A DNA stretch of 64,000 bases. Origin: Acidovorax sp. CCYZU-2555 (GTDB lineage Bacteria; Pseudomonadota; Gammaproteobacteria; Burkholderiales; Burkholderiaceae_C). Below are positions 1-64,000 of the stretch, in pieces (position 1 is the first letter of the stretch; the number at the start of each line of letters is the position of its first letter). The translations under genes and the position numbers were made by a program. Below the pieces are notes generated by a model that had not been told where the DNA came from, ran no database searches, and saw only the letters and a list, made by a program, of their open reading frames with translations. Location: contig NZ_JAHCDD010000008.1 of assembly GCF_018413525.1 (NCBI RefSeq), positions 1-64,000 of the forward strand. The letters run 5' to 3'.

Positions 1-536
1 CCGGGCTGGGGCGCCGTACGGTCGGCATCGCTGACCCAGCGCAGGTAATTCTCGGTGGCGGCAGCGGGCGCGGTTTCGCGGCCGTCGTAGGCTTGGACTT
101 TCTTCTGCGTGGCGTCGTAGTGCAGCATGAACGCGCCGCCGCCCAGGCCCGAAGATTGTGGCTCCACCAGACCCAGCACCATCTGCACCGCCACGGCGGC
201 ATCGACGGCCGAGCCGCCGGCCTTCAGCACGTCGCAGCCCGCGCGTGAAGCCAGCGGATTGGCCGTGGACACCATGTATTGCTTGGCATAGACCGCTGTC
301 TTGCCCAGTCGGTAACCCGATGCGGGTTCGGGCGCGGCCGGATCACCCGGCAAGCCCGAACCTACGACCACCGATCCGGTGTTGCTGACCACGGCGCAGG
401 CGCTTTCGGGGCTGCCGGTACCGTTGTCGGCATTGTCACTGCCGCTGCCGCCGCAGGCAGAAAGCAGCAACAAACAGGCCATGACCGTGGCCGTAGGGCG
501 CCAGGTGGGCATTGATGCAGGAGTGGTGTGGTTCAT
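1..536 (-). CDS. ggt: Gamma-glutamyltranspeptidase, N-terminal part (runs off left edge)
   Basis: Leftward gene with its ATG at 536; about 178 codons are inside the window and the C-terminal part, including the autocatalytic Thr of the small subunit, lies outside. The N-terminus is a lipoprotein-type signal (MACLLLLSACGG, lipobox LSAC), then a low-complexity linker, then the family start AVYAKQYMVSTANPLAS and the signatures LVEPQSSGLGGGAFML and YDGRETAPAA, which are typical of the large subunit. The enzyme hydrolyses or transfers the gamma-glutamyl group of glutathione and its conjugates in the periplasm. The lipobox suggests an outer-membrane-anchored form rather than the soluble periplasmic one. 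Family assignment is firm; completeness cannot be judged. Confidence 0.9.
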   Translation of the reverse strand, partial: MNHTTPASMPTWRPTATVMACLLLLSACGGSGSDNADNGTGSPESACAVVSNTGSVVVGSGLPGDPAAPEPASGYRLGKTAVYAKQYMVSTANPLASRAGCDVLKAGGSAVDAAVAVQMVLGLVEPQSSGLGGGAFMLHYDATQKKVQAYDGRETAPAAATENYLRWVSDADRTAPQP

Positions 537-875
537 GAACGTTCCTTTATAGGCTTTGGGAAGGAAATCGCGTGCCGCTGTCTCTTCGCGGCAGCTTCAG
601 CATAAGCGCCTGGCGGCGCCGGCAGTGACATGCGCGCGACCTGAATTCACCGATGTGGTGCGTTATGGCGTGTACGCGCCATAGCTTGCAAGAACCACGC
701 CACAAGGCACAGACGGCCCACGCAAGAAAGTGATGCCCGCGCAAGGATTGCAGGCTGGGCCTGCGTTTGGCTGCTGTGGCAAGGGGATTCCCTACAATGC
801 CGGAGCCCGCGCTCCCACGGTGAGGTCGGCAATGGGCGCACCGAGGACGCTCGAGGATGGGCTTAACTTAGCTGC
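537..875. other. Divergent intergenic region, ggt / YqcI-YcgG gene
   Basis: About 340 bases between two divergently transcribed genes, so it must hold both promoters. Short reading frames here have no recognisable product. I see no clear operator, terminator or RNA gene. Confidence 0.4.
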
Positions 876-1571
876 ATGCACCTCCACCCCTGCGAAAATG
901 AACCGAACGCACCTGCTGCCGCAGGCCTCCTCAAGGAATTCATCGCCGACAAGTCCTTTCCCTGCGTGGGCGCCAAGTCGGCGCTCAACAAGGGGCGCAT
1001 GCAGCTGCAGGAATTCGGCGAACTCGGCGATGAATCCCTGACGCCGGCCTTGCATGCGGCGCTGGTGGACTATTCGCGCCAGTACCCCGATCCCGGCATG
1101 GTGCCCGTGAGCTTCATTGCCGTGTTCCGCGCGCCCCAACTCGATGAATTGCGCTTCGAACAGCGGATGTGGCGCCAACTGCGCGCGCTGCACGCACACG
1201 ATTGCGCGCACGGTATTCCCTGGGCAAGCGGTGTCGGCGATGATCCCCTGCGCGAAGACTTTTCGTTCAGCGTCGGCGGGCGCGCGTTCTTTGTCGTCGG
1301 CATGCACCCCGGTGCCTCGCGACTCGCGCGCCGCACGCCCATGCCCTGCCTGGTGTTCAACTTCCACGAGCAGTTCGAACAGCTCAAGGCCAGCGGCAAG
1401 TACACCCTGCTGCAGGAAGCGATACGCACGCGCGATATCGCGCTTCAAGGTTCGATCAATCCGGTGCTTGCACGTTTTGGCGAGGCCTCCGAGGCGCGCC
1501 AGTATTCAGGCCGGGCGGTGGAAGCCGACTGGCAATGTCCATTCCATTCGAAAGCCCAGAAAGATGCATGA
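876..1571 (+). CDS. YqcI/YcgG family protein (GntA-like heme-dependent oxygenase family)
   Basis: 231 residues, usual length for the YqcI/YcgG family (PF08892). Visible hallmarks are the N-terminal FIADKSFPCVGAKSALNKGR, the central FSVGGRAFFVVGMHPGASR, and PMPCLVFNFHEQFEQLKASGKY. A family member, GntA, is a heme-dependent N-hydroxylase in guanitoxin biosynthesis; most members remain uncharacterised. The stop overlaps the start of the DUF1989 gene by 8 bases, so the two are translationally coupled and probably act on a common small guanidino- or ureido-like compound (inference). Family call is strong; the substrate is unknown. Confidence 0.85.
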   Translation: MHLHPCENEPNAPAAAGLLKEFIADKSFPCVGAKSALNKGRMQLQEFGELGDESLTPALHAALVDYSRQYPDPGMVPVSFIAVFRAPQLDELRFEQRMWRQLRALHAHDCAHGIPWASGVGDDPLREDFSFSVGGRAFFVVGMHPGASRLARRTPMPCLVFNFHEQFEQLKASGKYTLLQEAIRTRDIALQGSINPVLARFGEASEARQYSGRAVEADWQCPFHSKAQKDA

Positions 1572-2169
1572 AGTTCCGCACGCCTGCACGCGTATTCCTC
1601 CCCAATCGGGCGTTGCCTTTCGCCTGCGCGCCGGCGAGATCCTGCGTATCCATGACCCCATGGGCGAGCAGGTGGCCGATTTGTTTGCGTTCAAGGACGG
1701 CGACCATGCCTGCAGCCTGTCTTCGGGGCGCAGCATCGACTACGCGTCCAAGATCTATCTGAGCAGCGGCGATACGCTCTATGCCAATGACAGCCGGGCG
1801 ATGTTCGTGATTCTCGAAGACCAGGTCGGCCGCCATGATTTTCTGTTGACGCCCTGCAGCCAGGAGATGTTCGAGATTCTCTACAAGCACCAGGGCCACC
1901 ACCCGAGCTGCTTCGAAAATCTGTACACCGCGCTGGCCGAATTCGGCATACGCCCGGAGCAGATCGGCACCACCTTCAATGTTTTTATGAACGTCGAAGT
2001 GGGGCCCGACGGCGTGGTCGCGGTCAAGCCGCCCAAGTCGCGGCCTGGCGACTTCATCGAACTGCGCGCCGAGATGGACCTGGTCTGTGGCCTGACTTCG
2101 TGTTCGGCGGAAAACTCCAACAACGGCAGCTTCAAGCCCATTGACTACGAAATCCTGCAGCGCGCCTGA
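1564..2169 (+). CDS. DUF1989 / urea carboxylase-associated family protein
   Basis: 201 residues from the ATG at 1564, which overlaps the preceding stop; the frame is open further upstream but only because it shadows the upstream gene. Motifs of the DUF1989 family are GVAFRLRAGEILRIHDPMGEQVADL near the N-terminus, the paired cysteine region LLTPCSQEMFEI, and the C-terminal DLVCGLTSCSAENSN. Relatives sit beside urea carboxylase and allophanate hydrolase, where they act in guanidine/urea metabolism. No carboxylase is present here; the partner is the YqcI/YcgG gene instead. Confidence 0.85.
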   Translation: MHEVPHACTRIPPQSGVAFRLRAGEILRIHDPMGEQVADLFAFKDGDHACSLSSGRSIDYASKIYLSSGDTLYANDSRAMFVILEDQVGRHDFLLTPCSQEMFEILYKHQGHHPSCFENLYTALAEFGIRPEQIGTTFNVFMNVEVGPDGVVAVKPPKSRPGDFIELRAEMDLVCGLTSCSAENSNNGSFKPIDYEILQRA

Positions 2170-2180
2170 GGCGCATGGGC

Positions 2181-2663
2181 TCAATCAACCCGCAGCACCT
2201 CGAACCGTTGGCGGATTGAACCTACCTGTATGGACACCTCATCGCCCTCGCCTTTACCCAGCATGGCCCTGGCCAAAGGGGCTTCGCTGCTGATGACCTG
2301 AACGAGCTGCGTGCCGCTGAGCAACTTCATGCTGCCCCCGGCCGGTCCGAGAAACAGCTGCTGCTCTTTGTCGTTGGAATCGACCAGGCAGACCAGCGCG
2401 CCAAGCTGTATGCCTTTGCTGGCGTCGTAGGGCAGCGCACGGAATTGGCGCCAATGGGCCAACGCCTCACGCATGGCTTCGGCGCGCCGCGCCTGGCCCG
2501 AGGCCAGGTAGGCGGCTTCCAGACCCAATGTGTCGTATTTGTTTTCGGCGATGTTCTCTTCGTGGGTCGCCGTTTCATGCGCCGTACGCACTGCCTGTTC
2601 GGTTTGCCGCAGATCTTCTGCGAGCTGTTCCAGCACCTGCTGCTGCAGCAAGAATTTATCCAT
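2181..2663 (-). CDS. GreA/GreB-family transcription elongation factor-like protein
   Basis: 160 residues from the ATG at 2663 (an alternative ATG lies directly before it, and a longer frame starts at 2687). N-terminal coiled coil (about residues 1-80) with the tip region EENIAENKYDTLGLEAAYLA rich in acidic residues, then a GreA/B C-terminal domain (LGALVCLVDSNDKEQQLFLGP, VQVISSEAPLARAMLGKGEGDEV). Gre factors bind RNA polymerase's secondary channel and stimulate cleavage of backtracked RNA; this short divergent family is a paralogue of housekeeping GreA, so its exact role is uncertain. Convergent with the DUF1989 gene. Confidence 0.8.
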   Translation of the reverse strand: MDKFLLQQQVLEQLAEDLRQTEQAVRTAHETATHEENIAENKYDTLGLEAAYLASGQARRAEAMREALAHWRQFRALPYDASKGIQLGALVCLVDSNDKEQQLFLGPAGGSMKLLSGTQLVQVISSEAPLARAMLGKGEGDEVSIQVGSIRQRFEVLRVD

Positions 2664-2805
2664 CATGAAAGCTCGGCATCTCGCCACAAAAAAGACCGCA
2701 TCGCAGCACGCGCCTGCCGGCTCGATTCCACATCGAAAGTTGGAAAAAGCCTGGAGTCTAAACCTTGGGCGCCCAGAGGCAGCTGTTTATCTGCACACCG
2801 CCGTT

Positions 2806-3711
2806 TCAGTCCGCATGCACCAGCGCGGGGTTGCTGCGCAGGCGCTCCACCGCCAGATCGATGAAGGCCCGTGATTTCGCCGTGACCCTGCGGCCTTCCG
2901 CATGCACCACATGCACCGGCAAGGCGGGTTCTTCGAACTGCGCCAGCACGACTTCCAGCCTGCCCGAATGGATGTCCGCCGCGACCTGATAGGACAGCAC
3001 GCGCGAGATGCCCCAGCCTTGCAGCGCGGCGTCTATGGCGGCTTCGTTGGTATTGCAGAACAGGCGCGGCCGCACCTGGAGGCTGATCTGATGGTCCTGC
3101 CCAAAGCGCCATTCGAGCGATGACCAGGTGCCGACAGACGCGATGATGTTGTGCTGGCCCAGGTCGCTGGGGTGCTCAGGGCGACCTGCGGCCGTGAGGT
3201 AGCTTGGAGACGCGCAGACGACACGGCGCACGCTGCCCACCTTGATGGCGTGATAGCCCGAGGACGGCAAATGACCGATGCGCACGGCGACATCGATGCC
3301 TTCTTCGACCAGGTTGGTGTTGCGGTCCACGAACAGCGCCTGCCCGGTCATCGCCGGATGGCGGTCCAGGTATTCCGTGAGTATGGGCAGCACGTGCATG
3401 GTGCCGAATCGCGTCGATGCCGTCACCGTGAGGGTTCCGCTGGGCGTGCCGTGCGCGCCCGCGGCGCCGGCGTCGGCTTCGTCCACCTCCAGCAGTATGC
3501 GGCGGCAATCTTCCAGGTAGCGCGCACCGGCTTCGGTCGGCTTCACGGAACGCGTGGTGCGCTGCAGCAGGCGTGCGCCTATGCCCTCCTCCAGCATGGC
3601 GATGGCCCGCGTCACGGCGGGCGGGCTCATGCGCAGCGCCCGCGCCGCGCCGGCAAAGCCACCCAGTTCCACCACCTTGACGAAGACTTTCATGCACTGC
3701 AGCTTGTCCAT
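2806..3711 (-). CDS. LysR-family transcriptional regulator (CrgA/DmlR type)
   Basis: 301 residues. Winged helix-turn-helix at residues 1-60 (VVELGGFAGAARALRMSPPAVTRAIAMLEE), then the LysR substrate-binding domain with the subgroup motif GTLTVTASTRFGTMHVLPIL and a C-terminal ISRVLSYQVAADIHSGRLEVVL. It is divergent from the GST/oxidoreductase operon across a 105-base intergenic region, the usual placement for a regulator of that operon. The effector is unknown. Confidence 0.93.
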   Translation of the reverse strand: MDKLQCMKVFVKVVELGGFAGAARALRMSPPAVTRAIAMLEEGIGARLLQRTTRSVKPTEAGARYLEDCRRILLEVDEADAGAAGAHGTPSGTLTVTASTRFGTMHVLPILTEYLDRHPAMTGQALFVDRNTNLVEEGIDVAVRIGHLPSSGYHAIKVGSVRRVVCASPSYLTAAGRPEHPSDLGQHNIIASVGTWSSLEWRFGQDHQISLQVRPRLFCNTNEAAIDAALQGWGISRVLSYQVAADIHSGRLEVVLAQFEEPALPVHVVHAEGRRVTAKSRAFIDLAVERLRSNPALVHAD

Positions 3712-3816
3712 TGATTGTTCCGATTTTTGGAATGCCGGATTCTATATTTTCTGGATTATCAATTCGACATGCAACTATCAGAATTCGGGCTGTCAACCAC
3801 CACAGGAACCCATTCC
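3712..3816. promoter_or_regulatory. Divergent promoter region of LysR gene and GST operon
   Basis: AT-rich 105 bases between divergent genes. It holds an inverted repeat GAAT-GCCGG-ATTC at 3730-3742, a plausible LysR-type site, and an AT-rich TATATT stretch just after it. A Shine-Dalgarno-like CAGGAA lies before the GST start. Assigned by position and symmetry only. Confidence 0.4.
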
Positions 3817-4446
3817 ATGAAGCTCTACCACTTTCCCCTGTCCGGCCATGCCCACCGCGCACGCCTGTTTCTGGCGCTGCTGGACGTGCCGCATGAAATC
3901 ATCGACGTAGACCTGGCCAAGGGCGCGCACAAGACGGCCGCGTTTCTTGCCATGAACGCCTTCGGCCAGGTACCGGTGCTGGATGACGATGGAATCATCG
4001 TCAACGACTCCAATGCCATCCTTGTGTACCTCGCCAAGAAGCTGGGCCGCACCGACTGGCTGCCGGAAGACGCGGTGGGCGCGGCACGGGTACAGCGCTG
4101 GCTGTCGGTGGCGGCAGGCGAAATCGCCTACGGACCCTGCGCCGCCCGCTTGATCACGGTCTTCAAATCTTCGCACCGCGCCGAAGAAGTCATCGCCCGC
4201 GCCCATGTGATCTTCGAACGCATGGAGCAGGCGCTGGAAGGCCGCGACTGGATCGCCAGCGAAAAAACGGGGACCGCCTCGACTCCGACCATCGCCGACG
4301 TGGCGCTGTACAGCTACACCGACCGTGCGCCCGAAGGCTTTGTGGACCTGGCGCCCTATCCCAACATCCGCGCCTGGCTGGCGCGTGTGCAAGCCTTGCC
4401 GGGCTTCGTTCCATTCCAGAAGACGCCCGCCGGCCTGGCCGCTTGA
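3817..4446 (+). CDS. Glutathione S-transferase family protein
   Basis: 209 residues from the ATG at 3817, preceded by CAGGAA; the frame is open upstream but that part is the promoter. N-terminal thioredoxin fold with [17 protein letters not shown], the cis-proline segment [10 protein letters not shown] and the glutathione-binding [11 protein letters not shown]; the C-terminal part is the all-helical GST domain ending in [16 protein letters not shown]. It begins a two-gene operon with the 688-residue oxidoreductase (20-base gap), which suggests a shared detoxification or redox role. Confidence 0.93.
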
Positions 4447-4466
4447 ACCAGGAATAAGGAATCGCC

Positions 4467-6533
4467 ATGCCTGCATCAGTCCCCCTTCCCTCCGATAAGG
4501 CCTCTGCCTGGCACGCGGGCGAGCTGGCCATACAGCGCCAGGCCGGCGTGGTGGCGCAGGTGCATGCGTTAGGGCACCAGTACGTACGGACTTTCATGCC
4601 CGAACAGCACCGGGAATTCTTTCCGCTGCTGCCCTTCGTTCTGCTGGGCGCGGTCGATCCAGGCGGGGCTGTGTGGGCCACCATGCGTGCCGGCCTGCCC
4701 GGGTTTCTGGGCGCGCAGGACGCGCAGCATCTGAGCGTCGATACGCTGCGTGAACCCTCAGACCCCGCAGACGCCGGCATGGAAGACGGCAACGCGATCG
4801 GCTTGCTGGGCATGGACCCGATGACGCGCCGCCGCAACCGGCTCAACGGCATCATTCGCCGCAGCGCGGGCGAGCAGGGGTTTGCCATCGAAGTCGGGCA
4901 GAGCTTCGGCGCCTGCCCGCGCTACATCACCAACCGCTCCTGCGTGCCGACCAGGCCCGCCGGTCAACCATCGCCGCAAGCGGCCTACATCATCGACGTG
5001 CTCGACGACAAGGCGCGGCGCATGATACGCAGCGCCGACAGCCTGTATGTCGCCTCCTATATCCAAGGCAAGGACAGCCGCGACGGCCAGCGCCAGGTCG
5101 ATGTGTCGCACCGCGGCGGCAAGCCCGGCTTTGTGCGCATCGACGCCGATGGCAGCCTCACCGTGCCGGAGTTCAACGGCAATTTCTTTTTCAACACCCT
5201 GGGCAACTTCGTGCTGAACCCCAGGGCGGGCCTGCTGTTCGTCGACTATGCGACGGGCGACATGCTGCAGATGACCGGCGTGGTCGAAGTCATCCTCGAC
5301 TCCCCCGAAATCGCCGCATTCCAGGGCGCCGAGCGCCTGTGGCGCTTCATGCCCAGCAAGGTGGTGCACCGCCCAGAGGGCCTGCCGCTGCGCTGGGACC
5401 AGCGCCCGGACGGCGCATCGCCCAGCGTCTTCCTGACCGGCAGCTGGGACGAAGCGTCGGCGCGCCTGCAAGCGCAGGCGCTGCCCGGCCAATGGCGGCC
5501 GTTTCGCATCACGCGGGCGATAGAGGAAAGCAGCACCGTGCGTTCGCTGGTGCTCGAAGCGGCCGATGGCGCGGCCATGGTGCCGCATCTGGCGGGCCAG
5601 CATCTGCCGCTGCGCCTGATCGGCGGCACATTGCCGAGCCGCACCTACACCCTGTCCTGCGCGCCCGGCGACAAGGCCTATCGCATCAGCGTCAAGCAGC
5701 AAGGCCTGGTATCGCAGCGCCTGCACCGGCTACAGGAAGGCGACCTGGTCGAAGTACAAAGCCCTGCGGGCGCGTTCACGATAGACGCTGCCCAGCGGCG
5801 CCCGGCGGTGCTGCTGGCGGCGGGCATAGGCATCACGCCCATCCTGTCCATGCTGCGCCACCTGGTGCTGGAAGGCGTGCGTACGCGCCATCGCCGACCG
5901 GCGTGGATCTTCCATTCGGCAAGAACCAAGGCCGAGCGCGCGTTCGACCAGGAAATCGCCCAGCTGGTCGGTGCCGCCGAGGGCGCCGTTCGCCAGGTGC
6001 GTGTGTTGGGCTCCGACCAGGGCGCCAAGGCCATCGACGACTACGACGCCATAGGCCGCATCGACCTGGACCTGCTCCAGGCCTATCTGCCGCTGGCCGA
6101 CTACGACTTCTACCTGTGCGGCCCCGCGGGCTTCATGCAGTCGCTGTACGACGGCTTGCGTTCGCTGAACATTGCAGACGAGCGCATTCACGCCGAGTCG
6201 TTCGGTCCGTCCGGCTTGAAACGCTCGGGCTCATCCGCCCTCCCCGGCCGTGCGGATGCAGCGCCTTCGGCGGTCACTGCCCAGGTGGTCTTTTCGGCAG
6301 CGGGAAAACAGGCGACGTGGAATCCGGGCGATGGATCGATCCTGGAAATCGCCGAACAGGCGGGCCTGGCGCCGGCCTATGGCTGCCGCAGCGGCAGTTG
6401 CGGCACGTGCAAGGTCAAGATCAGCGAAGGAAAGGTGGCCTATCTCACCACCCCCACAGCCCAGGTCGGCGCCGACGAAGCCCTGATCTGCTGCGCCGTG
6501 CCCGCCAGCGCGCGGGTTTCGGTGCTTTGCTAG
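4467..6533 (+). CDS. Fused PNPOx-like / ferredoxin-NADP reductase-type flavoprotein / 2Fe-2S ferredoxin
   Basis: 688 residues with three modules. Residues 1 to about 330 are a pyridoxamine 5'-phosphate oxidase-like (FMN split-barrel) domain (NGIIRRSAGEQGFAIEVGQSFGACPRYI; FNGNFFFNTLGNFVLNPRAGLLF). About 340-580 form a ferredoxin-reductase module with the flavin motif RTYTLSCAP, the NAD(P) segment AAGIGITPILSML and LCGPAGFMQSLYDGL. The end is a plant-type 2Fe-2S domain with CRSGSCGTCK (Cys640, 645, 648) and a fourth Cys in ALICCAV. An electron path from NAD(P)H through flavin and the cluster to a substrate at the split-barrel domain is implied. The substrate is unknown; GST and LysR neighbours suggest an electrophile or xenobiotic response. 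Confidence 0.9.
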   Translation: MPASVPLPSDKASAWHAGELAIQRQAGVVAQVHALGHQYVRTFMPEQHREFFPLLPFVLLGAVDPGGAVWATMRAGLPGFLGAQDAQHLSVDTLREPSDPADAGMEDGNAIGLLGMDPMTRRRNRLNGIIRRSAGEQGFAIEVGQSFGACPRYITNRSCVPTRPAGQPSPQAAYIIDVLDDKARRMIRSADSLYVASYIQGKDSRDGQRQVDVSHRGGKPGFVRIDADGSLTVPEFNGNFFFNTLGNFVLNPRAGLLFVDYATGDMLQMTGVVEVILDSPEIAAFQGAERLWRFMPSKVVHRPEGLPLRWDQRPDGASPSVFLTGSWDEASARLQAQALPGQWRPFRITRAIEESSTVRSLVLEAADGAAMVPHLAGQHLPLRLIGGTLPSRTYTLSCAPGDKAYRISVKQQGLVSQRLHRLQEGDLVEVQSPAGAFTIDAAQRRPAVLLAAGIGITPILSMLRHLVLEGVRTRHRRPAWIFHSARTKAERAFDQEIAQLVGAAEGAVRQVRVLGSDQGAKAIDDYDAIGRIDLDLLQAYLPLADYDFYLCGPAGFMQSLYDGLRSLNIADERIHAESFGPSGLKRSGSSALPGRADAAPSAVTAQVVFSAAGKQATWNPGDGSILEIAEQAGLAPAYGCRSGSCGTCKVKISEGKVAYLTTPTAQVGADEALICCAVPASARVSVLC

Positions 6534-6559
6534 GGCATCCGCGTGGTTGCCCTGGGTGG

Positions 6560-7450
6560 CTACGGCGTTTGCGGAACAAACACTTTCACGGCGCGCTCTG
6601 CGAGCTTGAACACGACCGGCGTCTGCGTGCGCAGCTCGCCGTCGAGATTGACGGGGCGCTCGGTGCGGGTGCGGATGGTCAGCGCCTTGGTCGAAAACGC
6701 CCTCACTTCATCCCATTGGCTGTGGGTGCCTTTTCTTATGGCGGGAAGAAGCCACAGAAGCCGCCACCAGTGGGACACCTCCAGACTGTAGAAATCCAGC
6801 AGCCCGTCCATGGCTGTCGCATCGTGGTGCACGGCCATTCCGCCGCCATAGTACCGACCGTTGCCCACAGAGACCTGAAAAGTCCTGAGTTTCTCGACGG
6901 TGCCGTCATGCTCCAGCGTTGCTTCAAACAAATTCGACGCCGCGAGTATGCGTGCCGCCGTGATCGCATAACCCAACTTGCCCCAGCGGCGCTTTGCACT
7001 GGCCGTAAGCGATGAAGCAAGGTCTGCGCTGAAGCCTATGCTGGCGACGTTGAAGAATGGATTGCCGTTCGCCAAACCCAGGTCCACGCGCACCGTGTTT
7101 TCACCGCAGGCGACGCGAACGGCGCTTTCCATGTCCAGAGGAATGCCCATGGTACGCGCGAAGTCGTTCGCCGTTCCCAGCGGCAGAACGCCCAGGGGAA
7201 GACCTGTCTGGATGATGCCCGCAGCCGCCCCGTTCAAGCTACCGTCGCCGCCGCCCACGATCACGCGGTCTACCTGGCTGGCATAGGCCTGGATCACATT
7301 GCTCGCCGAGACGCCTTCGGGCACTTCCGGCTGAAGCACCTCCAGCCCCGCACGCTGCAGCAGTTGCCTGCAGGGCTCGGACTCCAGCGCGCCACGGCGT
7401 GAATAGGGGTTGATCAGCAGAAGGGCTTTGCCTTTGTTCGGTGGGTTCAT
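6560..7450 (-). CDS. Diacylglycerol kinase-family lipid kinase (YegS-like)
   Basis: 296 residues, the usual length of YegS/DgkB-type lipid kinases. It shows the family's catalytic domain motifs: LLINPYSRRG at the N-terminus, the nucleotide-binding VIVGGGDGSLNGAAAGI, LPLGTANDFARTMGIP, and the C-terminal PVNLDGELRTQTPVVFKL. Such enzymes phosphorylate diacylglycerol, phosphatidylglycerol or sphingoid lipids at the inner membrane. It stands alone and converges with the oxidoreductase gene at 6533. The lipid substrate cannot be told from the sequence. Confidence 0.9.
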   Translation of the reverse strand: MNPPNKGKALLLINPYSRRGALESEPCRQLLQRAGLEVLQPEVPEGVSASNVIQAYASQVDRVIVGGGDGSLNGAAAGIIQTGLPLGVLPLGTANDFARTMGIPLDMESAVRVACGENTVRVDLGLANGNPFFNVASIGFSADLASSLTASAKRRWGKLGYAITAARILAASNLFEATLEHDGTVEKLRTFQVSVGNGRYYGGGMAVHHDATAMDGLLDFYSLEVSHWWRLLWLLPAIRKGTHSQWDEVRAFSTKALTIRTRTERPVNLDGELRTQTPVVFKLAERAVKVFVPQTP

Positions 7451-7620
7451 TGCAGTAAGTAGGACACGAGTAGACCCGCAGTCTTGACCAGATAAGCGCT
7501 CATAGAGCGAAACTGCGATTGTCAGAGGGCCATCAAGAAAAGCTCATAAAAGACCCTTTATCTTTGCAGTGCAAGCGCAAGCCCCCTGCGCGTGCGGTTG
7601 TTGCTTCTCAGCAGGAGTCT

Positions 7621-8748
7621 TCATGTGCGGAGCTGGGCATGGCACGCGGGAGCGTCTCGAAGACCGCGCAGCCGGTCGGCGTTCGCCAGGTCGGCGATCG
7701 GCGCCAGCAAGCCGCGATCAAAGGCGTGCAGCACCCGGCCGGCGCGCACGCGGTTCGGCCAGTCGGCATGGGTCAGCGCCCCACGGCCCAGCGCCACCAA
7801 GTTGGCCTCGCCGCGCTCTATCATTGCGGCGGCATCGGCCGGCGCGTGCAGCGCGCCATTGGCGATCACCGGCAACTTGCCATGCCGGCGCGCCAGCGCT
7901 GCCAGACTGGGCGATGCGCCGAACGCCGGCTGCCAGGCCTCGAACTCCGTCGTGTGCAGGAAATCGAGGGGCGCGGCCGACAGGGTTTCGAAGATCAGCG
8001 CCGCATCTGCCTCGCCGCCACTCCATTTGTGCGTGAAATCGTTGACCTTGCCCTGCGACACGCGGTAGCCCACAGCGAAGTCGGGCCCCACGGCGCGGCG
8101 CACCGCCTCAATGGTCTCCACGCCCAGGCGCAGACGGCGCGCCAGCGAGCCGCCGTAGGCATCGTCGCGGTGGTTGGTGTAGTCGGTCAGAAACTGGTCG
8201 AGCAGGTAGCCGTTTGCGCCATGGATTTCCACGCCGTCGAAGCCAGCCTGCTTGGCACGCAGCGCCGCGCTGGCGAATCCCTCGACGACGGCGTCAATTT
8301 CCGCGAGCGACAGCGCACCTGGCTGGCGGTACGCGCCTTCGCCGCGGTAGAAGTTCATCTGCTGGCCCCTGGGCTGCAGCGCCGAGGGCCCCTTGGGCTC
8401 GGGCCGGTGCGGGTTGCCCTGCGAGATGGCGCCCGCGTGCATCAGCTGGGCGACGATGCGGCCGGCGCTCGCATGCACGCGCTGCACCACCGGCCGCCAG
8501 GCTTCACGCTGACCGTCGTCGGCAAGACCTGGCTGGTAGCAATAGCCCTGGGCATAGGCCTGGTCGGTGTAGACGCCTTCGGTGATCACCAGGCCAAAGC
8601 CACCGGCGGCGAACTCGCCGTAGTAGTCCGCCATGCGCGCCGTGACCAGGCCCTGCGCCGTGGCGCTGACGCGCGTCATCGGGGCGACGGCCAGGCGGTT
8701 GTTCAAATGCAGCGGGCCGAGGTCGACCGGGTCGAAAAGGAGGCTCAT
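7621..8748 (-). CDS. NADH:flavin oxidoreductase, Old Yellow Enzyme family
   Basis: 375 residues from the ATG at 8748, one base after the stop of the RidA-like gene, so the two are co-translated. FMN TIM barrel with LFDPVDLGPLHLNNRLAVAPMTR at the start, HGANGYLLDQFLTDYTNHR (the His-x-x-Asn pair that binds the substrate carbonyl) and DDAYGGSLARRLRL. The C-terminus keeps the phosphate-binding part (VIANGALHAPADAAAMIERGEANLVALGRG). It reduces activated C=C bonds with NAD(P)H. The RidA partner suggests a reactive enamine/imine or enone intermediate. Confidence 0.92.
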   Translation of the reverse strand: MSLLFDPVDLGPLHLNNRLAVAPMTRVSATAQGLVTARMADYYGEFAAGGFGLVITEGVYTDQAYAQGYCYQPGLADDGQREAWRPVVQRVHASAGRIVAQLMHAGAISQGNPHRPEPKGPSALQPRGQQMNFYRGEGAYRQPGALSLAEIDAVVEGFASAALRAKQAGFDGVEIHGANGYLLDQFLTDYTNHRDDAYGGSLARRLRLGVETIEAVRRAVGPDFAVGYRVSQGKVNDFTHKWSGGEADAALIFETLSAAPLDFLHTTEFEAWQPAFGASPSLAALARRHGKLPVIANGALHAPADAAAMIERGEANLVALGRGALTHADWPNRVRAGRVLHAFDRGLLAPIADLANADRLRGLRDAPACHAQLRT

Positions 8749-8749
8749 C

Positions 8750-9145
8750 TCAGCGGCCCTCCTGGTGCGGCACGCAGGCAATCGCCTCGATTTCTACCAA
8801 CGCCTCGGGCGTGTAGAGCGCGCGGATCTCGGCGATGGTGTCGGCCGGGTATGGCGCGGCGAAGAACTCGCGGCGCAGCGTCACCACGTCATCGAAATGC
8901 CCCATGTCGGTGACGAAGATGGTGACCTTGACGACATCCTTGAGGCTGGCGCCGCCGGCTTCGAGCGCCCGGCGCAGATTCGCGAACGCCTGCCGGCCCT
9001 GCGTCAGAAAGCCTCCGGCGACGATCTTGCCGTTGTCGCCGGCGCCGGCCTGGCCCGAGATGAACAACCAGCCATTGGCCTTGATGCCCTGCGACAGCAG
9101 GAAAGGCTCATAAGGGTCCGGATGGGTGATGACACGTTCTATCAT
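8750..9145 (-). CDS. RidA/YjgF/TdcF-family protein lacking the catalytic arginine
   Basis: 131 residues, normal for the family, with GQAGAGDNGKIVAGGFLTQGRQAFANLRRALEAGGASLKDVVKVTIFVTDM. In RidA the segment before the last strand reads PARSCVEV with the arginine needed for imine deamination; here the aligned stretch is PADTIAEI, so that position is Asp by eye alignment. It probably belongs to a Rid subfamily without RidA-type enamine/imine deaminase activity. First gene of a two-gene operon with the Old Yellow Enzyme and divergent from the LysR gene at 9301. Confidence 0.88.
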   Translation of the reverse strand: MIERVITHPDPYEPFLLSQGIKANGWLFISGQAGAGDNGKIVAGGFLTQGRQAFANLRRALEAGGASLKDVVKVTIFVTDMGHFDDVVTLRREFFAAPYPADTIAEIRALYTPEALVEIEAIACVPHQEGR

Positions 9146-9300
9146 GGTGAATTCCTCTCATTTGTGGACCGCTGCCGAAGTGGCAGCGGATAGAGGGAAG
9201 ATACGCAGATGGCCGCACGCCGACAAAGGTTCATTAGTCAGCTGTAGGATGAATTGATCTCATCCATAGGCGGGTGTCGCGAGGCACCTTCCAAACGTTC

Positions 9301-10185
9301 ATGCACCGACGATCCCTGCCGCTGTCCGCCCTGCGCGCTTTCGAGGCCGCGGCCCGGCTGGGCAGCTTCAAGGCGGCGGCCGAAGAGCTCGCGGTCACGC
9401 CCACGGCGGTCAGCCACCAGATTCGCGGGCTCGAGCAGCAGATCGGCGCGCCGCTGTTCACCCGGCAGGTGCGGCGCGTCGCGCTGACCGAAGCGGGTGC
9501 GTCGCTGTATCCCGTGCTGCGAGACGGCTTTGACGCTTTCCAGGCGGCGTTGGAGCAGCTCACGAAAGCGCGCCAGCGGCCCCAGGTGGTGATCTCTGCG
9601 ACCAATGCCTTCACCGCCAAATGGCTGTTGCCGCGCATGGGCGCGTTCCGCCAGGACTTCGCGGGCATAGACCTGCAATTGCAGGCCTCGGACGAAACCG
9701 TCAACCTGCGCTCCACCACCGTCGACATCGCCATCCGCTACGGCCGCGGCCCCTATCCCGGACTGATCGTCGAGCCGCTGTTCACCGACCGCTTCGCGCC
9801 CGTCGCCAATCCACGCCTGGGCGTGCGCACGGTCGAAGACCTCGCACGCTGGCCGCTGATCTATTTCGAGTGGCGCCGGCCCCACGCGCACAACCCGACC
9901 TGGAAACGCTGGTTTGCCCAAGCCCGGCTGATGGAGGCCGCGCCTGCGGGCGTCTTGCGCTTCTCGGACGAAGGCCATGCGATCCAGGCGGCGGTCGCTG
10001 GCGAGGGCATCGCCCTGGTGAGCCAGGCCCTGGTCGCCGAAGAACTGGCCTCCGGTCGGCTCCATCAGCCCTTCGGCCCCAGCATCGAAGGCCACACCTA
10101 CCACCTGGCCGTGAGCGCCGAGCGCGCGATGACGCCCAGCGCGCAGGCCGTCATGGACTGGCTCAAGGCACAGGCTGCAGCGTGA
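9301..10185 (+). CDS. LysR-family transcriptional regulator (GcvA type)
   Basis: 294 residues from the ATG at 9301; a GTG at 9274 would add nine residues but the ATG gives the canonical GcvA-type start LPLSALRAFEAAARLGSFKAAAEEL. Helix-turn-helix in residues 5-60 (TPTAVSHQIRGLEQQIGAPLFTR), then the substrate-binding domain with SATNAFTAKWLLPRMGAFR and DIAIRYGRGPYPGL. Divergent from the RidA/OYE operon over a 155-base gap, so it likely controls that operon and itself. Effector unknown. Confidence 0.92.
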   Translation: MHRRSLPLSALRAFEAAARLGSFKAAAEELAVTPTAVSHQIRGLEQQIGAPLFTRQVRRVALTEAGASLYPVLRDGFDAFQAALEQLTKARQRPQVVISATNAFTAKWLLPRMGAFRQDFAGIDLQLQASDETVNLRSTTVDIAIRYGRGPYPGLIVEPLFTDRFAPVANPRLGVRTVEDLARWPLIYFEWRRPHAHNPTWKRWFAQARLMEAAPAGVLRFSDEGHAIQAAVAGEGIALVSQALVAEELASGRLHQPFGPSIEGHTYHLAVSAERAMTPSAQAVMDWLKAQAAA

Positions 10186-10189
10186 GACC

Positions 10190-10357
10190 GTGAACGAAGC
10201 CCTGGCCAAACCGGAGATCCGCGCCAAGCTGGAGCTCGAAGGCCGCAACGTCGCCCAGCCGATCACCGACCAGGCGCAGGCCGACCGCATGTTCGAGCAA
10301 CAGCTCGATCGCATGGTGCGGCTGGTCAAGACCGTGGGACGACCGGCCAACGCATAA
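10190..10357 (+). pseudogene. C-terminal remnant of a Bug/TctC-type periplasmic receptor (probable)
   Basis: A 55-codon open frame starting at a GTG five bases after the LysR stop. It reads VNEALAKPEIRAKLELEGRN... and ends ...MVRLVKTVGRPANA, which resembles the last two helices of Bug receptors (compare NEALAMADVRERHKGLG and VNKSVNEALA at the end of the complete Bug gene at 51915). The remaining 270 residues are missing, so this is best read as the tail left after a deletion that joined it to the LysR gene. A small genuine gene is less likely. Confidence 0.5.
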
Positions 10358-10497
10358 AAGACTGCGCAGCGGTTGCAGCCCGTCGCCAGCAGGATGGCGC
10401 AGGGCATGGCGGGAGGCGAGCGCGCGTGCTGGCCCGCAATCTGGCGTTGAAACTCACGCGCATAGATCTGGGGGGCCCGGCCGTGCCTCCTCTCGAC

Positions 10498-11343
10498 TCA
10501 CCGCAGCAGCGCATCCAGCAGCCGGCCATGGGCGGAGCCCGCGGGCCACAGCAAGCCGATTTCACGGTACAGGGGATCGGGAACCGGAAGCGCTATCAGG
10601 TGCTCCCCAAGAGGCTTGGCGCGGGCCCAATCGGGCACCAGTGACACCCCCATTCCCAGCCCTACCAATACTTCCAGGGCATCAAGTGCATCCAGTTCCA
10701 CGCGCTCCGTGGGCTGGATGCGTCGGGACTGCAGGTATTGATCCGAAAGAGCGCCGCCCCAGTTCTTCCGGTCATAGCGAATGTGTGGTTGCGATGCCAG
10801 CAGTGCAAGCGGGTCGGCCCAGGCATGACTCTTGTGCGCCAGGACGACCAAGGGCTCGCGGCGCACCGTTCTCCAGCTCAGGGACTTGGGCAGCTCGAAA
10901 GGCGGCACAACGATCAGCGCCATGTCGAGTTGATCGCGCTGCACCTGGTGGTACAGATCGCGCGACACACCGGCCACCAGTTGCACATCGATGCGTGGAT
11001 ACAGACGGACGACTTCTCCGAGGTGCTCGGGCAACCAGCCGCTCAGGGCCGTGCTGATCGAGCCGAAGCGCAGGCTGCTGGGCAGTGCCTCACCCAGCAC
11101 ATTCGAACGCAATTCCCTCAGCACCTTCTGCAGGCTGCCGGCGCCGGCCGCGAGACGCGCGCCACTTTCTGTCGGCCGCACGGTGCGGCCTGAGCGCACC
11201 AGCAACTGACAGCCGAACTCGGCTTCCAGCGTCTGAACCCGCAAGGCCAAGGCCGTCGCCGTGAGGTTGAGCCGCCGAGCCGCTTCGGCGATGGAGCCGC
11301 ACTCCACCACGGCGACAAAGCTGTCAATGAAGTTTGTATTCAA
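10498..11343 (-). CDS. LysR-family transcriptional regulator
   Basis: 281 residues, slightly short for the family. N-terminal helix-turn-helix (MNTNFIDSFVAVVECGSIAEAARRLNLTATALALRVQTLEAEFG), then a ligand-binding domain (DMALIVVPPFELPKSLSWR, GLGMGVSLVPDWA). Divergent from the Bug / alpha-hydroxyacid oxidase / DHDPS-family operon over a 146-base AT-rich region, so it is the likely regulator of that operon. The effector would be the acid brought in by the receptor (inference). Confidence 0.9.
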   Translation of the reverse strand: MNTNFIDSFVAVVECGSIAEAARRLNLTATALALRVQTLEAEFGCQLLVRSGRTVRPTESGARLAAGAGSLQKVLRELRSNVLGEALPSSLRFGSISTALSGWLPEHLGEVVRLYPRIDVQLVAGVSRDLYHQVQRDQLDMALIVVPPFELPKSLSWRTVRREPLVVLAHKSHAWADPLALLASQPHIRYDRKNWGGALSDQYLQSRRIQPTERVELDALDALEVLVGLGMGVSLVPDWARAKPLGEHLIALPVPDPLYREIGLLWPAGSAHGRLLDALLR

Positions 11344-11489
11344 TTGGGAATCCAGTTTTTCTTCATTTTAAACAATGGAGAAGCATGTTTTTCTTTTTTT
11401 CTTGGAACTTGAGAATGACTTCCAGGCAGGCGATCGCTCGCCAGCGCCGCCTGCTGCAAGCAGTACCAAAAAATAAAGGAGACAAACAA
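11344..11489. promoter_or_regulatory. Divergent promoter region, LysR / Bug operon
   Basis: Conspicuously AT-rich for this genome, with a pyrimidine tract (TTTTTCTTTTTTTCTTGG) about 100 bases before the Bug start and the Shine-Dalgarno AAAGGAGA at 11476-11483. Probably carries the LysR-binding site; no symmetric box was strong enough to define. Confidence 0.4.
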
Positions 11490-12494
11490 ATGCGCATTTC
11501 ATATCAGGGAACAACCCGCCGTCAGGGGCTGTGCGCCATCGCCTTGGCGGTGGCAACGCTGGCCGGCGCGAACATGGCACTGGCCGCGCCCGACAGCTGG
11601 CCCAACCGTCCGATCAAGATGCTGATCGGGTTTTCCGCCGGCGGAGCGGTCGACAACGTAGGCCGTCAACTCGCACAGGGTTTGGGCGCGCGGCTGGGTC
11701 AATCGGTGGTCGTTGAAAACAAGCCGGGAGCCACGGGAACCCTTGCGGGCGACGCGGCCGCGAAGTCACTGCCCGATGGCTATACCGTGCTGCTGGGCAC
11801 GCAATCCACGATGCTGGTGGCGCCCGCGGTCTACCCCAAGATGCCCTTTCGCCCTATGGAGGATCTGGCGCCCATCTCGCTGGTCGCTTCCGTGCCATTG
11901 GTGCTGGTCGTTCACCCGTCCGTGCCGGTACAGAACGTCAAGGAACTGATCGCGCTGGCGCGTGCCCAGAAAGGCGAACTGGCTTATGCGTCTTCAGGAC
12001 AGGGCGGCCCCCAGCATGTGGCCAGCGAACTGCTGAACCAGATGGCCGGGGTGAAGATGGTGCACATCCCCTACAAGGGCGAGTCCAATGCGCTCGCGGA
12101 CGTGCTGGGTGCGCAGGTCACCGTCATGTTCGGCAACTTGCCCACGCTGCTGCCCTCCATCCGCTCGGGCAAATTGCGCGCGATCGCCGTCAGCAGCCTT
12201 CAACGCAGTGACGTCGCGCCTGATATCCCGACCGTCGCCGAGTCGGGCCTGCCTGGCTTCGAAGCGCTGACCTGGTTCGGCTTGTTCGCCCCGGTCGCCA
12301 CGCCCAAACCCGTCATTGAGCGCCTGCACCGCGAAATCGTCACCAGCCTCGCAGACAAGGAATTCCAGTCCAAGTTGCGCGGCCAAGGACTGACGCTGGT
12401 GGGCAATGATCCCGCGCAGTTTCGCAGCTATATGCAGACGGAAACCGTGAAGTGGGCCAAGTTGGTGGAATCCGCAAAGATCAAGCCTGACTGA
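11490..12494 (+). CDS. Bug/TctC-family tripartite tricarboxylate transporter substrate-binding protein
   Basis: 334 residues from the ATG at 11490, which has a good Shine-Dalgarno (AAAGGAGAC); the upstream open frame is promoter. Signal peptide cleaved near LAGANMALA-AP. Mature protein has the Bug fold markers WPNRPIKMLIGFSAGGAVDN, VVVENKPGATGTLAGD, LAYASSGQGGPQHVASELL and VHIPYKGE. Bug proteins bind carboxylates or related small molecules in the periplasm; no TctA/TctB membrane partners are nearby. First gene of an operon with two catabolic enzymes, which likely act on its ligand. Confidence 0.92.
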   Translation: MRISYQGTTRRQGLCAIALAVATLAGANMALAAPDSWPNRPIKMLIGFSAGGAVDNVGRQLAQGLGARLGQSVVVENKPGATGTLAGDAAAKSLPDGYTVLLGTQSTMLVAPAVYPKMPFRPMEDLAPISLVASVPLVLVVHPSVPVQNVKELIALARAQKGELAYASSGQGGPQHVASELLNQMAGVKMVHIPYKGESNALADVLGAQVTVMFGNLPTLLPSIRSGKLRAIAVSSLQRSDVAPDIPTVAESGLPGFEALTWFGLFAPVATPKPVIERLHREIVTSLADKEFQSKLRGQGLTLVGNDPAQFRSYMQTETVKWAKLVESAKIKPD

Positions 12495-12501
12495 AGCCAT
12501 C

Positions 12502-13719
12502 ATGCTGCACCCAGAAAAGAAACGACTTCGCATACCCCGTCGCATGCTGACGACCGTGCGCTCGCTGGAAGACTATGAGTCTGTCGCGCAGCGCATGCTG
12601 CCGGCTGCCGTGTTCGGCTACATCTGCGCGGCAGCCGACGGGCAGGCCGCGGCGCGGCACAACCGGGACGCATTTGACGATTTCGAATTCCGTCCGCGGT
12701 TTCTGCGCGATGTCTCCGCGCGCACGACGGCGGTGGACATTCTGGGTCAGCGCTACGCCAGCCCGTTCGGGATAGCGCCCATGGGCTTGAGTGCATTGTC
12801 GGCCTACCGTGGCGATCTTCTCCTGGCACAGGCGGCGGCGGCCCGGAATCTGCCGATGATCATGAGCGGCTCGTCGCTGATTCCCATGGAAGCGATCGCT
12901 CAAGCCAACCCGAACGCCTGGTTCCAGGCGTATGTGACGGGCAATGCGGATCGCAATCGCGCCTTGATCGACCGCGTGGCGAAAGCGGGTTTCAAGACGC
13001 TGGTGATCACGGTCGACGTTCAGGCCCAGCCTCACCTCGAGTTGGCCGTGAAAAGCGGCTTTTCCGCGCCCCTGAAGCCCAATCTTCGGCTGGCATGGGA
13101 CGGCATCACGCACCCGCGCTGGTTGCTGGGCACTTGCCTGCGCACATTGGCGTTGCATGGAATGCCGCACTTCGAGAACAACGATGCCCAGCGCGGCGCC
13201 CCCATCCTGTCGCGCTCGGTCACCCGTGACTTTTCGGACCGCGGCTCGTTCACCGCCCACCATCTGGCGGCGATACGGCGGCAGTGGCATGGTCACTTGA
13301 TCGTCAAAGGCATTGCCACCCGGGAGGATGCTCGCCTGGTAGCAGACGAGGGTGTGGACGGGATCATCGTGTCCAACCATGGCGGGCGCCAGCTTCACGG
13401 CGCGCGCCCGACGATCCACGCCTTGTCAGAGGTAGTGCAAGCCTGCCCGCAGTTGCCCGTGATGCTCGATAGCGGCGTGCGGCGCGGCACGGACGTACTC
13501 AAGGCGCTGGCCCTGGGCGCGAGGATGGTGTTTGTCGGACGCCCTTTCGCCTACGCCGCAGCCGCGGCCGGGGAGGCGGGCGTGCACCACGGGCTGCAAC
13601 TGCTGTCCAACGAGATCTCGCAGTGCATGGCCATGCTCGGCCTCACCGAACTGCAGGGCGTTCCTGGCGATTGCGTCGCCCATAAATACGGCCGCCAAAA
13701 ATCATCTCGCCATCCGTGA
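12502..13719 (+). CDS. FMN-dependent alpha-hydroxyacid oxidase/dehydrogenase
   Basis: 405 residues, a TIM-barrel member of the glycolate oxidase / lactate dehydrogenase family. Landmarks: SPFGIAPMGLSAL, the active-site Tyr in FQAYVTGN (144), TLVITVDV (Asp172), LIVKGI (Lys269), VSNHGGRQL with catalytic His293 and Arg296, and the FMN-phosphate site LDSGVRRGTDVLKALALGA. After TVDV the family usually has an R-E-x-D motif supplying a substrate-binding arginine; here that stretch reads QAQPHLELAVKSGF, so the arginine appears missing, hinting at an unusual substrate. It oxidises a 2-hydroxy acid to a 2-oxo acid, a fitting step before the DHDPS-type aldolase downstream. Confidence 0.9.
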   Translation: MLHPEKKRLRIPRRMLTTVRSLEDYESVAQRMLPAAVFGYICAAADGQAAARHNRDAFDDFEFRPRFLRDVSARTTAVDILGQRYASPFGIAPMGLSALSAYRGDLLLAQAAAARNLPMIMSGSSLIPMEAIAQANPNAWFQAYVTGNADRNRALIDRVAKAGFKTLVITVDVQAQPHLELAVKSGFSAPLKPNLRLAWDGITHPRWLLGTCLRTLALHGMPHFENNDAQRGAPILSRSVTRDFSDRGSFTAHHLAAIRRQWHGHLIVKGIATREDARLVADEGVDGIIVSNHGGRQLHGARPTIHALSEVVQACPQLPVMLDSGVRRGTDVLKALALGARMVFVGRPFAYAAAAAGEAGVHHGLQLLSNEISQCMAMLGLTELQGVPGDCVAHKYGRQKSSRHP

Positions 13720-13763
13720 TGGCGGCATTTCAACTCTCTTCTTCAAAAACGATCAGGCCCTCC

Positions 13764-14699
13764 ATGTCCCATTCCCATCGCTTCCAAGGCGTTTATTCGC
13801 CCGTGCTCACACCGTTCAATACCGATCTGACGCCGGATCCAGAGCGCTTTGTGCGCCACTGCCGCTGGTTGCTCGACCAGGAAGTGGGCTTGTCCATTTT
13901 CGGGACGAACTCCGAGGCGACATCGCTCACGCTGAAAGAGAAGCGCACGCTGCTCGACACGCTGATCAGCGCTGAGTTGCCGGCGCACCGCATCATGCCG
14001 GGCACGGGCGCCTGCGCCCTGCCCGACGTCATCGAGTTGACGCGCCATGCGGTCGGAGCCGGTTGTGGTGGCGTGCTGATGCTGCCGCCGTTCTACTACA
14101 AAGGCGTCAGCGACGAGGGACTGTTCCGCGCCTTCGCCAGCGTCATCGAAGGCGTTGCCGACGATCGTCTGCGCGTGTTCCTGTACCACATTCCACCCGT
14201 CACGCAGGTGCCGATTTCGCTGGCGTTGATTGACCGTCTGATGACCGCGTTTCCCGGGATCATCACCGGAGTCAAAGACAGTTCGGGCGACTGGGACAAC
14301 ACCCGCTCCATGATCGAGCAGTTTCAGCCCCGCGGCCTGGATGTTTTCGCGGGCAGCGAAACCTTTCTCCTCGCCACGCTGCGCGCGGGCGGTGCAGGCT
14401 GCATCACGGCCACAGGCAACGTCAACCCGGCGCCCATCGTGCAGTTGTTCAAGACCTGGCAAAACGCCGATGCCGACGCCCAGCAGGCGAAACTCAACGC
14501 GACCCGCGCGGCATTTGCCCAGTTTCCCATCATCGCAGCCATGAAGGCCTCCATCGCGATGAAGACCGACCGCGCCGACTGGGCCACGACGCGGCCGCCC
14601 CTGGTGGAGCTGAGTGCATCGCAGCGCGAAGCGCTGGGCGCCGCGTTGGATGCTGTCAATTTCGAGTTGGTCAACGCCTCTTCGCTGGGCCTGCGCTGA
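13764..14699 (+). CDS. Dihydrodipicolinate synthase/N-acetylneuraminate lyase-family aldolase
   Basis: 311 residues from the ATG at 13764. DapA-like TIM barrel with GTNSEATSLTLKEK, Tyr141 in VFLYHIPP and the Schiff-base lysine Lys171 in ITGVKDSSGDWDN. The family cleaves or forms C-C bonds next to a 2-oxo acid, often releasing or using pyruvate. Sitting behind a 2-hydroxyacid oxidase and a Bug receptor, it is more likely a catabolic lyase than the lysine-biosynthetic enzyme. Last gene of the operon; exact substrate unknown. Confidence 0.9.
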   Translation: MSHSHRFQGVYSPVLTPFNTDLTPDPERFVRHCRWLLDQEVGLSIFGTNSEATSLTLKEKRTLLDTLISAELPAHRIMPGTGACALPDVIELTRHAVGAGCGGVLMLPPFYYKGVSDEGLFRAFASVIEGVADDRLRVFLYHIPPVTQVPISLALIDRLMTAFPGIITGVKDSSGDWDNTRSMIEQFQPRGLDVFAGSETFLLATLRAGGAGCITATGNVNPAPIVQLFKTWQNADADAQQAKLNATRAAFAQFPIIAAMKASIAMKTDRADWATTRPPLVELSASQREALGAALDAVNFELVNASSLGLR

Positions 14700-14998
14700 C
14701 GCCATCCGCAGCCGGCCTGCACGTGGAGCGCGCCGGCATTCCGGTGCTGGCATCGCACGCAAGCGTGGTCGACAAGCACTTCTGAATGACTCATGTCGAT
14801 CCACCATGGCCTCGCCGGGGCAGCATTCTGACACCGGCGACTTCTCCAAGGCACGAAATATGTCAGCCCTGACCAATCGCCAAGCGTCAATCAGGGAAAA
14901 TGTGACACACGGACGTCGCGATCAGCGGATTGCGGCGGCGTCCGTTCAAGGCTACGGCTTGCCCTCCGAGCACACATGCTGAAGATGTTCGTTCGCTT
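14700..14998. other. Intergenic region before the NRPS-like gene
   Basis: About 300 bases. The first 86 carry a short open stretch ending SVVDKHF and a stop, possibly a gene tail, without a recognised family. The rest must hold the promoter of the large synthetase gene; no clear -35/-10 pair, operator or terminator was found. Confidence 0.35.
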
Positions 14999-17900
14999 AT
15001 GACAATAACAAGAGGGCCGTTTCGCCAGGATTTTCTGCGCAAAGAAGTGTTGGCCGACCTTTTCGAGGCCACGGCGGCGCGCCAGCCCGCGCATGCGGCG
15101 CTGATCTGCGGTGACCTGCAACTGAGCTATCGTGATCTGGACGAACGCGCCAGTCTGATGGCCCACCACCTGATGGCCAAGGGCGTGAAACCCGGCGATA
15201 TCGTGGGTCTGTGGTTGCCGCGGGGCATGGACTTGCTGGTCAGCCAGTTGGCCATCGCCAAGACCGGGGCGGCCTGGCTGCCGCTGGATGCAGACGCGCC
15301 TGCAGAGCGGGTCGCAGTTTGCCTGGAAGATGCGCAGGCGGTAGGCATCGTCACCGGCCATCCGTCGCTCGCAGCCATATGCGCGGTATGGGACCCGGCG
15401 ACGCTGCTCGCGCAGACATCGGAGCCCTTGCTGCGCCGCCATGGCGCCAGGCCTGAGCATCCGTCCTACGTTATTTACACCTCGGGTTCCACCGGCAAGC
15501 CCAAGGGCGTGCCGATCAGCCAGGGGGCCATATGCCATTTCCTGCGCAGCGAGAACGCCGTGCTGGGCGTGCATGCCGACGACGTCGTGTACCAGGGCTT
15601 TTCGCTGGCCTTCGACATGTCGTTCGAGGAAATCTGGATCTCCTATCTGGTGGGCGCCACCTTGTGGATCGCTCCGCGTGAAATCACGGCCGACCCCGAT
15701 GCCCTGCCGCGAGCGCTGATCGATCATGGTGTCAGCGTGCTGCACGCCGTGCCGACCTTGCTGGCGCTGTTCAGCAGCGATGTACCGGGCTTGCGGCTGA
15801 TCAATCTGGGCGGCGAAATGTGTCCGCAGGCCGTGGTGGACCGCTGGGCCACGCCTTCGCGCCGGATGTTCAATACTTATGGCCCCACCGAGGCCACCGT
15901 GTCCGCCAGCATTGCCGAGCTCCACGCCGGCCAGGCCGTGACGATAGGCGCGCCGCTGCCTAACTATGGCCTGCTGGTGGTCGATGCCGACCTGAAGCTG
16001 GCCGACGCCGGCGAAACCGGCGAACTGTGCATCATCGGTCCCGGCGTGGCCCTGGGATACCTGGGACGACCGGAGCTCACGGCCGAGAAGTTCGTCGCCA
16101 ACCCCTGGATGACACACCCGCACGAGCCACGCCTTTACCGCACCGGCGATCTGGCGCGCATCGACGCGCAGGGACAGGTCCATTGCCTGGGGCGGGTCGA
16201 CGATCAGGTCAAGGTACGGGGGTTTCGTGTCGAGCTTGGCGAGATCGAGGCCAAGCTGGCCGAGTTGCTGCACAGCGGCACGGCCGCCGTGGTGCTCAAG
16301 CCCGTCAACGAGATCGACCAGTTGGTGGCCTACGTCGTCGACGGCGGCGACACCCCGCCTACACCTGCCGATCTGCGCGCCGGCTTGCGCGCAGTCTTGC
16401 CGCCCTACATGGTGCCTGGCCACTTCGAGATCGTGTCCGGCATTCCCCGCCTGACCTCGGGCAAGATCGATCGCAAGGCCTTGCGCGCCTTGCCCATGGG
16501 CGAGATCGCCGCGCCCACGGATTCGGATGACGCCGAAACCGAGGTGGAGGCGGCGCTGTTCGCCGCGCTGGCGCGCCTGTTTCCCGGCCAGGCCTTGCGC
16601 CGAACGGCGGATTTCTTCGACGACCTCGGCGGGCATTCCCTGTTGGCGGCGCGCCTGGTTTCGGCGCTGCGCGAAGATGCGCGCTTCGTGCACATGACAG
16701 TCAACGATGTTTACCAGAACCGTCGCCTCGGCGCCATCGCCCAAGCCATGCAAGCCGGCATGGCCAAGCTCGGCGACGCGGCGCTGGCCGACTTCGCGCC
16801 GGTTCCGCGGTGGCGCAGGATGCTGTGCGGCGGCGCGCAGGCGCTGGCCTTGCCGTTCATGATCAGTCTGAATGTCATGAACTGGCTCGCGCCGTTTTTC
16901 ACCTACCACTATTTCACCGGCGAGCCCGGCGACAGCATCGCGTTTGCCGTGCTGGCTTCGGTGATGGTTTTCCTCGGCAGCCATCTTTTCAGTCTGACGG
17001 TGGCGGTGCTCAGCAGCCGGCTGCTGCTGCGCGGGCTCAAGCCGGGGCGCTACCCCTTGTGGGGTCTGCACTATTTCCGCTGGTGGCTGGCCGACCGGCT
17101 GCAGCAGCTTGCCCCGGCCTACCTGCTCTCGGGCTGCGCGCTTTACAACGGTTACCTGCGCGCCATGGGGGCGCAGGTCGGCAAGGATGTGGTCGTCGGC
17201 TCGGTCACGATCCGCCAACCCCATCTGCTGCGCATCGGTGACGGCGCCAGCATCGGCTCGAACGTCAATCTGGAGAACGTGCGCGTGGAGCGCGCTGAGT
17301 TGGTGGTGGGCGCCATCGACATCGGCGCCGAAGGCTATGTGGGCTCGTATGCGGTCATGGAGGGCGATACCGCCATCGCGCCCTGGGGCCGGCTCGAAGG
17401 TCTGGCGGCCCTGGCGCGCGGCGCACGTGTCGCTGCGAATGAAATCTGGGACGGCTCGCCGGCGAAGTTTGTGCGCCATCGCCAGTGCGGCGAGCGGCCT
17501 GCGCGCCCGCCGGTCACGCGGGCCCGGCGCATTGGCGAGTCCTTGTTCTTCGCGCTCGGCGCCGCGCTGACGGCGGTGTTGTTCTTTCTGCCCATCTTCC
17601 CGGCGTTTGCGTTGATCGATGCCCTCGAAGAACGGGTGCTGGCGCCGTCGCTGGAAGCGCACGGCTATGTGCTCGCGGTATTCCAATACGCCTTGCTTGC
17701 CCTGCCCGCCAGTGCCGTGCTGATCGTGGGAACAGCGTTGATCGCGGCCGCGATACGCTGGGCCGTGCTGCCAAGGCTGCGCCCCGGAACCTGGCCGGTG
17801 CACAGCAACCTGTACTGCCGCAAGTGGTTGGCCAACCAGATCCAAGTGGCAAGTCTGCATGTGCTGCATGGCGTCTATGCCACGGTTTTTGTGCCGTACT

Positions 17901-18955
17901 GGTATCGCCTGCTGGGCGCGAAGATCGGCCGCCATGCCGAAATCTCGACCGCCATGGGCCTGATTCCGGACATGCTGACGCTGGGCGACGAGTCCTTCAT
18001 CGCCGATGCGGTCATGCTGGGCGACGAGGAAGTCGACGGCGGCTGGATGTCGATCGACTACACGGTCATAGGCCGGCGCAGTTTTGTCGGCAACGGCGCC
18101 TATGTGCCAGACGGCACGACCTTGCCGTCGGACGTGCTGCTCGGCGTGCAGTCCAAGGCCCCGGCGAGCGAGAAGATGCAACCGGGGCAGACCTGGGTGG
18201 GCTCGCCAGCGATCAGCCTGCCGTCGCGTGAAGTGCTCACAGGCTTTCCTGAGTCCCTGACTTTCCACCCGTCGCGCTGGCGCTGGCTGGGCCGTGCGCT
18301 GGTGGAAGCGATGCGCATCGTGCTGCCGCTGTCGCTCATCATCGGCGCAGGCTATGTGATCGTCCAGCATCTCATGCCCGTGGCCGCCGAGGACGCATGG
18401 CTTGAACTGGTGTTCGACCTGGGCGTGGCTGGCATTTATTACGGCATTGGCTGCTTCCTGTTCGTGGCGGCGCTCAAGTGGCTGCTGATTGGTCGTTACC
18501 GGCCACGGGCCATGCCGATGTGGACGCCGTTCGTCTGGACCAGCGAAGCGCTGACCAGCATCTATGAGTCGATTGCCGTGCCCAACTTCCTCGAGTACCT
18601 GCGCGGCACGCCCATGATGCCGTCGATGCTGCGGCTCATGGGGGTGAAGATAGGCCGCGACGTCTACATGAATACGACCGACATCACCGAATTCGATTGC
18701 GTCGAGATCGGTGAACGCAGCGAACTCAACGCCTGGTCCGGTCCGCAGACCCACCTGTTCGAGGACCGCGTCATGAAGATCGGCCGTATCCAGATCGGCG
18801 AAAGAGTGACGCTGGGCATTCGCAGCACCGTGCTGTACGACACCGTGATCGGCGATGGCGTGCTGCTCGGGCCGCTGACCCTGGTCATGAAGGGCGAGAA
18901 GCTGCCGCCCGACAGCGCCTGGCACGGCTCACCCGCGCAGTCATGGTCGCCTTGA
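14999..18955 (+). CDS. Pls/PosA-type membrane non-ribosomal peptide synthetase (poly-amino-acid synthetase)
   Basis: 1318 residues. Adenylation domain (about 20-500): YTSGSTGKPKGVPIS near 160, NTYGPTEATV near 292, YRTGDLARID near 379, GRVDDQVKVRGFRVELGEIE near 400. Carrier domain with DDLGGHSLLAARL, phosphopantetheine site Ser547. Then three membrane-helix pairs (near 617-675, 847-925, 1100-1160) alternating with three left-handed beta-helix (hexapeptide) domains near 718-825, 970-1075 and 1211-1315. No standard condensation or thioesterase domain. This order is that of epsilon-poly-L-lysine synthetase and relatives, which polymerise one amino acid at the membrane. The selectivity segment FDMSFEEIW (205-213) gives Asp-Met-x-x-Glu, as in ornithine-type codes, so a basic monomer is likely (inference). 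Confidence 0.9.
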   Translation: MTITRGPFRQDFLRKEVLADLFEATAARQPAHAALICGDLQLSYRDLDERASLMAHHLMAKGVKPGDIVGLWLPRGMDLLVSQLAIAKTGAAWLPLDADAPAERVAVCLEDAQAVGIVTGHPSLAAICAVWDPATLLAQTSEPLLRRHGARPEHPSYVIYTSGSTGKPKGVPISQGAICHFLRSENAVLGVHADDVVYQGFSLAFDMSFEEIWISYLVGATLWIAPREITADPDALPRALIDHGVSVLHAVPTLLALFSSDVPGLRLINLGGEMCPQAVVDRWATPSRRMFNTYGPTEATVSASIAELHAGQAVTIGAPLPNYGLLVVDADLKLADAGETGELCIIGPGVALGYLGRPELTAEKFVANPWMTHPHEPRLYRTGDLARIDAQGQVHCLGRVDDQVKVRGFRVELGEIEAKLAELLHSGTAAVVLKPVNEIDQLVAYVVDGGDTPPTPADLRAGLRAVLPPYMVPGHFEIVSGIPRLTSGKIDRKALRALPMGEIAAPTDSDDAETEVEAALFAALARLFPGQALRRTADFFDDLGGHSLLAARLVSALREDARFVHMTVNDVYQNRRLGAIAQAMQAGMAKLGDAALADFAPVPRWRRMLCGGAQALALPFMISLNVMNWLAPFFTYHYFTGEPGDSIAFAVLASVMVFLGSHLFSLTVAVLSSRLLLRGLKPGRYPLWGLHYFRWWLADRLQQLAPAYLLSGCALYNGYLRAMGAQVGKDVVVGSVTIRQPHLLRIGDGASIGSNVNLENVRVERAELVVGAIDIGAEGYVGSYAVMEGDTAIAPWGRLEGLAALARGARVAANEIWDGSPAKFVRHRQCGERPARPPVTRARRIGESLFFALGAALTAVLFFLPIFPAFALIDALEERVLAPSLEAHGYVLAVFQYALLALPASAVLIVGTALIAAAIRWAVLPRLRPGTWPVHSNLYCRKWLANQIQVASLHVLHGVYATVFVPYWYRLLGAKIGRHAEISTAMGLIPDMLTLGDESFIADAVMLGDEEVDGGWMSIDYTVIGRRSFVGNGAYVPDGTTLPSDVLLGVQSKAPASEKMQPGQTWVGSPAISLPSREVLTGFPESLTFHPSRWRWLGRALVEAMRIVLPLSLIIGAGYVIVQHLMPVAAEDAWLELVFDLGVAGIYYGIGCFLFVAALKWLLIGRYRPRAMPMWTPFVWTSEALTSIYESIAVPNFLEYLRGTPMMPSMLRLMGVKIGRDVYMNTTDITEFDCVEIGERSELNAWSGPQTHLFEDRVMKIGRIQIGERVTLGIRSTVLYDTVIGDGVLLGPLTLVMKGEKLPPDSAWHGSPAQSWSP

Positions 18956-19548
18956 TGCAGTGGGCGCCAATGGCCCCGGATCAACGGCCGGCATTGCGCG
19001 CGGCCCAGCCCGCTGTGTGGGTGCTTCAAGGCCCGGGCCAGCATCTGCGCGCCGGGGCCAGGGATCTGTTGAGGGCTCTTCTGGCGGACTATTTGGGGAC
19101 GGCACCCGAAAAGACGCGCCTGCATTTCGTACCCGGCCAGGCACCGTGCGTGGACTTGCACTGGCAAGGCCTGCCTTTGTCGATCAGCATGAGCTACAGC
19201 CAGGACCTGGCACTGATTGCCATCTGCCCCGGTGCGCACATCGGCATCGATGTGACAGAGATTGCTTCCATGCCGGATTGGGCACAGGTGGCGAAGCTCT
19301 ATCTGGGCGTTGAATCGATTGCGCGCCTCGCAGCAATCGACGGCATGCCACGCGACAGGGTGTTTGCGCTGGAATGGGCCGAGCTCGAAGCGCGCTGCAA
19401 GTGCGTCGGTCTGGGCCTGCAGGAATGGTCGCCCGCCAGGCACAAGCGCTTGCACGCGGATTCCATCGAAGTGAGCACCATGGCGCTGGGTGGCTTGCGC
19501 TCAGGCCTGGCCTATGCCTTGGCGCTCGCGCGGGATTCGGCCAGGTGA
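18955..19548 (+). CDS. 4'-phosphopantetheinyl transferase, Sfp type
   Basis: 197 residues from the ATG at 18955, which overlaps the synthetase stop as TGATG; a GTG/ATG four codons upstream (18943) is also possible. Family motifs are the magnesium-binding GIDVTEI (Asp99) and WAELEARCK (Trp141, Glu145, Lys149). It transfers phosphopantetheine from coenzyme A to a carrier-domain serine. Tight coupling to the synthetase means Ser547 of that protein is the obvious target. Convergent with the response-regulator gene 34 bases on. Confidence 0.88.
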   Translation: MQWAPMAPDQRPALRAAQPAVWVLQGPGQHLRAGARDLLRALLADYLGTAPEKTRLHFVPGQAPCVDLHWQGLPLSISMSYSQDLALIAICPGAHIGIDVTEIASMPDWAQVAKLYLGVESIARLAAIDGMPRDRVFALEWAELEARCKCVGLGLQEWSPARHKRLHADSIEVSTMALGGLRSGLAYALALARDSAR

Positions 19549-19582
19549 CGCACAGTTGGCGGGTCCTGGCTTGCATAGCGCT

Positions 19583-20314
19583 TCAGAACAGCGTCTCGAC
19601 ATCGCTGGCCAGCCGATAGCCCGCGCCGCGTTCGGTGACGATCAGCACCGGCTTGGCCTGATCGGGCTCGATCTTCAGGCGCAGTCGCCGGATCTGCACG
19701 TCCACGGTGCGGTCATAGACCTCGGCCTCGTGCAGGCGCGACATCGACAGCAGCTGATCGCGGGTGAGCACCCGCTGGGGGGCGCGGCACAGCGCATTCA
19801 ACAGGCTGAATTCGCCATTGGACAATTCCACCGAGCTGCCATCCGGCGCCAGCAAGCGCCGGGTGCGCAAATTCAGCTCCCAACCCGAAAAACGGAACGC
19901 GCGGCGCGTGTTGTCGCGCTCGGGCAGCGTGGCCTGCACCTGGTAGCGGCGCAGCACGGCGCGCAGGCGCGCCAGCAGCTCGCGCGGGCTGAAGGGCTTG
20001 GTGACATAGTCGTCGGCGCCCAGCTCCAGACCCATCACGCGGTCGGCCTCCTCGTTGCGCCCGGTGAGCAGCACGATAGGCACGGTTGCGCGTTCGCGCA
20101 GCTGGCGCGCCAGGTTCATGCCGTCTTCGCCCGGCAGCTTCAAGTCGAGCAGCACCAGGTCGATGGCCTCGCGGTCGAAGACCTCGAACATTTCCTTGCC
20201 CGAACTGCCGACACTGACCCGCATATCGTTCTTGCCAAGGTATTCGACCACCAGTTCGCGGATGTCGGGGTCGTCGTCGATGACGAGAATATGCGGGTCA
20301 ATACGGGTGTTCAT
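19583..20314 (-). CDS. OmpR/PhoB-family response regulator
   Basis: 243 residues from the ATG at 20314; the frame is open further up but only across the promoter. Receiver domain with acidic pocket DDDPD, phospho-acceptor Asp57 in LVLLDLKLP, LLTGRNEEADR and Lys in DDYVTKPFSPREL. C-terminal winged helix (VELSNGEFSLLNALCRAPQRVLTRDQLL; VDVQIRRLRLKIE). Divergent from the hybrid sensor kinase gene over 237 bases, so the two probably form one signalling system. Confidence 0.93.
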   Translation of the reverse strand: MNTRIDPHILVIDDDPDIRELVVEYLGKNDMRVSVGSSGKEMFEVFDREAIDLVLLDLKLPGEDGMNLARQLRERATVPIVLLTGRNEEADRVMGLELGADDYVTKPFSPRELLARLRAVLRRYQVQATLPERDNTRRAFRFSGWELNLRTRRLLAPDGSSVELSNGEFSLLNALCRAPQRVLTRDQLLSMSRLHEAEVYDRTVDVQIRRLRLKIEPDQAKPVLIVTERGAGYRLASDVETLF

Positions 20315-20551
20315 GGATCTCGTCGCTGTAGAAAGGCACAAGTACGCAGCGTTGGTTGTACAGCCTTCAGGGCTGATGCGCATGGTAGCGCAAGGCCGCA
20401 GCGGTTCAGGCCGCCAGGCCAACGAAAGCACGCTGCATGTCATGATGCGTGCCTGCCCGGTGGGCATGCCCGGCATGGAGTGCGCTTCATCCGGGGGATG
20501 CCGCCAGATTCCCTTGATCCCTTCTTGCACGGCCTGAGCCGCCCACAGCGC

Positions 20552-22639
20552 ATGGAACCCGAAATCGAAGCCAGTTCACGCAGTCTGCGCCGCCCCTGGT
20601 GGATTGCGCTCGGCTTGTGGCTGGCACTGGCGGCGGTCACCTCCATAGGCCTGTGGCATCTGCGGCGCGACGCCGTGCAAAGCCAGTCCCGCGAGCTGGG
20701 CCTGCTGTCGCTGACGCTCACCGACGGCATAGAACGCGGACTGAGCGGCGCCGATGAGGGCCTGCACGCCTTGCGCGCCGAGTTGCTCGAAGGCCGCCGC
20801 GGGCTGGCGATGGCCGGCCCCGGCGGCGACGCGCGCCAGGCACTGCGCACGCGCGCGGCCTTGATGCCCCTGGTGGATACCTTGTGGCTGCTCGACGATT
20901 CCGGGCGGACCATTGCGGCGTCGGACCAGACGCCGGCCCCCGATTTGTCGGTATTCCACCCCTCGCCCGGCACGCTGGCCGAGGGGGCCGCCGCGCTGAG
21001 CCGGCCCTTCGACGGCCCTGGCGACAAAGGCCCGCTGATCGCGATGGCAGTCCGGTTTCCGGGCACGGCCTATGCGCCCAGCGGCTGGATTCTGGCCGGC
21101 ATGCAGGCCAGCGCACTGCTGGGGGCGTTCAGCTCGGCCATACCCTCCACGGCCACCAGCGCCTGGGTGGTGCGCGGCGATGGCGTTCGGCTGACGGGCG
21201 TGAATGCCCAGGAGCCCACGCTGGATGCCTCCACCTTGGCGCGGCATCTGGCCAGGCGCCCGGAGCTGGAGCTGCGCCGGTTTGAGGACGGCAGCGACAA
21301 GCTCGTGGCCTTGCACACCGTGTCCCGCTACGACGTCAAGGTGCTCATCTCGCGCGATCTGGAGTCGGTTCTGGCCTCGTGGCGCCAGGCGGCGACGGTG
21401 TCCGGCGCCGCGCTGGCGCTGCTGGTGCTCGTCATGGCCGCGGCCGTCCATTGGGTGCAGTTGGCCGACCGGCGCCGCGCCGAGGCGCAGCGCGCGCTGC
21501 AGGCGCAGATTTCCCGCGCCGCCAAACTGGAGTCGCTGGGCACGCTGGCCGGCAGCGTGGCGCACGACTTCAACAATCTGCTGGCCGGCATCGTCGGTTT
21601 CGGCGAAATGGCCCAGGATGCGGCACCCGCGGGCAGCGACCAGGCGCGCCACATCGACAAGATTTTGCAGATCGCCTTGCGCGGCAAGTCCCTGGTCGGG
21701 CGCATCCTGACCTTCAGTCACGCCGGGGCCAAGGCTTCGGCGGTGTTCGAGCTGGAACCCGTGGTCGAGGAAGTGCTGAGCGTGCTGTCGGCTTCGCTGC
21801 GCGGCGGCATTGTGCTGGAGCGCGTGCTGCAAGCCCCAGGCGCTTGCCTGCGCGGCGATGCGACCCAGGCCTTTGAAGCGGTGATGAACCTGTGCACGAA
21901 TGCCATGCAGGCCATGCCCCAAGGCGGAATGCTCAGCGTGCAGCTGGACCGTCTGCAGGTTGCCGAGCCGCGCGTGCTGTCGCACACCCAGCTGCCGCCC
22001 GGCAACTACCTGCGCCTGGTCGTCACCGACCAGGGCAAGGGCATCACGCCCGATGTGATGGAGCGCTTGTTCGAGCCGTTTTTCACCACCCGCGCGGCGC
22101 AATCAGGAACCGGCCTGGGCCTGGCGGTGGTGTTTGGCGTGGTCGCCGAGCTGGGCGGTGCCATCGACGTGCAAAGCAGGCCGGGGCAAGGCGCGCAGTT
22201 CACGCTGTACCTGCCGGAGTCCAGCGAGGGCGTGGACATCCCGACACCAGGCGCGCTGCAGGTCCACCCCGGCGCCGGACAGCGGCTGCTGGTGGTGGAT
22301 GACGAACCCGAACTGGTGGCGCTGACGAGTGAATTGCTCACGGGTCTGGGTTACACGCCCGAGGGCTACACAGACCCGGGCGCGGCCTTGCAGGCACTGA
22401 ACGACGATCCGCAGCGTTTCGCGGCGGTGATCACCGACGAGGTGATGCCGGGACTGACAGGCACCCAGCTGACGCAGGCCCTGCGCCAGCGCGCACCGCA
22501 TATCCCGGTACTGCTGGTCAGCGGCTATGGCGGCGCGCTGCTGGCTCAGCGTGCCGGCGCCGTCGGCGTGACCCGGCTGCTGGCCAAGCCGCTGCAGCGC
22601 AACGACCTGGCGCGCGCGCTGGCCGAAGTGCTGCGCTGA
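20552..22639 (+). CDS. Hybrid sensor histidine kinase with C-terminal receiver
   Basis: 695 residues from the ATG at 20552; an ATG at 20498 would add 18. N-terminal membrane helix (WWIALGLWLALAAVTSIGLW), periplasmic sensor of about 240 residues resembling a Cache-type fold (LMPLVDTLWLLDDSGRTIAASD), second helix (VSGAALALLVLVMAAAVHWV), no evident HAMP. Then a HisKA-type dimerisation region LGTLAGSVAHDFNNLLAGIV (His338), an ATPase domain (DQGKGI, FEPFFTTR, GTGLGLAVV) and a receiver domain with Asp629 in AVITDEVMPG. Divergent from the response regulator. The membrane-exported unknown genes downstream may be its targets (inference). Confidence 0.9.
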   Translation: MEPEIEASSRSLRRPWWIALGLWLALAAVTSIGLWHLRRDAVQSQSRELGLLSLTLTDGIERGLSGADEGLHALRAELLEGRRGLAMAGPGGDARQALRTRAALMPLVDTLWLLDDSGRTIAASDQTPAPDLSVFHPSPGTLAEGAAALSRPFDGPGDKGPLIAMAVRFPGTAYAPSGWILAGMQASALLGAFSSAIPSTATSAWVVRGDGVRLTGVNAQEPTLDASTLARHLARRPELELRRFEDGSDKLVALHTVSRYDVKVLISRDLESVLASWRQAATVSGAALALLVLVMAAAVHWVQLADRRRAEAQRALQAQISRAAKLESLGTLAGSVAHDFNNLLAGIVGFGEMAQDAAPAGSDQARHIDKILQIALRGKSLVGRILTFSHAGAKASAVFELEPVVEEVLSVLSASLRGGIVLERVLQAPGACLRGDATQAFEAVMNLCTNAMQAMPQGGMLSVQLDRLQVAEPRVLSHTQLPPGNYLRLVVTDQGKGITPDVMERLFEPFFTTRAAQSGTGLGLAVVFGVVAELGGAIDVQSRPGQGAQFTLYLPESSEGVDIPTPGALQVHPGAGQRLLVVDDEPELVALTSELLTGLGYTPEGYTDPGAALQALNDDPQRFAAVITDEVMPGLTGTQLTQALRQRAPHIPVLLVSGYGGALLAQRAGAVGVTRLLAKPLQRNDLARALAEVLR

Positions 22640-22646
22640 TGGCGAC

Positions 22647-22670
22647 GGCGGCCTGTGCGCCGCCATTTTT
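22647..22670 (+). terminator. Rho-independent terminator after the hybrid kinase
   Basis: Stem GGCGGC (22647-22652) and GCCGCC (22659-22664) with a 6-base loop, followed by ATTTTT. It lies 7 bases after the kinase stop, so the following gene cluster has its own promoter. Confidence 0.7.
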
Positions 22671-22678
22671 CGCCAATG

Positions 22679-22717
22679 TTGCAAATGTCATGTGGCAAGC
22701 AGTTCATGTCATTTGCA
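22679..22717. promoter_or_regulatory. Inverted/direct repeat upstream of the envelope gene cluster
   Basis: TGCAAATGTCATG (22680-22692) and CATGTCATTTGCA (22705-22717) are inverted copies with one mismatch and a 12-base spacer. Seen as direct repeats, ATGTCATGTG and ATGTCATTTG recur exactly 20 bases apart, about two helical turns. Position 57 bases before the next start makes it a candidate site for a regulator, possibly the adjacent response regulator. Confidence 0.5.
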
Positions 22718-22773
22718 GGGGACTGTAGGCGCCCATAGTGAACTCCATACACCGCACTTCAAGGAGTTCCACC

Positions 22774-23118
22774 ATGTTCAGCAACACTTCCACTACCCGG
22801 TTTGTCGGTGCTCTGGCCGCTGCAAGCAGCTACGTCCCCGCTGTGTCCGCTACCGCCGCCGAGCCCGTTTCGGCCTACGCCGTGGCCGAGCTTCAGAAGG
22901 CACGTGTCGAAATCTACTGCGGCCACAACAACCAAGCCGTGGCCGGCATCCGCGCCGTGCGCCGCCAGCTGCACGCTTCGTCGATTGCGAGCTCGTCGCC
23001 GATTTTCGCCACATTGGATGAAGCTTCCTGGCTGACCCGCCACGACCAGTATCTGCTGGCCGAGCACGCGCTCGAAAAGGCCTTGGATCAGCTCGCCATG
23101 GGAACCGCATTGAATTGA
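22774..23118 (+). CDS. Small exported helical protein of unknown function
   Basis: 114 residues from the ATG at 22774, with AAGGAG 8 bases upstream. The N-terminus (VGALAAASSYVPAVSATAAEP) looks like an export signal with an Ala-x-Ala site. The mature part is predicted helical: VAELQKARVEIYCGHNNQAVAGIRAVRRQL and RHDQYLLAEHALEKALDQLAMG. The first helix faintly recalls YfdX-type periplasmic proteins, but I do not assign it. First of four small genes in one direction. Confidence 0.7.
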   Translation: MFSNTSTTRFVGALAAASSYVPAVSATAAEPVSAYAVAELQKARVEIYCGHNNQAVAGIRAVRRQLHASSIASSSPIFATLDEASWLTRHDQYLLAEHALEKALDQLAMGTALN

Positions 23119-23189
23119 GCCCAGCGACATCGCCAGGCGGCGGTGTCGCGGCGGCCCAGCCGCCGCATTGCCTCACTCAAGGAATTTTC

Positions 23190-24077
23190 ATGAAACGCTT
23201 TCTGGTGGCGGCGTCCTTCGCCGCGCTCACGTGCTCGGCCTTCGCCTTGCCAACCATAGGCGAAGTGCAGACAGAAATAGGCAAAGGCCATTACGCCCGT
23301 GCCGAGGAAATGACGCGCGAAGTGGTCGCGGCCAAGCCCGACAGCGCCAGGGCGCGCTATGTGCATGCCGAGATCCTGGCGCACAACCAGCGCTTTGCGC
23401 TGGCCGCCGAAGAGGCCGCCCAGGCCCGAAAGCTCGATCCGAAGCTGTCGTTCACCGATCCGGAAAAATTCAAGACGTTCACGCAGTTGCTGGCCCGACA
23501 GCAGTCTGCAGGAACTGCCTCACCCGCCGGCATCACATACAAGCCCTCGCAGTTCGCCGAGACCGCGCCTGTAAGCCATGGGAGCGGCATGCCCGCTTGG
23601 GCTTGGGGAGGCGTCGTTGGCTTGCTGGCAATGTTGGCATGGCGGGCCTTGGGCACCAGACAGCCGGCGCGCACGCAATGGCCGCAGGCCATGCCGGCAG
23701 CGGCGGGGCCGCTGCCCACAGGCACGCCCGGCGGTATGGGCGCAACCGGCTTCAGCAGCTATGCACCTGCTGCCTCGCCCATGCCCGCGCCTGCGCCTGC
23801 GGCTGGCAACGGACTGTGGGGCACAGGCATGGCGGTTGCCGGCGGCGTCGCGGCCGGCATGCTCGCGGAAAAGCTGTTCGAAGGACACCGCGAGAGCGCC
23901 ACACCCTCCGCATTCGCGCCCGCCAACCGCGCGCCTGAATCCTCCAGCGTCGACGACCGGTGGGCTCGCAATACAGCGGCAGACGAGTTGGAACAGCGCT
24001 CCATTGACATGGGCAAGGGAGATGACTGGGGTGGCGATGGCAGCGCTGGGGAGACGTCCAGCGACGACGGCTGGTGA
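23190..24077 (+). CDS. Exported tetratricopeptide-repeat-like protein with one membrane helix and acidic tail
   Basis: 295 residues from the ATG at 23190 (Shine-Dalgarno AAGGAA). Signal peptide MKRFLVAASFAALTCSAFA; then about 70 residues of helical TPR-like sequence (GHYARAEEMTREVVAAKPDSARARYVHAEILAHNQ, FALAAEEAAQARKLDP). A hydrophobic helix WAWGGVVGLLAMLAWRAL near 140 is followed by a Pro/Ala/Gly-rich stretch, a second glycine-rich hydrophobic segment, and a Ser/Asp/Gly tail ending SSDDGW. An envelope protein; function unknown. Confidence 0.75.
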   Translation: MKRFLVAASFAALTCSAFALPTIGEVQTEIGKGHYARAEEMTREVVAAKPDSARARYVHAEILAHNQRFALAAEEAAQARKLDPKLSFTDPEKFKTFTQLLARQQSAGTASPAGITYKPSQFAETAPVSHGSGMPAWAWGGVVGLLAMLAWRALGTRQPARTQWPQAMPAAAGPLPTGTPGGMGATGFSSYAPAASPMPAPAPAAGNGLWGTGMAVAGGVAAGMLAEKLFEGHRESATPSAFAPANRAPESSSVDDRWARNTAADELEQRSIDMGKGDDWGGDGSAGETSSDDGW

Positions 24078-24125
24078 GCCACCGCCCGCCAAGCGCCTTG
24101 CCTTCTTCAACGCAAAGGAGTCAAC

Positions 24126-24587
24126 ATGCATGAAGATGACCAAGTCAGCAGGGGCGGCGCTATCCCCGGCGCCGACGAGCTGAGCGCCTCCGCGCTGGAC
24201 GTCCAGATCCCGGAACTGCTCGCCCAGGTGTACGAGGCGGCTCCCACGGTGGAACGTTGCCACCTGCTGGAACCGCTGCTGCAGCCCCTGGGCCTGCTGT
24301 CCCTGGCCGCGGTCGCGGGTGGCGTGTTCACCAATATCCGCTTGCGCTGCGGCTGGCATCAGCTCGATGTCCGGCCCGACGACATCCAGAACGTGCATGC
24401 GGTGGACGTGGTGGCGCTGGTCGATTACGCCCAGCAGGTGAGCGTGGAAGCCGTGGATGGGCTCGCACAGCTGCTTCTCTCGACGCCGCTGCTTTCGGCA
24501 TCGGCCACGGCCGCCTTGCTGGTGGCCATGCTGCTGCGGCGCGCACGCTCGCGCCAGTCTGCCAATGCCGGCGCGCAAGAAATCTGA
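24126..24587 (+). CDS. Hypothetical membrane-associated protein
   Basis: 153 residues, ATG after GGAGTCAAC. Two hydrophobic stretches, LGLLSLAAVAGGVF near 57-70 and LLSTPLLSASATAALLVAMLL near 118-138, the latter followed by RRARSRQ, which would stay in the cytoplasm. No recognised domain. Spacing of 48 bases from the TPR gene and 8 bases to the next gene supports one transcript. Confidence 0.65.
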   Translation: MHEDDQVSRGGAIPGADELSASALDVQIPELLAQVYEAAPTVERCHLLEPLLQPLGLLSLAAVAGGVFTNIRLRCGWHQLDVRPDDIQNVHAVDVVALVDYAQQVSVEAVDGLAQLLLSTPLLSASATAALLVAMLLRRARSRQSANAGAQEI

Positions 24588-24595
24588 AGTCGATC

Positions 24596-25024
24596 ATGCT
24601 GCAAACCCCCTTCACGCGCCGCATGCTGCATGCCGGCCCCAAGCCTGTGCGTGCCTGCGCTGGCGCATACGCACAAGCTTTGGTCGCGGCTGACGGGCAG
24701 GCCTGCCCCGCCGATTCGACCATGGCCAGGCTGCACATTCATGCGACGCAAGCAACCGCTGATGAACGCGGAACGCTGTCGCTGGTGCTGCGCCGCCTCA
24801 GCCCCTGGACCATGGACGCCACGCAGCCCGCACTCAGCGGCTTGCGCATTACCGACCTGGACGGCCGCAATTATTTCAGCGCCGATGAACTGCCGCCCGT
24901 CATAGCCCTGTCGCTGCCCGCAGGGATCTACCACGTCACCGTAAGCCATGGCACTCAGCAGCGGCGTTACACCGTGGCGCTGGACCAGGGGGTTGCCGTC
25001 CATCTGCAGTTGCGCGGAGACTAA
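24596..25024 (+). CDS. Hypothetical beta-rich protein
   Basis: 142 residues from the ATG at 24596, 8 bases after the previous stop. An N-terminal basic segment is followed by a beta-strand-rich part: ARLHIHATQATADERGTLSL, LSGLRITDLDGRNYFSADEL, IALSLPAGIYHVTVSHGTQQ and RRYTVALDQGVAVHLQL. The LPAGIYHVTV stretch is reminiscent of carboxypeptidase-regulatory or similar Ig-like folds, at low certainty. Last gene of the four-gene cluster. Confidence 0.6.
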   Translation: MLQTPFTRRMLHAGPKPVRACAGAYAQALVAADGQACPADSTMARLHIHATQATADERGTLSLVLRRLSPWTMDATQPALSGLRITDLDGRNYFSADELPPVIALSLPAGIYHVTVSHGTQQRRYTVALDQGVAVHLQLRGD

Positions 25025-25126
25025 AACTTGGGCGCCATCGACGCAGCCGTATCCCGCCCAAAAATTTCAGTTCACAGGGACAAGTGCTCGCAACCACCCG
25101 CCAGCGAATTCACGAGGCATGCTGAC

Positions 25127-25223
25127 GGCCTGACCAGATGATGACTGTGGTCAGGCCAATTAACCGTTTGAAAAAATTGGCCTGACAATTTCCAGCCACT
25201 TCATCGCACGACGGGCCTGACCA
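25127..25223. repeat. Cluster of four GGCCTGACCA-type sites downstream of the GntR gene
   Basis: Copies: GGCCTGACCA at 25127-25136, TGGTCAGGCCA at 25148-25158, TTGGCCTGACA at 25177-25187, GGCCTGACCA at 25214-25223. The middle two form a perfect 12-base inverted repeat, GTCAGGCCAATT (25150-25161) and AATTGGCCTGAC (25175-25186), with a 13-base AT-rich spacer. They match the sites before the transporter operon except for one base (CTGACC versus CTTACC). Could be operators for the GntR regulator, a terminator hairpin, or both. Confidence 0.6.
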
Positions 25224-25230
25224 AACGCCT

Positions 25231-25926
25231 TCAAGGCGTGACCCAGCGCTCCGCCGCCGCGCGTATGTGGGAGCGTATCGCCGCCTCCGCCGCCAGAGGA
25301 TCGCGCGCCTGCAAGCAGCGCAGGATCTGCTCATGCTCGGCCAGCGCGGCACTCCACACCGGCTCGCCCTCCAGCAAGATGCGCATGTGGCTGGCCAGCG
25401 GTTCGCGGCGCATGTCGAACAGCGTGCCGACCAGGCCGACCATCACCGAATTACCGGTCATCTCGGCGATGCGCACGTGGAATTCCCGGTCGTGATCGAG
25501 CACGTCGCGGCCGGTGGCGATATCGGCGCGCATGCCGTCCAGGCTGTCCTGCAAGCGCGCCAGGCCTTGCGGCGTGGCATGCATGCAGGCTTGCACGATC
25601 ACCGCGCCCTCGAAGGCGGCTCGCGCATGCATCACCTCGACAGGGCTCTCGCCCATGGAGGCCGGCAGCCGGTTGCGCCACGTGTCGCGCTGGCACACAT
25701 ATACCCCCGATCCCATGCGGATCTCCACCTGGCCCTCGATTTCCAGCGCGATCAGCGCTTCGCGCAGCGAAGGCCGCGACACCCCCAGTTGTTGCGCCAG
25801 TTCGCGCTCGGGGGTCAGACGCTGCCCCTCCTTGAAGTGACCCTGCTGTATCAGCACGCGCACCTTGTCGGCAATCAATTGGTAGAGGCGCCGCGAGGGG
25901 TCGGTCGGCTTGAAAGTGTCGTCCAT
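25231..25926 (-). CDS. GntR-family regulator, FadR/FCD subfamily
   Basis: 231 residues. N-terminal winged helix with RLYQLIADKVRVLIQQGHFKEGQRLTPERELAQQLGVSRPSLREALIALE, then the all-helical FCD ligand domain (AAFEGAVIVQACMHATPQGLARL, DREFHVRIAEMTGNSVMVGLV, EHEQILRCLQARDPLAAEAAIRSHI), whose Asp/His residues normally bind a metal and a carboxylate effector. Divergent from the ABC transporter/hexonate operon, with near-palindromic sites in between. FCD regulators of uronate pathways (UxuR, ExuR) are close analogues, so a hexonate or keto-deoxy acid effector is plausible. Confidence 0.92.
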   Translation of the reverse strand: MDDTFKPTDPSRRLYQLIADKVRVLIQQGHFKEGQRLTPERELAQQLGVSRPSLREALIALEIEGQVEIRMGSGVYVCQRDTWRNRLPASMGESPVEVMHARAAFEGAVIVQACMHATPQGLARLQDSLDGMRADIATGRDVLDHDREFHVRIAEMTGNSVMVGLVGTLFDMRREPLASHMRILLEGEPVWSAALAEHEQILRCLQARDPLAAEAAIRSHIRAAAERWVTP

Positions 25927-25988
25927 CCGGGATGAAGAGTGAGTTGGGGTTCAGTAGAAGCAGGCAATAGCCTGCAATGTCGAGTATC

Positions 25989-26064
25989 GGTCTTACCAGT
26001 TTGCGGTCACTCAGGGTAAATACGGTAAGGCCAAATTCTCTCATGGGTTAAATTGGCCTTACCA
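25989..26064. promoter_or_regulatory. GntR/FCD operators in the divergent promoter region
   Basis: Three related sites: GGTCTTACCA (25989-25998), GGTAAGGCCAA (26024-26034) and AATTGGCCTTACCA (26051-26064). The last two form an inverted pair around 26044. Sites with TGGT-N3-(A/C)CCA symmetry are typical of FadR/FCD regulators, and the pair lies 48-88 bases before the first transporter gene. Confidence 0.65.
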
Positions 26065-26111
26065 GATTCCTAAAACAGACAAGCGGTTGCGACCGAGCAC
26101 GGATCCCCACC

Positions 26112-26795
26112 TTGAAATACGACTTCGACTTCAGCGCCCCGCTGGCCTATTGGCCAGACCTGCTGGCCGGCGCCTGGACCACACTGGCCCTGTCCCTCTC
26201 CTCCACCTTCTTCGGTTTCTTGCTGGGCGTCTTCTGCGCGCTGGCCAGCACCGGGCGCAGCCTGTGGCTGGCGCGGGTGGCCACCGTCTACATCGAGGTG
26301 ATACGCAACACGCCGCTGCTGGTGCAGGTCTTCATCGTGTATTTCGGGCTGTCCTCGCTGGGCCTGCAGGTCGGCGCGTTCACCGCCGCCACGGTGGCCC
26401 TGGTCGTCAACGTCGGCGCTTATACCAGCGAGATCGTGCGCGCCGGGGTGGAGTCCATTCCCAAGGCCCAGCTCGAAGCGGCCGAGACCCTGGGGCTGAG
26501 CCGCTGGCAGACGCTGCGCCACGTGGTGCTGCCACCCGCGATCGAGCGCGTGTTCCCGGCGCTCACCAGCCAGTACGTGCTGCTGATGCTGGCTTCCTCC
26601 ATCTGCTCGCAGATTTCGGCCGAAGAGCTGACGGCCGTGGCCAACCGCGTGCAGTCGGACACCTTCCGCTCGGTGGAAACCTATGTGCTGGTGGCCGGCG
26701 CCTATCTGCTGATGTCGCTGGTCATGCGTGCGGTGTTCTGGCTGGTGGCCATGGTGGCCTTCCCCCGCCTGCGCCGCCTCGGCACACCTCTTTGA
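26112..26795 (+). CDS. Amino-acid-type ABC transporter permease (HisM/GlnP family), first subunit
   Basis: 227 residues. Integral membrane protein with the family's N-terminal helix (GAWTTLALSLSSTFFGFLLGVFCALA), YIEVIRNTPLLVQVFIVYFGLS, and the EAA loop EIVRAGVESIPKAQLEAAETLGLSRWQTLRHVVLPPA that contacts the ATPase. First gene of a nine-gene operon that continues to 34393. Its partner permease starts 13 bases downstream. It belongs to the polar amino acid uptake class, unusual for a sugar-acid operon. Confidence 0.92.
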   Translation: MKYDFDFSAPLAYWPDLLAGAWTTLALSLSSTFFGFLLGVFCALASTGRSLWLARVATVYIEVIRNTPLLVQVFIVYFGLSSLGLQVGAFTAATVALVVNVGAYTSEIVRAGVESIPKAQLEAAETLGLSRWQTLRHVVLPPAIERVFPALTSQYVLLMLASSICSQISAEELTAVANRVQSDTFRSVETYVLVAGAYLLMSLVMRAVFWLVAMVAFPRLRRLGTPL

Positions 26796-26808
26796 ACGGA
26801 GCAGCACC

Positions 26809-27442
26809 ATGGGTTTCCTGAATGCCGCACACATGCAATTTCTGTTCGACGGCCTGCTGTGGACTGTCGGGCTGTCGCTTATCGCCTTTGCCGGCGGCGG
26901 CACCCTGGGCTTTCTGGTGGCGCTGGGCTCGTCGTACGGGCCGCGCTGGTCGCGCCTGCTGGTTTCGCTCTACGTCAAGCTGATCCAGGGCACGCCGCTG
27001 CTGGTGCTGCTGCCGCTGGTGTATTTCGGCCTGCCTTCGCTGGGCCTGAACATCGCCCCGCTGGCCGCCGCCGGCATCGCGCTGTCGGTCTATGTGTCGG
27101 CCTATCTGGGCGAGATCTGGCGCGGCTGCCTGGCCTCGGTGCCGCGCACCCAGGCCGAAGCCGCCGAATGCCTGGCCCTGCGCTGGCACCAGCGCGTGCT
27201 GCACGTGCTGCTGCCGCAGGCCATCAAGATCGCCACCCCGCCCACCGTGGGCTTCATGGTGCAGATCGTGAAGAACACCTCGCTGGCCTCGGCCATCGGT
27301 TTCGTGGAGCTGGCCCGCGCGGGACAGATCATCAACAACTCCACTTTCGAGCCCTTCATCATTTTCATGATCGTCGCGGCCCTGTATTTCGCCTTGTGTT
27401 ATCCGCTGTCGGTGCTGAGCCGTCGCCTGGAGAGGAGCTTCC

Positions 27443-27459
<17 letters not shown>
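26809..27459 (+). CDS. Amino-acid-type ABC transporter permease, second subunit
   Basis: 216 residues from the ATG at 26809 (GGAG upstream); the longer frame runs back into the first permease. Same fold: GLLWTVGLSLIAFAGGGTLGFLVALG, YVKLIQGTPLLVLLPLVYFGLP and the EAA loop EIWRGCLASVPRTQAEAAECLALRWHQRVLHVLLPQA. Overlaps the ATPase gene by 17 bases, indicating coupled translation. Probably forms a heterodimer with the first permease. Confidence 0.92.
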
Positions 27460-28171
<712 letters not shown>

Positions 28172-28207
28172 TTTTCCCGCACCCCGTTCCACAACAAGGA
28201 GACAACT

Positions 28208-28975
28208 ATGAAAAAGACGACACTTCGCTTCGCCACCGTGGCAGCCGCAGCCGTCATGCTGCTGGGGACGGGCGCTGCCCGCGCCGACCTGCTCAAGGAC
28301 ATCCGCGAGGCCAAGAAGATCCGCATCGCGCTGGACACGGGATCGCCGCCCTACGGCTTCGTCAACGACGCGATGAAGCCCATTGGCTCCGACGTGGAGA
28401 CCGCCCAGATGCTGGCCCAGGACCTGGGCGTGGCGCTGGAGATCGTGCAGACCACCAGCCCCAACCGCATCCCCTTCCTGCAGACCGGCAAGGCCGACAT
28501 CGTGGTGGCCTCGCTGTCGGTGACGCCCGAGCGCGAGAAGGTGATCGACTTCTCCACCCCCTACGCCCAGATCCTGGCCGTGGTGGCCGGCCCCAAGGGC
28601 GTGAACATCAGCGGCTTTGACGACCTCAAGGGCAAGCGCGTGGCGACCACGCGCGGCTCGAACAACGACAAGGTGGTGACGACCGGCGCCAAGGATGCAC
28701 AGATCGTGCGCTTCGACGACGACGCCACCCTGGTCACGGCCGCCGTGAGCGGCCAGGCCGACATCATCGCCACCTCGCCGGCCATCGTCAGCACCGTGCT
28801 GCAGAAGGCGCCGCAAAAGGACATGGTCACCAAATTCACCATGTCCACCGTGCCCCTGGGAATCGGCCTGCGCAAGAACGAGCCTGAGCTGAAAGCCTGG
28901 ATCAACGACTGGGTCACCAAGAACACGGCCAACGGCAAGCTGGTCGCCATCTACAAGAAATACCACGGCTCCTGA
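28208..28975 (+). CDS. Periplasmic substrate-binding protein of the ABC importer (SBP_bac_3)
   Basis: 255 residues, good Shine-Dalgarno (AAGGAGAC). Signal peptide ends near GTGAARA-D. The mature protein has the type-3 solute-binding fold: IRIALDTGSPPYGFVND, TGKADIVVASLSVTPEREKVIDFSTPYA, LKGKRVATTRGSNND and a hinge near the end (IGLRKNEPELKAWINDW). Relatives bind amino acids, opines or similar zwitterions. The enzymes downstream suggest the natural ligand is a hexonate or a conjugate of one (inference). Confidence 0.92.
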   Translation: MKKTTLRFATVAAAAVMLLGTGAARADLLKDIREAKKIRIALDTGSPPYGFVNDAMKPIGSDVETAQMLAQDLGVALEIVQTTSPNRIPFLQTGKADIVVASLSVTPEREKVIDFSTPYAQILAVVAGPKGVNISGFDDLKGKRVATTRGSNNDKVVTTGAKDAQIVRFDDDATLVTAAVSGQADIIATSPAIVSTVLQKAPQKDMVTKFTMSTVPLGIGLRKNEPELKAWINDWVTKNTANGKLVAIYKKYHGS

Positions 28976-29035
28976 AGCGAGCCTGCTTCTCCCCGCCGGC
29001 CCGCCGGCACAACCCCCAAGCCCCCTGGAACCACC

Positions 29036-30046
29036 ATGCTGACCGTAATCTGTGAAACCCCCGGCACCCTGCGCGCCGAGCAACGTGAACGCCCCCTTCG
29101 CGGCGAAGGCGAAGTGCTGCTGCGCGTCAAGCGCGTGGGGGTGTGCGGCACCGACTTGCACATCTTCACCGGCAACCAGCCCTTCCTGCAGTACCCGCGC
29201 GTGATGGGCCACGAGCTGTCGGGCGTGATCGAGGAGGCGCTGCCGGGCGGCCGGCTGCAGGTCGGCGATGTCTGCTACGTCATGCCCTACCTGTCGTGCG
29301 GCACCTGTGTCGCCTGCCGCCAGGGCAAGACCAACTGCTGCGTCAACATCCAGGTGCTGGGCGTGCACCGCGACGGGGCCTTCACCGAATACCTGTCCCT
29401 GCCCGAAGCCTTCGTGCACCGCGCCGAGGGCGTGTCGCTGGACCAGGCCGCGATGGTCGAGTTCCTGGCCATTGGCGCCCACGGCGTGCGACGTGCCGAC
29501 GTCAAGCCCGGCCAGCGCGTGCTGGTGGTCGGCGCCGGGCCCATAGGCATGGCCGCGATGATCTTCGCCCGCGCCCGCGGCGGCATCGTCACCGCCATCG
29601 ACGGCCGCCAGGACCGCGTCGATTTCTGCCAGCGCGAGCTGGGCGTGACCCACGCCGTCACCCTGGGCGAAGGCGACAGCGAAAAACTCTCCGCCGTGAC
29701 CGATGGTGAATTCTTCGACGTGGTGTTCGACGCCACGGGCAACGCCAAGGCGATCGAGCGCGGCTTCGGCTTCGTCGCCCACGGCGGCACCTATGTGCTG
29801 ATCTCGGTGGTGCGCGACACCATCAGCTTCTCCGACCCCGAATTCCACAAGCGCGAGACCACGCTGCTGGGCAGCCGCAACGCCACCACGGAAGATTTCG
29901 AGACCGTGATCGCCGCCATGCGCGACGGCCTGGTGCCCACCGCCGCGCTCAACACCCACCGCATGGCGCTGGCCGATGTGCCCACCGACTTCGCGCAACT
30001 GCTCGACCCGGCGCGCGGCGTGGTCAAGGCCATCGTCGAGGTCTGA
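29036..30046 (+). CDS. Zinc-dependent alcohol dehydrogenase, probable hexonate 5-dehydrogenase
   Basis: 336 residues, medium-chain dehydrogenase. Catalytic zinc ligands Cys37 (RVGVCGTDLHIF) with GHE at 58-60; structural zinc cysteines 88, 91, 94 and 102 (LSCGTCVACRQGKTNCC); Rossmann motif VLVVGAGPIGMAAMIFARA. Resembles the L-galactonate/L-gulonate 5-dehydrogenase group. Followed by tagaturonate-reductase-like and altronate dehydratase genes, so the likely reaction is L-galactonate to D-tagaturonate with NAD+. Specific substrate is inferred from the operon. Confidence 0.85.
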   Translation: MLTVICETPGTLRAEQRERPLRGEGEVLLRVKRVGVCGTDLHIFTGNQPFLQYPRVMGHELSGVIEEALPGGRLQVGDVCYVMPYLSCGTCVACRQGKTNCCVNIQVLGVHRDGAFTEYLSLPEAFVHRAEGVSLDQAAMVEFLAIGAHGVRRADVKPGQRVLVVGAGPIGMAAMIFARARGGIVTAIDGRQDRVDFCQRELGVTHAVTLGEGDSEKLSAVTDGEFFDVVFDATGNAKAIERGFGFVAHGGTYVLISVVRDTISFSDPEFHKRETTLLGSRNATTEDFETVIAAMRDGLVPTAALNTHRMALADVPTDFAQLLDPARGVVKAIVEV

Positions 30047-30051
30047 AGAAC

Positions 30052-31197
30052 ATGGCGCAGGCGATCCTCCAATTCGGCACCAGCCGCTTTCTGCAGGCCC
30101 ATGTGGACCTGTTCGTGCACGAAGCCCTGGCCGGCCTCGCCGGTGCGGGCGACGCGCTGGGCGGCATCACGGTGGTGCAGACCACGGACCGCGCCGACGG
30201 CGCAGCGCGCATCGCCGCGCTGGCCGCGGGCGGCGGCTACCCGGTGCGCATCCGTGGCCTGGCGGGCGGCGAACGCATAGACCGCAGCGTCATGTGCACC
30301 GCTGTGCGCGAAGCCTGGCAGGCCGGCGCCCAGTGGCCCGCGCTGCGCGCCGCGGTGGCGGGCGAGGTGCAAGTCATCGTCTCCAACACCGCCGACAAGG
30401 GCTATGTGCTCGACGAACGCGACGGCCCGGCCGCATTGGCCACGGGCAGCGCCGCGCCGCACAGCTTCCCGGCCAAACTGCTGGTGCTGCTGCACGGCCG
30501 CTGGAACGCCATCCCGCAGGCGCCGCTGACGCTGCTGCCTTGCGAGCTGATCGAACGCAATGGCGAAGTGCTGCGCGATGTGGTCGTGGGCCTGGCGCGC
30601 GACTGGCAGGCGCCACAGGAATTCATGGACTGGCTCGCACAGCATTGCGTGTGGGCCAACTCGCTGGTCGACCGCATCGTGTCCGAGGCCATAGCGCCCG
30701 TGGGCGCGGTGGCCGAGCCCTACGCGGTGTGGGTGATAGAGCGGCAGCCGCGGCTGCTGCTGCCCTGCACCCACCCCTGCATCGTGTTGACCGACGACCT
30801 GGACTTCTACGAGCGCCTCAAGCTGTTCCTGCTGAACGCCGGTCACACCTGGCTGGCCGAACGCTGGCTAAGCCAAGGCCTGGCGCCCGGCCTGACGGTG
30901 CGCGAAGCCATGGCCGACGCAGGCCTGCGCGCGGGCCTCGAAGCGCTGTGGGCCGACGAGATCCTGCCGGTGTTCGACACCCTGGGCCCAGCCGCGCGCG
31001 CGCAGGCCGAGGCCTATCTGGTGGATGTGCGCGAGCGCTTCTCCAACCCCTTCCTGGACCACCGCATCGCCGACATCGCGCAAAACCATGCGCAAAAGAA
31101 GCAGCGCCGCCTGGGCCCCATCGTGGCGCTGGCGGCCGAACGCGCGCCGCAGCTGGCACAGCCCGGCCTGAAGGCGGCGCTGGCCTCTCCCCTCTGA
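30052..31197 (+). CDS. Mannitol dehydrogenase-family oxidoreductase, probable D-tagaturonate reductase (UxaB-like)
   Basis: 381 residues, starting 5 bases after the previous stop. N-terminal Rossmann part (AILQFGTSRFLQAHVDLFVHEAL), the family segment TLLPCELIERNGEVLRDVV and the catalytic region CVWANSLVDRIVSE, which in the mannitol dehydrogenase/UxaB family contains the Asn and Asp-Arg pair. Shorter than E. coli UxaB (about 480). It would reduce D-tagaturonate to D-altronate, feeding the altronate dehydratase encoded next. D-fructuronate reductase (UxuB-type) is the alternative. Confidence 0.82.
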   Translation: MAQAILQFGTSRFLQAHVDLFVHEALAGLAGAGDALGGITVVQTTDRADGAARIAALAAGGGYPVRIRGLAGGERIDRSVMCTAVREAWQAGAQWPALRAAVAGEVQVIVSNTADKGYVLDERDGPAALATGSAAPHSFPAKLLVLLHGRWNAIPQAPLTLLPCELIERNGEVLRDVVVGLARDWQAPQEFMDWLAQHCVWANSLVDRIVSEAIAPVGAVAEPYAVWVIERQPRLLLPCTHPCIVLTDDLDFYERLKLFLLNAGHTWLAERWLSQGLAPGLTVREAMADAGLRAGLEALWADEILPVFDTLGPAARAQAEAYLVDVRERFSNPFLDHRIADIAQNHAQKKQRRLGPIVALAAERAPQLAQPGLKAALASPL

Positions 31198-31226
31198 CTT
31201 GATTCGCCCCACCCTAAGCCCCGACG

Positions 31227-32765
31227 ATGAAGCCCGAACAAACCTCCCCGCCCCAAGCCATTCAGTTGGCGGCGGCCGACAACGTCGCCGTGGCGCGCCA
31301 GGATCTGGCGCCTGGCAGCAGCGTGCTGGTGAACGGCCTGGCCGTGACCGTGTCCGAACCCATCGCCGCCGGCCACAAGCTGGCCCTGGCGCCCATCGCC
31401 CAGGGTGAACCGGTGCTCAAATACGGCCAGGGCATAGGCGTTGCCACGGCCGACATCGCCGCCGGCCAGCATGTGCACGTGCACAACGTGGGCATGGCCG
31501 AGTCCAGCCACGCGCATGCCGCGGGCGCGGGCTACCGCCCCACCGCGCCAGCCGCTGCGCCGCTGACCTTCGAGGGCTATGTGCGGGCCGACGGCCGCGT
31601 GGCCACGCGCAACTACCTGGGCGTGATCTCCAGCGTCAACTGCTCGGCTACGGTCTGCCGCCACATCGCCGACGCGTTCAAGGGCGAAGCCCTGGCCGCC
31701 TTCCCGCATGTCGACGGAGTGGTCGCCATCACCCATGGCAGCGGCTGCGGCATGGGCGGCAACGGCGAAGGGCTGGAGCTGCTGCAGCGCACGCTGCGCG
31801 GCTATGCCAACCATCCCAACTTCGCCGGCGTGCTGGTGATAGGCCTGGGCTGTGAAGTCAACCAGATCGCTCCGCTGGTCGAAACGCTGCAGGCGCGTGC
31901 GCCCGGCATGTTCGCCACCCTCACCATCCAGGACGAAGGCGGCACGCGTGAAACCATCGCCCAGGGCAAGCAGCTGATCGCCGAGATGCTGCAGCAAGCC
32001 AACCAGGCGCGGCGCGAGACCGTGCCTCTGCGCCATCTGGCCGTGGGCCTGCAGTGCGGCGGCTCGGACGGCTATTCCGGCATCACCGCCAACCCGGCAC
32101 TGGGAGCGGCGGTGGACCTGCTGGTCCAGCATGGCGGCACGGCCATCCTGTCGGAGACCCCCGAAATCTACGGCGCCGAACATCTGCTGACCCACCGCGC
32201 GGCCACGCCCGCCGTGGCCGACAAGCTGCTCAAGCGCCTGTCGTGGTGGGAAGACTACGCGGCCCTGCACGGCGGCGATCTCAACAACAACCCCTCGCCC
32301 GGCAACAAGGCCGGCGGCATCACCACCATCCTGGAAAAGTCCCTGGGCGCGGTCGCCAAGGCCGGCAACAGCGGTCTGATGGAGGTGCTGGAATACGCCG
32401 AGCCGGTGCGTGCGCACGGACTGGTGTTCATGGACACGCCGGGCTACGACCCGGTATCGGCCACGGGCCAGGTGGCGGGCGGCGCCAACCTCATCTGCTT
32501 CACCACGGGCCGCGGCTCGACCTACGGCTGCAAGCCCACGCCTTCGCTCAAGCTGGCTACCAACACGCCCATGTTCGAGCGCATGCGGCTGGACATGGAC
32601 TTCGACTGCGGCGGCATCGTCGAAGGCCGCCAGAGCATAGAAGAAGCCGGCGCGGCGCTGCTGCAGCTGATGATCGCCACGGCCTCGGGTCAGGCCAGCA
32701 AGAGCGAGGAAAACGGTCTGGGCGACAACGAATTTCTCCCCTGGCAGCTTGGAGCGGTGATGTGA
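31227..32765 (+). CDS. uxaA: Altronate dehydratase
   Basis: 512 residues, full UxaA length. N-terminal SAF domain (about 15-95, VARQDLAPGSSVLVNG, VLKYGQGIGVATADIAAGQHVHVHNVG), then the catalytic part with FEGYVRADGRVATRNYLGVI, HGSGCGMGGNGEG, GLQCGGSDGYSGITANP, and a C-terminal cysteine-bearing GRGSTYGCKPTPSLKLATN. It dehydrates D-altronate to 2-keto-3-deoxy-D-gluconate, using iron. Stop and next start overlap as TGATG. Confidence 0.93.
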   Translation: MKPEQTSPPQAIQLAAADNVAVARQDLAPGSSVLVNGLAVTVSEPIAAGHKLALAPIAQGEPVLKYGQGIGVATADIAAGQHVHVHNVGMAESSHAHAAGAGYRPTAPAAAPLTFEGYVRADGRVATRNYLGVISSVNCSATVCRHIADAFKGEALAAFPHVDGVVAITHGSGCGMGGNGEGLELLQRTLRGYANHPNFAGVLVIGLGCEVNQIAPLVETLQARAPGMFATLTIQDEGGTRETIAQGKQLIAEMLQQANQARRETVPLRHLAVGLQCGGSDGYSGITANPALGAAVDLLVQHGGTAILSETPEIYGAEHLLTHRAATPAVADKLLKRLSWWEDYAALHGGDLNNNPSPGNKAGGITTILEKSLGAVAKAGNSGLMEVLEYAEPVRAHGLVFMDTPGYDPVSATGQVAGGANLICFTTGRGSTYGCKPTPSLKLATNTPMFERMRLDMDFDCGGIVEGRQSIEEAGAALLQLMIATASGQASKSEENGLGDNEFLPWQLGAVM

Positions 32766-33724
32766 TGGCGCATTTGAACGACACACTTTTTGACGTACTC
32801 ACCGTGGGCGAGCCCATGGCGCTGTTCATGGCGACCGAGCCCGGCGACTTGCACGCCGTGCATGACTTTCGCCGTGCGGCGGCCGGCGCCGAACTCAACG
32901 TCGCGACCGGTCTGGCCCGCCTGGGCCTGCGCACCGGCTACATCACCCGGCTGGGCGATGACTCCTTCGGCCGCTTTCTGGCGAACGAACTCGCCCGCGA
33001 AGGCATAGACCGCAGCCTGGTGCAAGTCGACGCCACGCGCCCCACCGGCTTCATGCTCAAGACCCGGGCCGCCGACGGCAGCGATCCGCAGATCGAGTAC
33101 TTCCGCAAGGGCTCGGCGGCCAGCGCCCTGGGCCCGGACGACGCACCCGCAGGCGCCTTTCCCGCGCGCCACCTGCACCTGACCGGCATCACGCCCGCAC
33201 TGTCGCCCAGCGCGCTGGAGCTGGTGGTGCATCTGGCGCGCCAGGCGCGTTCGGCCGGCGCCACCATCTCTTTCGACCCGAATCTGCGGCCAAGGCTGTG
33301 GCCCAGTCCCGAAGCCATGGCGCAAACCATCAACGCCCTGGCGGCGCTGGCCGACACGGTTTTGCCCGGCCTGTCCGAAGGCACGCAGCTCACGGGCCAC
33401 ACCACGCCCGAAGCCATCGCCGACTTCTATCTGGAACGCGGCGCAAGCCAGGTCGTGGTCAAGCTCGGTCCCCAGGGCGCGTTCTACAAAAGCAAGGACG
33501 GCCTGCACGGCATCGCCGATGGCATCCCTGTCGAACGCGTCGTCGACACCGTAGGCGCGGGCGACGGCTTTGCCGTCGGTGTGGTCAGCGCCCTGCTCGA
33601 AGGCCTCGATCTTGCGGCCGCCGCGGCCCGGGGCAATGCCATAGGCGCGCGCGTTGTGGGATTTCCCGGCGACTCCGACGGGCTGCCGACACGCGCACAA
33701 CTGGGCCTGGCCACTACTTCCTGA
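32765..33724 (+). CDS. kdgK: 2-keto-3-deoxygluconate kinase
   Basis: 319 residues from the ATG at 32765. PfkB/ribokinase fold: GEPMALFMATEPGDLH, AGAELNVATGLARLGLRTGYITRLGDD near the N-terminus, FDPNLRPRLWP in the middle, and the catalytic anion-hole/Asp motif DTVGAGDGFAVGVVSALLEG. Phosphorylates KDG to KDPG. Translationally coupled to uxaA and followed three bases later by the aldolase gene. Confidence 0.92.
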   Translation: MAHLNDTLFDVLTVGEPMALFMATEPGDLHAVHDFRRAAAGAELNVATGLARLGLRTGYITRLGDDSFGRFLANELAREGIDRSLVQVDATRPTGFMLKTRAADGSDPQIEYFRKGSAASALGPDDAPAGAFPARHLHLTGITPALSPSALELVVHLARQARSAGATISFDPNLRPRLWPSPEAMAQTINALAALADTVLPGLSEGTQLTGHTTPEAIADFYLERGASQVVVKLGPQGAFYKSKDGLHGIADGIPVERVVDTVGAGDGFAVGVVSALLEGLDLAAAAARGNAIGARVVGFPGDSDGLPTRAQLGLATTS

Positions 33725-33727
33725 CTG

Positions 33728-34393
33728 ATGATGAACACTTCTACCCAGCGGCTCAGCGCCGAGGACGTCATGCGTGACGCGCCCGTGATTCCCGTGATCG
33801 TGTTGCACGACGTGCAGCATGCCGTCCCCTTGGCCCGCGCCCTGGTCGCTGGCGGCATCCGCATGCTCGAAGTGACTTTGCGTACGCCCCAGGCGCTGGC
33901 CTGCATAGAAGCCATCGCCCAGCAAGTGCCTGAGGCCGTGGTCGGTGCCGGCACCGTGCGCAGTGCCGCCGACGCCATCGCGGCCAGCCGCGCCGGCGCA
34001 CGCTTTGCGGTCAGTCCGGGATTCACGCCCGCCGTCGCTCGCCAATGCCGTGACCTCGATCTGCCGCTCTTGCCGGGCGTCGCCACCGGCAGCGAAATCA
34101 TGCAGGCGCAGGAAGAAGGCTTCAAGGCGCTGAAATTTTTCCCGGCGCTTCAAGCGGGTGGCTTGTCCATGCTCAAAGCCTGGCAAGGACCGTTCGGCGA
34201 TGTGATCTTTTGCCCCACGGGCGGCATTCACGCCGGCAACGCCCAGGAGTTCCTGGCACAGCCCAACGTCGCCTGTGTGGGCGGATCGTGGCTGGTGCCA
34301 GGGGATGCCATGGCGCGCGGCGATTGGAGCGCGATCACGTCATTGGCGCGCGCTGCGTGTGAACTGAAGCGGCCAGGATCGGTCGCAGCTTGA
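33728..34393 (+). CDS. eda: KDPG/KHG aldolase
   Basis: 221 residues (a second ATG follows immediately at 33731). Class I aldolase with Glu48 in MLEVTLRTPQAL, VGAGTVRSA, SPGFTPAVARQC, and the Schiff-base lysine in FKALKFFPALQAGG (Lys137), then CPTGGIHAGNAQEFL. It cleaves KDPG to pyruvate and glyceraldehyde-3-phosphate, completing the operon's pathway. Last gene of the operon, followed by a hairpin at 34401. Confidence 0.93.
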   Translation: MMNTSTQRLSAEDVMRDAPVIPVIVLHDVQHAVPLARALVAGGIRMLEVTLRTPQALACIEAIAQQVPEAVVGAGTVRSAADAIAASRAGARFAVSPGFTPAVARQCRDLDLPLLPGVATGSEIMQAQEEGFKALKFFPALQAGGLSMLKAWQGPFGDVIFCPTGGIHAGNAQEFLAQPNVACVGGSWLVPGDAMARGDWSAITSLARAACELKRPGSVAA

Positions 34394-34400
34394 GACGGCC

Positions 34401-34420
34401 GCAAGGGTCACAACCCTTGC
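34401..34420. terminator. Hairpin between convergent eda and Bug genes
   Basis: Perfect 8-base stem GCAAGGGT / ACCCTTGC with a CACA loop, 7 bases after the eda stop and 15 bases from the end of the convergent Bug gene. The trailing T-run is weak on both strands, so it may act as a bidirectional terminator or an mRNA end stabiliser. Confidence 0.55.
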
Positions 34421-34435
34421 CCAAGTTTCACGCGG

Positions 34436-35416
34436 CTATTTCGCCAGCGACCCCATGGCGTCGAGCAGCCGCGTCATCTGGCGCTGGTCGTCCTGCACAA
34501 ACGCGGTCGTGGCGGCGGGCGACATCACCAGCCGCTCGGAGCCCTGCGACAGCAGGAACTGCCGGAAGCTTTCGTCGGCCAGCGTGGCGTCCAGCGCCTG
34601 CGTCAGCTTCTGCAACACGGGCGCAGGGGTGGCGTGCGGCGCCGACAACGTATACCAGGTCGATGACTCGGCATTCGCGATGCCGGCTTGCGCCAGCGTC
34701 GGCACCTCGGGCAGCAGTTCCGAGCGCTGGCGCGAGGAATAGGCCAGCGCCTTGAGCTTGCCCTCTTTCACAAAGGGCAGCACCGCCGCCAGGTTGAGCA
34801 TGGCCAGCTGCACCTGGCCGCCGAGAACATCCTTGAGCGCTGGGGCCGCGCCGGCATAGGGCACATGGGTGAGCTTGACGCCGGCCCGCTGCTGCAGCAG
34901 CACGCCGCCCAGATGGGTGGCGCCGCCAGTGCCGGCCGACGCGTAGTTGAGTGCTTCTGGCTGCTTTTTCGCCAGCGCGAGCAGTTCGGCCACGCTGTCC
35001 ACCTTCAGCGCCGGGTTGCTCACTAGCACGTTGGGCTGGTTGGCGACCACGCCGATGAAGTCGAAGTCAGCCACGCCGTCGTAGGGAATTTTCTGCATCA
35101 GCGGCGTGACCACATGGCCGGCCGAAGTGCTGATCAGCAAGGTATAGCCATCGGGCTTGGCACGGGCCACGTAGCCGGTGCCTATGGTGGCGCCGCCGCC
35201 CGCCTTGTTTTCGACGATGACCGGCGTCTTCAGCCGGCTCTCCAGTTGGCGCGCAAGCGTGCGTGCGAGGTTGTCGGCAGGGCCGCCCGCGGCATAGGGA
35301 TTGACCAAGGTGATGGCGCGCGCCGGCCAGGGGTCCTGGGCCGCGGCCAGGCCGCAAGCGGCAAGGGCGGCCAGCGCCAGCACGCTGCGGCGTAGGCAAA
35401 GTGAAGTGGCAAACAT
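34436..35416 (-). CDS. Bug/TctC-family substrate-binding protein
   Basis: 326 residues. Signal peptide LRRSVLALAALAACGLAAA before QDPWPARAITLVNPYAAGGPADN; also VIVENKAGGGATIGTGYVARAKPDGYTLLI, LNYASAGTGGATHLGGVLL, LTHVPYAGAAPALKDVLGGQ, all typical Bug segments. Lies 30 bases after the flavin-reductase-like gene in the same direction, so probably one operon. Its ligand is unknown; no membrane subunits are adjacent. Confidence 0.9.
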   Translation of the reverse strand: MFATSLCLRRSVLALAALAACGLAAAQDPWPARAITLVNPYAAGGPADNLARTLARQLESRLKTPVIVENKAGGGATIGTGYVARAKPDGYTLLISTSAGHVVTPLMQKIPYDGVADFDFIGVVANQPNVLVSNPALKVDSVAELLALAKKQPEALNYASAGTGGATHLGGVLLQQRAGVKLTHVPYAGAAPALKDVLGGQVQLAMLNLAAVLPFVKEGKLKALAYSSRQRSELLPEVPTLAQAGIANAESSTWYTLSAPHATPAPVLQKLTQALDATLADESFRQFLLSQGSERLVMSPAATTAFVQDDQRQMTRLLDAMGSLAK

Positions 35417-35446
35417 GTCTCTTTTTCTTTCTTGGAGTTGAACTGG

Positions 35447-36106
35447 TCAGTCCGCCGAGCCTTCGCCGCCAGGAGGCTTTTGCAGCATCGGGCGGTGAAA
35501 GACTTCTCCCAGGCCGCTGTAGAACGGACCGCCCAGCCGCGCCACGGGTCGCATCTTCTGGGCATCAACACGGTGGCCGTCATAGACCGCGTTCGACAGG
35601 TGAAACGCCACCACTTCACCGATGTAGAGGGTGTTCACGCCGCGCCCCAGCGTCACGGCCTGGTCGAGCCGGCATTCCATCTGCACCGGCGACGACGCAA
35701 TGCGCGGTGCGCGCACATGGCGGCTGGGCAGCAGCGGCAGGCCCAGCGCCTGGGCCTCGCTGATGTCCGGCGGGTACTCCCAGGCGCTCTGGTGCATCTC
35801 TTCCATCGTTGCTTCGGTGGCCACGTTGACGACGAACTCGCGGCTGGCAAGGATGTTGCGCGCGGTGTCCTTGATGGCGCCGTCGCCGGCGCGCAGCGCA
35901 ATGTTCACCGCCAGCATCGGCGGGCTGGTGGCGACGTAGTTGTAGGAGCTGAAGGGCGCCACGTTGACGCGCCCCGCGGCATCGACCGTGGTGATCCAGG
36001 CAATGGGCCGCGGCACCACGCAACCGACCAGCAGACGGTAGGCGGTTTCGGTGTCGAGCGCATCGTGCTCGACGCAGGTGAAGTCAGTGGGTTGTGGGCG
36101 GTTCAT
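35447..36106 (-). CDS. Flavin reductase-like domain protein (FMN-binding split barrel)
   Basis: 219 residues from the ATG at 36106; the upstream open frame is non-coding. Motifs of the flavin reductase-like family: RLLVGCVVPRPIAWITTVDAAGRVNVAPFSSYNYVATSPPML, NILASREFVVNVATEATMEEMHQSA, SPVQMECRLDQAV and TLYIGEVVAFHL. Members bind FMN and either supply reduced flavin to a monooxygenase or act directly. It precedes the Bug gene and lies near the MetR-like/mesXD locus. Confidence 0.88.
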   Translation of the reverse strand: MNRPQPTDFTCVEHDALDTETAYRLLVGCVVPRPIAWITTVDAAGRVNVAPFSSYNYVATSPPMLAVNIALRAGDGAIKDTARNILASREFVVNVATEATMEEMHQSAWEYPPDISEAQALGLPLLPSRHVRAPRIASSPVQMECRLDQAVTLGRGVNTLYIGEVVAFHLSNAVYDGHRVDAQKMRPVARLGGPFYSGLGEVFHRPMLQKPPGGEGSAD

Positions 36107-36472
36107 GGCGCCCGATCGGTCTGTTGCACGCTTGTCTCCTGGTGAATTCCTCGCCCTTGTGGACCGGGCGCTGCATTGCTGCATTGTGGAAGTCGCACCC
36201 GCGCGCAGCCATGCCCTCGCAGCGCAAAGCTGGTATGCAAAGACTGTGGGTCGCATGGAACCCGGCGTTGCGCGCCAGCGCCTTGCAAGTTTTCGGCTGG
36301 CGGCATGGTCCGCAGCCGCTGCCTGCCTATTCGGGCCTTGCGAGCGACCGGCCATGCGTTCATGGAGACCGGCAACAGCGACGCGCTGATCGCGTACAAG
36401 CTGCGCAAATAAGCGCCTAGCGCCGGCCTGGGTTGGGCGCTGCCCAGGCGGCGCAAGCGGTTGGCGTTTTGC
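36107..36472. other. Intergenic region, flavin-reductase gene / MetR-like gene
   Basis: 366 bases, both flanking genes on the minus strand. It should contain the promoter of the flavin-reductase/Bug operon. Open frames here carry no recognisable family. No terminator or operator identified. Confidence 0.35.
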
Positions 36473-37381
36473 TCAGCCGGCTGCTTGCGCCATGGCGGCG
36501 TTGCGCTGTCGGGCCAGCTCGATGAAAGCGCGCACATAGTCGATGGACGTATCCGCCTCGCGCGCTCCCAGGAAAATCTGTTTGGCGATGCCGTGCACGC
36601 CCAGGCGAACCGGCACCACGTCCATCTTGGCCGCGTATTCCTCGACCAGCCAGCGCGGCAGCGCGGCCACGCCGCGGCCGCTGGCCACCATCTGCAGCAT
36701 GATGTCGGTGGTTTCAATGGCTTTGTGGCGTCTGGGCGTGACGCCGGCCGGCAGCAGGAACTGGTTGTAGATGTCCAGACGCTCGATGTCCACGGGGTAG
36801 CTGATGAGCACTTCCTTGGTCAACTGCTGCGGCTCCACATAGGCCGCGCCAGCCAAGGCATGGCCCTTGGCCACGACCAGCACCTGCTCGTAGTCGAACA
36901 CGGGCTCGAACTTCAGCCCGGGTTTGAACAGCGGGTCGGGCGTGACCAGCAGGTCGATCTCGTAGCCGAAGAGCGCGCCCAATCCGCCGAACTGGAACTT
37001 CTGCTTGACGTCCACATCCACGTCGGGCCATGCAGCCAGATAGGGTGAAACCACTTTGAGCAGCCACTGGTAGCAAGGGTGGCATTCCATGCCTATGCGC
37101 AGTGCGCCGCGCTCGCCCTGTGCGAACTGGCCCAGGCGCTCCTCGGCCAGGTCCAGTTGCGGCAGCACGCGGTTGGCGACCGCCAGCAGGTACTGGCCGG
37201 CCTGCGTCAGGCGCAGGCTGCGCCCTTCGCGCAGCCAGACGTCGCAGCCCAGTTGCTGCTCCAGCTTCTTCATGCTGTGGCTCAGCGCCGACTGGGTCAG
37301 GTTCAGCACGCCCGCGGCGGCCGTCAGCGAGCCTTGTTTTTCGACCTGCTGAACGATGGAAAGGTGGATGCGCTCAAGCAT
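36473..37381 (-). CDS. MetR-like LysR-family regulator
   Basis: 302 residues. Helix-turn-helix with QGSLTAAAGVLNLTQSALSHSMKKLEQQLGCDVWLR and an effector domain carrying the MetR-type signature LRIGMECHPCYQWLLKVVSPYLAAWPDVDVDV; MetR of enterobacteria has the same ECH-x-C-x-QWL core and senses homocysteine. Divergent from mesX-mesD, so control of this methionine synthase by homocysteine is the straightforward reading. Confidence 0.88.
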   Translation of the reverse strand: MLERIHLSIVQQVEKQGSLTAAAGVLNLTQSALSHSMKKLEQQLGCDVWLREGRSLRLTQAGQYLLAVANRVLPQLDLAEERLGQFAQGERGALRIGMECHPCYQWLLKVVSPYLAAWPDVDVDVKQKFQFGGLGALFGYEIDLLVTPDPLFKPGLKFEPVFDYEQVLVVAKGHALAGAAYVEPQQLTKEVLISYPVDIERLDIYNQFLLPAGVTPRRHKAIETTDIMLQMVASGRGVAALPRWLVEEYAAKMDVVPVRLGVHGIAKQIFLGAREADTSIDYVRAFIELARQRNAAMAQAAG

Positions 37382-37383
37382 TC

Positions 37384-37425
37384 AGATGAGCCTTATTCAT
37401 GGATTTATGAAATAAGACCATTTTA
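37384..37425. promoter_or_regulatory. Candidate MetR-type binding site upstream of mesX
   Basis: TGAG-CCTTA-TTCA at 37387-37399 differs by one base from the MetR consensus TGAA-N5-TTCA. It overlaps a second inverted repeat, TTCAT-N6-ATGAA, at 37396-37411. The stretch is AT-rich and abuts the start of the MetR-like gene. Confidence 0.45.
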
Positions 37426-37529
37426 CTTCATTGATCTTCCTGCCTACCATCGGCGCACTGGCCTGGAAAGTGATCTTGGTCTGCAACAAGCACCGTCCTT
37501 TCTCGCAAAAACAAGCCCACCCGATCGCA

Positions 37530-38513
37530 ATGAACCAAGAACTCAGCTTCAATATCAAGCGCATCTGTTTCGATGAGAACTATCAGCCATCGGACAGCAC
37601 GCGCATCACCACCAACTTTGCCAATCTGGCACGGGGAACGAGCAGACAACAGAATCTGCGCAACACGCTGCGCATGATTGACAATCGTTTCAATGACCTG
37701 GCGCATTGGGACAATCCGACGGGAGATCGCTACGCCGTCGAACTCGAGATCATCTCGGTCGAGATGGGCATTGAAGCCGCGGGCAGCAGCAATGCATTTC
37801 CGTTGATCGAGATACTCAAAACCGGCATTCTCGACAAGAAAGCGAACAAGCGCATAGCCGGCATCGCGGGAAACAACTTCTCTTCCTATGTGCGCGACTA
37901 CGATTTCAGTGTGCTGCTGCCCGAATACAACGCCAATCGAGCGGAATTCAGCACGCCAGCCGATTTCGGCGACTTGCACGGCAAGCTGTTCCAGCAATTT
38001 GCCAACTCGAGCGCTTACAAGCAGTGCTTCGACAAGCCGCCCGTGATCTGCATCAGCGCCTCGACCAGCAAGACCTATCAGCGCAGCGGGAACCAGCACC
38101 CTGTATTGGGCGTCGAGTACCAACAGAACGAGCTGTCTTCGACCGACCGATACTTCGCAAAAATGGGCCTGCAGGTTCGATTTTTCCTGCCGCCGAATGG
38201 CGTCGCACCCTTGGCTTTCTACTTTCAAGGCGACCTGCTGGCCGACTATTCGAATCTCGAGCTCATAGCCACCATCAGCACCATGGAAACCTTCCAGCGG
38301 ATTTATCGCCCTGAAATCTACAACGCCAATTCGGTGGCCGGGAAACTCTATCAACCGAGCCTGAAGAACCAGGATTACTCGTTGACGCAGATTGTCTATG
38401 ACCGCGAAGAACGCGGCCAGCTGGCAATCAAGCAGGGCCAATTTGCGCAGGAGCATTTCATCAAGCCGTACAAGAACGTGCTGGAAAAATGGGCGGCGAA
38501 TTTCGCGTTCTGA
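37530..38513 (+). CDS. mesX: MesX, DUF1852 protein required for folate-independent methionine synthesis
   Basis: 327 residues from the ATG at 37530, where the DUF1852 domain begins (LSFNIKRICFDENYQPSDSTRITTNFANLARG); a TTG farther upstream merely extends the frame. Other family segments are IDNRFNDLAHWDNPTGDRYAVELEIISVEMG and HPVLGVEYQQNELSSTDRYFAKMGLQVRFFLPP. Published genetics on the MesD family show that MesD needs a DUF1852 partner and oxygen. The biochemical role, perhaps generating the methyl donor, is not known. Forms an operon with mesD. Confidence 0.9.
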   Translation: MNQELSFNIKRICFDENYQPSDSTRITTNFANLARGTSRQQNLRNTLRMIDNRFNDLAHWDNPTGDRYAVELEIISVEMGIEAAGSSNAFPLIEILKTGILDKKANKRIAGIAGNNFSSYVRDYDFSVLLPEYNANRAEFSTPADFGDLHGKLFQQFANSSAYKQCFDKPPVICISASTSKTYQRSGNQHPVLGVEYQQNELSSTDRYFAKMGLQVRFFLPPNGVAPLAFYFQGDLLADYSNLELIATISTMETFQRIYRPEIYNANSVAGKLYQPSLKNQDYSLTQIVYDREERGQLAIKQGQFAQEHFIKPYKNVLEKWAANFAF

Positions 38514-38603
38514 TCCGCCAAACATTCTCTTCCATTCGAATAGCACGGCATCGCGCAGCCTGCCGTCATATTCCCCAAAACATGTCTTCAAAGGAATTCT
38601 CAG

Positions 38604-39629
38604 ATGTTTGAAACCTCCATCGCCGGCAGCCTGCCCAAGCCCGAATGGCTCGCTGAAACCAACAAGCTCTGGCCTCAATGGAAGGCTGAGGGCGATGCGC
38701 TGCGCCAGGCCAAGACCGACGCGACCCTGCTGTGGATCAAGGCCCAGGAAGACGCAGGCCTGGACATCGTCTGCGACGGCGAGCAATCGCGCCAGCATTT
38801 CGTGCATGGCTTCCTCGAGCAGGTCGAGGGCATAGACTTCGAGCACAAGGTGAAGATGGGCATACGCGACAACCGCTACGACGCCATGGTTCCGCAGGTG
38901 GTGTCGGCCCTGCGCCTGAAAGGCCGCGTGCATGCCTTCGAAGCCCAACTGGCGCGCGCGCACACCAGAAAGAAGCTGAAGTTCACGCTGCCCGGCCCCA
39001 TGACCATCGTCGACACCGTCGCAGACCGCTTCTACGGCGACAAGATCAAGATGGCGTTCGCCTTTGCCGAGTTGCTCAATCAGGAAGCGCTCGCGCTGCA
39101 AGCGGACGGCGTGGACATCATCCAGTTCGACGAGCCCGCCTTCAATGTCTACATGAAGGACGCCGCCGACTGGGGCGTTAAGGCGCTGGAGCGCGCGGCC
39201 CAGGGCCTGACCTGCACGACGGCGGTGCACATCTGCTACGGCTACGGCATCAAGGCCAATACCGACTGGAAGAGCACTTTGGGCGACGAATGGCGCCAGT
39301 ATGAAACGGTGTTCCCCGCGCTGGCCCGCAGCCGCATCGACCAGGTGAGCCTGGAATGCATCAACTCCCATGTGCCGCCCGACCTGATGCAGCTGCTGGC
39401 CGGCAAGGACGTGCTGGTCGGCGTCATCGATGTCGCCAGCGACGTGGTCGAGACGCCCGAGCAGGTGGCCGACACCATAGGCCGGGCACTGCAGTTCGTG
39501 CCGAAAGAGCGGCTGTTCCCTTGCACCAACTGCGGCCTGGCGCCCATGGGACGGGACGTGGCTTGGCGCAAGCTCAAGGCGCTGGCCGAAGGCACGAAGC
39601 TCGCAAAGGAGCGATTGGCCGCGGCGTGA
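38604..39629 (+). CDS. mesD: MesD-type core methionine synthase
   Basis: 341 residues: only the catalytic MetE-like barrel, lacking MetE's N-terminal folate-binding domain. Zinc ligands are His209 and Cys211 (AVHICYGYG), Glu251 (SLECINS) and Cys310 (FPCTNCGLAP); homocysteine contacts include IAGSLPKP at the start and FDEPAF near 175. It methylates homocysteine. With mesX next to it, it fits the aerobic MesD family, which needs neither 5-methyltetrahydrofolate nor cobalamin. Confidence 0.92.
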   Translation: MFETSIAGSLPKPEWLAETNKLWPQWKAEGDALRQAKTDATLLWIKAQEDAGLDIVCDGEQSRQHFVHGFLEQVEGIDFEHKVKMGIRDNRYDAMVPQVVSALRLKGRVHAFEAQLARAHTRKKLKFTLPGPMTIVDTVADRFYGDKIKMAFAFAELLNQEALALQADGVDIIQFDEPAFNVYMKDAADWGVKALERAAQGLTCTTAVHICYGYGIKANTDWKSTLGDEWRQYETVFPALARSRIDQVSLECINSHVPPDLMQLLAGKDVLVGVIDVASDVVETPEQVADTIGRALQFVPKERLFPCTNCGLAPMGRDVAWRKLKALAEGTKLAKERLAAA

Positions 39630-39655
39630 CGCCCAGCCAGCCGCAGCGCCGCGTG

Positions 39656-41071
39656 CTACAACGGCAAGCGCAAACTTGCGCGCAATCCCGTGGGCGCGCG
39701 CGGCGTCAACACCACATCGCCGCCATGTGCATGCGCACAGGTGCGCGCGATCGCCAGGCCCAGCCCCAGGCCGGCGCTGCGCTCCTGGTTGCGCGCTGGA
39801 TCGGCGCGAAAGAAAGGCGCGAACACTTTCTCCAGCAGCGCCGGGTCTATGCCCGGCCCCTCGTCCTCGACATGGATGCACAGCATGGGCTCGGGGCCCT
39901 GGGTTTCCATGGCGATGGCCACGCGCGCCTGGCCGCCATGGCGCACCGCGTTGTCTACGAGATTGGACAGCGCGCGTTTGAGCGAGACCGGACGCCCGCG
40001 GAACACGGCCATCACCGCGTCTGCGGGCAGGGGCACCAGCTGCACGGGGCAGGGGCTCGTCAGCCGATACGGCCTGGCGACAGACTCCAGCAGCGCCCAA
40101 GGATCGACCACTTCGGTAGGCTCCTCGGCCGCATCGTCGCGCGCGAAATTGAGCGTTTCTTCGACCATGGTGCGCATGTCCGTCAGGGTCTCGATCATGT
40201 CTTCGCGCAGTTGGGGGTCGTCGACCAGGGCGGCTTGCAGGCGCAGTGACGTGATGGGAGTGCGAAAGTCATGCCCTATGGCGGCGAGCATGCGCGTCCG
40301 GTCCTGCACGAAGCGCAGCAGCTGGTGCTGCATGCGGTTGAACGCCGCCGTCAGCTCCCGGGCTTCGCGCGGACCGACGACCGGCAGGTTCTCCACCCGC
40401 TCCCCGCGCCCCAGGTGGCCCGTGGCATGTACCAAGGCCTTGACCGGCCGCAGGATGCGGCGCACGAACAGATAGCCGATCAGCAGCACGGGAAGGATGC
40501 TCACCGGAAGCGAAAAGCGCAGCATCTGCCACCATTCGTAGCCGCCCGAGGGCAGCTGCCAGCTGTTGAGCCAGCGCCCGTCGGGTAGCGCAATGGAAAT
40601 GCGCATTTGCAGCGCCGACCATTGGCGCAAGGCCAGCAGCTGGTCGCGCGCGGGACCGCCGTCGATGCGTTCGAGTTGCACCCAGACGGCCGTGGTCGAC
40701 GCCAGGCCCAGCCGTTCGCGCAGCAGAGCGGCCATGGCCAGCTCCTCGGCCTGCATCGCGTGCGGCGCCACTTCGGCCTGGTCAGACACCCACACGCGCT
40801 GGCCGTTGGCATGCATCGCGCGCAGTCCCGCCGACGGCTGTGCCGGGTCGCCATGCAGCACCAGGGCCTGGGCCACCGCATGGCGCTCGAGCACCTGCTG
40901 CTGCGAAATGGGGTGCACCAAGGCCCCCACCTGTTGCAGAAACAAAATGGCAATGCCGTGCGTGGCCAGCGCCCCAACCAGCAGCAGCAGGCCCAGCTGG
41001 TGCGCCATGCTGCTGGGCCAGTGCAGCCACGCCGGGCGCAGGCGCCAGCGCGCTTTCAGCGGCACCCTCAC
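39656..41071 (-). CDS. EnvZ-like sensor histidine kinase
   Basis: 471 residues. Membrane helices near 23-48 (LGLLLLVGALATHGIAILF) and 183-205 (MLRFSLPVSILPVLLIGYLFV) flank a periplasmic sensor of about 135 residues. HAMP at 206-260, dimerisation helix MLAAIGHDFRTPITSLRLQ (His267), N-box SNLVDNAVRHGG, and ATPase motifs DEGPGID, FAPFFR, GLGLGLAIA. Start overlaps the response-regulator stop by four bases. Convergent with mesD and, through its partner, divergent from the TonB receptor. Confidence 0.93.
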   Translation of the reverse strand: MRVPLKARWRLRPAWLHWPSSMAHQLGLLLLVGALATHGIAILFLQQVGALVHPISQQQVLERHAVAQALVLHGDPAQPSAGLRAMHANGQRVWVSDQAEVAPHAMQAEELAMAALLRERLGLASTTAVWVQLERIDGGPARDQLLALRQWSALQMRISIALPDGRWLNSWQLPSGGYEWWQMLRFSLPVSILPVLLIGYLFVRRILRPVKALVHATGHLGRGERVENLPVVGPREARELTAAFNRMQHQLLRFVQDRTRMLAAIGHDFRTPITSLRLQAALVDDPQLREDMIETLTDMRTMVEETLNFARDDAAEEPTEVVDPWALLESVARPYRLTSPCPVQLVPLPADAVMAVFRGRPVSLKRALSNLVDNAVRHGGQARVAIAMETQGPEPMLCIHVEDEGPGIDPALLEKVFAPFFRADPARNQERSAGLGLGLAIARTCAHAHGGDVVLTPRAPTGLRASLRLPL

Positions 41072-41835
41072 GGCAGGGCGACGCTGTCGACGGCCAGCAT
41101 GTAGCCATCGCCCCAGGCCGTGCGCAGCAAATGGGGCTCGCGCGGGTCATCTTCGAGCTTGCCACGCAGGCGGCTGACCTGGCGGTCTATGGTGCGTTCG
41201 AACCCGGCACGCGCCACGGCACCGCATTGCTCCTGAAGCTCCAGGCGACTGACGACACAGCGCGCCTGGCGCACAAACACGCCCAGCAGCCGCAGCTCGG
41301 TCGCGCTCAAGGTGACGACATGGCCATCGGCATGCGTCAGCCGGGCGAGGTCTTCGTCCAGCGTCCAGGGGCCGAAAGCGTGGCGCGTGGGCGCGCGCGC
41401 CACGGCTTCATCCGCGACCGCTGCGGGGCGCTGGACGGCGGCGGTGCGCCGCAGCACCGCGCGGATGCGGGCCAGCAGCTCGTCCGGCTCGAAGGGCTTC
41501 ACCAGATAGTCGTCGGCCCCGCGCTGCAGACCCGCAATGCGGTCCTGCACTTCGCTGCGTGCGGTCAAAAGAATCACCGCCGGCCCGTTCTGGGCACACA
41601 GTTCGCCGCACAGCGCGAAGCCGTCGCCATCGGGCAGCATGGCATCGAGCACCACCAGGTCGATGGGAGCGTGGCGCAGGATGGTCCACATCGCCGCCGC
41701 GGTGTCGGCCACACGCACATCAAAGCCCGCGCGGCGCAGCAGCACGGCCAGCGGTTCGCGGATCTTGCGGTGGTCATCGACGACCAGGATGCGCTGGGCC
41801 GCGGCAGGTAAATCGGTCGGAGGGAGGCGGCTCAT
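41068..41835 (-). CDS. OmpR-family response regulator
   Basis: 255 residues. Receiver with VVDDHRKIREPL, phospho-acceptor Asp64 in LVVLDAMLPDGDG, LLTARSEVQD and Lys in DDYLVKPFEPDEL; C-terminal winged helix (VVTLSATELRLLGVFVRQARCVVSRLELQ, FERTIDRQVSRLRGKLEDD). Overlaps the kinase gene by four bases. Divergent, by 102 bases, from the TonB-dependent receptor, which it may control. Confidence 0.93.
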   Translation of the reverse strand: MSRLPPTDLPAAAQRILVVDDHRKIREPLAVLLRRAGFDVRVADTAAAMWTILRHAPIDLVVLDAMLPDGDGFALCGELCAQNGPAVILLTARSEVQDRIAGLQRGADDYLVKPFEPDELLARIRAVLRRTAAVQRPAAVADEAVARAPTRHAFGPWTLDEDLARLTHADGHVVTLSATELRLLGVFVRQARCVVSRLELQEQCGAVARAGFERTIDRQVSRLRGKLEDDPREPHLLRTAWGDGYMLAVDSVALP

Positions 41836-41870
41836 GCGGTTGTCACAACTTGTCCAAACCGCAGTATCTC

Positions 41871-41889
41871 ATTACGTACGATTCTCATT
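41871..41889. promoter_or_regulatory. Possible Fur-type box upstream of the TonB receptor
   Basis: The stretch 41871-41889 ends in GATTCTCATT, which matches the right half of many Fur boxes in this group; the left half is poor. Position between a response regulator and a TonB receptor makes iron control plausible. Weak by sequence alone. Confidence 0.3.
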
Positions 41890-41937
41890 CCCTTTCGCAA
41901 TTACTGCCAATCCTGACCGCTGTCAGGTGGCTCCGCC

Positions 41938-43923
41938 ATGTCCACCCTTTTCAAACCCACTGCCCTATCCTTTCGCGCGACCGCCGCGGCCACCGCGCTG
42001 CTGGCCTTGCAAGCCAGCCCTGGCGCCTTTGCGCAACAAACCACAAGCCACTCCGCCGATGCCGCCACGCTGGGCGACGTGGTGGTGACGGCTTCGGGCT
42101 TCGAGCAACAGCTCAAGGACGCGCCGGCCTCCATCACCATCGTGACCGGCGAGGAACTGCGCCAGCGGTCATTTCGCGACCTGACCGATGCCCTCAAGGA
42201 TGTGGAAGGCGTGGCCGTCACCGGCACGGCCAACGAGAGCGAGATTTCCATCCGCGGCATGCCCGGCGACTACACCTTGATCCTGGTCGACGGCAAGCGC
42301 CAGTCGACGCGCGATGCGCGTGTCAATGGCAGCGCCGGCATGGAGCAAAGCTTCATTCCTCCGGCCCAAGCCATCGAACGCATCGAGGTGGTGCGCGGAC
42401 CCATGTCTTCGCTCTACGGCTCCGACGCCATCGGCGGCGTAATCAACATCATCACGCGCAAGGTGCCGACAAAATGGGGCGGCGGCCTGAGCACCGACTA
42501 CACGGCGCAGCAGCACGGCGAATACGGCAACGGCAACCAGACCCAGTTCTCGCTGGGCGGCCCCGTGAAGGACGGCTTGCTGGGCCTGCAGATGTGGGGT
42601 CGGCTGCTGAACCGGCAGGCCGACGACGACCTGACCAACGGCGGCTATGCCAAGGCCCGGCATACCGACGTCACGGCGCGTCTGTCGCTGACGCCGAACA
42701 GCAGCAACGACATCATCCTGCAAGCCGGCAGCGCCCGACTGCACAACGGTGTAGGCGTGAGCGCGAACTGGGCGACGCGCGAACAGGACAACGACCGCGA
42801 CCACGCCTCGCTGACGCACAAGGGCCGCTGGGGCTGGTCGGCGTCGGAAGTCTCGCTGGCCTGGGAACAGGCGTCGCGCTCGGGCGTCAGCGACGGCACG
42901 GCCGCGCAAAACGAGTTCTCCGACCGCCGCCCCGAAGTCACCAACACCGTGTTCGACGCCAAGCTGACCATGCCCTGGCGCAAACACCTGATCACGACCG
43001 GCGTGCAGTGGAACGACACCGCGCTCAAGGACTGGAACCCCGGCCTCAACGACCGCGTGACCTACACCTTCGGCACCGTGCAAAAAGCCGTCTTCGTCGA
43101 AGACGAATGGTCGCTGACCGACAGCCTGGCGCTGACCAGCGGCGTGCGGCTGGACCACCACGACAAGTACGGCGCCCATGTGAACCCGCGCCTGTATGCG
43201 GTCTGGCATGCCAACCAGGAATGGACCATCAAGGGCGGCGTGTCGCGCGGCTTCAAGACGCCCGAGCTGCGCGCGGTGATTCCCGACTATGGCTACCTGC
43301 GCCGCAACCGCTTCGTGATGCTGGGCAATCCCGACCTCAAGCCCGAAAGCAGCATCAACTACGAACTGTCCACTCTCTGGACCAACAACCGCAATCTGTC
43401 TGGCGGCGTGACCGTGTTCTACAACGACTTCAAGGACAAGCTGTCGTCCGTCACCACCACGGACACCTGGAACGGCTACATCGTCATGGACCGCATCAAC
43501 ATCGACCAGGCGACCATCGCCGGCGTCGAGCTGAACGGCAAATGGGACGTGACGCGCGCCCTCCAGCTCAAGGGCAACCTCACCTACACCGACTCCCAGC
43601 AAAAAAGCGGCGCCAACATCGGCGCACCGCTGGCACTCACGCCCAAGCACATGGCCAACCTGCGCGCCACCTGGAAGGCGAGCTCCGCGCTGACCGCCTG
43701 GAGCGGCATCAACTACTACGGCAAGGAATACGGCAGCACGCTGACCGGCGTGCCTTCGCCCGGCTACACCACGGCCGACATCGGCGCGGCCTACCGCTGG
43801 AGCCCGGACCTCACATTGAACGCCGCGGTCTACAACCTGTCCGACAAGCGTCTTGACAGCGCAACCTACGGCAAAACCAACTATGGCCGCCGTCTGTGGG
43901 TCAGCGCCAGCCTGCAGTTCTGA
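41938..43923 (+). CDS. TonB-dependent outer-membrane receptor (FepA/CirA-like)
   Basis: 661 residues. Signal peptide ends near SPGAFAQ. Plug domain from GDVVVTASGFEQQLKDAPASITIVTGEEL (TonB-box-like VVVTA) through VEVVRGPMSSLYGSDAIGGVINIITRK; 22-strand barrel ending ...WVSASLQF with a terminal Phe as required for outer-membrane assembly. The DAIGGVINIITR signature and YDTVDR-free plug are of the siderophore/colicin receptor type; ligand not determinable. Divergent from the two-component system. Confidence 0.92.
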   Translation: MSTLFKPTALSFRATAAATALLALQASPGAFAQQTTSHSADAATLGDVVVTASGFEQQLKDAPASITIVTGEELRQRSFRDLTDALKDVEGVAVTGTANESEISIRGMPGDYTLILVDGKRQSTRDARVNGSAGMEQSFIPPAQAIERIEVVRGPMSSLYGSDAIGGVINIITRKVPTKWGGGLSTDYTAQQHGEYGNGNQTQFSLGGPVKDGLLGLQMWGRLLNRQADDDLTNGGYAKARHTDVTARLSLTPNSSNDIILQAGSARLHNGVGVSANWATREQDNDRDHASLTHKGRWGWSASEVSLAWEQASRSGVSDGTAAQNEFSDRRPEVTNTVFDAKLTMPWRKHLITTGVQWNDTALKDWNPGLNDRVTYTFGTVQKAVFVEDEWSLTDSLALTSGVRLDHHDKYGAHVNPRLYAVWHANQEWTIKGGVSRGFKTPELRAVIPDYGYLRRNRFVMLGNPDLKPESSINYELSTLWTNNRNLSGGVTVFYNDFKDKLSSVTTTDTWNGYIVMDRINIDQATIAGVELNGKWDVTRALQLKGNLTYTDSQQKSGANIGAPLALTPKHMANLRATWKASSALTAWSGINYYGKEYGSTLTGVPSPGYTTADIGAAYRWSPDLTLNAAVYNLSDKRLDSATYGKTNYGRRLWVSASLQF

Positions 43924-44278
43924 GCGCGGGCTGTGGCGGATGGGATTGGGTGCATGGCCCTCACTTGGCGCAGCGCGCAAGTTGTCTGGTCATACGCTCA
44001 GTCCCATGCCTGTGCGGGAGATAGGCGCTGGACCGTGTCGGGGGATTCGAAGGGCCGGTCCTGCCACACGCCGCTGAAACCGCTTCGCGCCCATCTCGTC
44101 GCCAATGGCGGTTTAGTGAGGCCTCTGTCTGGCAGAAGCAGTCATTGAAAAGTATCTGCTACTGTCGAGCGTGGGCCATACGAAAGCAGGCTCATCAGAT
44201 GGCGCCGTCTCGGTGAATCGTGTGCGATGCACGACTCTGGCAAGCACGGCACACGCGGTGAACCCTCCGTGCTGTACC
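43924..44278. other. Non-coding start of a sparsely coding strip
   Basis: 355 bases between the TonB receptor and the DUF1348 gene (which ends here). No convincing reading frame, repeat or hairpin. Base composition falls from the receptor gene towards the more AT-rich TetR locus. Confidence 0.4.
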
Positions 44279-44746
44279 TCACAGACCGAGGTCAGACAGT
44301 CCAGGATGGTCATCGGGTCGGCGACCCAGCGGCCAGTGGAACTTCCGCTCCGATTCTTTGATGGGCATGTCATTGATACATGCATAGCGACGCCGCATCA
44401 GTCCATCGGCCTCGAATTCCCAGTTCTCGTTCCCATACGAGCGGAACCAATTTCCCGCGTCATCGTGCCACTCATACGCGTAACGAACTGCGATCCGATT
44501 GCCTTCATGCAGCCACAGCTCTTTGATGAGGCGGTAGTCAAGCTCCTTGTTCCACTTCCTCTCAAGGAAGGCTTGAGCCTCAGCCCGGCTATTGGCGAAC
44601 TCCGCTCGGTTGCGCCACTTCGTGTCAGGTGTATATGCCAACGCGACCTTGGCCGCATCGCGCGTGTTCCAGCCGTCCTCCGCCAAACGGACTTTTTGTT
44701 TGGCAGTTTCGAGTGTGAATGGTGGCAGGGGCGGGCGAGTTTCCAT
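44279..44746 (-). CDS. DUF1348 / NTF2-like family protein
   Basis: 155 residues with GAGG upstream of the ATG. Characteristic DUF1348 stretch: [97 protein letters not shown] and [14 protein letters not shown]. The fold is an NTF2-like cone; function is uncharacterised. Divergent from a TetR regulator with two shared palindromic operators, so its expression is almost certainly repressed by that protein. Confidence 0.9.
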
Positions 44747-44767
44747 GATATGACCTCACTAAAGACA

Positions 44768-44824
44768 TGTAGAACGATTTGTCTACAAGCGCAATGCTAG
44801 CTACGGTAGAACGATCTGTCTACA
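44768..44824. promoter_or_regulatory. Two TetR-type operators between DUF1348 gene and tetR
   Basis: TGTAGAACGATTTGTCTACA (44768-44787) and GGTAGAACGATCTGTCTACA (44805-44824) are near-identical palindromes (GTAGA-N8-TCTAC) with centres 37 bases apart. One lies 21 bases upstream of the DUF1348 start, the other 8 bases upstream of the tetR start, so both genes can be shut off together. Confidence 0.85.
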
Positions 44825-44832
44825 ATATCCCC

Positions 44833-45402
44833 ATGAAAATGGTAGAAACGCATCTTGGCTCGCTGCCTCCGCGGGAACGCATCCTGGTCGCCGCGCACGC
44901 TCTCTTCTATAGAGAAGGCATCAGGGCGACGGGTGTTGACAAAATCATTGACCAGTCGTCAGTGAGCAAAGTCACGTTCTACCGCCAATACGCAAGCAAA
45001 GATGCGTTAATTCGGGCGTACCTCGATTACAGGCACGAGAAGTGGATTTCTTGGTTCCAGACCAGCTTGATGGAAGCCACAAGCGACGGTTTGCCTGCGG
45101 CGGATGCTCTCGTTGCCACTATGAGAGCGTGGTTCAGTAGCCCTGACTTTCGGGGGTGTGCTTTTCTCAATGCCGCTGCTGAGCTGGGCTCGACAGAGCC
45201 CGAAATACTGGAAGTCGTACGTCGACACAAGCAAGAAATGTCATCTGTGTTGGACAACCTATTTGTTGTCGATGCTATATCTGCGGGACGGACGCTATCG
45301 CTGGTTATAGACGGCGCCATCGTCCATGCCCAAATGGGCCAAGCAGTTGACGACGTGATGGAGAATTTCAGAGTCGCTATTGAAGGGATTCTGCGAAAAT
45401 AA
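44833..45402 (+). CDS. TetR-family repressor
   Basis: 189 residues from the ATG at 44833; the upstream open frame crosses the operators. N-terminal helix-turn-helix: RERILVAAHALFYREGIRATGVDKIIDQSSVSKVTFYRQYASKDALIRAYL, with the C-terminal ligand domain (RGCAFLNAAAELGSTEPEILEVVRRHKQEM; ISAGRTLSLVIDGAIVHAQMGQ). Codon use is less GC-rich than the flanking metabolic genes. Controls itself and the DUF1348 gene through the paired operators. Confidence 0.92.
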   Translation: MKMVETHLGSLPPRERILVAAHALFYREGIRATGVDKIIDQSSVSKVTFYRQYASKDALIRAYLDYRHEKWISWFQTSLMEATSDGLPAADALVATMRAWFSSPDFRGCAFLNAAAELGSTEPEILEVVRRHKQEMSSVLDNLFVVDAISAGRTLSLVIDGAIVHAQMGQAVDDVMENFRVAIEGILRK

Positions 45403-45696
45403 GCTAGTCGTGCGCGAAGTTCAGTCCTGCCTGTACGCGACTTGAACCTGCTAGCGTGTAGGGGGCAGGTGACCGCAATGCCCGCGCCCTTGTCAGCTGA
45501 ACTACAAAGCATAGGTAAACGACCGCTGCTACCGTGAATTCGCGCGAAGCTCCCACAGCAGGCATTTGATTGGGAAGGCAAAGAGGCCAGGGGCTGCTTT
45601 CAGCTGCTTCAATGGAATGGCGCTCACGGCCAGAACCAGCCACTCGTCTGCAGCTTTGAAATCGGCCAAAATCAAACAATCGTCAACGGAGGAAAA

Positions 45697-46011
45697 ATGA
45701 ATCGGTCCTTAGCTCGCATTCATCTTGGCTTGGTCATCTTCTATGGGCTTATCGCGGCATTCATCTGCACCGTGTATTTGACTGACGAAAAATCGGATAC
45801 CACGGGTACTCTGATTCTTCTTACTATGTTCGGAGTTCTCCCCGCTTTGCATTTTTTAGCTTTGCAGGGTGTTCGTACTGGTCAGCCATGGGGGCGCTGG
45901 CTCTCTCGCACCCTTGGTTTCTTCCTGCTCTTCGCTGTGCCTATAGGCACCATTCTTGGGACCTTCGTTCTTATGCGAACAGGGCGCAAGGATTGGGAGC
46001 ATGCGCCGTAA
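45697..46011 (+). CDS. Small hypothetical membrane protein
   Basis: 104 residues with a strong GGAGG 5 bases before the ATG. Three hydrophobic segments: IHLGLVIFYGLIAAFICTVYL, GTLILLTMFGVLPALHFLALQG and TLGFFLLFAVPIGTILGTFVL. No known family recognised. The sequence between it and tetR (about 295 bases) has no recognisable gene. Fairly AT-rich, like its surroundings. Confidence 0.75.
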   Translation: MNRSLARIHLGLVIFYGLIAAFICTVYLTDEKSDTTGTLILLTMFGVLPALHFLALQGVRTGQPWGRWLSRTLGFFLLFAVPIGTILGTFVLMRTGRKDWEHAP

Positions 46012-46493
46012 TCATGGTCAACCATTTCCGCATGGGTTCTTAACCTGCGCAATCCGGTCAGGTTCAGCCCTTGAATGTATTCACGCAGGCGACGGCTTTG
46101 GGTCGATAGTGTGACATCAGTCTGCACAGAAGAGGTCAGCGGCAAAGTGCTGATGCTGTCGCGAAGGGTCTACGGCCTCTGCACCCCGCACCTCTGTCTT
46201 TTACGCCGCCCAAGTTCACCAGTCCCGACGAGCGCTTGCCGGTCAACGCGAATTTGCCGTGCGAAGATCTGCGCCGGCACCCGCTGCAAAGCAGTGGTTG
46301 GCACATGAGGACCTGATTGGCTGGTCGCCGGCGGTCAGTACTCGCCTACCGAGTGACCATCGCCTTCCAAACCGGTCATTCTTGGTGGAGCTCCCGGCGG
46401 CCCGATTTACCCCATCGCGCCGTTAGACTCGCACCATCGCCCACGGACTCAGTTGGGCATCTCCCCACAGGCTAAACGCTAGAACAACCAGCG
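46012..46493. other. Non-coding or decayed stretch
   Basis: 482 bases without a convincing gene. Short frames on both strands lack any recognised motif; decayed sequence is possible. It presumably ends with the promoter of the flavin-reductase-like gene at 46494. Confidence 0.4.
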
Positions 46494-47114
46494 ATGAAAA
46501 CTGACTCGCATACCTACGAACCCCGCCACGGGCACGGACTGCCGCATGATCCCTTCAACGCCATCGTCGGCCCGCGACCGATCGGGTGGATTTCGAGCAG
46601 GAGCGCGAGCGGACGGGTCAATCTCGCACCCTATAGCTTCTTTAACGCCTTCAACTACGTCCCTCCCATCATCGGCTTCTCCAGCATCGGTTGGAAGGAC
46701 ACGGTGCGCAATATCCAGGAGACTGGCGAGTTCGCGTGGAATCTGGCCACGCGTGAGCTGGCCGATGCCATGAACCAGACCTGTGCCGCCGTCCCGCCGG
46801 AGGTGGATGAGTTCGAGCTGGCAGGGTTAGACACCGTGGATTCGGAGTTGATACGGGTGCCCAGAGTCGCACAGAGCCCGGTGACCTTCGAATGCCGATT
46901 GACCGACATCCACCAGTTGCGTACCGCCAGCCATGACCCGATTCCGTCCTGGCTCGTGCTGGGGGAGGTGGTAAAGGTCTACATCGATCATCGGCTGCTC
47001 AAGGACGGTGTGTTCGACACCGCCAATGCCGGAGTGATTCTGCGCGCGGGGGGGCCAGCAGACTATTTCTCGATCGGCCAAGAGCAGAAGTTCCGCATGT
47101 ATCGCCCCAAATAG
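46494..47114 (+). CDS. Flavin reductase-like domain protein
   Basis: 206 residues. Same FMN split-barrel family as the gene at 35447 but a different subgroup: DPFNAIVGPRPIGWISSRSASGRVNLAPYSFFNAFNYVPPIIGFS, TGEFAWNLATRELADAMNQTCAAVPPEVDEFELAGL, SPVTFECRLTDI, LVLGEVVKVYID and the C-terminal RAGGPADYFSIGQ. Likely binds FMN; physiological partner unknown. Isolated in the sparse strip. Confidence 0.9.
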   Translation: MKTDSHTYEPRHGHGLPHDPFNAIVGPRPIGWISSRSASGRVNLAPYSFFNAFNYVPPIIGFSSIGWKDTVRNIQETGEFAWNLATRELADAMNQTCAAVPPEVDEFELAGLDTVDSELIRVPRVAQSPVTFECRLTDIHQLRTASHDPIPSWLVLGEVVKVYIDHRLLKDGVFDTANAGVILRAGGPADYFSIGQEQKFRMYRPK

Positions 47115-47617
47115 CAGATGGCATTCGCCAACTCTAGGAAGCCTGCTTGAGTCAAATATCGGTTGCTTGGGAGTCTGCAGCATGACCGACACCGTGATTC
47201 AGGACTTCACTACGTCAGGCGGCAACCGCTGCACAGCCGGCATCGCCAATGGCCAGTACGCTTCAGGCTGCCTGCAGCCTTCACAATAGCGATGCAAATG
47301 TCTGCTGATGCGCGAAACAGACATTGCGAAGACGCTTGCTTGGAGTTCCGCTGTGCACACCAAAGCGGTCACCGGCTTCTGATGAGCCCCGAGTGACAGC
47401 TTTGACGTGTGTTGAACCGGTGTGATCGACCGGCTTAAGACATTCGCATCCGCTCAAAGCGCACGCTGAGCGTCCGGCGCAACCATCTTCATGTGGCTCA
47501 CGCAGCCTCGCATCATCGTCCTTACCCAAAGATTCAAGACGCCTGCTTTTGCCACTTTAACGGCTTAGATAGTGGCAATACTTTTTACTTTGGGATGTCT
47601 GCCGCCGAGAATTCATC
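47115..47617. other. Non-coding stretch
   Basis: 503 bases with no recognised gene. A 35-codon frame from an ATG at 47182 (MTDTVIQDFTTSGG...) has no family I know. Contains the inverted repeat listed at 47549-47578. Confidence 0.4.
47549..47578. repeat. Inverted repeat with T-run
   Basis: TTGCCACT (47549-47556) and AGTGGCAA (47571-47578) form an 8-base stem around a 14-base spacer, followed on the plus strand by TACTTTTTA. May be a weak plus-strand terminator or a site; no plus-strand gene ends nearby. Confidence 0.4.
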
Positions 47618-48001
47618 CTAGCGTTCTGGAGAGTAGTAAAGAGTTTCACCACAGCTATTGCAAAAATGCGAGCGGTGGAAAGTTTGGTTCATAATATTTC
47701 GTGTCGAAATATGGCGACCGGAACAATGCCTACAACTGATTCGGCCCTCGGCACGTACATTTTCCGGGAAATTTTGCGAGTACCACCGGTAGCCATATTG
47801 CTTGAAGTGCTGCCTCATCCGAAGCTTCGCGGCTAAAATTCCGATGGAAATCGATAGAAAAAACGCTAAAAATATGACCTGGGGACCAAAAATATAATAA
47901 CCCAAAATACCAAACCCAATGCATGTGACAAAGGTAATCAGAAATGTTTTATATACAACTGATAAGTAGTTAGGCCCTGCGAGGATGCTTGTTTCTTTCA
48001 T
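47618..48001 (-). CDS. Hypothetical two-helix membrane protein with zinc-ribbon-like tail
   Basis: 127 residues. Two adjacent membrane segments (TFLITFVTCIGFGILGYYIF and VIFLAFFLSISIGILAAKL) are followed by a basic stretch and a cytoplasmic zinc-ribbon-like tail with two CxxC pairs, CRHC and CNSC, 19 residues apart. Markedly AT-rich with many ATA/AAA/TTT codons, unlike the rest of the window, which points to acquisition from another source. No known family. Confidence 0.7.
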   Translation of the reverse strand: MKETSILAGPNYLSVVYKTFLITFVTCIGFGILGYYIFGPQVIFLAFFLSISIGILAAKLRMRQHFKQYGYRWYSQNFPENVRAEGRISCRHCSGRHISTRNIMNQTFHRSHFCNSCGETLYYSPER

Positions 48002-48685
48002 GTGCGCGCGAAGTTATAGTGTTTCTAAATGCAGCTTGAGCGCGTCACGCAGTCCTTGAGGTCGTTTGGATGGCGAAGCCTTCCAACCCGACACATTGAC
48101 ATCAGGGCAACCCAGCGTCCCTCATGCCGGCTTAAGGCTGTCGGGTCTGTGGCTTTGCGTGGCGCGGTTCTCACCGCGTTTGCCAAGTTACGCTATATCG
48201 CTAAATTGTTACACTTAGAACCAATTCGGCGGTTGATTGCTTCGCCGATAGGTATGGACTTGGTCTGGCCTTCCTTGCCTGAATTTCGTACTACCTTAAT
48301 AGAAGAGACGCAGGGATGTCTCAATGTGGCCGACAGCTCCGTTTCACTCATGCCCCCAAAAGCTCTCACCGGCTGATTTCCCATTTACATCGAACGTCCG
48401 TTCTAGGGCTTCATGTGATCCTCACACTCCCGGCCAGAAATCAACAGTTGCCACGATGTACCGACTCGCTTCTTCTGACTGGGAAGCTGACCATCAATGA
48501 AACAGCGTGAACGACTGAATTGGGTGCCCAGCCGCCAAACCAGGCCGGTAGCAACCCACCTCCAGCGGCCCGCTGAGAGGACGCGACAGTCGTCGACAAC
48601 TCCTGGCCGCATTCTCCCGGACATGCCCTGGGTCTGGTCCACACAAATGCTCCCGGTCGGCCGCAGGCTTCAAATGCCTTTTACC
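48002..48685. other. Non-coding or decayed stretch
   Basis: 684 bases with no convincing gene on either strand. Composition varies from AT-rich on the left to GC-rich on the right, consistent with joined fragments. No transposase, att site or RNA gene recognised. Confidence 0.4.
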
Positions 48686-49093
48686 TCACGGCTGGCCGTC
48701 GTACGTTTCGTTCACCCCGGCAAGCCCCACCCACGGTCGACGCCGTTTGGTCCAAATTTCCCGCTGCGGTGTTCCCAATTCGCCCCTTTGCTTCAGTACG
48801 CCGGTGCGCAACGAATAGGCCTGCGGATTTTCTGCGGCGCAGGCATAGAGCGGACTGCCGCAGTTTTCACAGAATGCAAGCAGGCGCTTCGCACCGCTGG
48901 CGGCGGTCTTGACGAAGGTGCGAGGCACACCTTTTGTCAATTGAAAACCGGCCGCGGGCGCAGAGATATTGGCGCGAAAAGCAGAGCCTGAGTGCGTTTG
49001 GCAGTCGAGGCAATGACAGATAGTCACGCTGCCTGGTTGAACTTGCGCCTCGAATTCAATGGCGCCGCATTGGCATTGGCCTTCTACTTTCAT
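48686..49093 (-). CDS. GFA family protein (glutathione-dependent formaldehyde-activating-like)
   Basis: 135 residues from the ATG at 49093; an upstream ATG in the same frame lies in poor sequence. Zinc-binding pattern of the family: GQCQCGAIEFEA, ICHCLDCQTHSGSAFRANI and FCENCGSPLYA. Members bind zinc; the formaldehyde-glutathione activity is established only for Gfa and many relatives have unknown roles. No formaldehyde dehydrogenase is nearby. Confidence 0.88.
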   Translation of the reverse strand: MKVEGQCQCGAIEFEAQVQPGSVTICHCLDCQTHSGSAFRANISAPAAGFQLTKGVPRTFVKTAASGAKRLLAFCENCGSPLYACAAENPQAYSLRTGVLKQRGELGTPQREIWTKRRRPWVGLAGVNETYDGQP

Positions 49094-49245
49094 TTTGTTC
49101 CTCAGTTGGGAGGGTCCAGCCCCATGGCCGCTCCTGGCAGATAGTACCAACCCAACGATTCTTTACCTGCAGCGACATTTCCGGCGCCGACAGGCCCAGG
49201 TGTACGAGCACGGGACCGCGCAGCGCCCCATCGATACGCATGCCA

Positions 49246-49500
49246 TCACGGAACCCCCATGGTCCACAACCGCGCCTCCATCTGTCGCTCCCACAGGCGC
49301 GCATACAGGCCTGAGCGAAGCAGCAGCTGGTCATGCGTTCCCTGTTCGACCAGACGCCCCTGGTCCAGCACCAGGATCTGGTCGGCATGGCGCACGCTGT
49401 GCAGACGGTGGGCGATGGCCACGACCGTGCGCCCGCGCGTGAGCGCGCCAGCCAAGCTGGCCAGGCCGGTCCGCGCATCGCGAAGTCTCCCTCGAATCAT
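49246..49500 (-). pseudogene. 3' remnant of an ABC exporter ATPase
   Basis: The 84-codon frame carries only the end of a nucleotide-binding domain: [41 protein letters not shown] (H-loop His in AIAHRLHS) and a C-terminal helix [16 protein letters not shown]. Walker A, signature and membrane domain are absent; homology starts around 49464. The sequence resembles half-transporters of the YbtP/YbtQ and MsbA type. Clear truncation, thus a dead stump. Confidence 0.8.
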
Positions 49501-49597
49501 CCATCAAATACCATCCGCGCAAATTTCCCCGTAAGCATTGGGTATGACTTGCTTGAACGCATGAGGCATGCGCTGAGCGAATACCTGCAACCCGTTT

Positions 49598-49619
49598 AGG
49601 AAGGGTCGACTCCCTTCCT
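49598..49619. terminator. Hairpin upstream of the aldehyde dehydrogenase gene
   Basis: Perfect 8-base stem AGGAAGGG (49598-49605) / CCCTTCCT (49612-49619) with a 6-base loop; only a short T-run follows. It directly follows the stop of a short plus-strand frame that ends SEYLQPV, so it may be a terminator left from a lost gene. Confidence 0.45.
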
Positions 49620-49675
49620 TGCTCCATAAACTGGTCGCTCGCATTCCTTCACCGCCCCTGCATTCGAGGAGACAT

Positions 49676-51073
49676 ATGACCGCATCGATTCCCGTGCGCA
49701 ATCCGCGCACCGGCCAATACGACTTCCAACTGGTCAGCACCGAACCGACGGCCCTGCCGGCCCTGGCCCAAGAGCTGCGGGCCAACCAATCCCATTGGGA
49801 AAGCCTGGGGCTGGAGGGACGCCTGGAGGTGCTCGACGCCTGGCGCAAGGTCTACCTGGAGTCGTATGACGAAATCCTGGCCGCGCTGGTGGCCGACACC
49901 GGGCGCCTGGGCGAGTCGCAACGCGAGATGCAGCGCCTGCCTTCGAGCATAGACAAGCTGGCCATCATGGCGCGTGAAGCGTTCAAGGAGCGCTCGCTGC
50001 ACTTGCGCTCCATGCAGTCGGTGCAAGTCAGCGGCGGCTTCAGCCCGTTCCAGCTGGTGGGCGTGATCAGCCCGTGGAATTTTCCGCTGTCGAGCTCGCT
50101 GCTCGACACCATCCCCGCGCTGATCGCGGGCTGCACGGCCATCGTCAAGCCCAGCGAGATCACGCCGCGCTTTGTCGAGCCGCTGGTCAGGACCCTGCAG
50201 AAGGTGCCCGAAATGCATGCCGTTCTCCGCTATGTGCAGGGCGACCAGCACATTGGCGCGGCGCTGATCACCCAGGTCGATGCGGTGTGCTTCACCGGCA
50301 GCGTGCCCACGGGCCAGAAGGTCGCCGAGGCCGCGGGCCGCGCCTTCATTCCCGCCTTCCTGGAGCTGGGCGGCAAGGACCCGGCGATCGTCACCGCGAG
50401 CGCCGACATCGACAAGGCCGCGGCCGCCCTGCTCGCGGGCGCCACGGCCAATGCCGGCCAGGTCTGCGTCTCGATCGAGCGCATCTACGTGGCCAAGCCC
50501 ATCCTGGACGCGTTCGTCCAGCGCCTGGTGGAAAAGGCCGGCGCGCTGAAGATCGCCCACCCCACGGTCAACGACGGCACGCTGGGCCCCATCATCCTGG
50601 AGCGCCAGGCGCACGGCATCAACCGCCACCTCGAAGACGCGCAGAGCAAGGGCGCGAAGATCGAATGCGGCGGCATGGTGACGCAGCGCGACGGCGGCTG
50701 GTATGCGCCGGCCACGGTGGTCACCGGCGTGGACCACAGCATGGCGCTGATGACCGAGGAAACCTTCGGTCCGATCATGCCTGTCATGCCCTACGACACC
50801 GTCGACGAGGCGGTCGCGCTGGCCAACGACAGCATCTACGGCCTGAGCGGCGCGGTGTTCGCCGGCTCGGCCGACGAAGCCATGGCGATCGCCCGCCGCA
50901 TGCAGGTGGGCGCCGTGAGCATCAACAGCACGGGCCTGGGCACGGCGGCCATCGGTGAAGGCGACGTGCATGAGAAGAACGCGTTCAAGCGCTCGGGCCT
51001 CGCGGGATCGCGCCTGGGCTACGACTCCATCACCCGCTTCATGCGCAAGAAGGCCTACCTGGTGCAGCACTGA
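49676..51073 (+). CDS. NAD(P)-dependent aldehyde dehydrogenase
   Basis: 465 residues from the ATG at 49676 (GAGGAG upstream). ALDH superfamily landmarks: VGVISPWNFPLSSSLLDTIPALIAGCTAIVKPSE, FTGSVPTGQKVAEAAG, catalytic Glu in FLELGGKDPAIV, nucleophile Cys in ANAGQVCVSIERIY, and TEETFGPIMPV. Oxidises an aldehyde to the acid. Starts an operon with a short-chain dehydrogenase and a Bug receptor, suggesting the pair oxidises an imported alcohol/aldehyde stepwise. Confidence 0.93.
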   Translation: MTASIPVRNPRTGQYDFQLVSTEPTALPALAQELRANQSHWESLGLEGRLEVLDAWRKVYLESYDEILAALVADTGRLGESQREMQRLPSSIDKLAIMAREAFKERSLHLRSMQSVQVSGGFSPFQLVGVISPWNFPLSSSLLDTIPALIAGCTAIVKPSEITPRFVEPLVRTLQKVPEMHAVLRYVQGDQHIGAALITQVDAVCFTGSVPTGQKVAEAAGRAFIPAFLELGGKDPAIVTASADIDKAAAALLAGATANAGQVCVSIERIYVAKPILDAFVQRLVEKAGALKIAHPTVNDGTLGPIILERQAHGINRHLEDAQSKGAKIECGGMVTQRDGGWYAPATVVTGVDHSMALMTEETFGPIMPVMPYDTVDEAVALANDSIYGLSGAVFAGSADEAMAIARRMQVGAVSINSTGLGTAAIGEGDVHEKNAFKRSGLAGSRLGYDSITRFMRKKAYLVQH

Positions 51074-51124
51074 GCACGCCTCCGCCCTTCCCCACCTCGC
51101 AACTCCAGCCCAGAGACATCCAAC

Positions 51125-51886
51125 ATGCTTGATTTCAACGACAAAGTGGTATTCATCACGGGCGCCAGCGGCGGCCTGGGCAGCCAGATGGCGCGCGATT
51201 TCGCGCGCGCCGGCGCCACCATCATTGCGCACGACTTCGGCCTGGCGAGCGCCGCCGCAGCGCTGATGAAAGAGCTCGCGGCCACGGGCGGCAAGCACCT
51301 GCTGGTCGAAGGCGATCTGACCGACCCGGTCAAGGTCAAGGCCATTGCCCAGCAGATAGGCGCGCACTTCGCGCATCTGGACGTGCTGGTGAACAACGCC
51401 GGCGCCTCGCCCGACAAGACGCCGTTTCCCGAGGTGGCCGCCGATTTATGGGACAAGGTGATCGCCATCAATCTGCGCTCGGTGTTCCTGGTGACGCAGG
51501 CCTGCCTGCCGCTGCTCGAACGCTCGGCCAAGGGCCGCATCATCAACATCAGCTCGACCGCCGCGCGCAATGGCGGCGCGCCCGGCGGCCATGCGTATGC
51601 GAGCTCCAAGGGCGCGGTGTCGTCGCTGACCAAATCGATGGCCAAGGACTTCTGCGCGAAGAACATCCTGGTGAACGCGATCGCGCCCGGACTGATCGAC
51701 ACGCCGTTCTACGGCGACGTGAAAGTCGCCGAGAAATATGCCGAGCGCCTCAAGTCCATTCCGCTGCGCCGCGCCGGCATGCCCAGCGACATCTCGGGCC
51801 CGGTGCTGTTCCTGGCCTCGCCGCTGGCCGACTACATCACCGGCGAAGTGATAGAGGCCAGCGGCGGCCTGTCGATGATGGCCTGA
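51125..51886 (+). CDS. Short-chain dehydrogenase/reductase (SDR)
   Basis: 253 residues. Classical SDR: cofactor motif TGASGGLGSQMARDF, LDVLVNNAGAS, catalytic Ser in INISSTAARN and Tyr-x3-Lys in GHAYASSKGAVSSLTKSMAKD, then IAPGLIDTPFYGDV. An NAD(P)-dependent oxidoreductase for an alcohol or ketone. Lies between the aldehyde dehydrogenase and a Bug gene in one operon. Confidence 0.93.
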   Translation: MLDFNDKVVFITGASGGLGSQMARDFARAGATIIAHDFGLASAAAALMKELAATGGKHLLVEGDLTDPVKVKAIAQQIGAHFAHLDVLVNNAGASPDKTPFPEVAADLWDKVIAINLRSVFLVTQACLPLLERSAKGRIINISSTAARNGGAPGGHAYASSKGAVSSLTKSMAKDFCAKNILVNAIAPGLIDTPFYGDVKVAEKYAERLKSIPLRRAGMPSDISGPVLFLASPLADYITGEVIEASGGLSMMA

Positions 51887-51914
51887 CGCTGTCTGGAAAA
51901 AACAAGGAGACAAC

Positions 51915-52892
51915 ATGCACAGCAGAAGAAGTTTCGTCGCCCGTTCCGGTCTGGCGCTGGCCGCCGGCCTGCTGCCGGTGAAGCACGCGCTCGCGGCGCT
52001 GAAAGGCAGCGAGCCCATCCGTCTGGTCGTGCCGTTCGCCGCCGGTGGCTCGTCGGACACGGTCTCGCGCACGCTGGGCGTCAAGATTGCCGACCTCATA
52101 GGCGCGCCGGTGGTCGTGGAGAACAAGCCGGGCGGCGGCGGCGTGATCGGTGCGATGACCACGCTGGCGGCCAAGCCCGACGGCCGCACCCTGTTCGTTG
52201 CCTCCAACGGCGCGATGGTCATCAACCCGGCGATCCGCAACGACCTCAAATACAACCCGGACAAGGACTTCAAGCTCGTGGCCAGCATGGTGCGCGCGCC
52301 GATCTGGCTCTGGGTGCGCGCCGATCTGCCGGTGAAGAACGTCGCCGATTTCCTGCGTCTGGCCCGGCAGCGCTCGCTGTCCGCGGGCTCGGCCGGCAAC
52401 GGCAACATCACCCACCTGGCGATGGCCAACGTGGCCCACATTGCGGGACTGCAGCTCAACCATATTCCGTTCAGCGGCGACACGCCCGCGCTCACCGCGC
52501 TGGGCAGCGGCACGCTGGATGTGAGCTTCAACGCGCTGATCGCCGCCCTGCCCATGTACCAGGCGGGCCGCATCCGGCCGCTCGCCGTGCTCGACAACCA
52601 ACGCGACCCGGCCCTGCCCGACGTGCCGACACTGGCCGAATCAGGCCTGGCCGGCACCTCGGCTGCCGCCTGGTTCGGCCTGGCCGCGCCCGCGGCCACG
52701 CCCGACGAAGCGGTGCGCGAGATCAACAAGTCGGTGAACGAAGCCCTGGCCATGGCCGATGTGCGCGAGCGGCACAAGGGCCTGGGATTCACCGCCCTGC
52801 CGGGCTCGGTCGCCGATTTCCAGCAAATGTACGACAGCGAGGTCGCCGTCTGGCGTCCGCTGGTCAAGAAGCTGGGGCTCAAGCCGGATTGA
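51915..52892 (+). CDS. Bug/TctC-family substrate-binding protein
   Basis: 325 residues with Shine-Dalgarno AAGGAGAC. Twin-arginine-like start SRRSFVARSGLALAAGLLPVKHALAA, then IRLVVPFAAGGSSDTVSRTLG, VVVENKPGGGGVIGAMTTLAAKPDGRTLFV, NGNITHLAMANVA, LNHIPFSGDTPALTALGSG. The RR-containing signal may direct it through Tat. Third gene of the aldehyde dehydrogenase-SDR operon, so its ligand is probably their substrate. Confidence 0.92.
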   Translation: MHSRRSFVARSGLALAAGLLPVKHALAALKGSEPIRLVVPFAAGGSSDTVSRTLGVKIADLIGAPVVVENKPGGGGVIGAMTTLAAKPDGRTLFVASNGAMVINPAIRNDLKYNPDKDFKLVASMVRAPIWLWVRADLPVKNVADFLRLARQRSLSAGSAGNGNITHLAMANVAHIAGLQLNHIPFSGDTPALTALGSGTLDVSFNALIAALPMYQAGRIRPLAVLDNQRDPALPDVPTLAESGLAGTSAAAWFGLAAPAATPDEAVREINKSVNEALAMADVRERHKGLGFTALPGSVADFQQMYDSEVAVWRPLVKKLGLKPD

Positions 52893-52993
52893 GCCGAGAG
52901 GCCCAACGCCGGCAAAAACGCGCAAACGGCTGCGACATCCCGCCCACCCGAGATAACCTGCGTCGGCACACATCGCGCAGCGTGGGCGTGCAG

Positions 52994-54352
52994 TCAGTCC
53001 AGCGGCAGGGTGACGGTGGCGCGCAAGCCGGGCTGGGCATTGCCCAGCACCAAGCTACCGCCATGCGCCTGGGCCACCAGGCGGCACAGATACAGGCCCA
53101 GTCCCACGCCGCCGGTGCTGCGCTGGCGGGCGGCATCCGCGCGGTAGAAAGGATCGGCCAGGCGCTCCATCTGGTTTTCGGGCACGCCTGCGCCAAAGTC
53201 ACGCACCGCGATCTCCAGCCCCGCTGATGTCCGCAGCAAGCGCAGTTGAACGCCCTGTTTGTCGCGCCCGCCATAGCGCAAGGCGTTGTCCAGCAGGTTG
53301 CGCATCAGCAGCCGCAAGCGCGCCGCGTCGATCAGCACCGGCGGCAGGGCCGCGTCGACTTGCAGGTCGATGTCAGGGTGGTCGGGATGGCTGGCGTTCA
53401 TCTCCTGGGCCACGGCGCGGGCCAAAGCGCCGATGTCGGTCGGTTCTTTGTGCAACGCGGTGTGGCGCCCTGCCAGGCGCTCGCTTTCCAGCAGATCAGA
53501 GATGAGACGCGCCATTTCTCCCAGATCACGCAGCAAGGCGTCGCGCTGGGGCTGCAGCTCGGACGTCGCCGGCAGCAACTCGGTATGCAGGCGCGCCCGA
53601 GTCAAGGGGCTGCGCAACTCGTGGCTGATGGCCAGCAACAGCGCACGCTTGGCCTCCAGCATCTGGTGAATGTCCTGCCCCATGGTGTTGATCGTGGCGG
53701 CCAACTGGCCCAGCTCGTCGGGCCGCTGCGCATGGCGCACCGGAATGGCCGCGCCGAAATCGCCCGCACCAAAGCGCAGGGCGCCCTGGCGGATATCGTC
53801 CAGCGGGCGCAGCAGGCGGCGCACGTAGGCATACGCCAGCGCGGTCAGGAAAAGCAGCCCGCCCAGGGTGAACCACACGGCGCGCGAACGCTGGGCCGCG
53901 TCCATCACCGCGCGGTTCAAGGCAAATTCGATCGTATGCCCGTCGGCCATCTGCTTGCGCAGCAACTCGCCGTGGTCATCGCCCCATGGGCCGCGCCCGC
54001 CGCGCCAGCGCGCCACCTCGCCGTCCGCAGGGTGCGATGTCCATTGAACCTGCGGTCCTTCGATGCGCAGCATGATGGGCAAGCGCTGCACAATGGCCTG
54101 CGCTCGCTCCACGCTCGGTGGACTGCCGATCTCGCTCGCCAGCCTATCCACGTAGTCTGCGAGCAAGGGCCGCGCGGCGTCACGCCAGCCTACCGAAAAG
54201 GCACTTTTCACGCCGCCCATGAATGTGACCGTCATCGCCAGCGCCAGCAACATGAACAGCAGCACCAGCCGCAGATGGATGGATCGCCGCACCGCCCGGC
54301 GCGCGCGGCTATGCCAGGGCCCCGAGGAGGGTGGGCGGCATGCGCGGCTCAA
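52994..54352 (-). CDS. CpxA-like sensor histidine kinase
   Basis: About 452 residues. The start is uncertain: an ATG at 54409 overlaps the regulator by 61 bases, a TTG at 54352 overlaps its stop by four, and a GTG at 54292 is also possible; I give the TTG. Membrane helix IHLRLVLLFMLLALAMTVTFM, periplasmic sensor (about 105 residues), helix AVWFTLGGLLFLTALAYAYV, HAMP, then LLLAISHELRSPLTRARLHTE (His near residue 244), RNLLDNALRYGG, DFGAGVP, GVGLGLYLC. Pairs with the regulator upstream; the layout with a CpxP-like gene resembles Cpx envelope-stress signalling. Confidence 0.9.
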   Translation of the reverse strand: MSRACRPPSSGPWHSRARRAVRRSIHLRLVLLFMLLALAMTVTFMGGVKSAFSVGWRDAARPLLADYVDRLASEIGSPPSVERAQAIVQRLPIMLRIEGPQVQWTSHPADGEVARWRGGRGPWGDDHGELLRKQMADGHTIEFALNRAVMDAAQRSRAVWFTLGGLLFLTALAYAYVRRLLRPLDDIRQGALRFGAGDFGAAIPVRHAQRPDELGQLAATINTMGQDIHQMLEAKRALLLAISHELRSPLTRARLHTELLPATSELQPQRDALLRDLGEMARLISDLLESERLAGRHTALHKEPTDIGALARAVAQEMNASHPDHPDIDLQVDAALPPVLIDAARLRLLMRNLLDNALRYGGRDKQGVQLRLLRTSAGLEIAVRDFGAGVPENQMERLADPFYRADAARQRSTGGVGLGLYLCRLVAQAHGGSLVLGNAQPGLRATVTLPLD

Positions 54353-55041
54353 GCGACGCTCCGCCGCAGAGCCAGCGAGTATCCCGCATTGCGCAGCGTC
54401 TTGATGCATTCCAGCGGCTCGAGCTTTTTGCGCAAGCGGCTCACCACGATGTCGACCGCGCGGGTGTACAGATCGGCCTCGCGCCCACGCAGGTGGTTTA
54501 GGATGTCGTCACGGCTGAATACGCGGCCGGGCTCACGCGCGAGCAGCAGCAGCAACTCGAACTCGGTGCCGGTCAGTTCCAGCGCCATGCCCTGACGCAG
54601 CACGCTGCGGCGCACCGAATCGATCAGCAGCCCTTCGAAGCACAGCGACGCCGCATCGGCCACCGCCGCGCCCGACGCCGGGCGGCGACGGCGCAGCACG
54701 GTCTGCATGCGTGCGACCAGCTCGCGCGGCTCGAAGGGTTTGGGCAGATAGTCATCCGCGCCCAGTTCCAGCCCCACCACACGGTCCATCACGTCTCCGC
54801 GCGCCGTGAGCATGATGATGGGCAGATCGCTCTCGCGCCGGATGGTGCGGCACAACTCGAAGCCATCCATCTCGGGCAGCATCACATCCAGGATCGCGGC
54901 GTCGAATCCGCCCGCCCGCAGCAGCGCCAGACCGTCGCTGGGGCGCAGCGCCTGCAACAATTCAAATTCAAAGCGCAGGAAGTAGGTGGCCAGTGGTGGA
55001 CCCAGTTGGTCGTCGTCATCGATGAGCAGAATGCGTTGCAT
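54349..55041 (-). CDS. CpxR-like OmpR-family response regulator
   Basis: 230 residues from the ATG at 55041. Receiver: ILLIDDDDQLGPPLATYF, phospho-acceptor Asp52 in AAILDVMLPEMDGFEL, MLTARGDVMDRVVGLELGADDYLPKPFEPREL; DNA-binding domain with ELTGTEFELLLLLAREPGRVFSRDDILNHLRGR and RAVDIVVSRLRKKLEP. Strong similarity to CpxR. Overlaps the kinase and follows a 109-residue gene by 10 bases. Confidence 0.93.
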   Translation of the reverse strand: MQRILLIDDDDQLGPPLATYFLRFEFELLQALRPSDGLALLRAGGFDAAILDVMLPEMDGFELCRTIRRESDLPIIMLTARGDVMDRVVGLELGADDYLPKPFEPRELVARMQTVLRRRRPASGAAVADAASLCFEGLLIDSVRRSVLRQGMALELTGTEFELLLLLAREPGRVFSRDDILNHLRGREADLYTRAVDIVVSRLRKKLEPLECIKTLRNAGYSLALRRSVA

Positions 55042-55051
55042 GTCCCGATTC

Positions 55052-55381
55052 TCACCGCATCCTGGCCCGCTGTTCATGGCGCAGGATGAGGCGGCGTACA
55101 CGGCGCTTGCCTTCCAAGGCCAGGCCGTCGAAGCGGTCGGCAGCGGCCATGACCTCGGGCAGCGCCAGCGCTGCGCTGGCAGGCCGGCCCGCCAGCAAGC
55201 GCAGGGCGTGGTCCCTATCGAACAGCGATCCCCAGACGAGAGACATCCATTCCTCGTGCGGTGTTTCGACACCGGCCACCAGCCATGCGCCATGGGCCCG
55301 GGCACTGCGCGCCAGCTCGCGCGTCGCGGCCCAGGCATGCGAAGGCGGCTTGAGGGGCTCAGCCACGCTGGAACCACCCAT
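55052..55381 (-). CDS. Small conserved-looking protein in the Cpx-like operon, function unknown
   Basis: 109 residues, overlapping the end of the CpxP-like gene by 23 bases and ending 10 bases before the response regulator. Cytoplasmic in appearance, with WMSLVWGSLFDRDHALRLLAGRPASAALALPEVMAAADRFDGLALEGKRRVRRLILRHEQ. No known domain. Its position inside a signalling operon implies it is real and connected to envelope-stress sensing. Confidence 0.6.
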   Translation of the reverse strand: MGGSSVAEPLKPPSHAWAATRELARSARAHGAWLVAGVETPHEEWMSLVWGSLFDRDHALRLLAGRPASAALALPEVMAAADRFDGLALEGKRRVRRLILRHEQRARMR

Positions 55382-55829
55382 GGCGGCGCTGCATCATGTC
55401 GCGCACCTGTTGCTGCTGCACGGGGCGCAGGCTGTTGTAGAACTCGGCCATGGCGGAGACCACGGCCGGCGAATGCGACTGCACAGCGCGGATCTTTTCA
55501 TCGATCAGGGTCTGGGCGGACGCGCTGTCAAACACCTCGCCGGACACCAGGGCCTGGATTTGTTCGCGCGGCTCGGCCGCCTGCGCGCCCTTGAACGCCA
55601 TGCGCTGTGCCTGCAAGGCGTCGGCCAGCGCCTGGAGCTTGAGCTGCTGTGCGCCATCCAGGTACAGCTTGCTGGTGATGCGGTTCACCATCTTGCCGCG
55701 CATCTCGGCCATGCGCTCCGCCGACATGGGGCCACGGTGGTGAGAGGCGCTGGAGCAGGCGGACAGGCTGCCGACCAGCAGGGATGCACCAAAGATACCC
55801 AAGAGGGTTTTACGGGTCCAGGCTTTCAT
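55359..55829 (-). CDS. Spy/CpxP-family periplasmic protein, lipoprotein form
   Basis: 156 residues from the ATG at 55829. Signal with lipobox VGSLSACSS, then a helical domain with MAEMRGKMVNRITSKLYLDGAQQLKLQALADALQAQR and a second repeat FYNSLRPVQQQQVRDMMQRRHGW, the two LTxxQ-like motifs that define CpxP/Spy chaperones (here LDGAQ and LRPVQQ). Acts as a periplasmic chaperone and sensor-kinase inhibitor in relatives. Heads a four-gene operon with the response regulator and kinase. Confidence 0.85.
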   Translation of the reverse strand: MKAWTRKTLLGIFGASLLVGSLSACSSASHHRGPMSAERMAEMRGKMVNRITSKLYLDGAQQLKLQALADALQAQRMAFKGAQAAEPREQIQALVSGEVFDSASAQTLIDEKIRAVQSHSPAVVSAMAEFYNSLRPVQQQQVRDMMQRRHGWFQRG

Positions 55830-56033
55830 TGCGCACATCCTTTTCAGGCAAACAGAAGATGCCTGATGGTGCGCGCTCCTGCTCCCCCAAGGGTATCGCC
55901 GAGGTTTCGCTTCTTTTCGTTTTGTTTCAGCCGCCAGGAATGGAACGGCCACTGCAAGGGCCGACCCATTTTCCAAGGCGCCCTGATGTCGCCGCCACGG
56001 CATGAATAGCCTGGGCTGAGTATTGATGCGCAG

Positions 56034-57392
56034 TCATGGCTCGAGCAAGCCGCCGTTCTCACGCAGGGCGCGCTGTATGCGCTGGGGGTCCAACTGCTGC
56101 ACGGCCGAGCTGCCGGCCAGCGCAGCGGCCGTCCCCGCAGCCTGCCCCATGACAAAGCAGCCTCCGCTGGCACGCGCTGCGGACTGCCCTTCATGTGTCA
56201 TGGAAGCACAGCGTCCGGCGACGAGCAGGTTTTCCACGCCCTGGGGAACAATCATGCGCCATGGCAGATCGTTGTAAGCGCGCTCGGGATCGGTTGGAAA
56301 TCCCCAGGAAATGCCGCCTGCGCGGTGCAACTCCATCGGCCAGGCATTGATGCCTATGGTGTCGTCGAAGCGTGCCGATTGAAGAATGTCGTCGCCGGTG
56401 AGTGCATACAGTCCCCGGATGCGGCGCGTTTCGCGTATGCCGACCTGCGGCGCGATTTCGACGATGCGCGACTGCGCAAAGCCCGGCACCTGCTCGCTCA
56501 GGAAGCGGAAGTACGCGATGACCTGGCGCCGGCCCTCGATTTCGCCGGCGCTGAGTTCGGCCGCATCCACGGCGTTCATTGCCTGGCCTGCAGCATTCGC
56601 GATCTGCGTCACATTCGCGCGCCATTCCGAGGCATGGATCTGCGGCCGCACGATGGCGCCCTCGCGCGGAAATCGGTAGCGTCCAGGATGCTCCTTCTGC
56701 GCACGGTCCATGAAATCGTTGATCGCACTGAACTCGCCGATGGCCGCCGATGCCGCGTCGGCATCGACATGACCGATGCGGAACATGGTGGACGGATACA
56801 GGCCGCTGCCTTGCCCATCGCCCACTTCAAAGGGCACGCCGGCAAATGTCGCCACATCGGCATCGCCCGAGCAGTCGATGAACATGTTGGCGCGTATCGC
56901 CTGGCGCCCCGACTTGGTCTCCACCACCAGTGCAGAAATGCGTGCTCCGTCCATCAGCACCGACGAGGCCCTGGCATGGAACAGCAGGTTCACGCCGCTG
57001 GCCAGCATCCATTGGTCCGCGGCGCATTTGTAGAGGGATGTGTCGTAGGAGCGTACGCGAATGCGTCCGGCCATGCCGTCCTGCGGTTGGTTCAAGCCGC
57101 CCATGGCTTGCAGTCGTGCCAGAAGTTCATCGACGGCGCCGTGCACCAGCTGCCGCATCTCGCCCTTGTGGCGCCCATACAGACCGGCGAAATTGGTGAC
57201 GCCGCCGGCCGTGCCCATGCCGCCCAGAAACCCGTAGGACTCCACGAGCAGGGTACGGGCGCCAAGCCGCGCGGCGCTGGCAGCCGCGGCCAGCCCTGCG
57301 GGGCCGCCGCCGATCACCACCACGTCATATTCGCCTTGCACCCGCAGATGGCGGGCGGGCTCGAGCATGATTTGTTGCGAGGATTTCATCAT
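56034..57392 (-). CDS. FAD-dependent oxidoreductase (FAD_oxidored family)
   Basis: 452 residues. N-terminal FAD motif DVVVIGGGPAGLAAAASAARLGARTLLVE, followed by GYGFLGGMGTAG-like Gly-rich loop (FLGGMGTAGGV), MFIDCSGDADVA, and the C-terminal flavin site LLVAGRCASMTHEGQSAARASGGCFVMGQAAGTAAAL. PF12831 members oxidise organic acids or related small molecules; no precise substrate. Transcribed after the Bug gene, with 10 bases between, as one operon. Confidence 0.9.
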   Translation of the reverse strand: MMKSSQQIMLEPARHLRVQGEYDVVVIGGGPAGLAAAASAARLGARTLLVESYGFLGGMGTAGGVTNFAGLYGRHKGEMRQLVHGAVDELLARLQAMGGLNQPQDGMAGRIRVRSYDTSLYKCAADQWMLASGVNLLFHARASSVLMDGARISALVVETKSGRQAIRANMFIDCSGDADVATFAGVPFEVGDGQGSGLYPSTMFRIGHVDADAASAAIGEFSAINDFMDRAQKEHPGRYRFPREGAIVRPQIHASEWRANVTQIANAAGQAMNAVDAAELSAGEIEGRRQVIAYFRFLSEQVPGFAQSRIVEIAPQVGIRETRRIRGLYALTGDDILQSARFDDTIGINAWPMELHRAGGISWGFPTDPERAYNDLPWRMIVPQGVENLLVAGRCASMTHEGQSAARASGGCFVMGQAAGTAAALAGSSAVQQLDPQRIQRALRENGGLLEP

Positions 57393-57402
57393 TGTTTTCC
57401 TG

Positions 57403-58371
57403 TCAATCCAGATTGATCTTGTTCTTTTCCACTACCGGTTTCCAGCGCGCAACGTCGGCTGCCAGCAACGCATTGAACTGCGCGGGCGTGTTGCCCACGG
57501 GGTCCATGTACTGCAGGCGCAGCTTTTCCCTGAGCTCCGGTTCGGCAAGCACCTGCACGATCTGCGCATGCAGGCTCCTGACGATGGCGGCCGGCGTCTT
57601 GGCGGGCGCGATGAAGCCGATCCAGGCGTCGCCCTTGACCTCAGGCAGCCCTGTCTCGCTCAGCGTGGGCAGGTCGGGAAGCGAGGCGGATCTGGCCGAT
57701 GACGCCACCGCCAGCGCGCGCAGCTTCCCGGCCTTGACATGCGGCATCACTGCCGCCGCGGGCAGCAGCGCCATGTTCACCTCACCGGACAGCAGCGCCG
57801 TCACCGCGGCGCCCGAGCCGCGGTATGGCGCGTGCACCGCATCGCCACCGGCCTGCGCGACCAGCGCGGCCATGGCCAGATGGGAGATCGAGCCCGCACC
57901 TATGGATGCATAGCTGATGGGCGTTCTTTGCTTGAGCATGGCTGCCAGTTGCTTGGCAGTCGATATGGCAGAGCCGCCCCCGACGACCAGCACCGAGGGC
58001 TGCGATACGGCGACGCTCACCAGCGCGATGTCGCTGGCAACGTCATAGGGCATTTTTCTGAAGAGCAGGCCATTCACGCCCAGGGGCCCGGCGATGCTGA
58101 CGCCGACGGTGCGGCCGTCGCCAGGGGCCTTGGCCACCATGTCCGTGCCGATGTTGCCCGAGGCACCGCTCTTGTTTTCCACCACGAAGGGCTGGTGCAG
58201 CCTGGTGGACAGGCGTTCGCCGATCAGGCGCGCCGCCAGGTCGGGCGTCGAGCCCGCGTCAAATGGCACCACGAGCTTCACGGGCGCGCTGGGCCAGTCC
58301 TGGGAAAAAGCCGGCGTGCCGGCAACCGACATTGCGGCCAAAAGAAGCGGGGCAAGCAGATGCGATTTCAA
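57403..58371 (-). CDS. Bug/TctC-family substrate-binding protein
   Basis: 322 residues starting at a TTG at 58371, chosen because TGGAGAC lies 6-12 bases upstream and a proper signal peptide (KSHLLAPLLLAAMSVAGTPAFSQ) follows; an in-frame ATG at 58428 would add 19 residues with no Shine-Dalgarno. Mature protein: WPSAPVKLVVPFDAGSTPDLAARL, FVVENKSGASGNIGTDMVAKA, ISYASIGAGSISHLAMAALV. First gene of the Bug/FAD-oxidoreductase pair, divergent from a LysR gene. Confidence 0.9.
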   Translation of the reverse strand: MKSHLLAPLLLAAMSVAGTPAFSQDWPSAPVKLVVPFDAGSTPDLAARLIGERLSTRLHQPFVVENKSGASGNIGTDMVAKAPGDGRTVGVSIAGPLGVNGLLFRKMPYDVASDIALVSVAVSQPSVLVVGGGSAISTAKQLAAMLKQRTPISYASIGAGSISHLAMAALVAQAGGDAVHAPYRGSGAAVTALLSGEVNMALLPAAAVMPHVKAGKLRALAVASSARSASLPDLPTLSETGLPEVKGDAWIGFIAPAKTPAAIVRSLHAQIVQVLAEPELREKLRLQYMDPVGNTPAQFNALLAADVARWKPVVEKNKINLD

Positions 58372-58493
58372 GTATGTCTCCAGATATCTTATGGTTGGAA
58401 AGCAGGTCGCCAAAGACCTTGCGCCCACTTTAGGCAGCCATCATCATGGAGTCGATCGATAATCGGTAATAGGCTCCAGCAGGAATTCGAATA

Positions 58494-59381
58494 ATGGATA
58501 TGAAGTTGCTCGCCGTCTTCGACGAGATCTACAAGACCCGCAGCGTGAGCCGCGCCGGCGAGAACCTGGGCATGGCCCAGACCTCGGTCAGCCTCGCCTT
58601 GGCGCGCCTGCGGCTTATCTTCGATGACCCGCTTTTCGTGCGCACCGGTGAAGGCATGCTGCCCACGCCCAGGGCAGCGGCACTGGTGCCGCAGCTGCGC
58701 GCGGCGCTGGAACTGCTGCAGACGGCGACCAGGCAGCAGCCAGCGTTCGATCCGGCATCGTCGTCCAGGACCCTGCGCATCGCCATGACGGACATCAGCC
58801 ACCTGGAGTTTCTGCCGACGCTGGTGAACAAGGTGACGAACGCGGCCCCCGATGTCCACATTGAGGTGCTGCGCATCACGCCCGACACCGCGAAGCTGCT
58901 GGAGTCGGGGGAGGCCGATCTGGCGATCGGCTACATGCCGGAGTTGGAGAGCGGCTTCTACCAGCAAAAGCTCTTCGACGACGGGTTCGCCTGCGTGGTG
59001 GGCCAGCAGCACCCGCAGATCAAACAGCGGATGACGCAAAAGATGTTCAGCAATGCACGCCACGTCAGGCTGGCGGCACCGGGCACCGGCAACGAAATTG
59101 TCGAGCAGGAACTCAAGCGCAGAGGGGTGCGACGCAAGGTCGCACTGTCGCTGCCCACGCTGCCCGGCGTGGGCAATCTTCTGGCGAACACGGAACTCAT
59201 CGCCACCGTGCCGCAGCGCGTGGCCCAGACCTTGGTGAAGATCGCCCATGTCAAGGCATTGGCCCCGCCCTATGCGTTCCCGGAGTTTTCCATCAAGCAG
59301 CATTGGCACGAGCGCTATCAGCACGACCCCGCGAACCGCTGGCTGCGCTCCACGGTGGCCGAGCTCTTTCTGGAAATCTGA
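58494..59381 (+). CDS. LysR-family transcriptional regulator
   Basis: 295 residues. Helix-turn-helix with EIYKTRSVSRAGENLGMAQTSVSLALARLRLIFDDPLFVRTGEGMLPT, a NodD/PcaQ-type start; the effector domain follows (RIAMTDISHLEFLPTLVNKV, DLAIGYMPELESGFYQQKLF). Divergent from the Bug/FAD-oxidoreductase operon over 122 bases, so it is likely its regulator. Convergent with the RND operon. Confidence 0.92.
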   Translation: MDMKLLAVFDEIYKTRSVSRAGENLGMAQTSVSLALARLRLIFDDPLFVRTGEGMLPTPRAAALVPQLRAALELLQTATRQQPAFDPASSSRTLRIAMTDISHLEFLPTLVNKVTNAAPDVHIEVLRITPDTAKLLESGEADLAIGYMPELESGFYQQKLFDDGFACVVGQQHPQIKQRMTQKMFSNARHVRLAAPGTGNEIVEQELKRRGVRRKVALSLPTLPGVGNLLANTELIATVPQRVAQTLVKIAHVKALAPPYAFPEFSIKQHWHERYQHDPANRWLRSTVAELFLEI

Positions 59382-59489
59382 GGGCTGGGCCGCCGCCAGC
59401 GCCATTGTCCAGGACCGTTGCCACCCCATCGGTCAGCGGCCGCGAGGCGAGTCCCGCAAGCGCGCTGCGCTGGAGGAACGCGCTCTGTT

Positions 59490-62400
59490 TCATGCGTGGA
59501 TCAGCCTGGGGATGTCTTGCGGGGCAGCGCCGCTTCCAGGCCGGATGCGAAACCATATGGCGTACATGGCGGGCAGGAAGACCAGCGTCAGAACCGTGCC
59601 TGCCAGCGTGCCACCGATGAGGGTGTAGGCCAGCGTGCCCCAGAACACCGAATGGGTCAGCGGGATGAACGCCAGGATCGCCGCCAGGGCCGTCAGGATC
59701 ACAGGCCGGGCGCGCTGCACGGTGGCTTCCACCACGGCCTGGAAGGGGTCCATTCCGTCCTGCTCGTTCTGCTGGATCTGCCCGATCAGAATCAGCGTAT
59801 TGCGCATCAGAATGCCCGACAGCGCGATCAGCCCGACCAGGGCATTGATGCCGAATGGCTGCTGGAACAGCAACAGGGTCGGCACCACACCGATCAAGCC
59901 CAGGGGGCTGGTCAGGAACACCATGACCATGGCCGACATCGAGCGCACCTGCAAGATGATGATGATGAGCGTGATGGCGATCATGATGGGAAACAGCGGC
60001 GCCATGGCAGCCATGGCCTTGGCCGACTCCTCGATCGCGCCCGCCTGCTCGATGCGATAGCCCGGCGGCAGCGCGTCTTTTATCGGCTTGAGCAGGCGCG
60101 AGATTTCGGCCGAGACATCGGGCGGCTGAAGTTCCTCAGCGATGTCGCCGCGCACCGTGATGGTGGGCACGCGGTCGCGGCGGCGCATCACGGGCTCTTC
60201 CATGCGCACGCTGAATTCGCCCACTTGTGACAGCGCAATGCGCTGGCCGCTGGCGGTGGTCAACGTGAAATCGCCCACTTTGGCCAGGTCCAGGCGGCTG
60301 CCGCCTGCGGAGCGCGCCGTCACCTGCACGCTGCGTATATCTTCGCGCACAGTCGTCACCGGAACGCCGCTGAGCAGGAATTGCAGCTGCTGCGCCACCG
60401 CCGCGGACGTCAGCCCGACAGACTGCAGGCGGTCCTGCTGCAGCGTGAAGTGCATCACCGGCGTGCGCACGCCCCAGTCGGAGTTCACGGTGCGCATCAT
60501 CGGGCTGTCCTGCATCACCTGCTGCACCTGGCTGGCAATCGCGCCCAGCTTGTCGGCATCCGGCCCCGAGACGCGGTAGGCCACGGGAAACGGCGAATAC
60601 GGGCCAAACACCAGTTGCGTGACGCGCACCTGCGCTTCGGACGCCAGGCCTTGTGCGATGGCTTCACGCAGCCGCAGCTTGAGGGCCTCGCGCTCCTGCT
60701 GGCTGTCGGTGCGCACCACGATCTTGGCAAACGAGGGGTCGGGCAACTCGGGCGAGATGGCCAGATAGAAGCGCGGCGCGCCCTGGCCCACATACGCGGT
60801 GACGATCTTCGACTCGGCCTGCTGCGCCAGCCAGGCCTCGACCTTCTGCGTCGCCGCATCGGTACGGTCTATGGAAGTTCCATAGGGCATCTGCACTTCG
60901 ACCAGCACCTCGGGGCGGTCGGAGATGGGGAAGAACTGCTTCTTCACCACCGCCATGCCCAGCACCGCCGCGGTCATGAGCCCGACGACCGCCGCCGCGA
61001 CCAGCCACTTGCGCGCAATGATGCTGCCCAGCAGCGCGCGAAAGCGCTGGTAGCGCGGCGTGCCATACATGGCCGCATGGCCGCCTTCGACCTTCTTCAT
61101 TTCCGGCAGCATCTTGACGCCGAGATAGGGGGTGAACACCACGGCAACGACCCAGGACACGATCAGCGCGATGCCCACGATCCAGAACATGTTGCCGGTG
61201 TACTCGCCGGCGGTCGAGCGCGCAAAGCCGTTGGGCATGAAGCCCACCGCCGTCACCAAGGTGCCGGAGAGCATAGGGGCGGCGGTGTGGCTCCAGGCGT
61301 AGGCCGAGGCAGACAGCCGGTCGTAGCCCTCTTCCATCTTCACCACCATCATCTCGATGGCGATGATGGCGTCGTCCACCAGCAGGCCCAGCGCCAGGAT
61401 CAGCGAGCCCAGCGTGATGCGGTCGAAATTCTTGCCCGTGGCCGCCATGATCACGAACACCGCGGCCAGCGTCAACGGCACGGCGGCGGCGACCACCACG
61501 CCCACGCGCCAGCCCATGCTGACAAAGCACACCACCAGCACCACCACCAGCGCGGCAAAGAACTTGAGCATGAACTCGTCGACCGACGCGCTGATGTTGT
61601 CCGACTGGTCCGTGACCTTGGTCAGTCCCATGCCCAGCGGCATCTCGGCGTTGATCGCGCCGACTTCCTTGTCCAGCGCCTGGCCCAGATCGAGGCCGTT
61701 CCAGCCGTCGCGCATGATCACGCCCAGCAGCAAGGCCGGCTCGGCGCCGTTGCGAATGATGAAGGTCGACGGATCTTCGTAGCCGCGCGTGACGCTGGCG
61801 ATGTCGGAGAGCTTGAGCGTGCGCCCCTGCGCCGCGATCGGCGTGTCGCGCATCTTCTGCAATTCATCAAACGCGCCGTCGATGCGGATGAAAACCCGCG
61901 GACCATCGGTTTCGACCGAGCCCGCGGGCGTCAGGGCGTTCTGCTGGTTCAATGCCGAGAAGATATCCTGCGGACTGATTCCCAGCGTGGCCAGGCGCTC
62001 GTGCGAGAACTCCACGTAGATGCGCTCGGACTGCTCGCCGACGATATTGACCTTCTTCACGCCGGGCACATGCAGCAGGCGCTGGCGCAGTGTCTCGGCG
62101 TCGCGCACCAGTTCGCGCTGCGCCTCGCCGCGGGCCTTGAGCGCATAGAGCGCAAAGGTGACGTCGGCATATTCGTCGTTCACCATGGGCCCGAGCACCC
62201 CCGCGGGAAGATTGACGGCCTCGTCGCCGAGCTTCTTGCGCGCCTGGTAGAACTCCGCCTGCACTTCCTGCGGCGGGGTCGAGTCCAGCAGCGTGAGCGT
62301 GGTGAACGCCAGACCCGGGCGCACGAAAGTCTCGGTGCGTTCGTACCAACGCAGCTCCTGCAGGCGCTTTTCCAGTTTCTCGGCCACCTGGTCCTGCATT

Positions 62401-62588
62401 TCCCGGGCCGTGGCGCCAGGCCAGGCCGTGATGATGGTCATCACCTTGACGGTGAAGGCCGGGTCTTCGGCGCGGCCGAGCTTCAGGAACGAAATCACGC
62501 CCGCCAGCGAGATCAAAATGATCATGAACAGCGTGATGGAGCGCTCACGCACGGCCAGTGCAGAGAGATTGAAACGGCCCTTACTCAC
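59490..62588 (-). CDS. RND-family multidrug efflux permease (HAE-1 type)
   Basis: 1032 residues from a GTG at 62588, which overlaps the adaptor gene's stop. Twelve-helix RND pump: first helix ITLFMIILISLAGVISFLKLG, periplasmic porter loops, and the TM4 proton-relay segment ILALGLLVDDAIIAIEMMVVK with its two aspartates. Second-half copy: GINALVGLIALSGILMRNTLILIGQIQ. Exports drugs or metabolites by proton antiport through a tripartite complex; no outer-membrane channel is encoded here. Last gene of a TetR-adaptor-pump operon. Confidence 0.93.
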   Translation of the reverse strand: MSKGRFNLSALAVRERSITLFMIILISLAGVISFLKLGRAEDPAFTVKVMTIITAWPGATAREMQDQVAEKLEKRLQELRWYERTETFVRPGLAFTTLTLLDSTPPQEVQAEFYQARKKLGDEAVNLPAGVLGPMVNDEYADVTFALYALKARGEAQRELVRDAETLRQRLLHVPGVKKVNIVGEQSERIYVEFSHERLATLGISPQDIFSALNQQNALTPAGSVETDGPRVFIRIDGAFDELQKMRDTPIAAQGRTLKLSDIASVTRGYEDPSTFIIRNGAEPALLLGVIMRDGWNGLDLGQALDKEVGAINAEMPLGMGLTKVTDQSDNISASVDEFMLKFFAALVVVLVVCFVSMGWRVGVVVAAAVPLTLAAVFVIMAATGKNFDRITLGSLILALGLLVDDAIIAIEMMVVKMEEGYDRLSASAYAWSHTAAPMLSGTLVTAVGFMPNGFARSTAGEYTGNMFWIVGIALIVSWVVAVVFTPYLGVKMLPEMKKVEGGHAAMYGTPRYQRFRALLGSIIARKWLVAAAVVGLMTAAVLGMAVVKKQFFPISDRPEVLVEVQMPYGTSIDRTDAATQKVEAWLAQQAESKIVTAYVGQGAPRFYLAISPELPDPSFAKIVVRTDSQQEREALKLRLREAIAQGLASEAQVRVTQLVFGPYSPFPVAYRVSGPDADKLGAIASQVQQVMQDSPMMRTVNSDWGVRTPVMHFTLQQDRLQSVGLTSAAVAQQLQFLLSGVPVTTVREDIRSVQVTARSAGGSRLDLAKVGDFTLTTASGQRIALSQVGEFSVRMEEPVMRRRDRVPTITVRGDIAEELQPPDVSAEISRLLKPIKDALPPGYRIEQAGAIEESAKAMAAMAPLFPIMIAITLIIIILQVRSMSAMVMVFLTSPLGLIGVVPTLLLFQQPFGINALVGLIALSGILMRNTLILIGQIQQNEQDGMDPFQAVVEATVQRARPVILTALAAILAFIPLTHSVFWGTLAYTLIGGTLAGTVLTLVFLPAMYAIWFRIRPGSGAAPQDIPRLIHA

Positions 62589-63696
62589 GTGCGCCTCCTG
62601 CGGACACGACCGCGTCGGCCGCCTGGCCAGCCACTCGCACCTGGGTGCCTTCGCTCAACAGATGGGCGCCGAGCGCGACGATTTTCTCTCCTTGCCTGAG
62701 CCCGCCCGTGACATGCGCCTGATCGCCTTCGATGCGCGCGATGGTCACCGGCTGGCGCGCCACCTGCGGGCCCTTGACCACCCAGACGCCAGGACCGTCA
62801 CCGCTGTCGAGCAGTGCACTCAGAGGAACCTGCATGGCGCCTGGGATGGACGGCGGCGTGCCCGCCATCTTCAACGTGACCGTGCTGCCCAGCGGCGCAT
62901 CGGCCATGCGGTCTTCCAGCACGTAGCGCGCTTCAAAGGTGCGGGTCACCCGGTCGGCCACATCGGAGAGCTGGCGCAAGCGGGCCTGAACGACCCGCTC
63001 CGGCGTGCCGAACAGGCTGGCCGTGGCCAACGAGCCCAGGGCCGGGCGCAAGGTTTCCGGCAGGTGGACCACGGCTTCGCGTTTGCCGGCTTTGGCCAAT
63101 CGCACCACCACCTGGCCCGCGGCAACCACCTGGCCGGGCTCGACCAGTGTTTCCAGCACGACGCCATCGACATCGGCCAGCAACTGCGCATAGCCGCTGG
63201 CGTTGCGCGTGACCTGGGCCTGGGCCTGCGCCGCCCGCAGTTGCGCGCGCGCGGCGTCAGCCGCCGCCTTGACCTGGTCATAGGCCGAGGCGGAGATCGC
63301 GCCGGTGCCGCGCAAGTCACGGTAGCGCGCCTCTTCGTCCATTGCCTGCCGGGCCTGGGCCTGGACCGCGGCCACCGCGTCGTCCTGGGCCTGCGCGGCA
63401 AGCTTCAGGTCCGCGGGATCGATGCGCAGCAGGGGCTGGCCGCGTTGCACGGTCTGCCCGGTATCGACCAGGCGTTCAAGCACCTTGCCGGAAACGCGAA
63501 AACCCAGATCGCTTTGCACGCGCGCAGCGATGGTGCCGGTGAAGGCGCGTTCGCTGGAGGCCGCAGGCAGTACGTCGATGGTGCGCACCAGCGGCAGCGC
63601 GGTGCGTGGATCGGGTGGCGAGCTTTGTCCGCAGGCGACGAGCGCAAGCGGCAGCGTGCATAGAGCGGCAATAGACAGATGGCGGTGCCGAAGCAT
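62581..63696 (-). CDS. RND efflux periplasmic adaptor (membrane fusion protein)
   Basis: 371 residues from the ATG at 63696; the longer frame starts inside the operator. Lipobox LPLALVACGQ. Then the barrel-sandwich half motif AFTGTIAARVQSDLGFRVSGKVLERLVDTGQTVQRGQPLLRIDP, a helical hairpin (AVAAVQAQARQAMDEEARYRDL to AAQAQAQVTRN), the second lipoyl half LLADVDGVVLETLVEPGQVVAAGQVVVRLA and beta-barrel. Bridges the pump to an outer-membrane factor. Overlaps the pump gene by 8 bases. Confidence 0.92.
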   Translation of the reverse strand: MLRHRHLSIAALCTLPLALVACGQSSPPDPRTALPLVRTIDVLPAASSERAFTGTIAARVQSDLGFRVSGKVLERLVDTGQTVQRGQPLLRIDPADLKLAAQAQDDAVAAVQAQARQAMDEEARYRDLRGTGAISASAYDQVKAAADAARAQLRAAQAQAQVTRNASGYAQLLADVDGVVLETLVEPGQVVAAGQVVVRLAKAGKREAVVHLPETLRPALGSLATASLFGTPERVVQARLRQLSDVADRVTRTFEARYVLEDRMADAPLGSTVTLKMAGTPPSIPGAMQVPLSALLDSGDGPGVWVVKGPQVARQPVTIARIEGDQAHVTGGLRQGEKIVALGAHLLSEGTQVRVAGQAADAVVSAGGARE

Positions 63697-63733
63697 GGGA
63701 GTCCCGAAAAATGAGCAGGACCCGATTTTTTGA

Positions 63734-63763
63734 CTTGTGACTAATTTTGTCAATAGTCACAAG
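63734..63763. promoter_or_regulatory. TetR-type operator overlapping the efflux promoter
   Basis: Perfect 10-base arms CTTGTGACTA (63734-63743) and TAGTCACAAG (63754-63763), 10 bases apart. On the minus strand the spacer contains TTGACA followed 17 bases later by AAAAAT, a good -35 and poor -10, so repressor binding would cover the promoter of the adaptor/pump genes. Confidence 0.75.
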
Positions 63764-63769
63764 CAAAAT

Positions 63770-64000
63770 TCACGGCGATAAACTTCGCAGCACCAGGCCC
63801 GCGAGCTGGCCCGGCGCCTGTTCGGCATGCGCGAGGCTGTGCTGCAGCAGCAAGGGATCGAGGTAGGGGCGCATGGTCAGGAAGATCGCTGCGGCCGCCT
63901 CGTCCAGCGGCGTCTTGCGCTCGAAGTCGCCCGACTGGCGGCCCGCTTCCAGGATGTCCAGCAGCAACTGGTGGATGCGCTCCTCATAGGTGCGTGCCGC
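63770..64000 (-). CDS. TetR-family regulator, C-terminal part (runs off right edge)
   Basis: The last 77 codons of a leftward gene whose start is beyond the window. The visible part is a helical TetR ligand domain: TYEERIHQLLLDILEAGRQSGDFERKTPLDEAAAAIFLTMRPYLDPLLLQHSLAHAEQAP. It ends 7 bases from the operator and 74 bases from the adaptor gene, in the same direction. Role as repressor of the RND operon follows from position. Confidence 0.82.
   Translation of the reverse strand, partial: AARTYEERIHQLLLDILEAGRQSGDFERKTPLDEAAAAIFLTMRPYLDPLLLQHSLAHAEQAPGQLAGLVLRSLSP

Follow-up and report, generated by a model that had tools for sequence, protein, structure and literature searches.

The window, a 64,000-nucleotide stretch of contig NZ_JAHCDD010000008.1 from Acidovorax sp. 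CCYZU-2555, very probably encodes a PosA-type synthetase that polymerises L-ornithine into short, delta-linked cationic oligomers, with the chain kept off the enzyme. We consider this the best explanation of the sequence. The domain order, the full adenylation pocket, the close relation to PosA and the overlap with the following gene can be read directly from the DNA. The synthetase adds an example to an enzyme type already known, being a close relative of the one described from Acinetobacter baumannii (Patel and Gulick 2023, PMC10522769). We add a wide pairing of posA with a gene for a 4′-phosphopantetheinyl transferase (PPTase), a likely transfer and a testable polymerisation site.

In the proposed mechanism, the adenylation (A) domain would activate L-ornithine as the adenylate and charge the carrier domain with it through the phosphopantetheine arm. 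Either the PPTase encoded by the overlapping gene or a different PPTase of the cell would attach this arm. Next, the membrane domain would join the ornithyl group to a delta-amine, either on free ornithine or on a growing chain free of the enzyme, giving short cationic isopeptide oligomers. In the excerpted text of a study on Pls, the growing chain is described as never covalently bound (PMC9205021). For the source organism we infer an ornithine product, whose role is perhaps antifungal or surface-related.

Synthetase gene and adenylation pocket

The synthetase gene occupies positions 14999..18955 of the plus strand and is an open frame of 1318 amino acids, with an A domain, a carrier domain and a TIGR02353 membrane domain in this order. 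In the ORF listing the frame starts at an upstream TTG (14930), and the ATG version starts at 14999; alignments with homologs begin at about residue 3 of the ATG version. The A domain covers residues 1-495 (14999..16483, plus strand), the carrier (PP-binding) domain residues 521-583 (16559..16747, plus strand) and the terminal membrane domain positions 16835..18937 of the same strand. Pfam matches were AMP-binding (22-355), AMP-binding_C (415-489), PP-binding (521-583) and a hexapeptide repeat (1264-1293); thus, there is one A domain and one carrier domain. The phosphopantetheine-bearing Ser547 lies within GGHS, which is invariant in 8/8 aligned sequences. The NCBIfam model TIGR02353, "Pls/PosA family non-ribosomal peptide synthetase", matched residues 613-1313 over model positions 2-695 of 695 with 754 bits (cut-off, 423). 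The first-pass annotation, made from the sequence alone, had given the coordinates, the domain order, Ser547 and a TGATG overlap with the next gene, and all of these are right. It had also described the protein as lacking condensation and thioesterase domains, and neither family is among the seven Pfam families that match the synthetase at E 0.1. A second copy of the synthetase in the genome was considered and rejected: the sole other TIGR02353 match scored 27.4 bits, far below the cut-off. No promoter-like site was found in positions 14650-19700, where 0.8 are expected by chance.

The pocket consists of D206, M207, E210, H249, N269, G271, T293, V301, S302 and K489. Among these, G271 was assigned by its distance from N269, and it is invariant in the 8-sequence alignment and in the alignment of named proteins. 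The partial ornithine-type code Asp-Met-x-x-Glu, which the first-pass annotation had taken from FDMSFEEIW, was right, and the extraction of all ten residues that it proposed yields D-M-E-H-N-G-T-V-S-K. The pocket of A. baumannii PosA is printed as D M E H N G T V S K in the excerpted text of PMC10522769, and all ten residues are identical. The closest solved structures to the A domain are PDB 8G95-8G98, which are given there as the A domain of this PosA (PMC10522769). The comparison with the assayed enzyme (strain AB307) drew only on its PDB chains and on a homolog found in a different strain. The A cores of the window protein and the PDB chains are identical at 242/403 positions. The A. baumannii homolog (CP040041) has the same pocket and 54% identity over the whole protein, with 295/495 identical positions in the A region and 373/704 in the membrane domain. 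Thus, the layout of epsilon-poly-L-lysine synthetase and PosA-type enzymes is well supported by TIGR02353, the complete PosA pocket and the 54% identity. The same evidence supports a locus for a cationic homopoly-amino acid, as had been suggested, and the polymer itself is probably delta-poly-L-ornithine.

The function of these residues has been studied in PosA. According to the excerpted text, structures and mutants show that Asp217, Glu221, Thr304 and Ser313 hold the substrate and that Met218 bears on chain length (PMC10522769). At the second pocket position, Met is linked there to the length of ornithine, Ala to lysine and Phe to diaminopropionate (PMC10522769). The A. baumannii enzyme makes delta-poly-L-ornithine of 7-12 residues in vitro (PMC10522769, excerpted text).

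The pocket was then compared among relatives. DMEHNTVS is common to all 19 sequences from a whole-genome search, namely the window protein with 17 genus relatives and one order relative, and these 18 relatives were retrieved without a pocket pattern. In a set of 99 sequences, 94 have DMEHNTVSK and five DMEHNSVSK. This count is biased, since 80 of the sequences were collected by scanning for the peptide FDMSFEE and hence chosen for D, M and E. The bias leaves our confidence as it was, the unbiased sets being in agreement. As a control, 20 more distant members from a phylum sample were used; three were unreadable, the longest frame not being the synthetase. The 17 pockets read were DFEALTVTK (6), DLEDISVVK (4), DLEDLTVVK (2), DMEHNTVSK (2), DMEHNTVTK (1), DVEANTGSK (1) and DSECYGVTK (1). 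Because of these various pockets, and of DAESITVVK in a Streptomyces pls, the PosA code is not simply family-wide. The single DSECYGVTK (L185, genome G645) matches a Bdellovibrionales code, which the excerpted text reports to favour arginine (PMC10522769).

The occurrence of several pockets in the family speaks for a rival reading, in which the substrate is a different cationic one (lysine, diaminobutyrate, D-ornithine or a mixture) and so is the homopolymer. PosA itself binds D-Orn and L-Lys, and its efficiency of activation for D-Orn is roughly half that for L-Orn (PMC10522769, Table 1, as excerpted). However, the ten of ten pocket residues shared with PosA, including the Met at the second position that is tied to ornithine length, make another substrate improbable.

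Membrane domain and candidate polymerisation site

The first-pass annotation had described three units, each with a pair of membrane helices and a beta-helix. We placed the borders of these units by hand at about residues 613-840, 841-1095 and 1096-1318. Five hydrophobic regions pass a 19-residue mean of 1.6, with peaks at about 646-664, 849-867, 898-916, 1104-1122 and 1141-1159. For the sixth helix, expected near 608-626, the maximum is 1.48, which is under this value. Therefore, the three helix pairs are plausible, with a weak first helix by hydropathy. The beta-helix part of the description finds no more than weak similarity in sequence to hexapeptide and gamma-carbonic-anhydrase chains. 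A sequence search for solved structures of the membrane domain returned none, and weak hexapeptide matches instead. Three tandem domains were reportedly the subject of a mutational study by Kito in 2013. In the excerpted text on PosA, the three units are modelled as one pseudo-threefold domain (PMC10522769). Our view of the three-unit fold, and of where the third-unit residues lie, is drawn from the sequence and from this published model.

The conservation of polar residues was counted per unit in 47 diverse sequences and then in 52, after the addition of five named ones; because the sequences are related, all p values are descriptive. At 93% conservation, 12 of 84 polar positions are conserved in unit 3 and 5 of 176 in units 1 and 2 (Fisher p 0.0009). 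The corresponding numbers of conserved polar positions are 13 and 7 at 90% (p 0.002), and 7 and 5 at 96% (p 0.06). Nonpolar positions have no excess in unit 3 (p 0.46-1.0). In six named proteins, including the Streptomyces pls product, Q1250, T1251, H1252, D1256, R1257, E1231, D1233 and E1300 are invariant; the position of E1255 is His in both Streptomyces sequences. Because the conserved polar residues are concentrated in unit 3, we propose one active site there. This concentration, which depends on the threshold, suggests a single site, and the motif GPQTHLFEDRVMKI (residues 1248-1261; 18740..18781, plus strand) is a candidate active-site stretch. By analogy with hexapeptide acyltransferases, His1252 is a candidate base. 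The conserved polar residues of unit 3 thus form a short list for testing the polymerisation site.

In another, very unlikely reading the enzyme would not polymerise: the membrane domain would hand the amino acid loaded by the A and carrier domains to a lipid, glycan or protein of the envelope, and poly-ornithine would be absent or a side product. Consistent with it are the weak matches to hexapeptide acyltransferase and gamma-carbonic-anhydrase chains, the lack of a further gene overlapping the synthetase-PPTase pair, and the no more than slight rise in biofilm formation that the excerpted text gives for the A. baumannii knock-out (PMC10522769). Against it, the A. baumannii relative did produce oligomers in vitro.

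The neighbouring PPTase-like gene, spread and descent of the pair

The TGATG at 18953..18957 (plus strand) joins the stop of the synthetase gene to the start of the next frame, a divergent PPTase-like gene of 197 amino acids (18955..19548, plus strand). Its product scores 25.5 bits with Pfam ACPS, marginally over the gathering score of 25, and 51.9 bits with the NCBIfam HetI model (cut-off, 370). Thus, the first-pass call of a PPTase stands just above the Pfam score. The usual motifs of PPTases are GxDx(E/D) and WxxKExxxK. In an alignment of 56 PPTases (the window protein and 55 others), the motif Asp and Glu are present in 56/56 and the final Lys in 55/56. L107 alone has the second acid and the motif Lys (1/56 each), so that two residues usual in these motifs are missing from the neighbouring PPTases. 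They are either specialised enzymes, or not every part of the motif is required. L107 is a Candidatus Eremiobacterota contig (H17) with a betaproteobacterial-looking posA and the PPTase upstream (L107:2810-3514); its PPTase is the only one of the 56 with the usual WxxKE and DxE residues. When ten other neighbouring PPTases were scanned, eight were over the Pfam ACPS score and two (L083 and L111) under it. None of the ten passed an NCBIfam cut-off, and L111 had no NCBIfam match. A search for PDB relatives gave six matches at E 0.1, all cytosine deaminases, which we took as chance.

A six-frame search found a PPTase-like frame beside 55 of 80 named synthetase loci, with a profile that is not independent, being built from members of the same loci and the window. 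A gene caller that discards genes lying opposite longer antisense frames had given 42/80. In 52 of the 55, the PPTase match starts downstream of the synthetase match at a distance of up to about 250 bases; in L058 and L112 the downstream distance is greater, and in L107 the PPTase match is upstream. In L036 and L067, about 220-250 bases past the synthetase are covered, so that a PPTase could be missed. Among the 19 loci of the genome search (L003-L021), 17 have a PPTase-like frame, namely the window and 16/16 of L005-L020; L004 has none, and the sequence of L021 ends inside the synthetase. The genome of the source organism holds two other PPTase-family genes. Therefore, the gene overlap does not prove pairing and the partner is uncertain; it is plausible that the overlapping-gene PPTase primes this carrier. 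As a steady neighbour, this divergent PPTase is a natural co-expression partner for obtaining active enzyme.

At E of at most 1e-60, the TIGR02353 domain was found in 25/53 genomes of the genus, 18/399 sampled genomes of the order and 27/398 genomes of the phylum sample, the source genome included in each count; in the first count, the fragmented genus-mate G015 was scored as a miss although pieces 87-90% identical exist. By their titles, 57 of the 80 named loci from the genome scan belong to organisms that we take to be betaproteobacteria. Thus, the first-pass remark that such a locus is unusual for a betaproteobacterium fails, although the order count is low. A plasmid-borne copy was rejected: 49 records of a plasmid collection match the membrane domain, each with less than 60% identity. 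Four of the best matches there are A. baumannii records, three of which (3.6-4.1 Mb) look like chromosomes. Among the literature matches listed, we found no paper tying the Pls/PosA family to Bordetella, Comamonas or betaproteobacteria, and none on homopolymer synthetases with PPTases; we do not claim absence from print. Beyond Acinetobacter, the delta-poly-L-ornithine chemistry proven in vitro would now reach many betaproteobacteria and also named Pseudomonas loci. Several such hosts are probably easy to grow, so that the cellular role of the polymer can be tested.

In a FastTree tree of 99 proteins, the window copy groups with that of G015 (support 1.0) and then with those of Malikia (L033) and L110 (0.98). 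This group is joined with Zoogloea, Uliginosibacterium and metagenome-assembled genomes (nine members, support 1.0). L110 is a metagenome-assembled genome named Chitinophaga pinensis, and its position with the window and Malikia is perhaps a binning error. The 16 other genus-mates form a separate clade with Comamonas odontotermitis (L111; support 1.0), whose protein is 80-97% identical to theirs. This clade and the window copy meet only at the midpoint root of the tree.

Upstream of the synthetase (9274-14699) lie genes for two LysR-type regulators, a TctC-type binding protein, an FMN-dependent dehydrogenase and a DHDPS-family protein, the last stopping at 14699, with no clear link to the synthetase. 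Downstream (19583-22639) are an OmpR-type response regulator (minus strand) and a hybrid histidine kinase (plus strand). When nine flanking window proteins were sought in four genus-mates and one order relative, a single TctC-type match (34%) was found, once; a neighbourhood common to the genus-mates was thus rejected. The DNA match to G015 starts at window position 14933, and therefore the upstream 1.3 kb of G015 differs too.

The simplest reading of these results is a horizontal exchange of the synthetase, probably with the PPTase along. An old duplication followed by loss is a possible alternative. We tentatively put forward a larger proposal, which we hold to be somewhat doubtful as a whole: posA and a dedicated, degenerate PPTase would have passed from one betaproteobacterial lineage to another as a two-gene cassette, and the membrane domain, despite its three similar units, would extend the chain at one third-unit site, around E1231, Q1250, H1252, D1256, R1257 and E1300, acting as a pseudo-trimeric relative of hexapeptide acyltransferases in which ornithyl-carrier replaces acyl-CoA.

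Comparison with known systems

The member from Azospirillum ramasamyi (NZ_CP029830) is annotated as Pls/PosA family and is 45% identical to the window protein. Its pocket, DLEDISVVK, is near 'D L E D I G T V T/V/I K', which is among the unusual signatures in the excerpted text of PMC10522769. Its gene table is incomplete, and the eight neighbouring features listed include no PPTase.

A Streptomyces gene annotated as pls (NZ_CP109461) encodes the same architecture with 34% identity and the pocket DAESITVVK, and its third unit also has QTHLF-x-DR and LVM-x-GE. This gene is overlapped by one for an M1-family metallopeptidase (L188:5875-7287), whereas the same slot in the window holds the PPTase-like gene. 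The excerpted text of PMC8117764 describes an operon in which pls occurs together with a peptidase that degrades the polymer. Another coupled set was observed on the Rhodococcus erythropolis plasmid pLRE138 (L189:5377-7349), where the synthetase is followed by an overlapping BPL-N domain gene and an acetyltransferase-domain gene.

The closest known system is PosA of A. baumannii (PDB 8G95-8G98), with which the window synthetase shares the A, carrier and membrane order and the ten-residue pocket. In A. baumannii, posA is described in the excerpted text as a single-gene operon with no cotranscribed neighbour (PMC10522769). In contrast, the synthetase gene of the window is overlapped by a PPTase-like gene.
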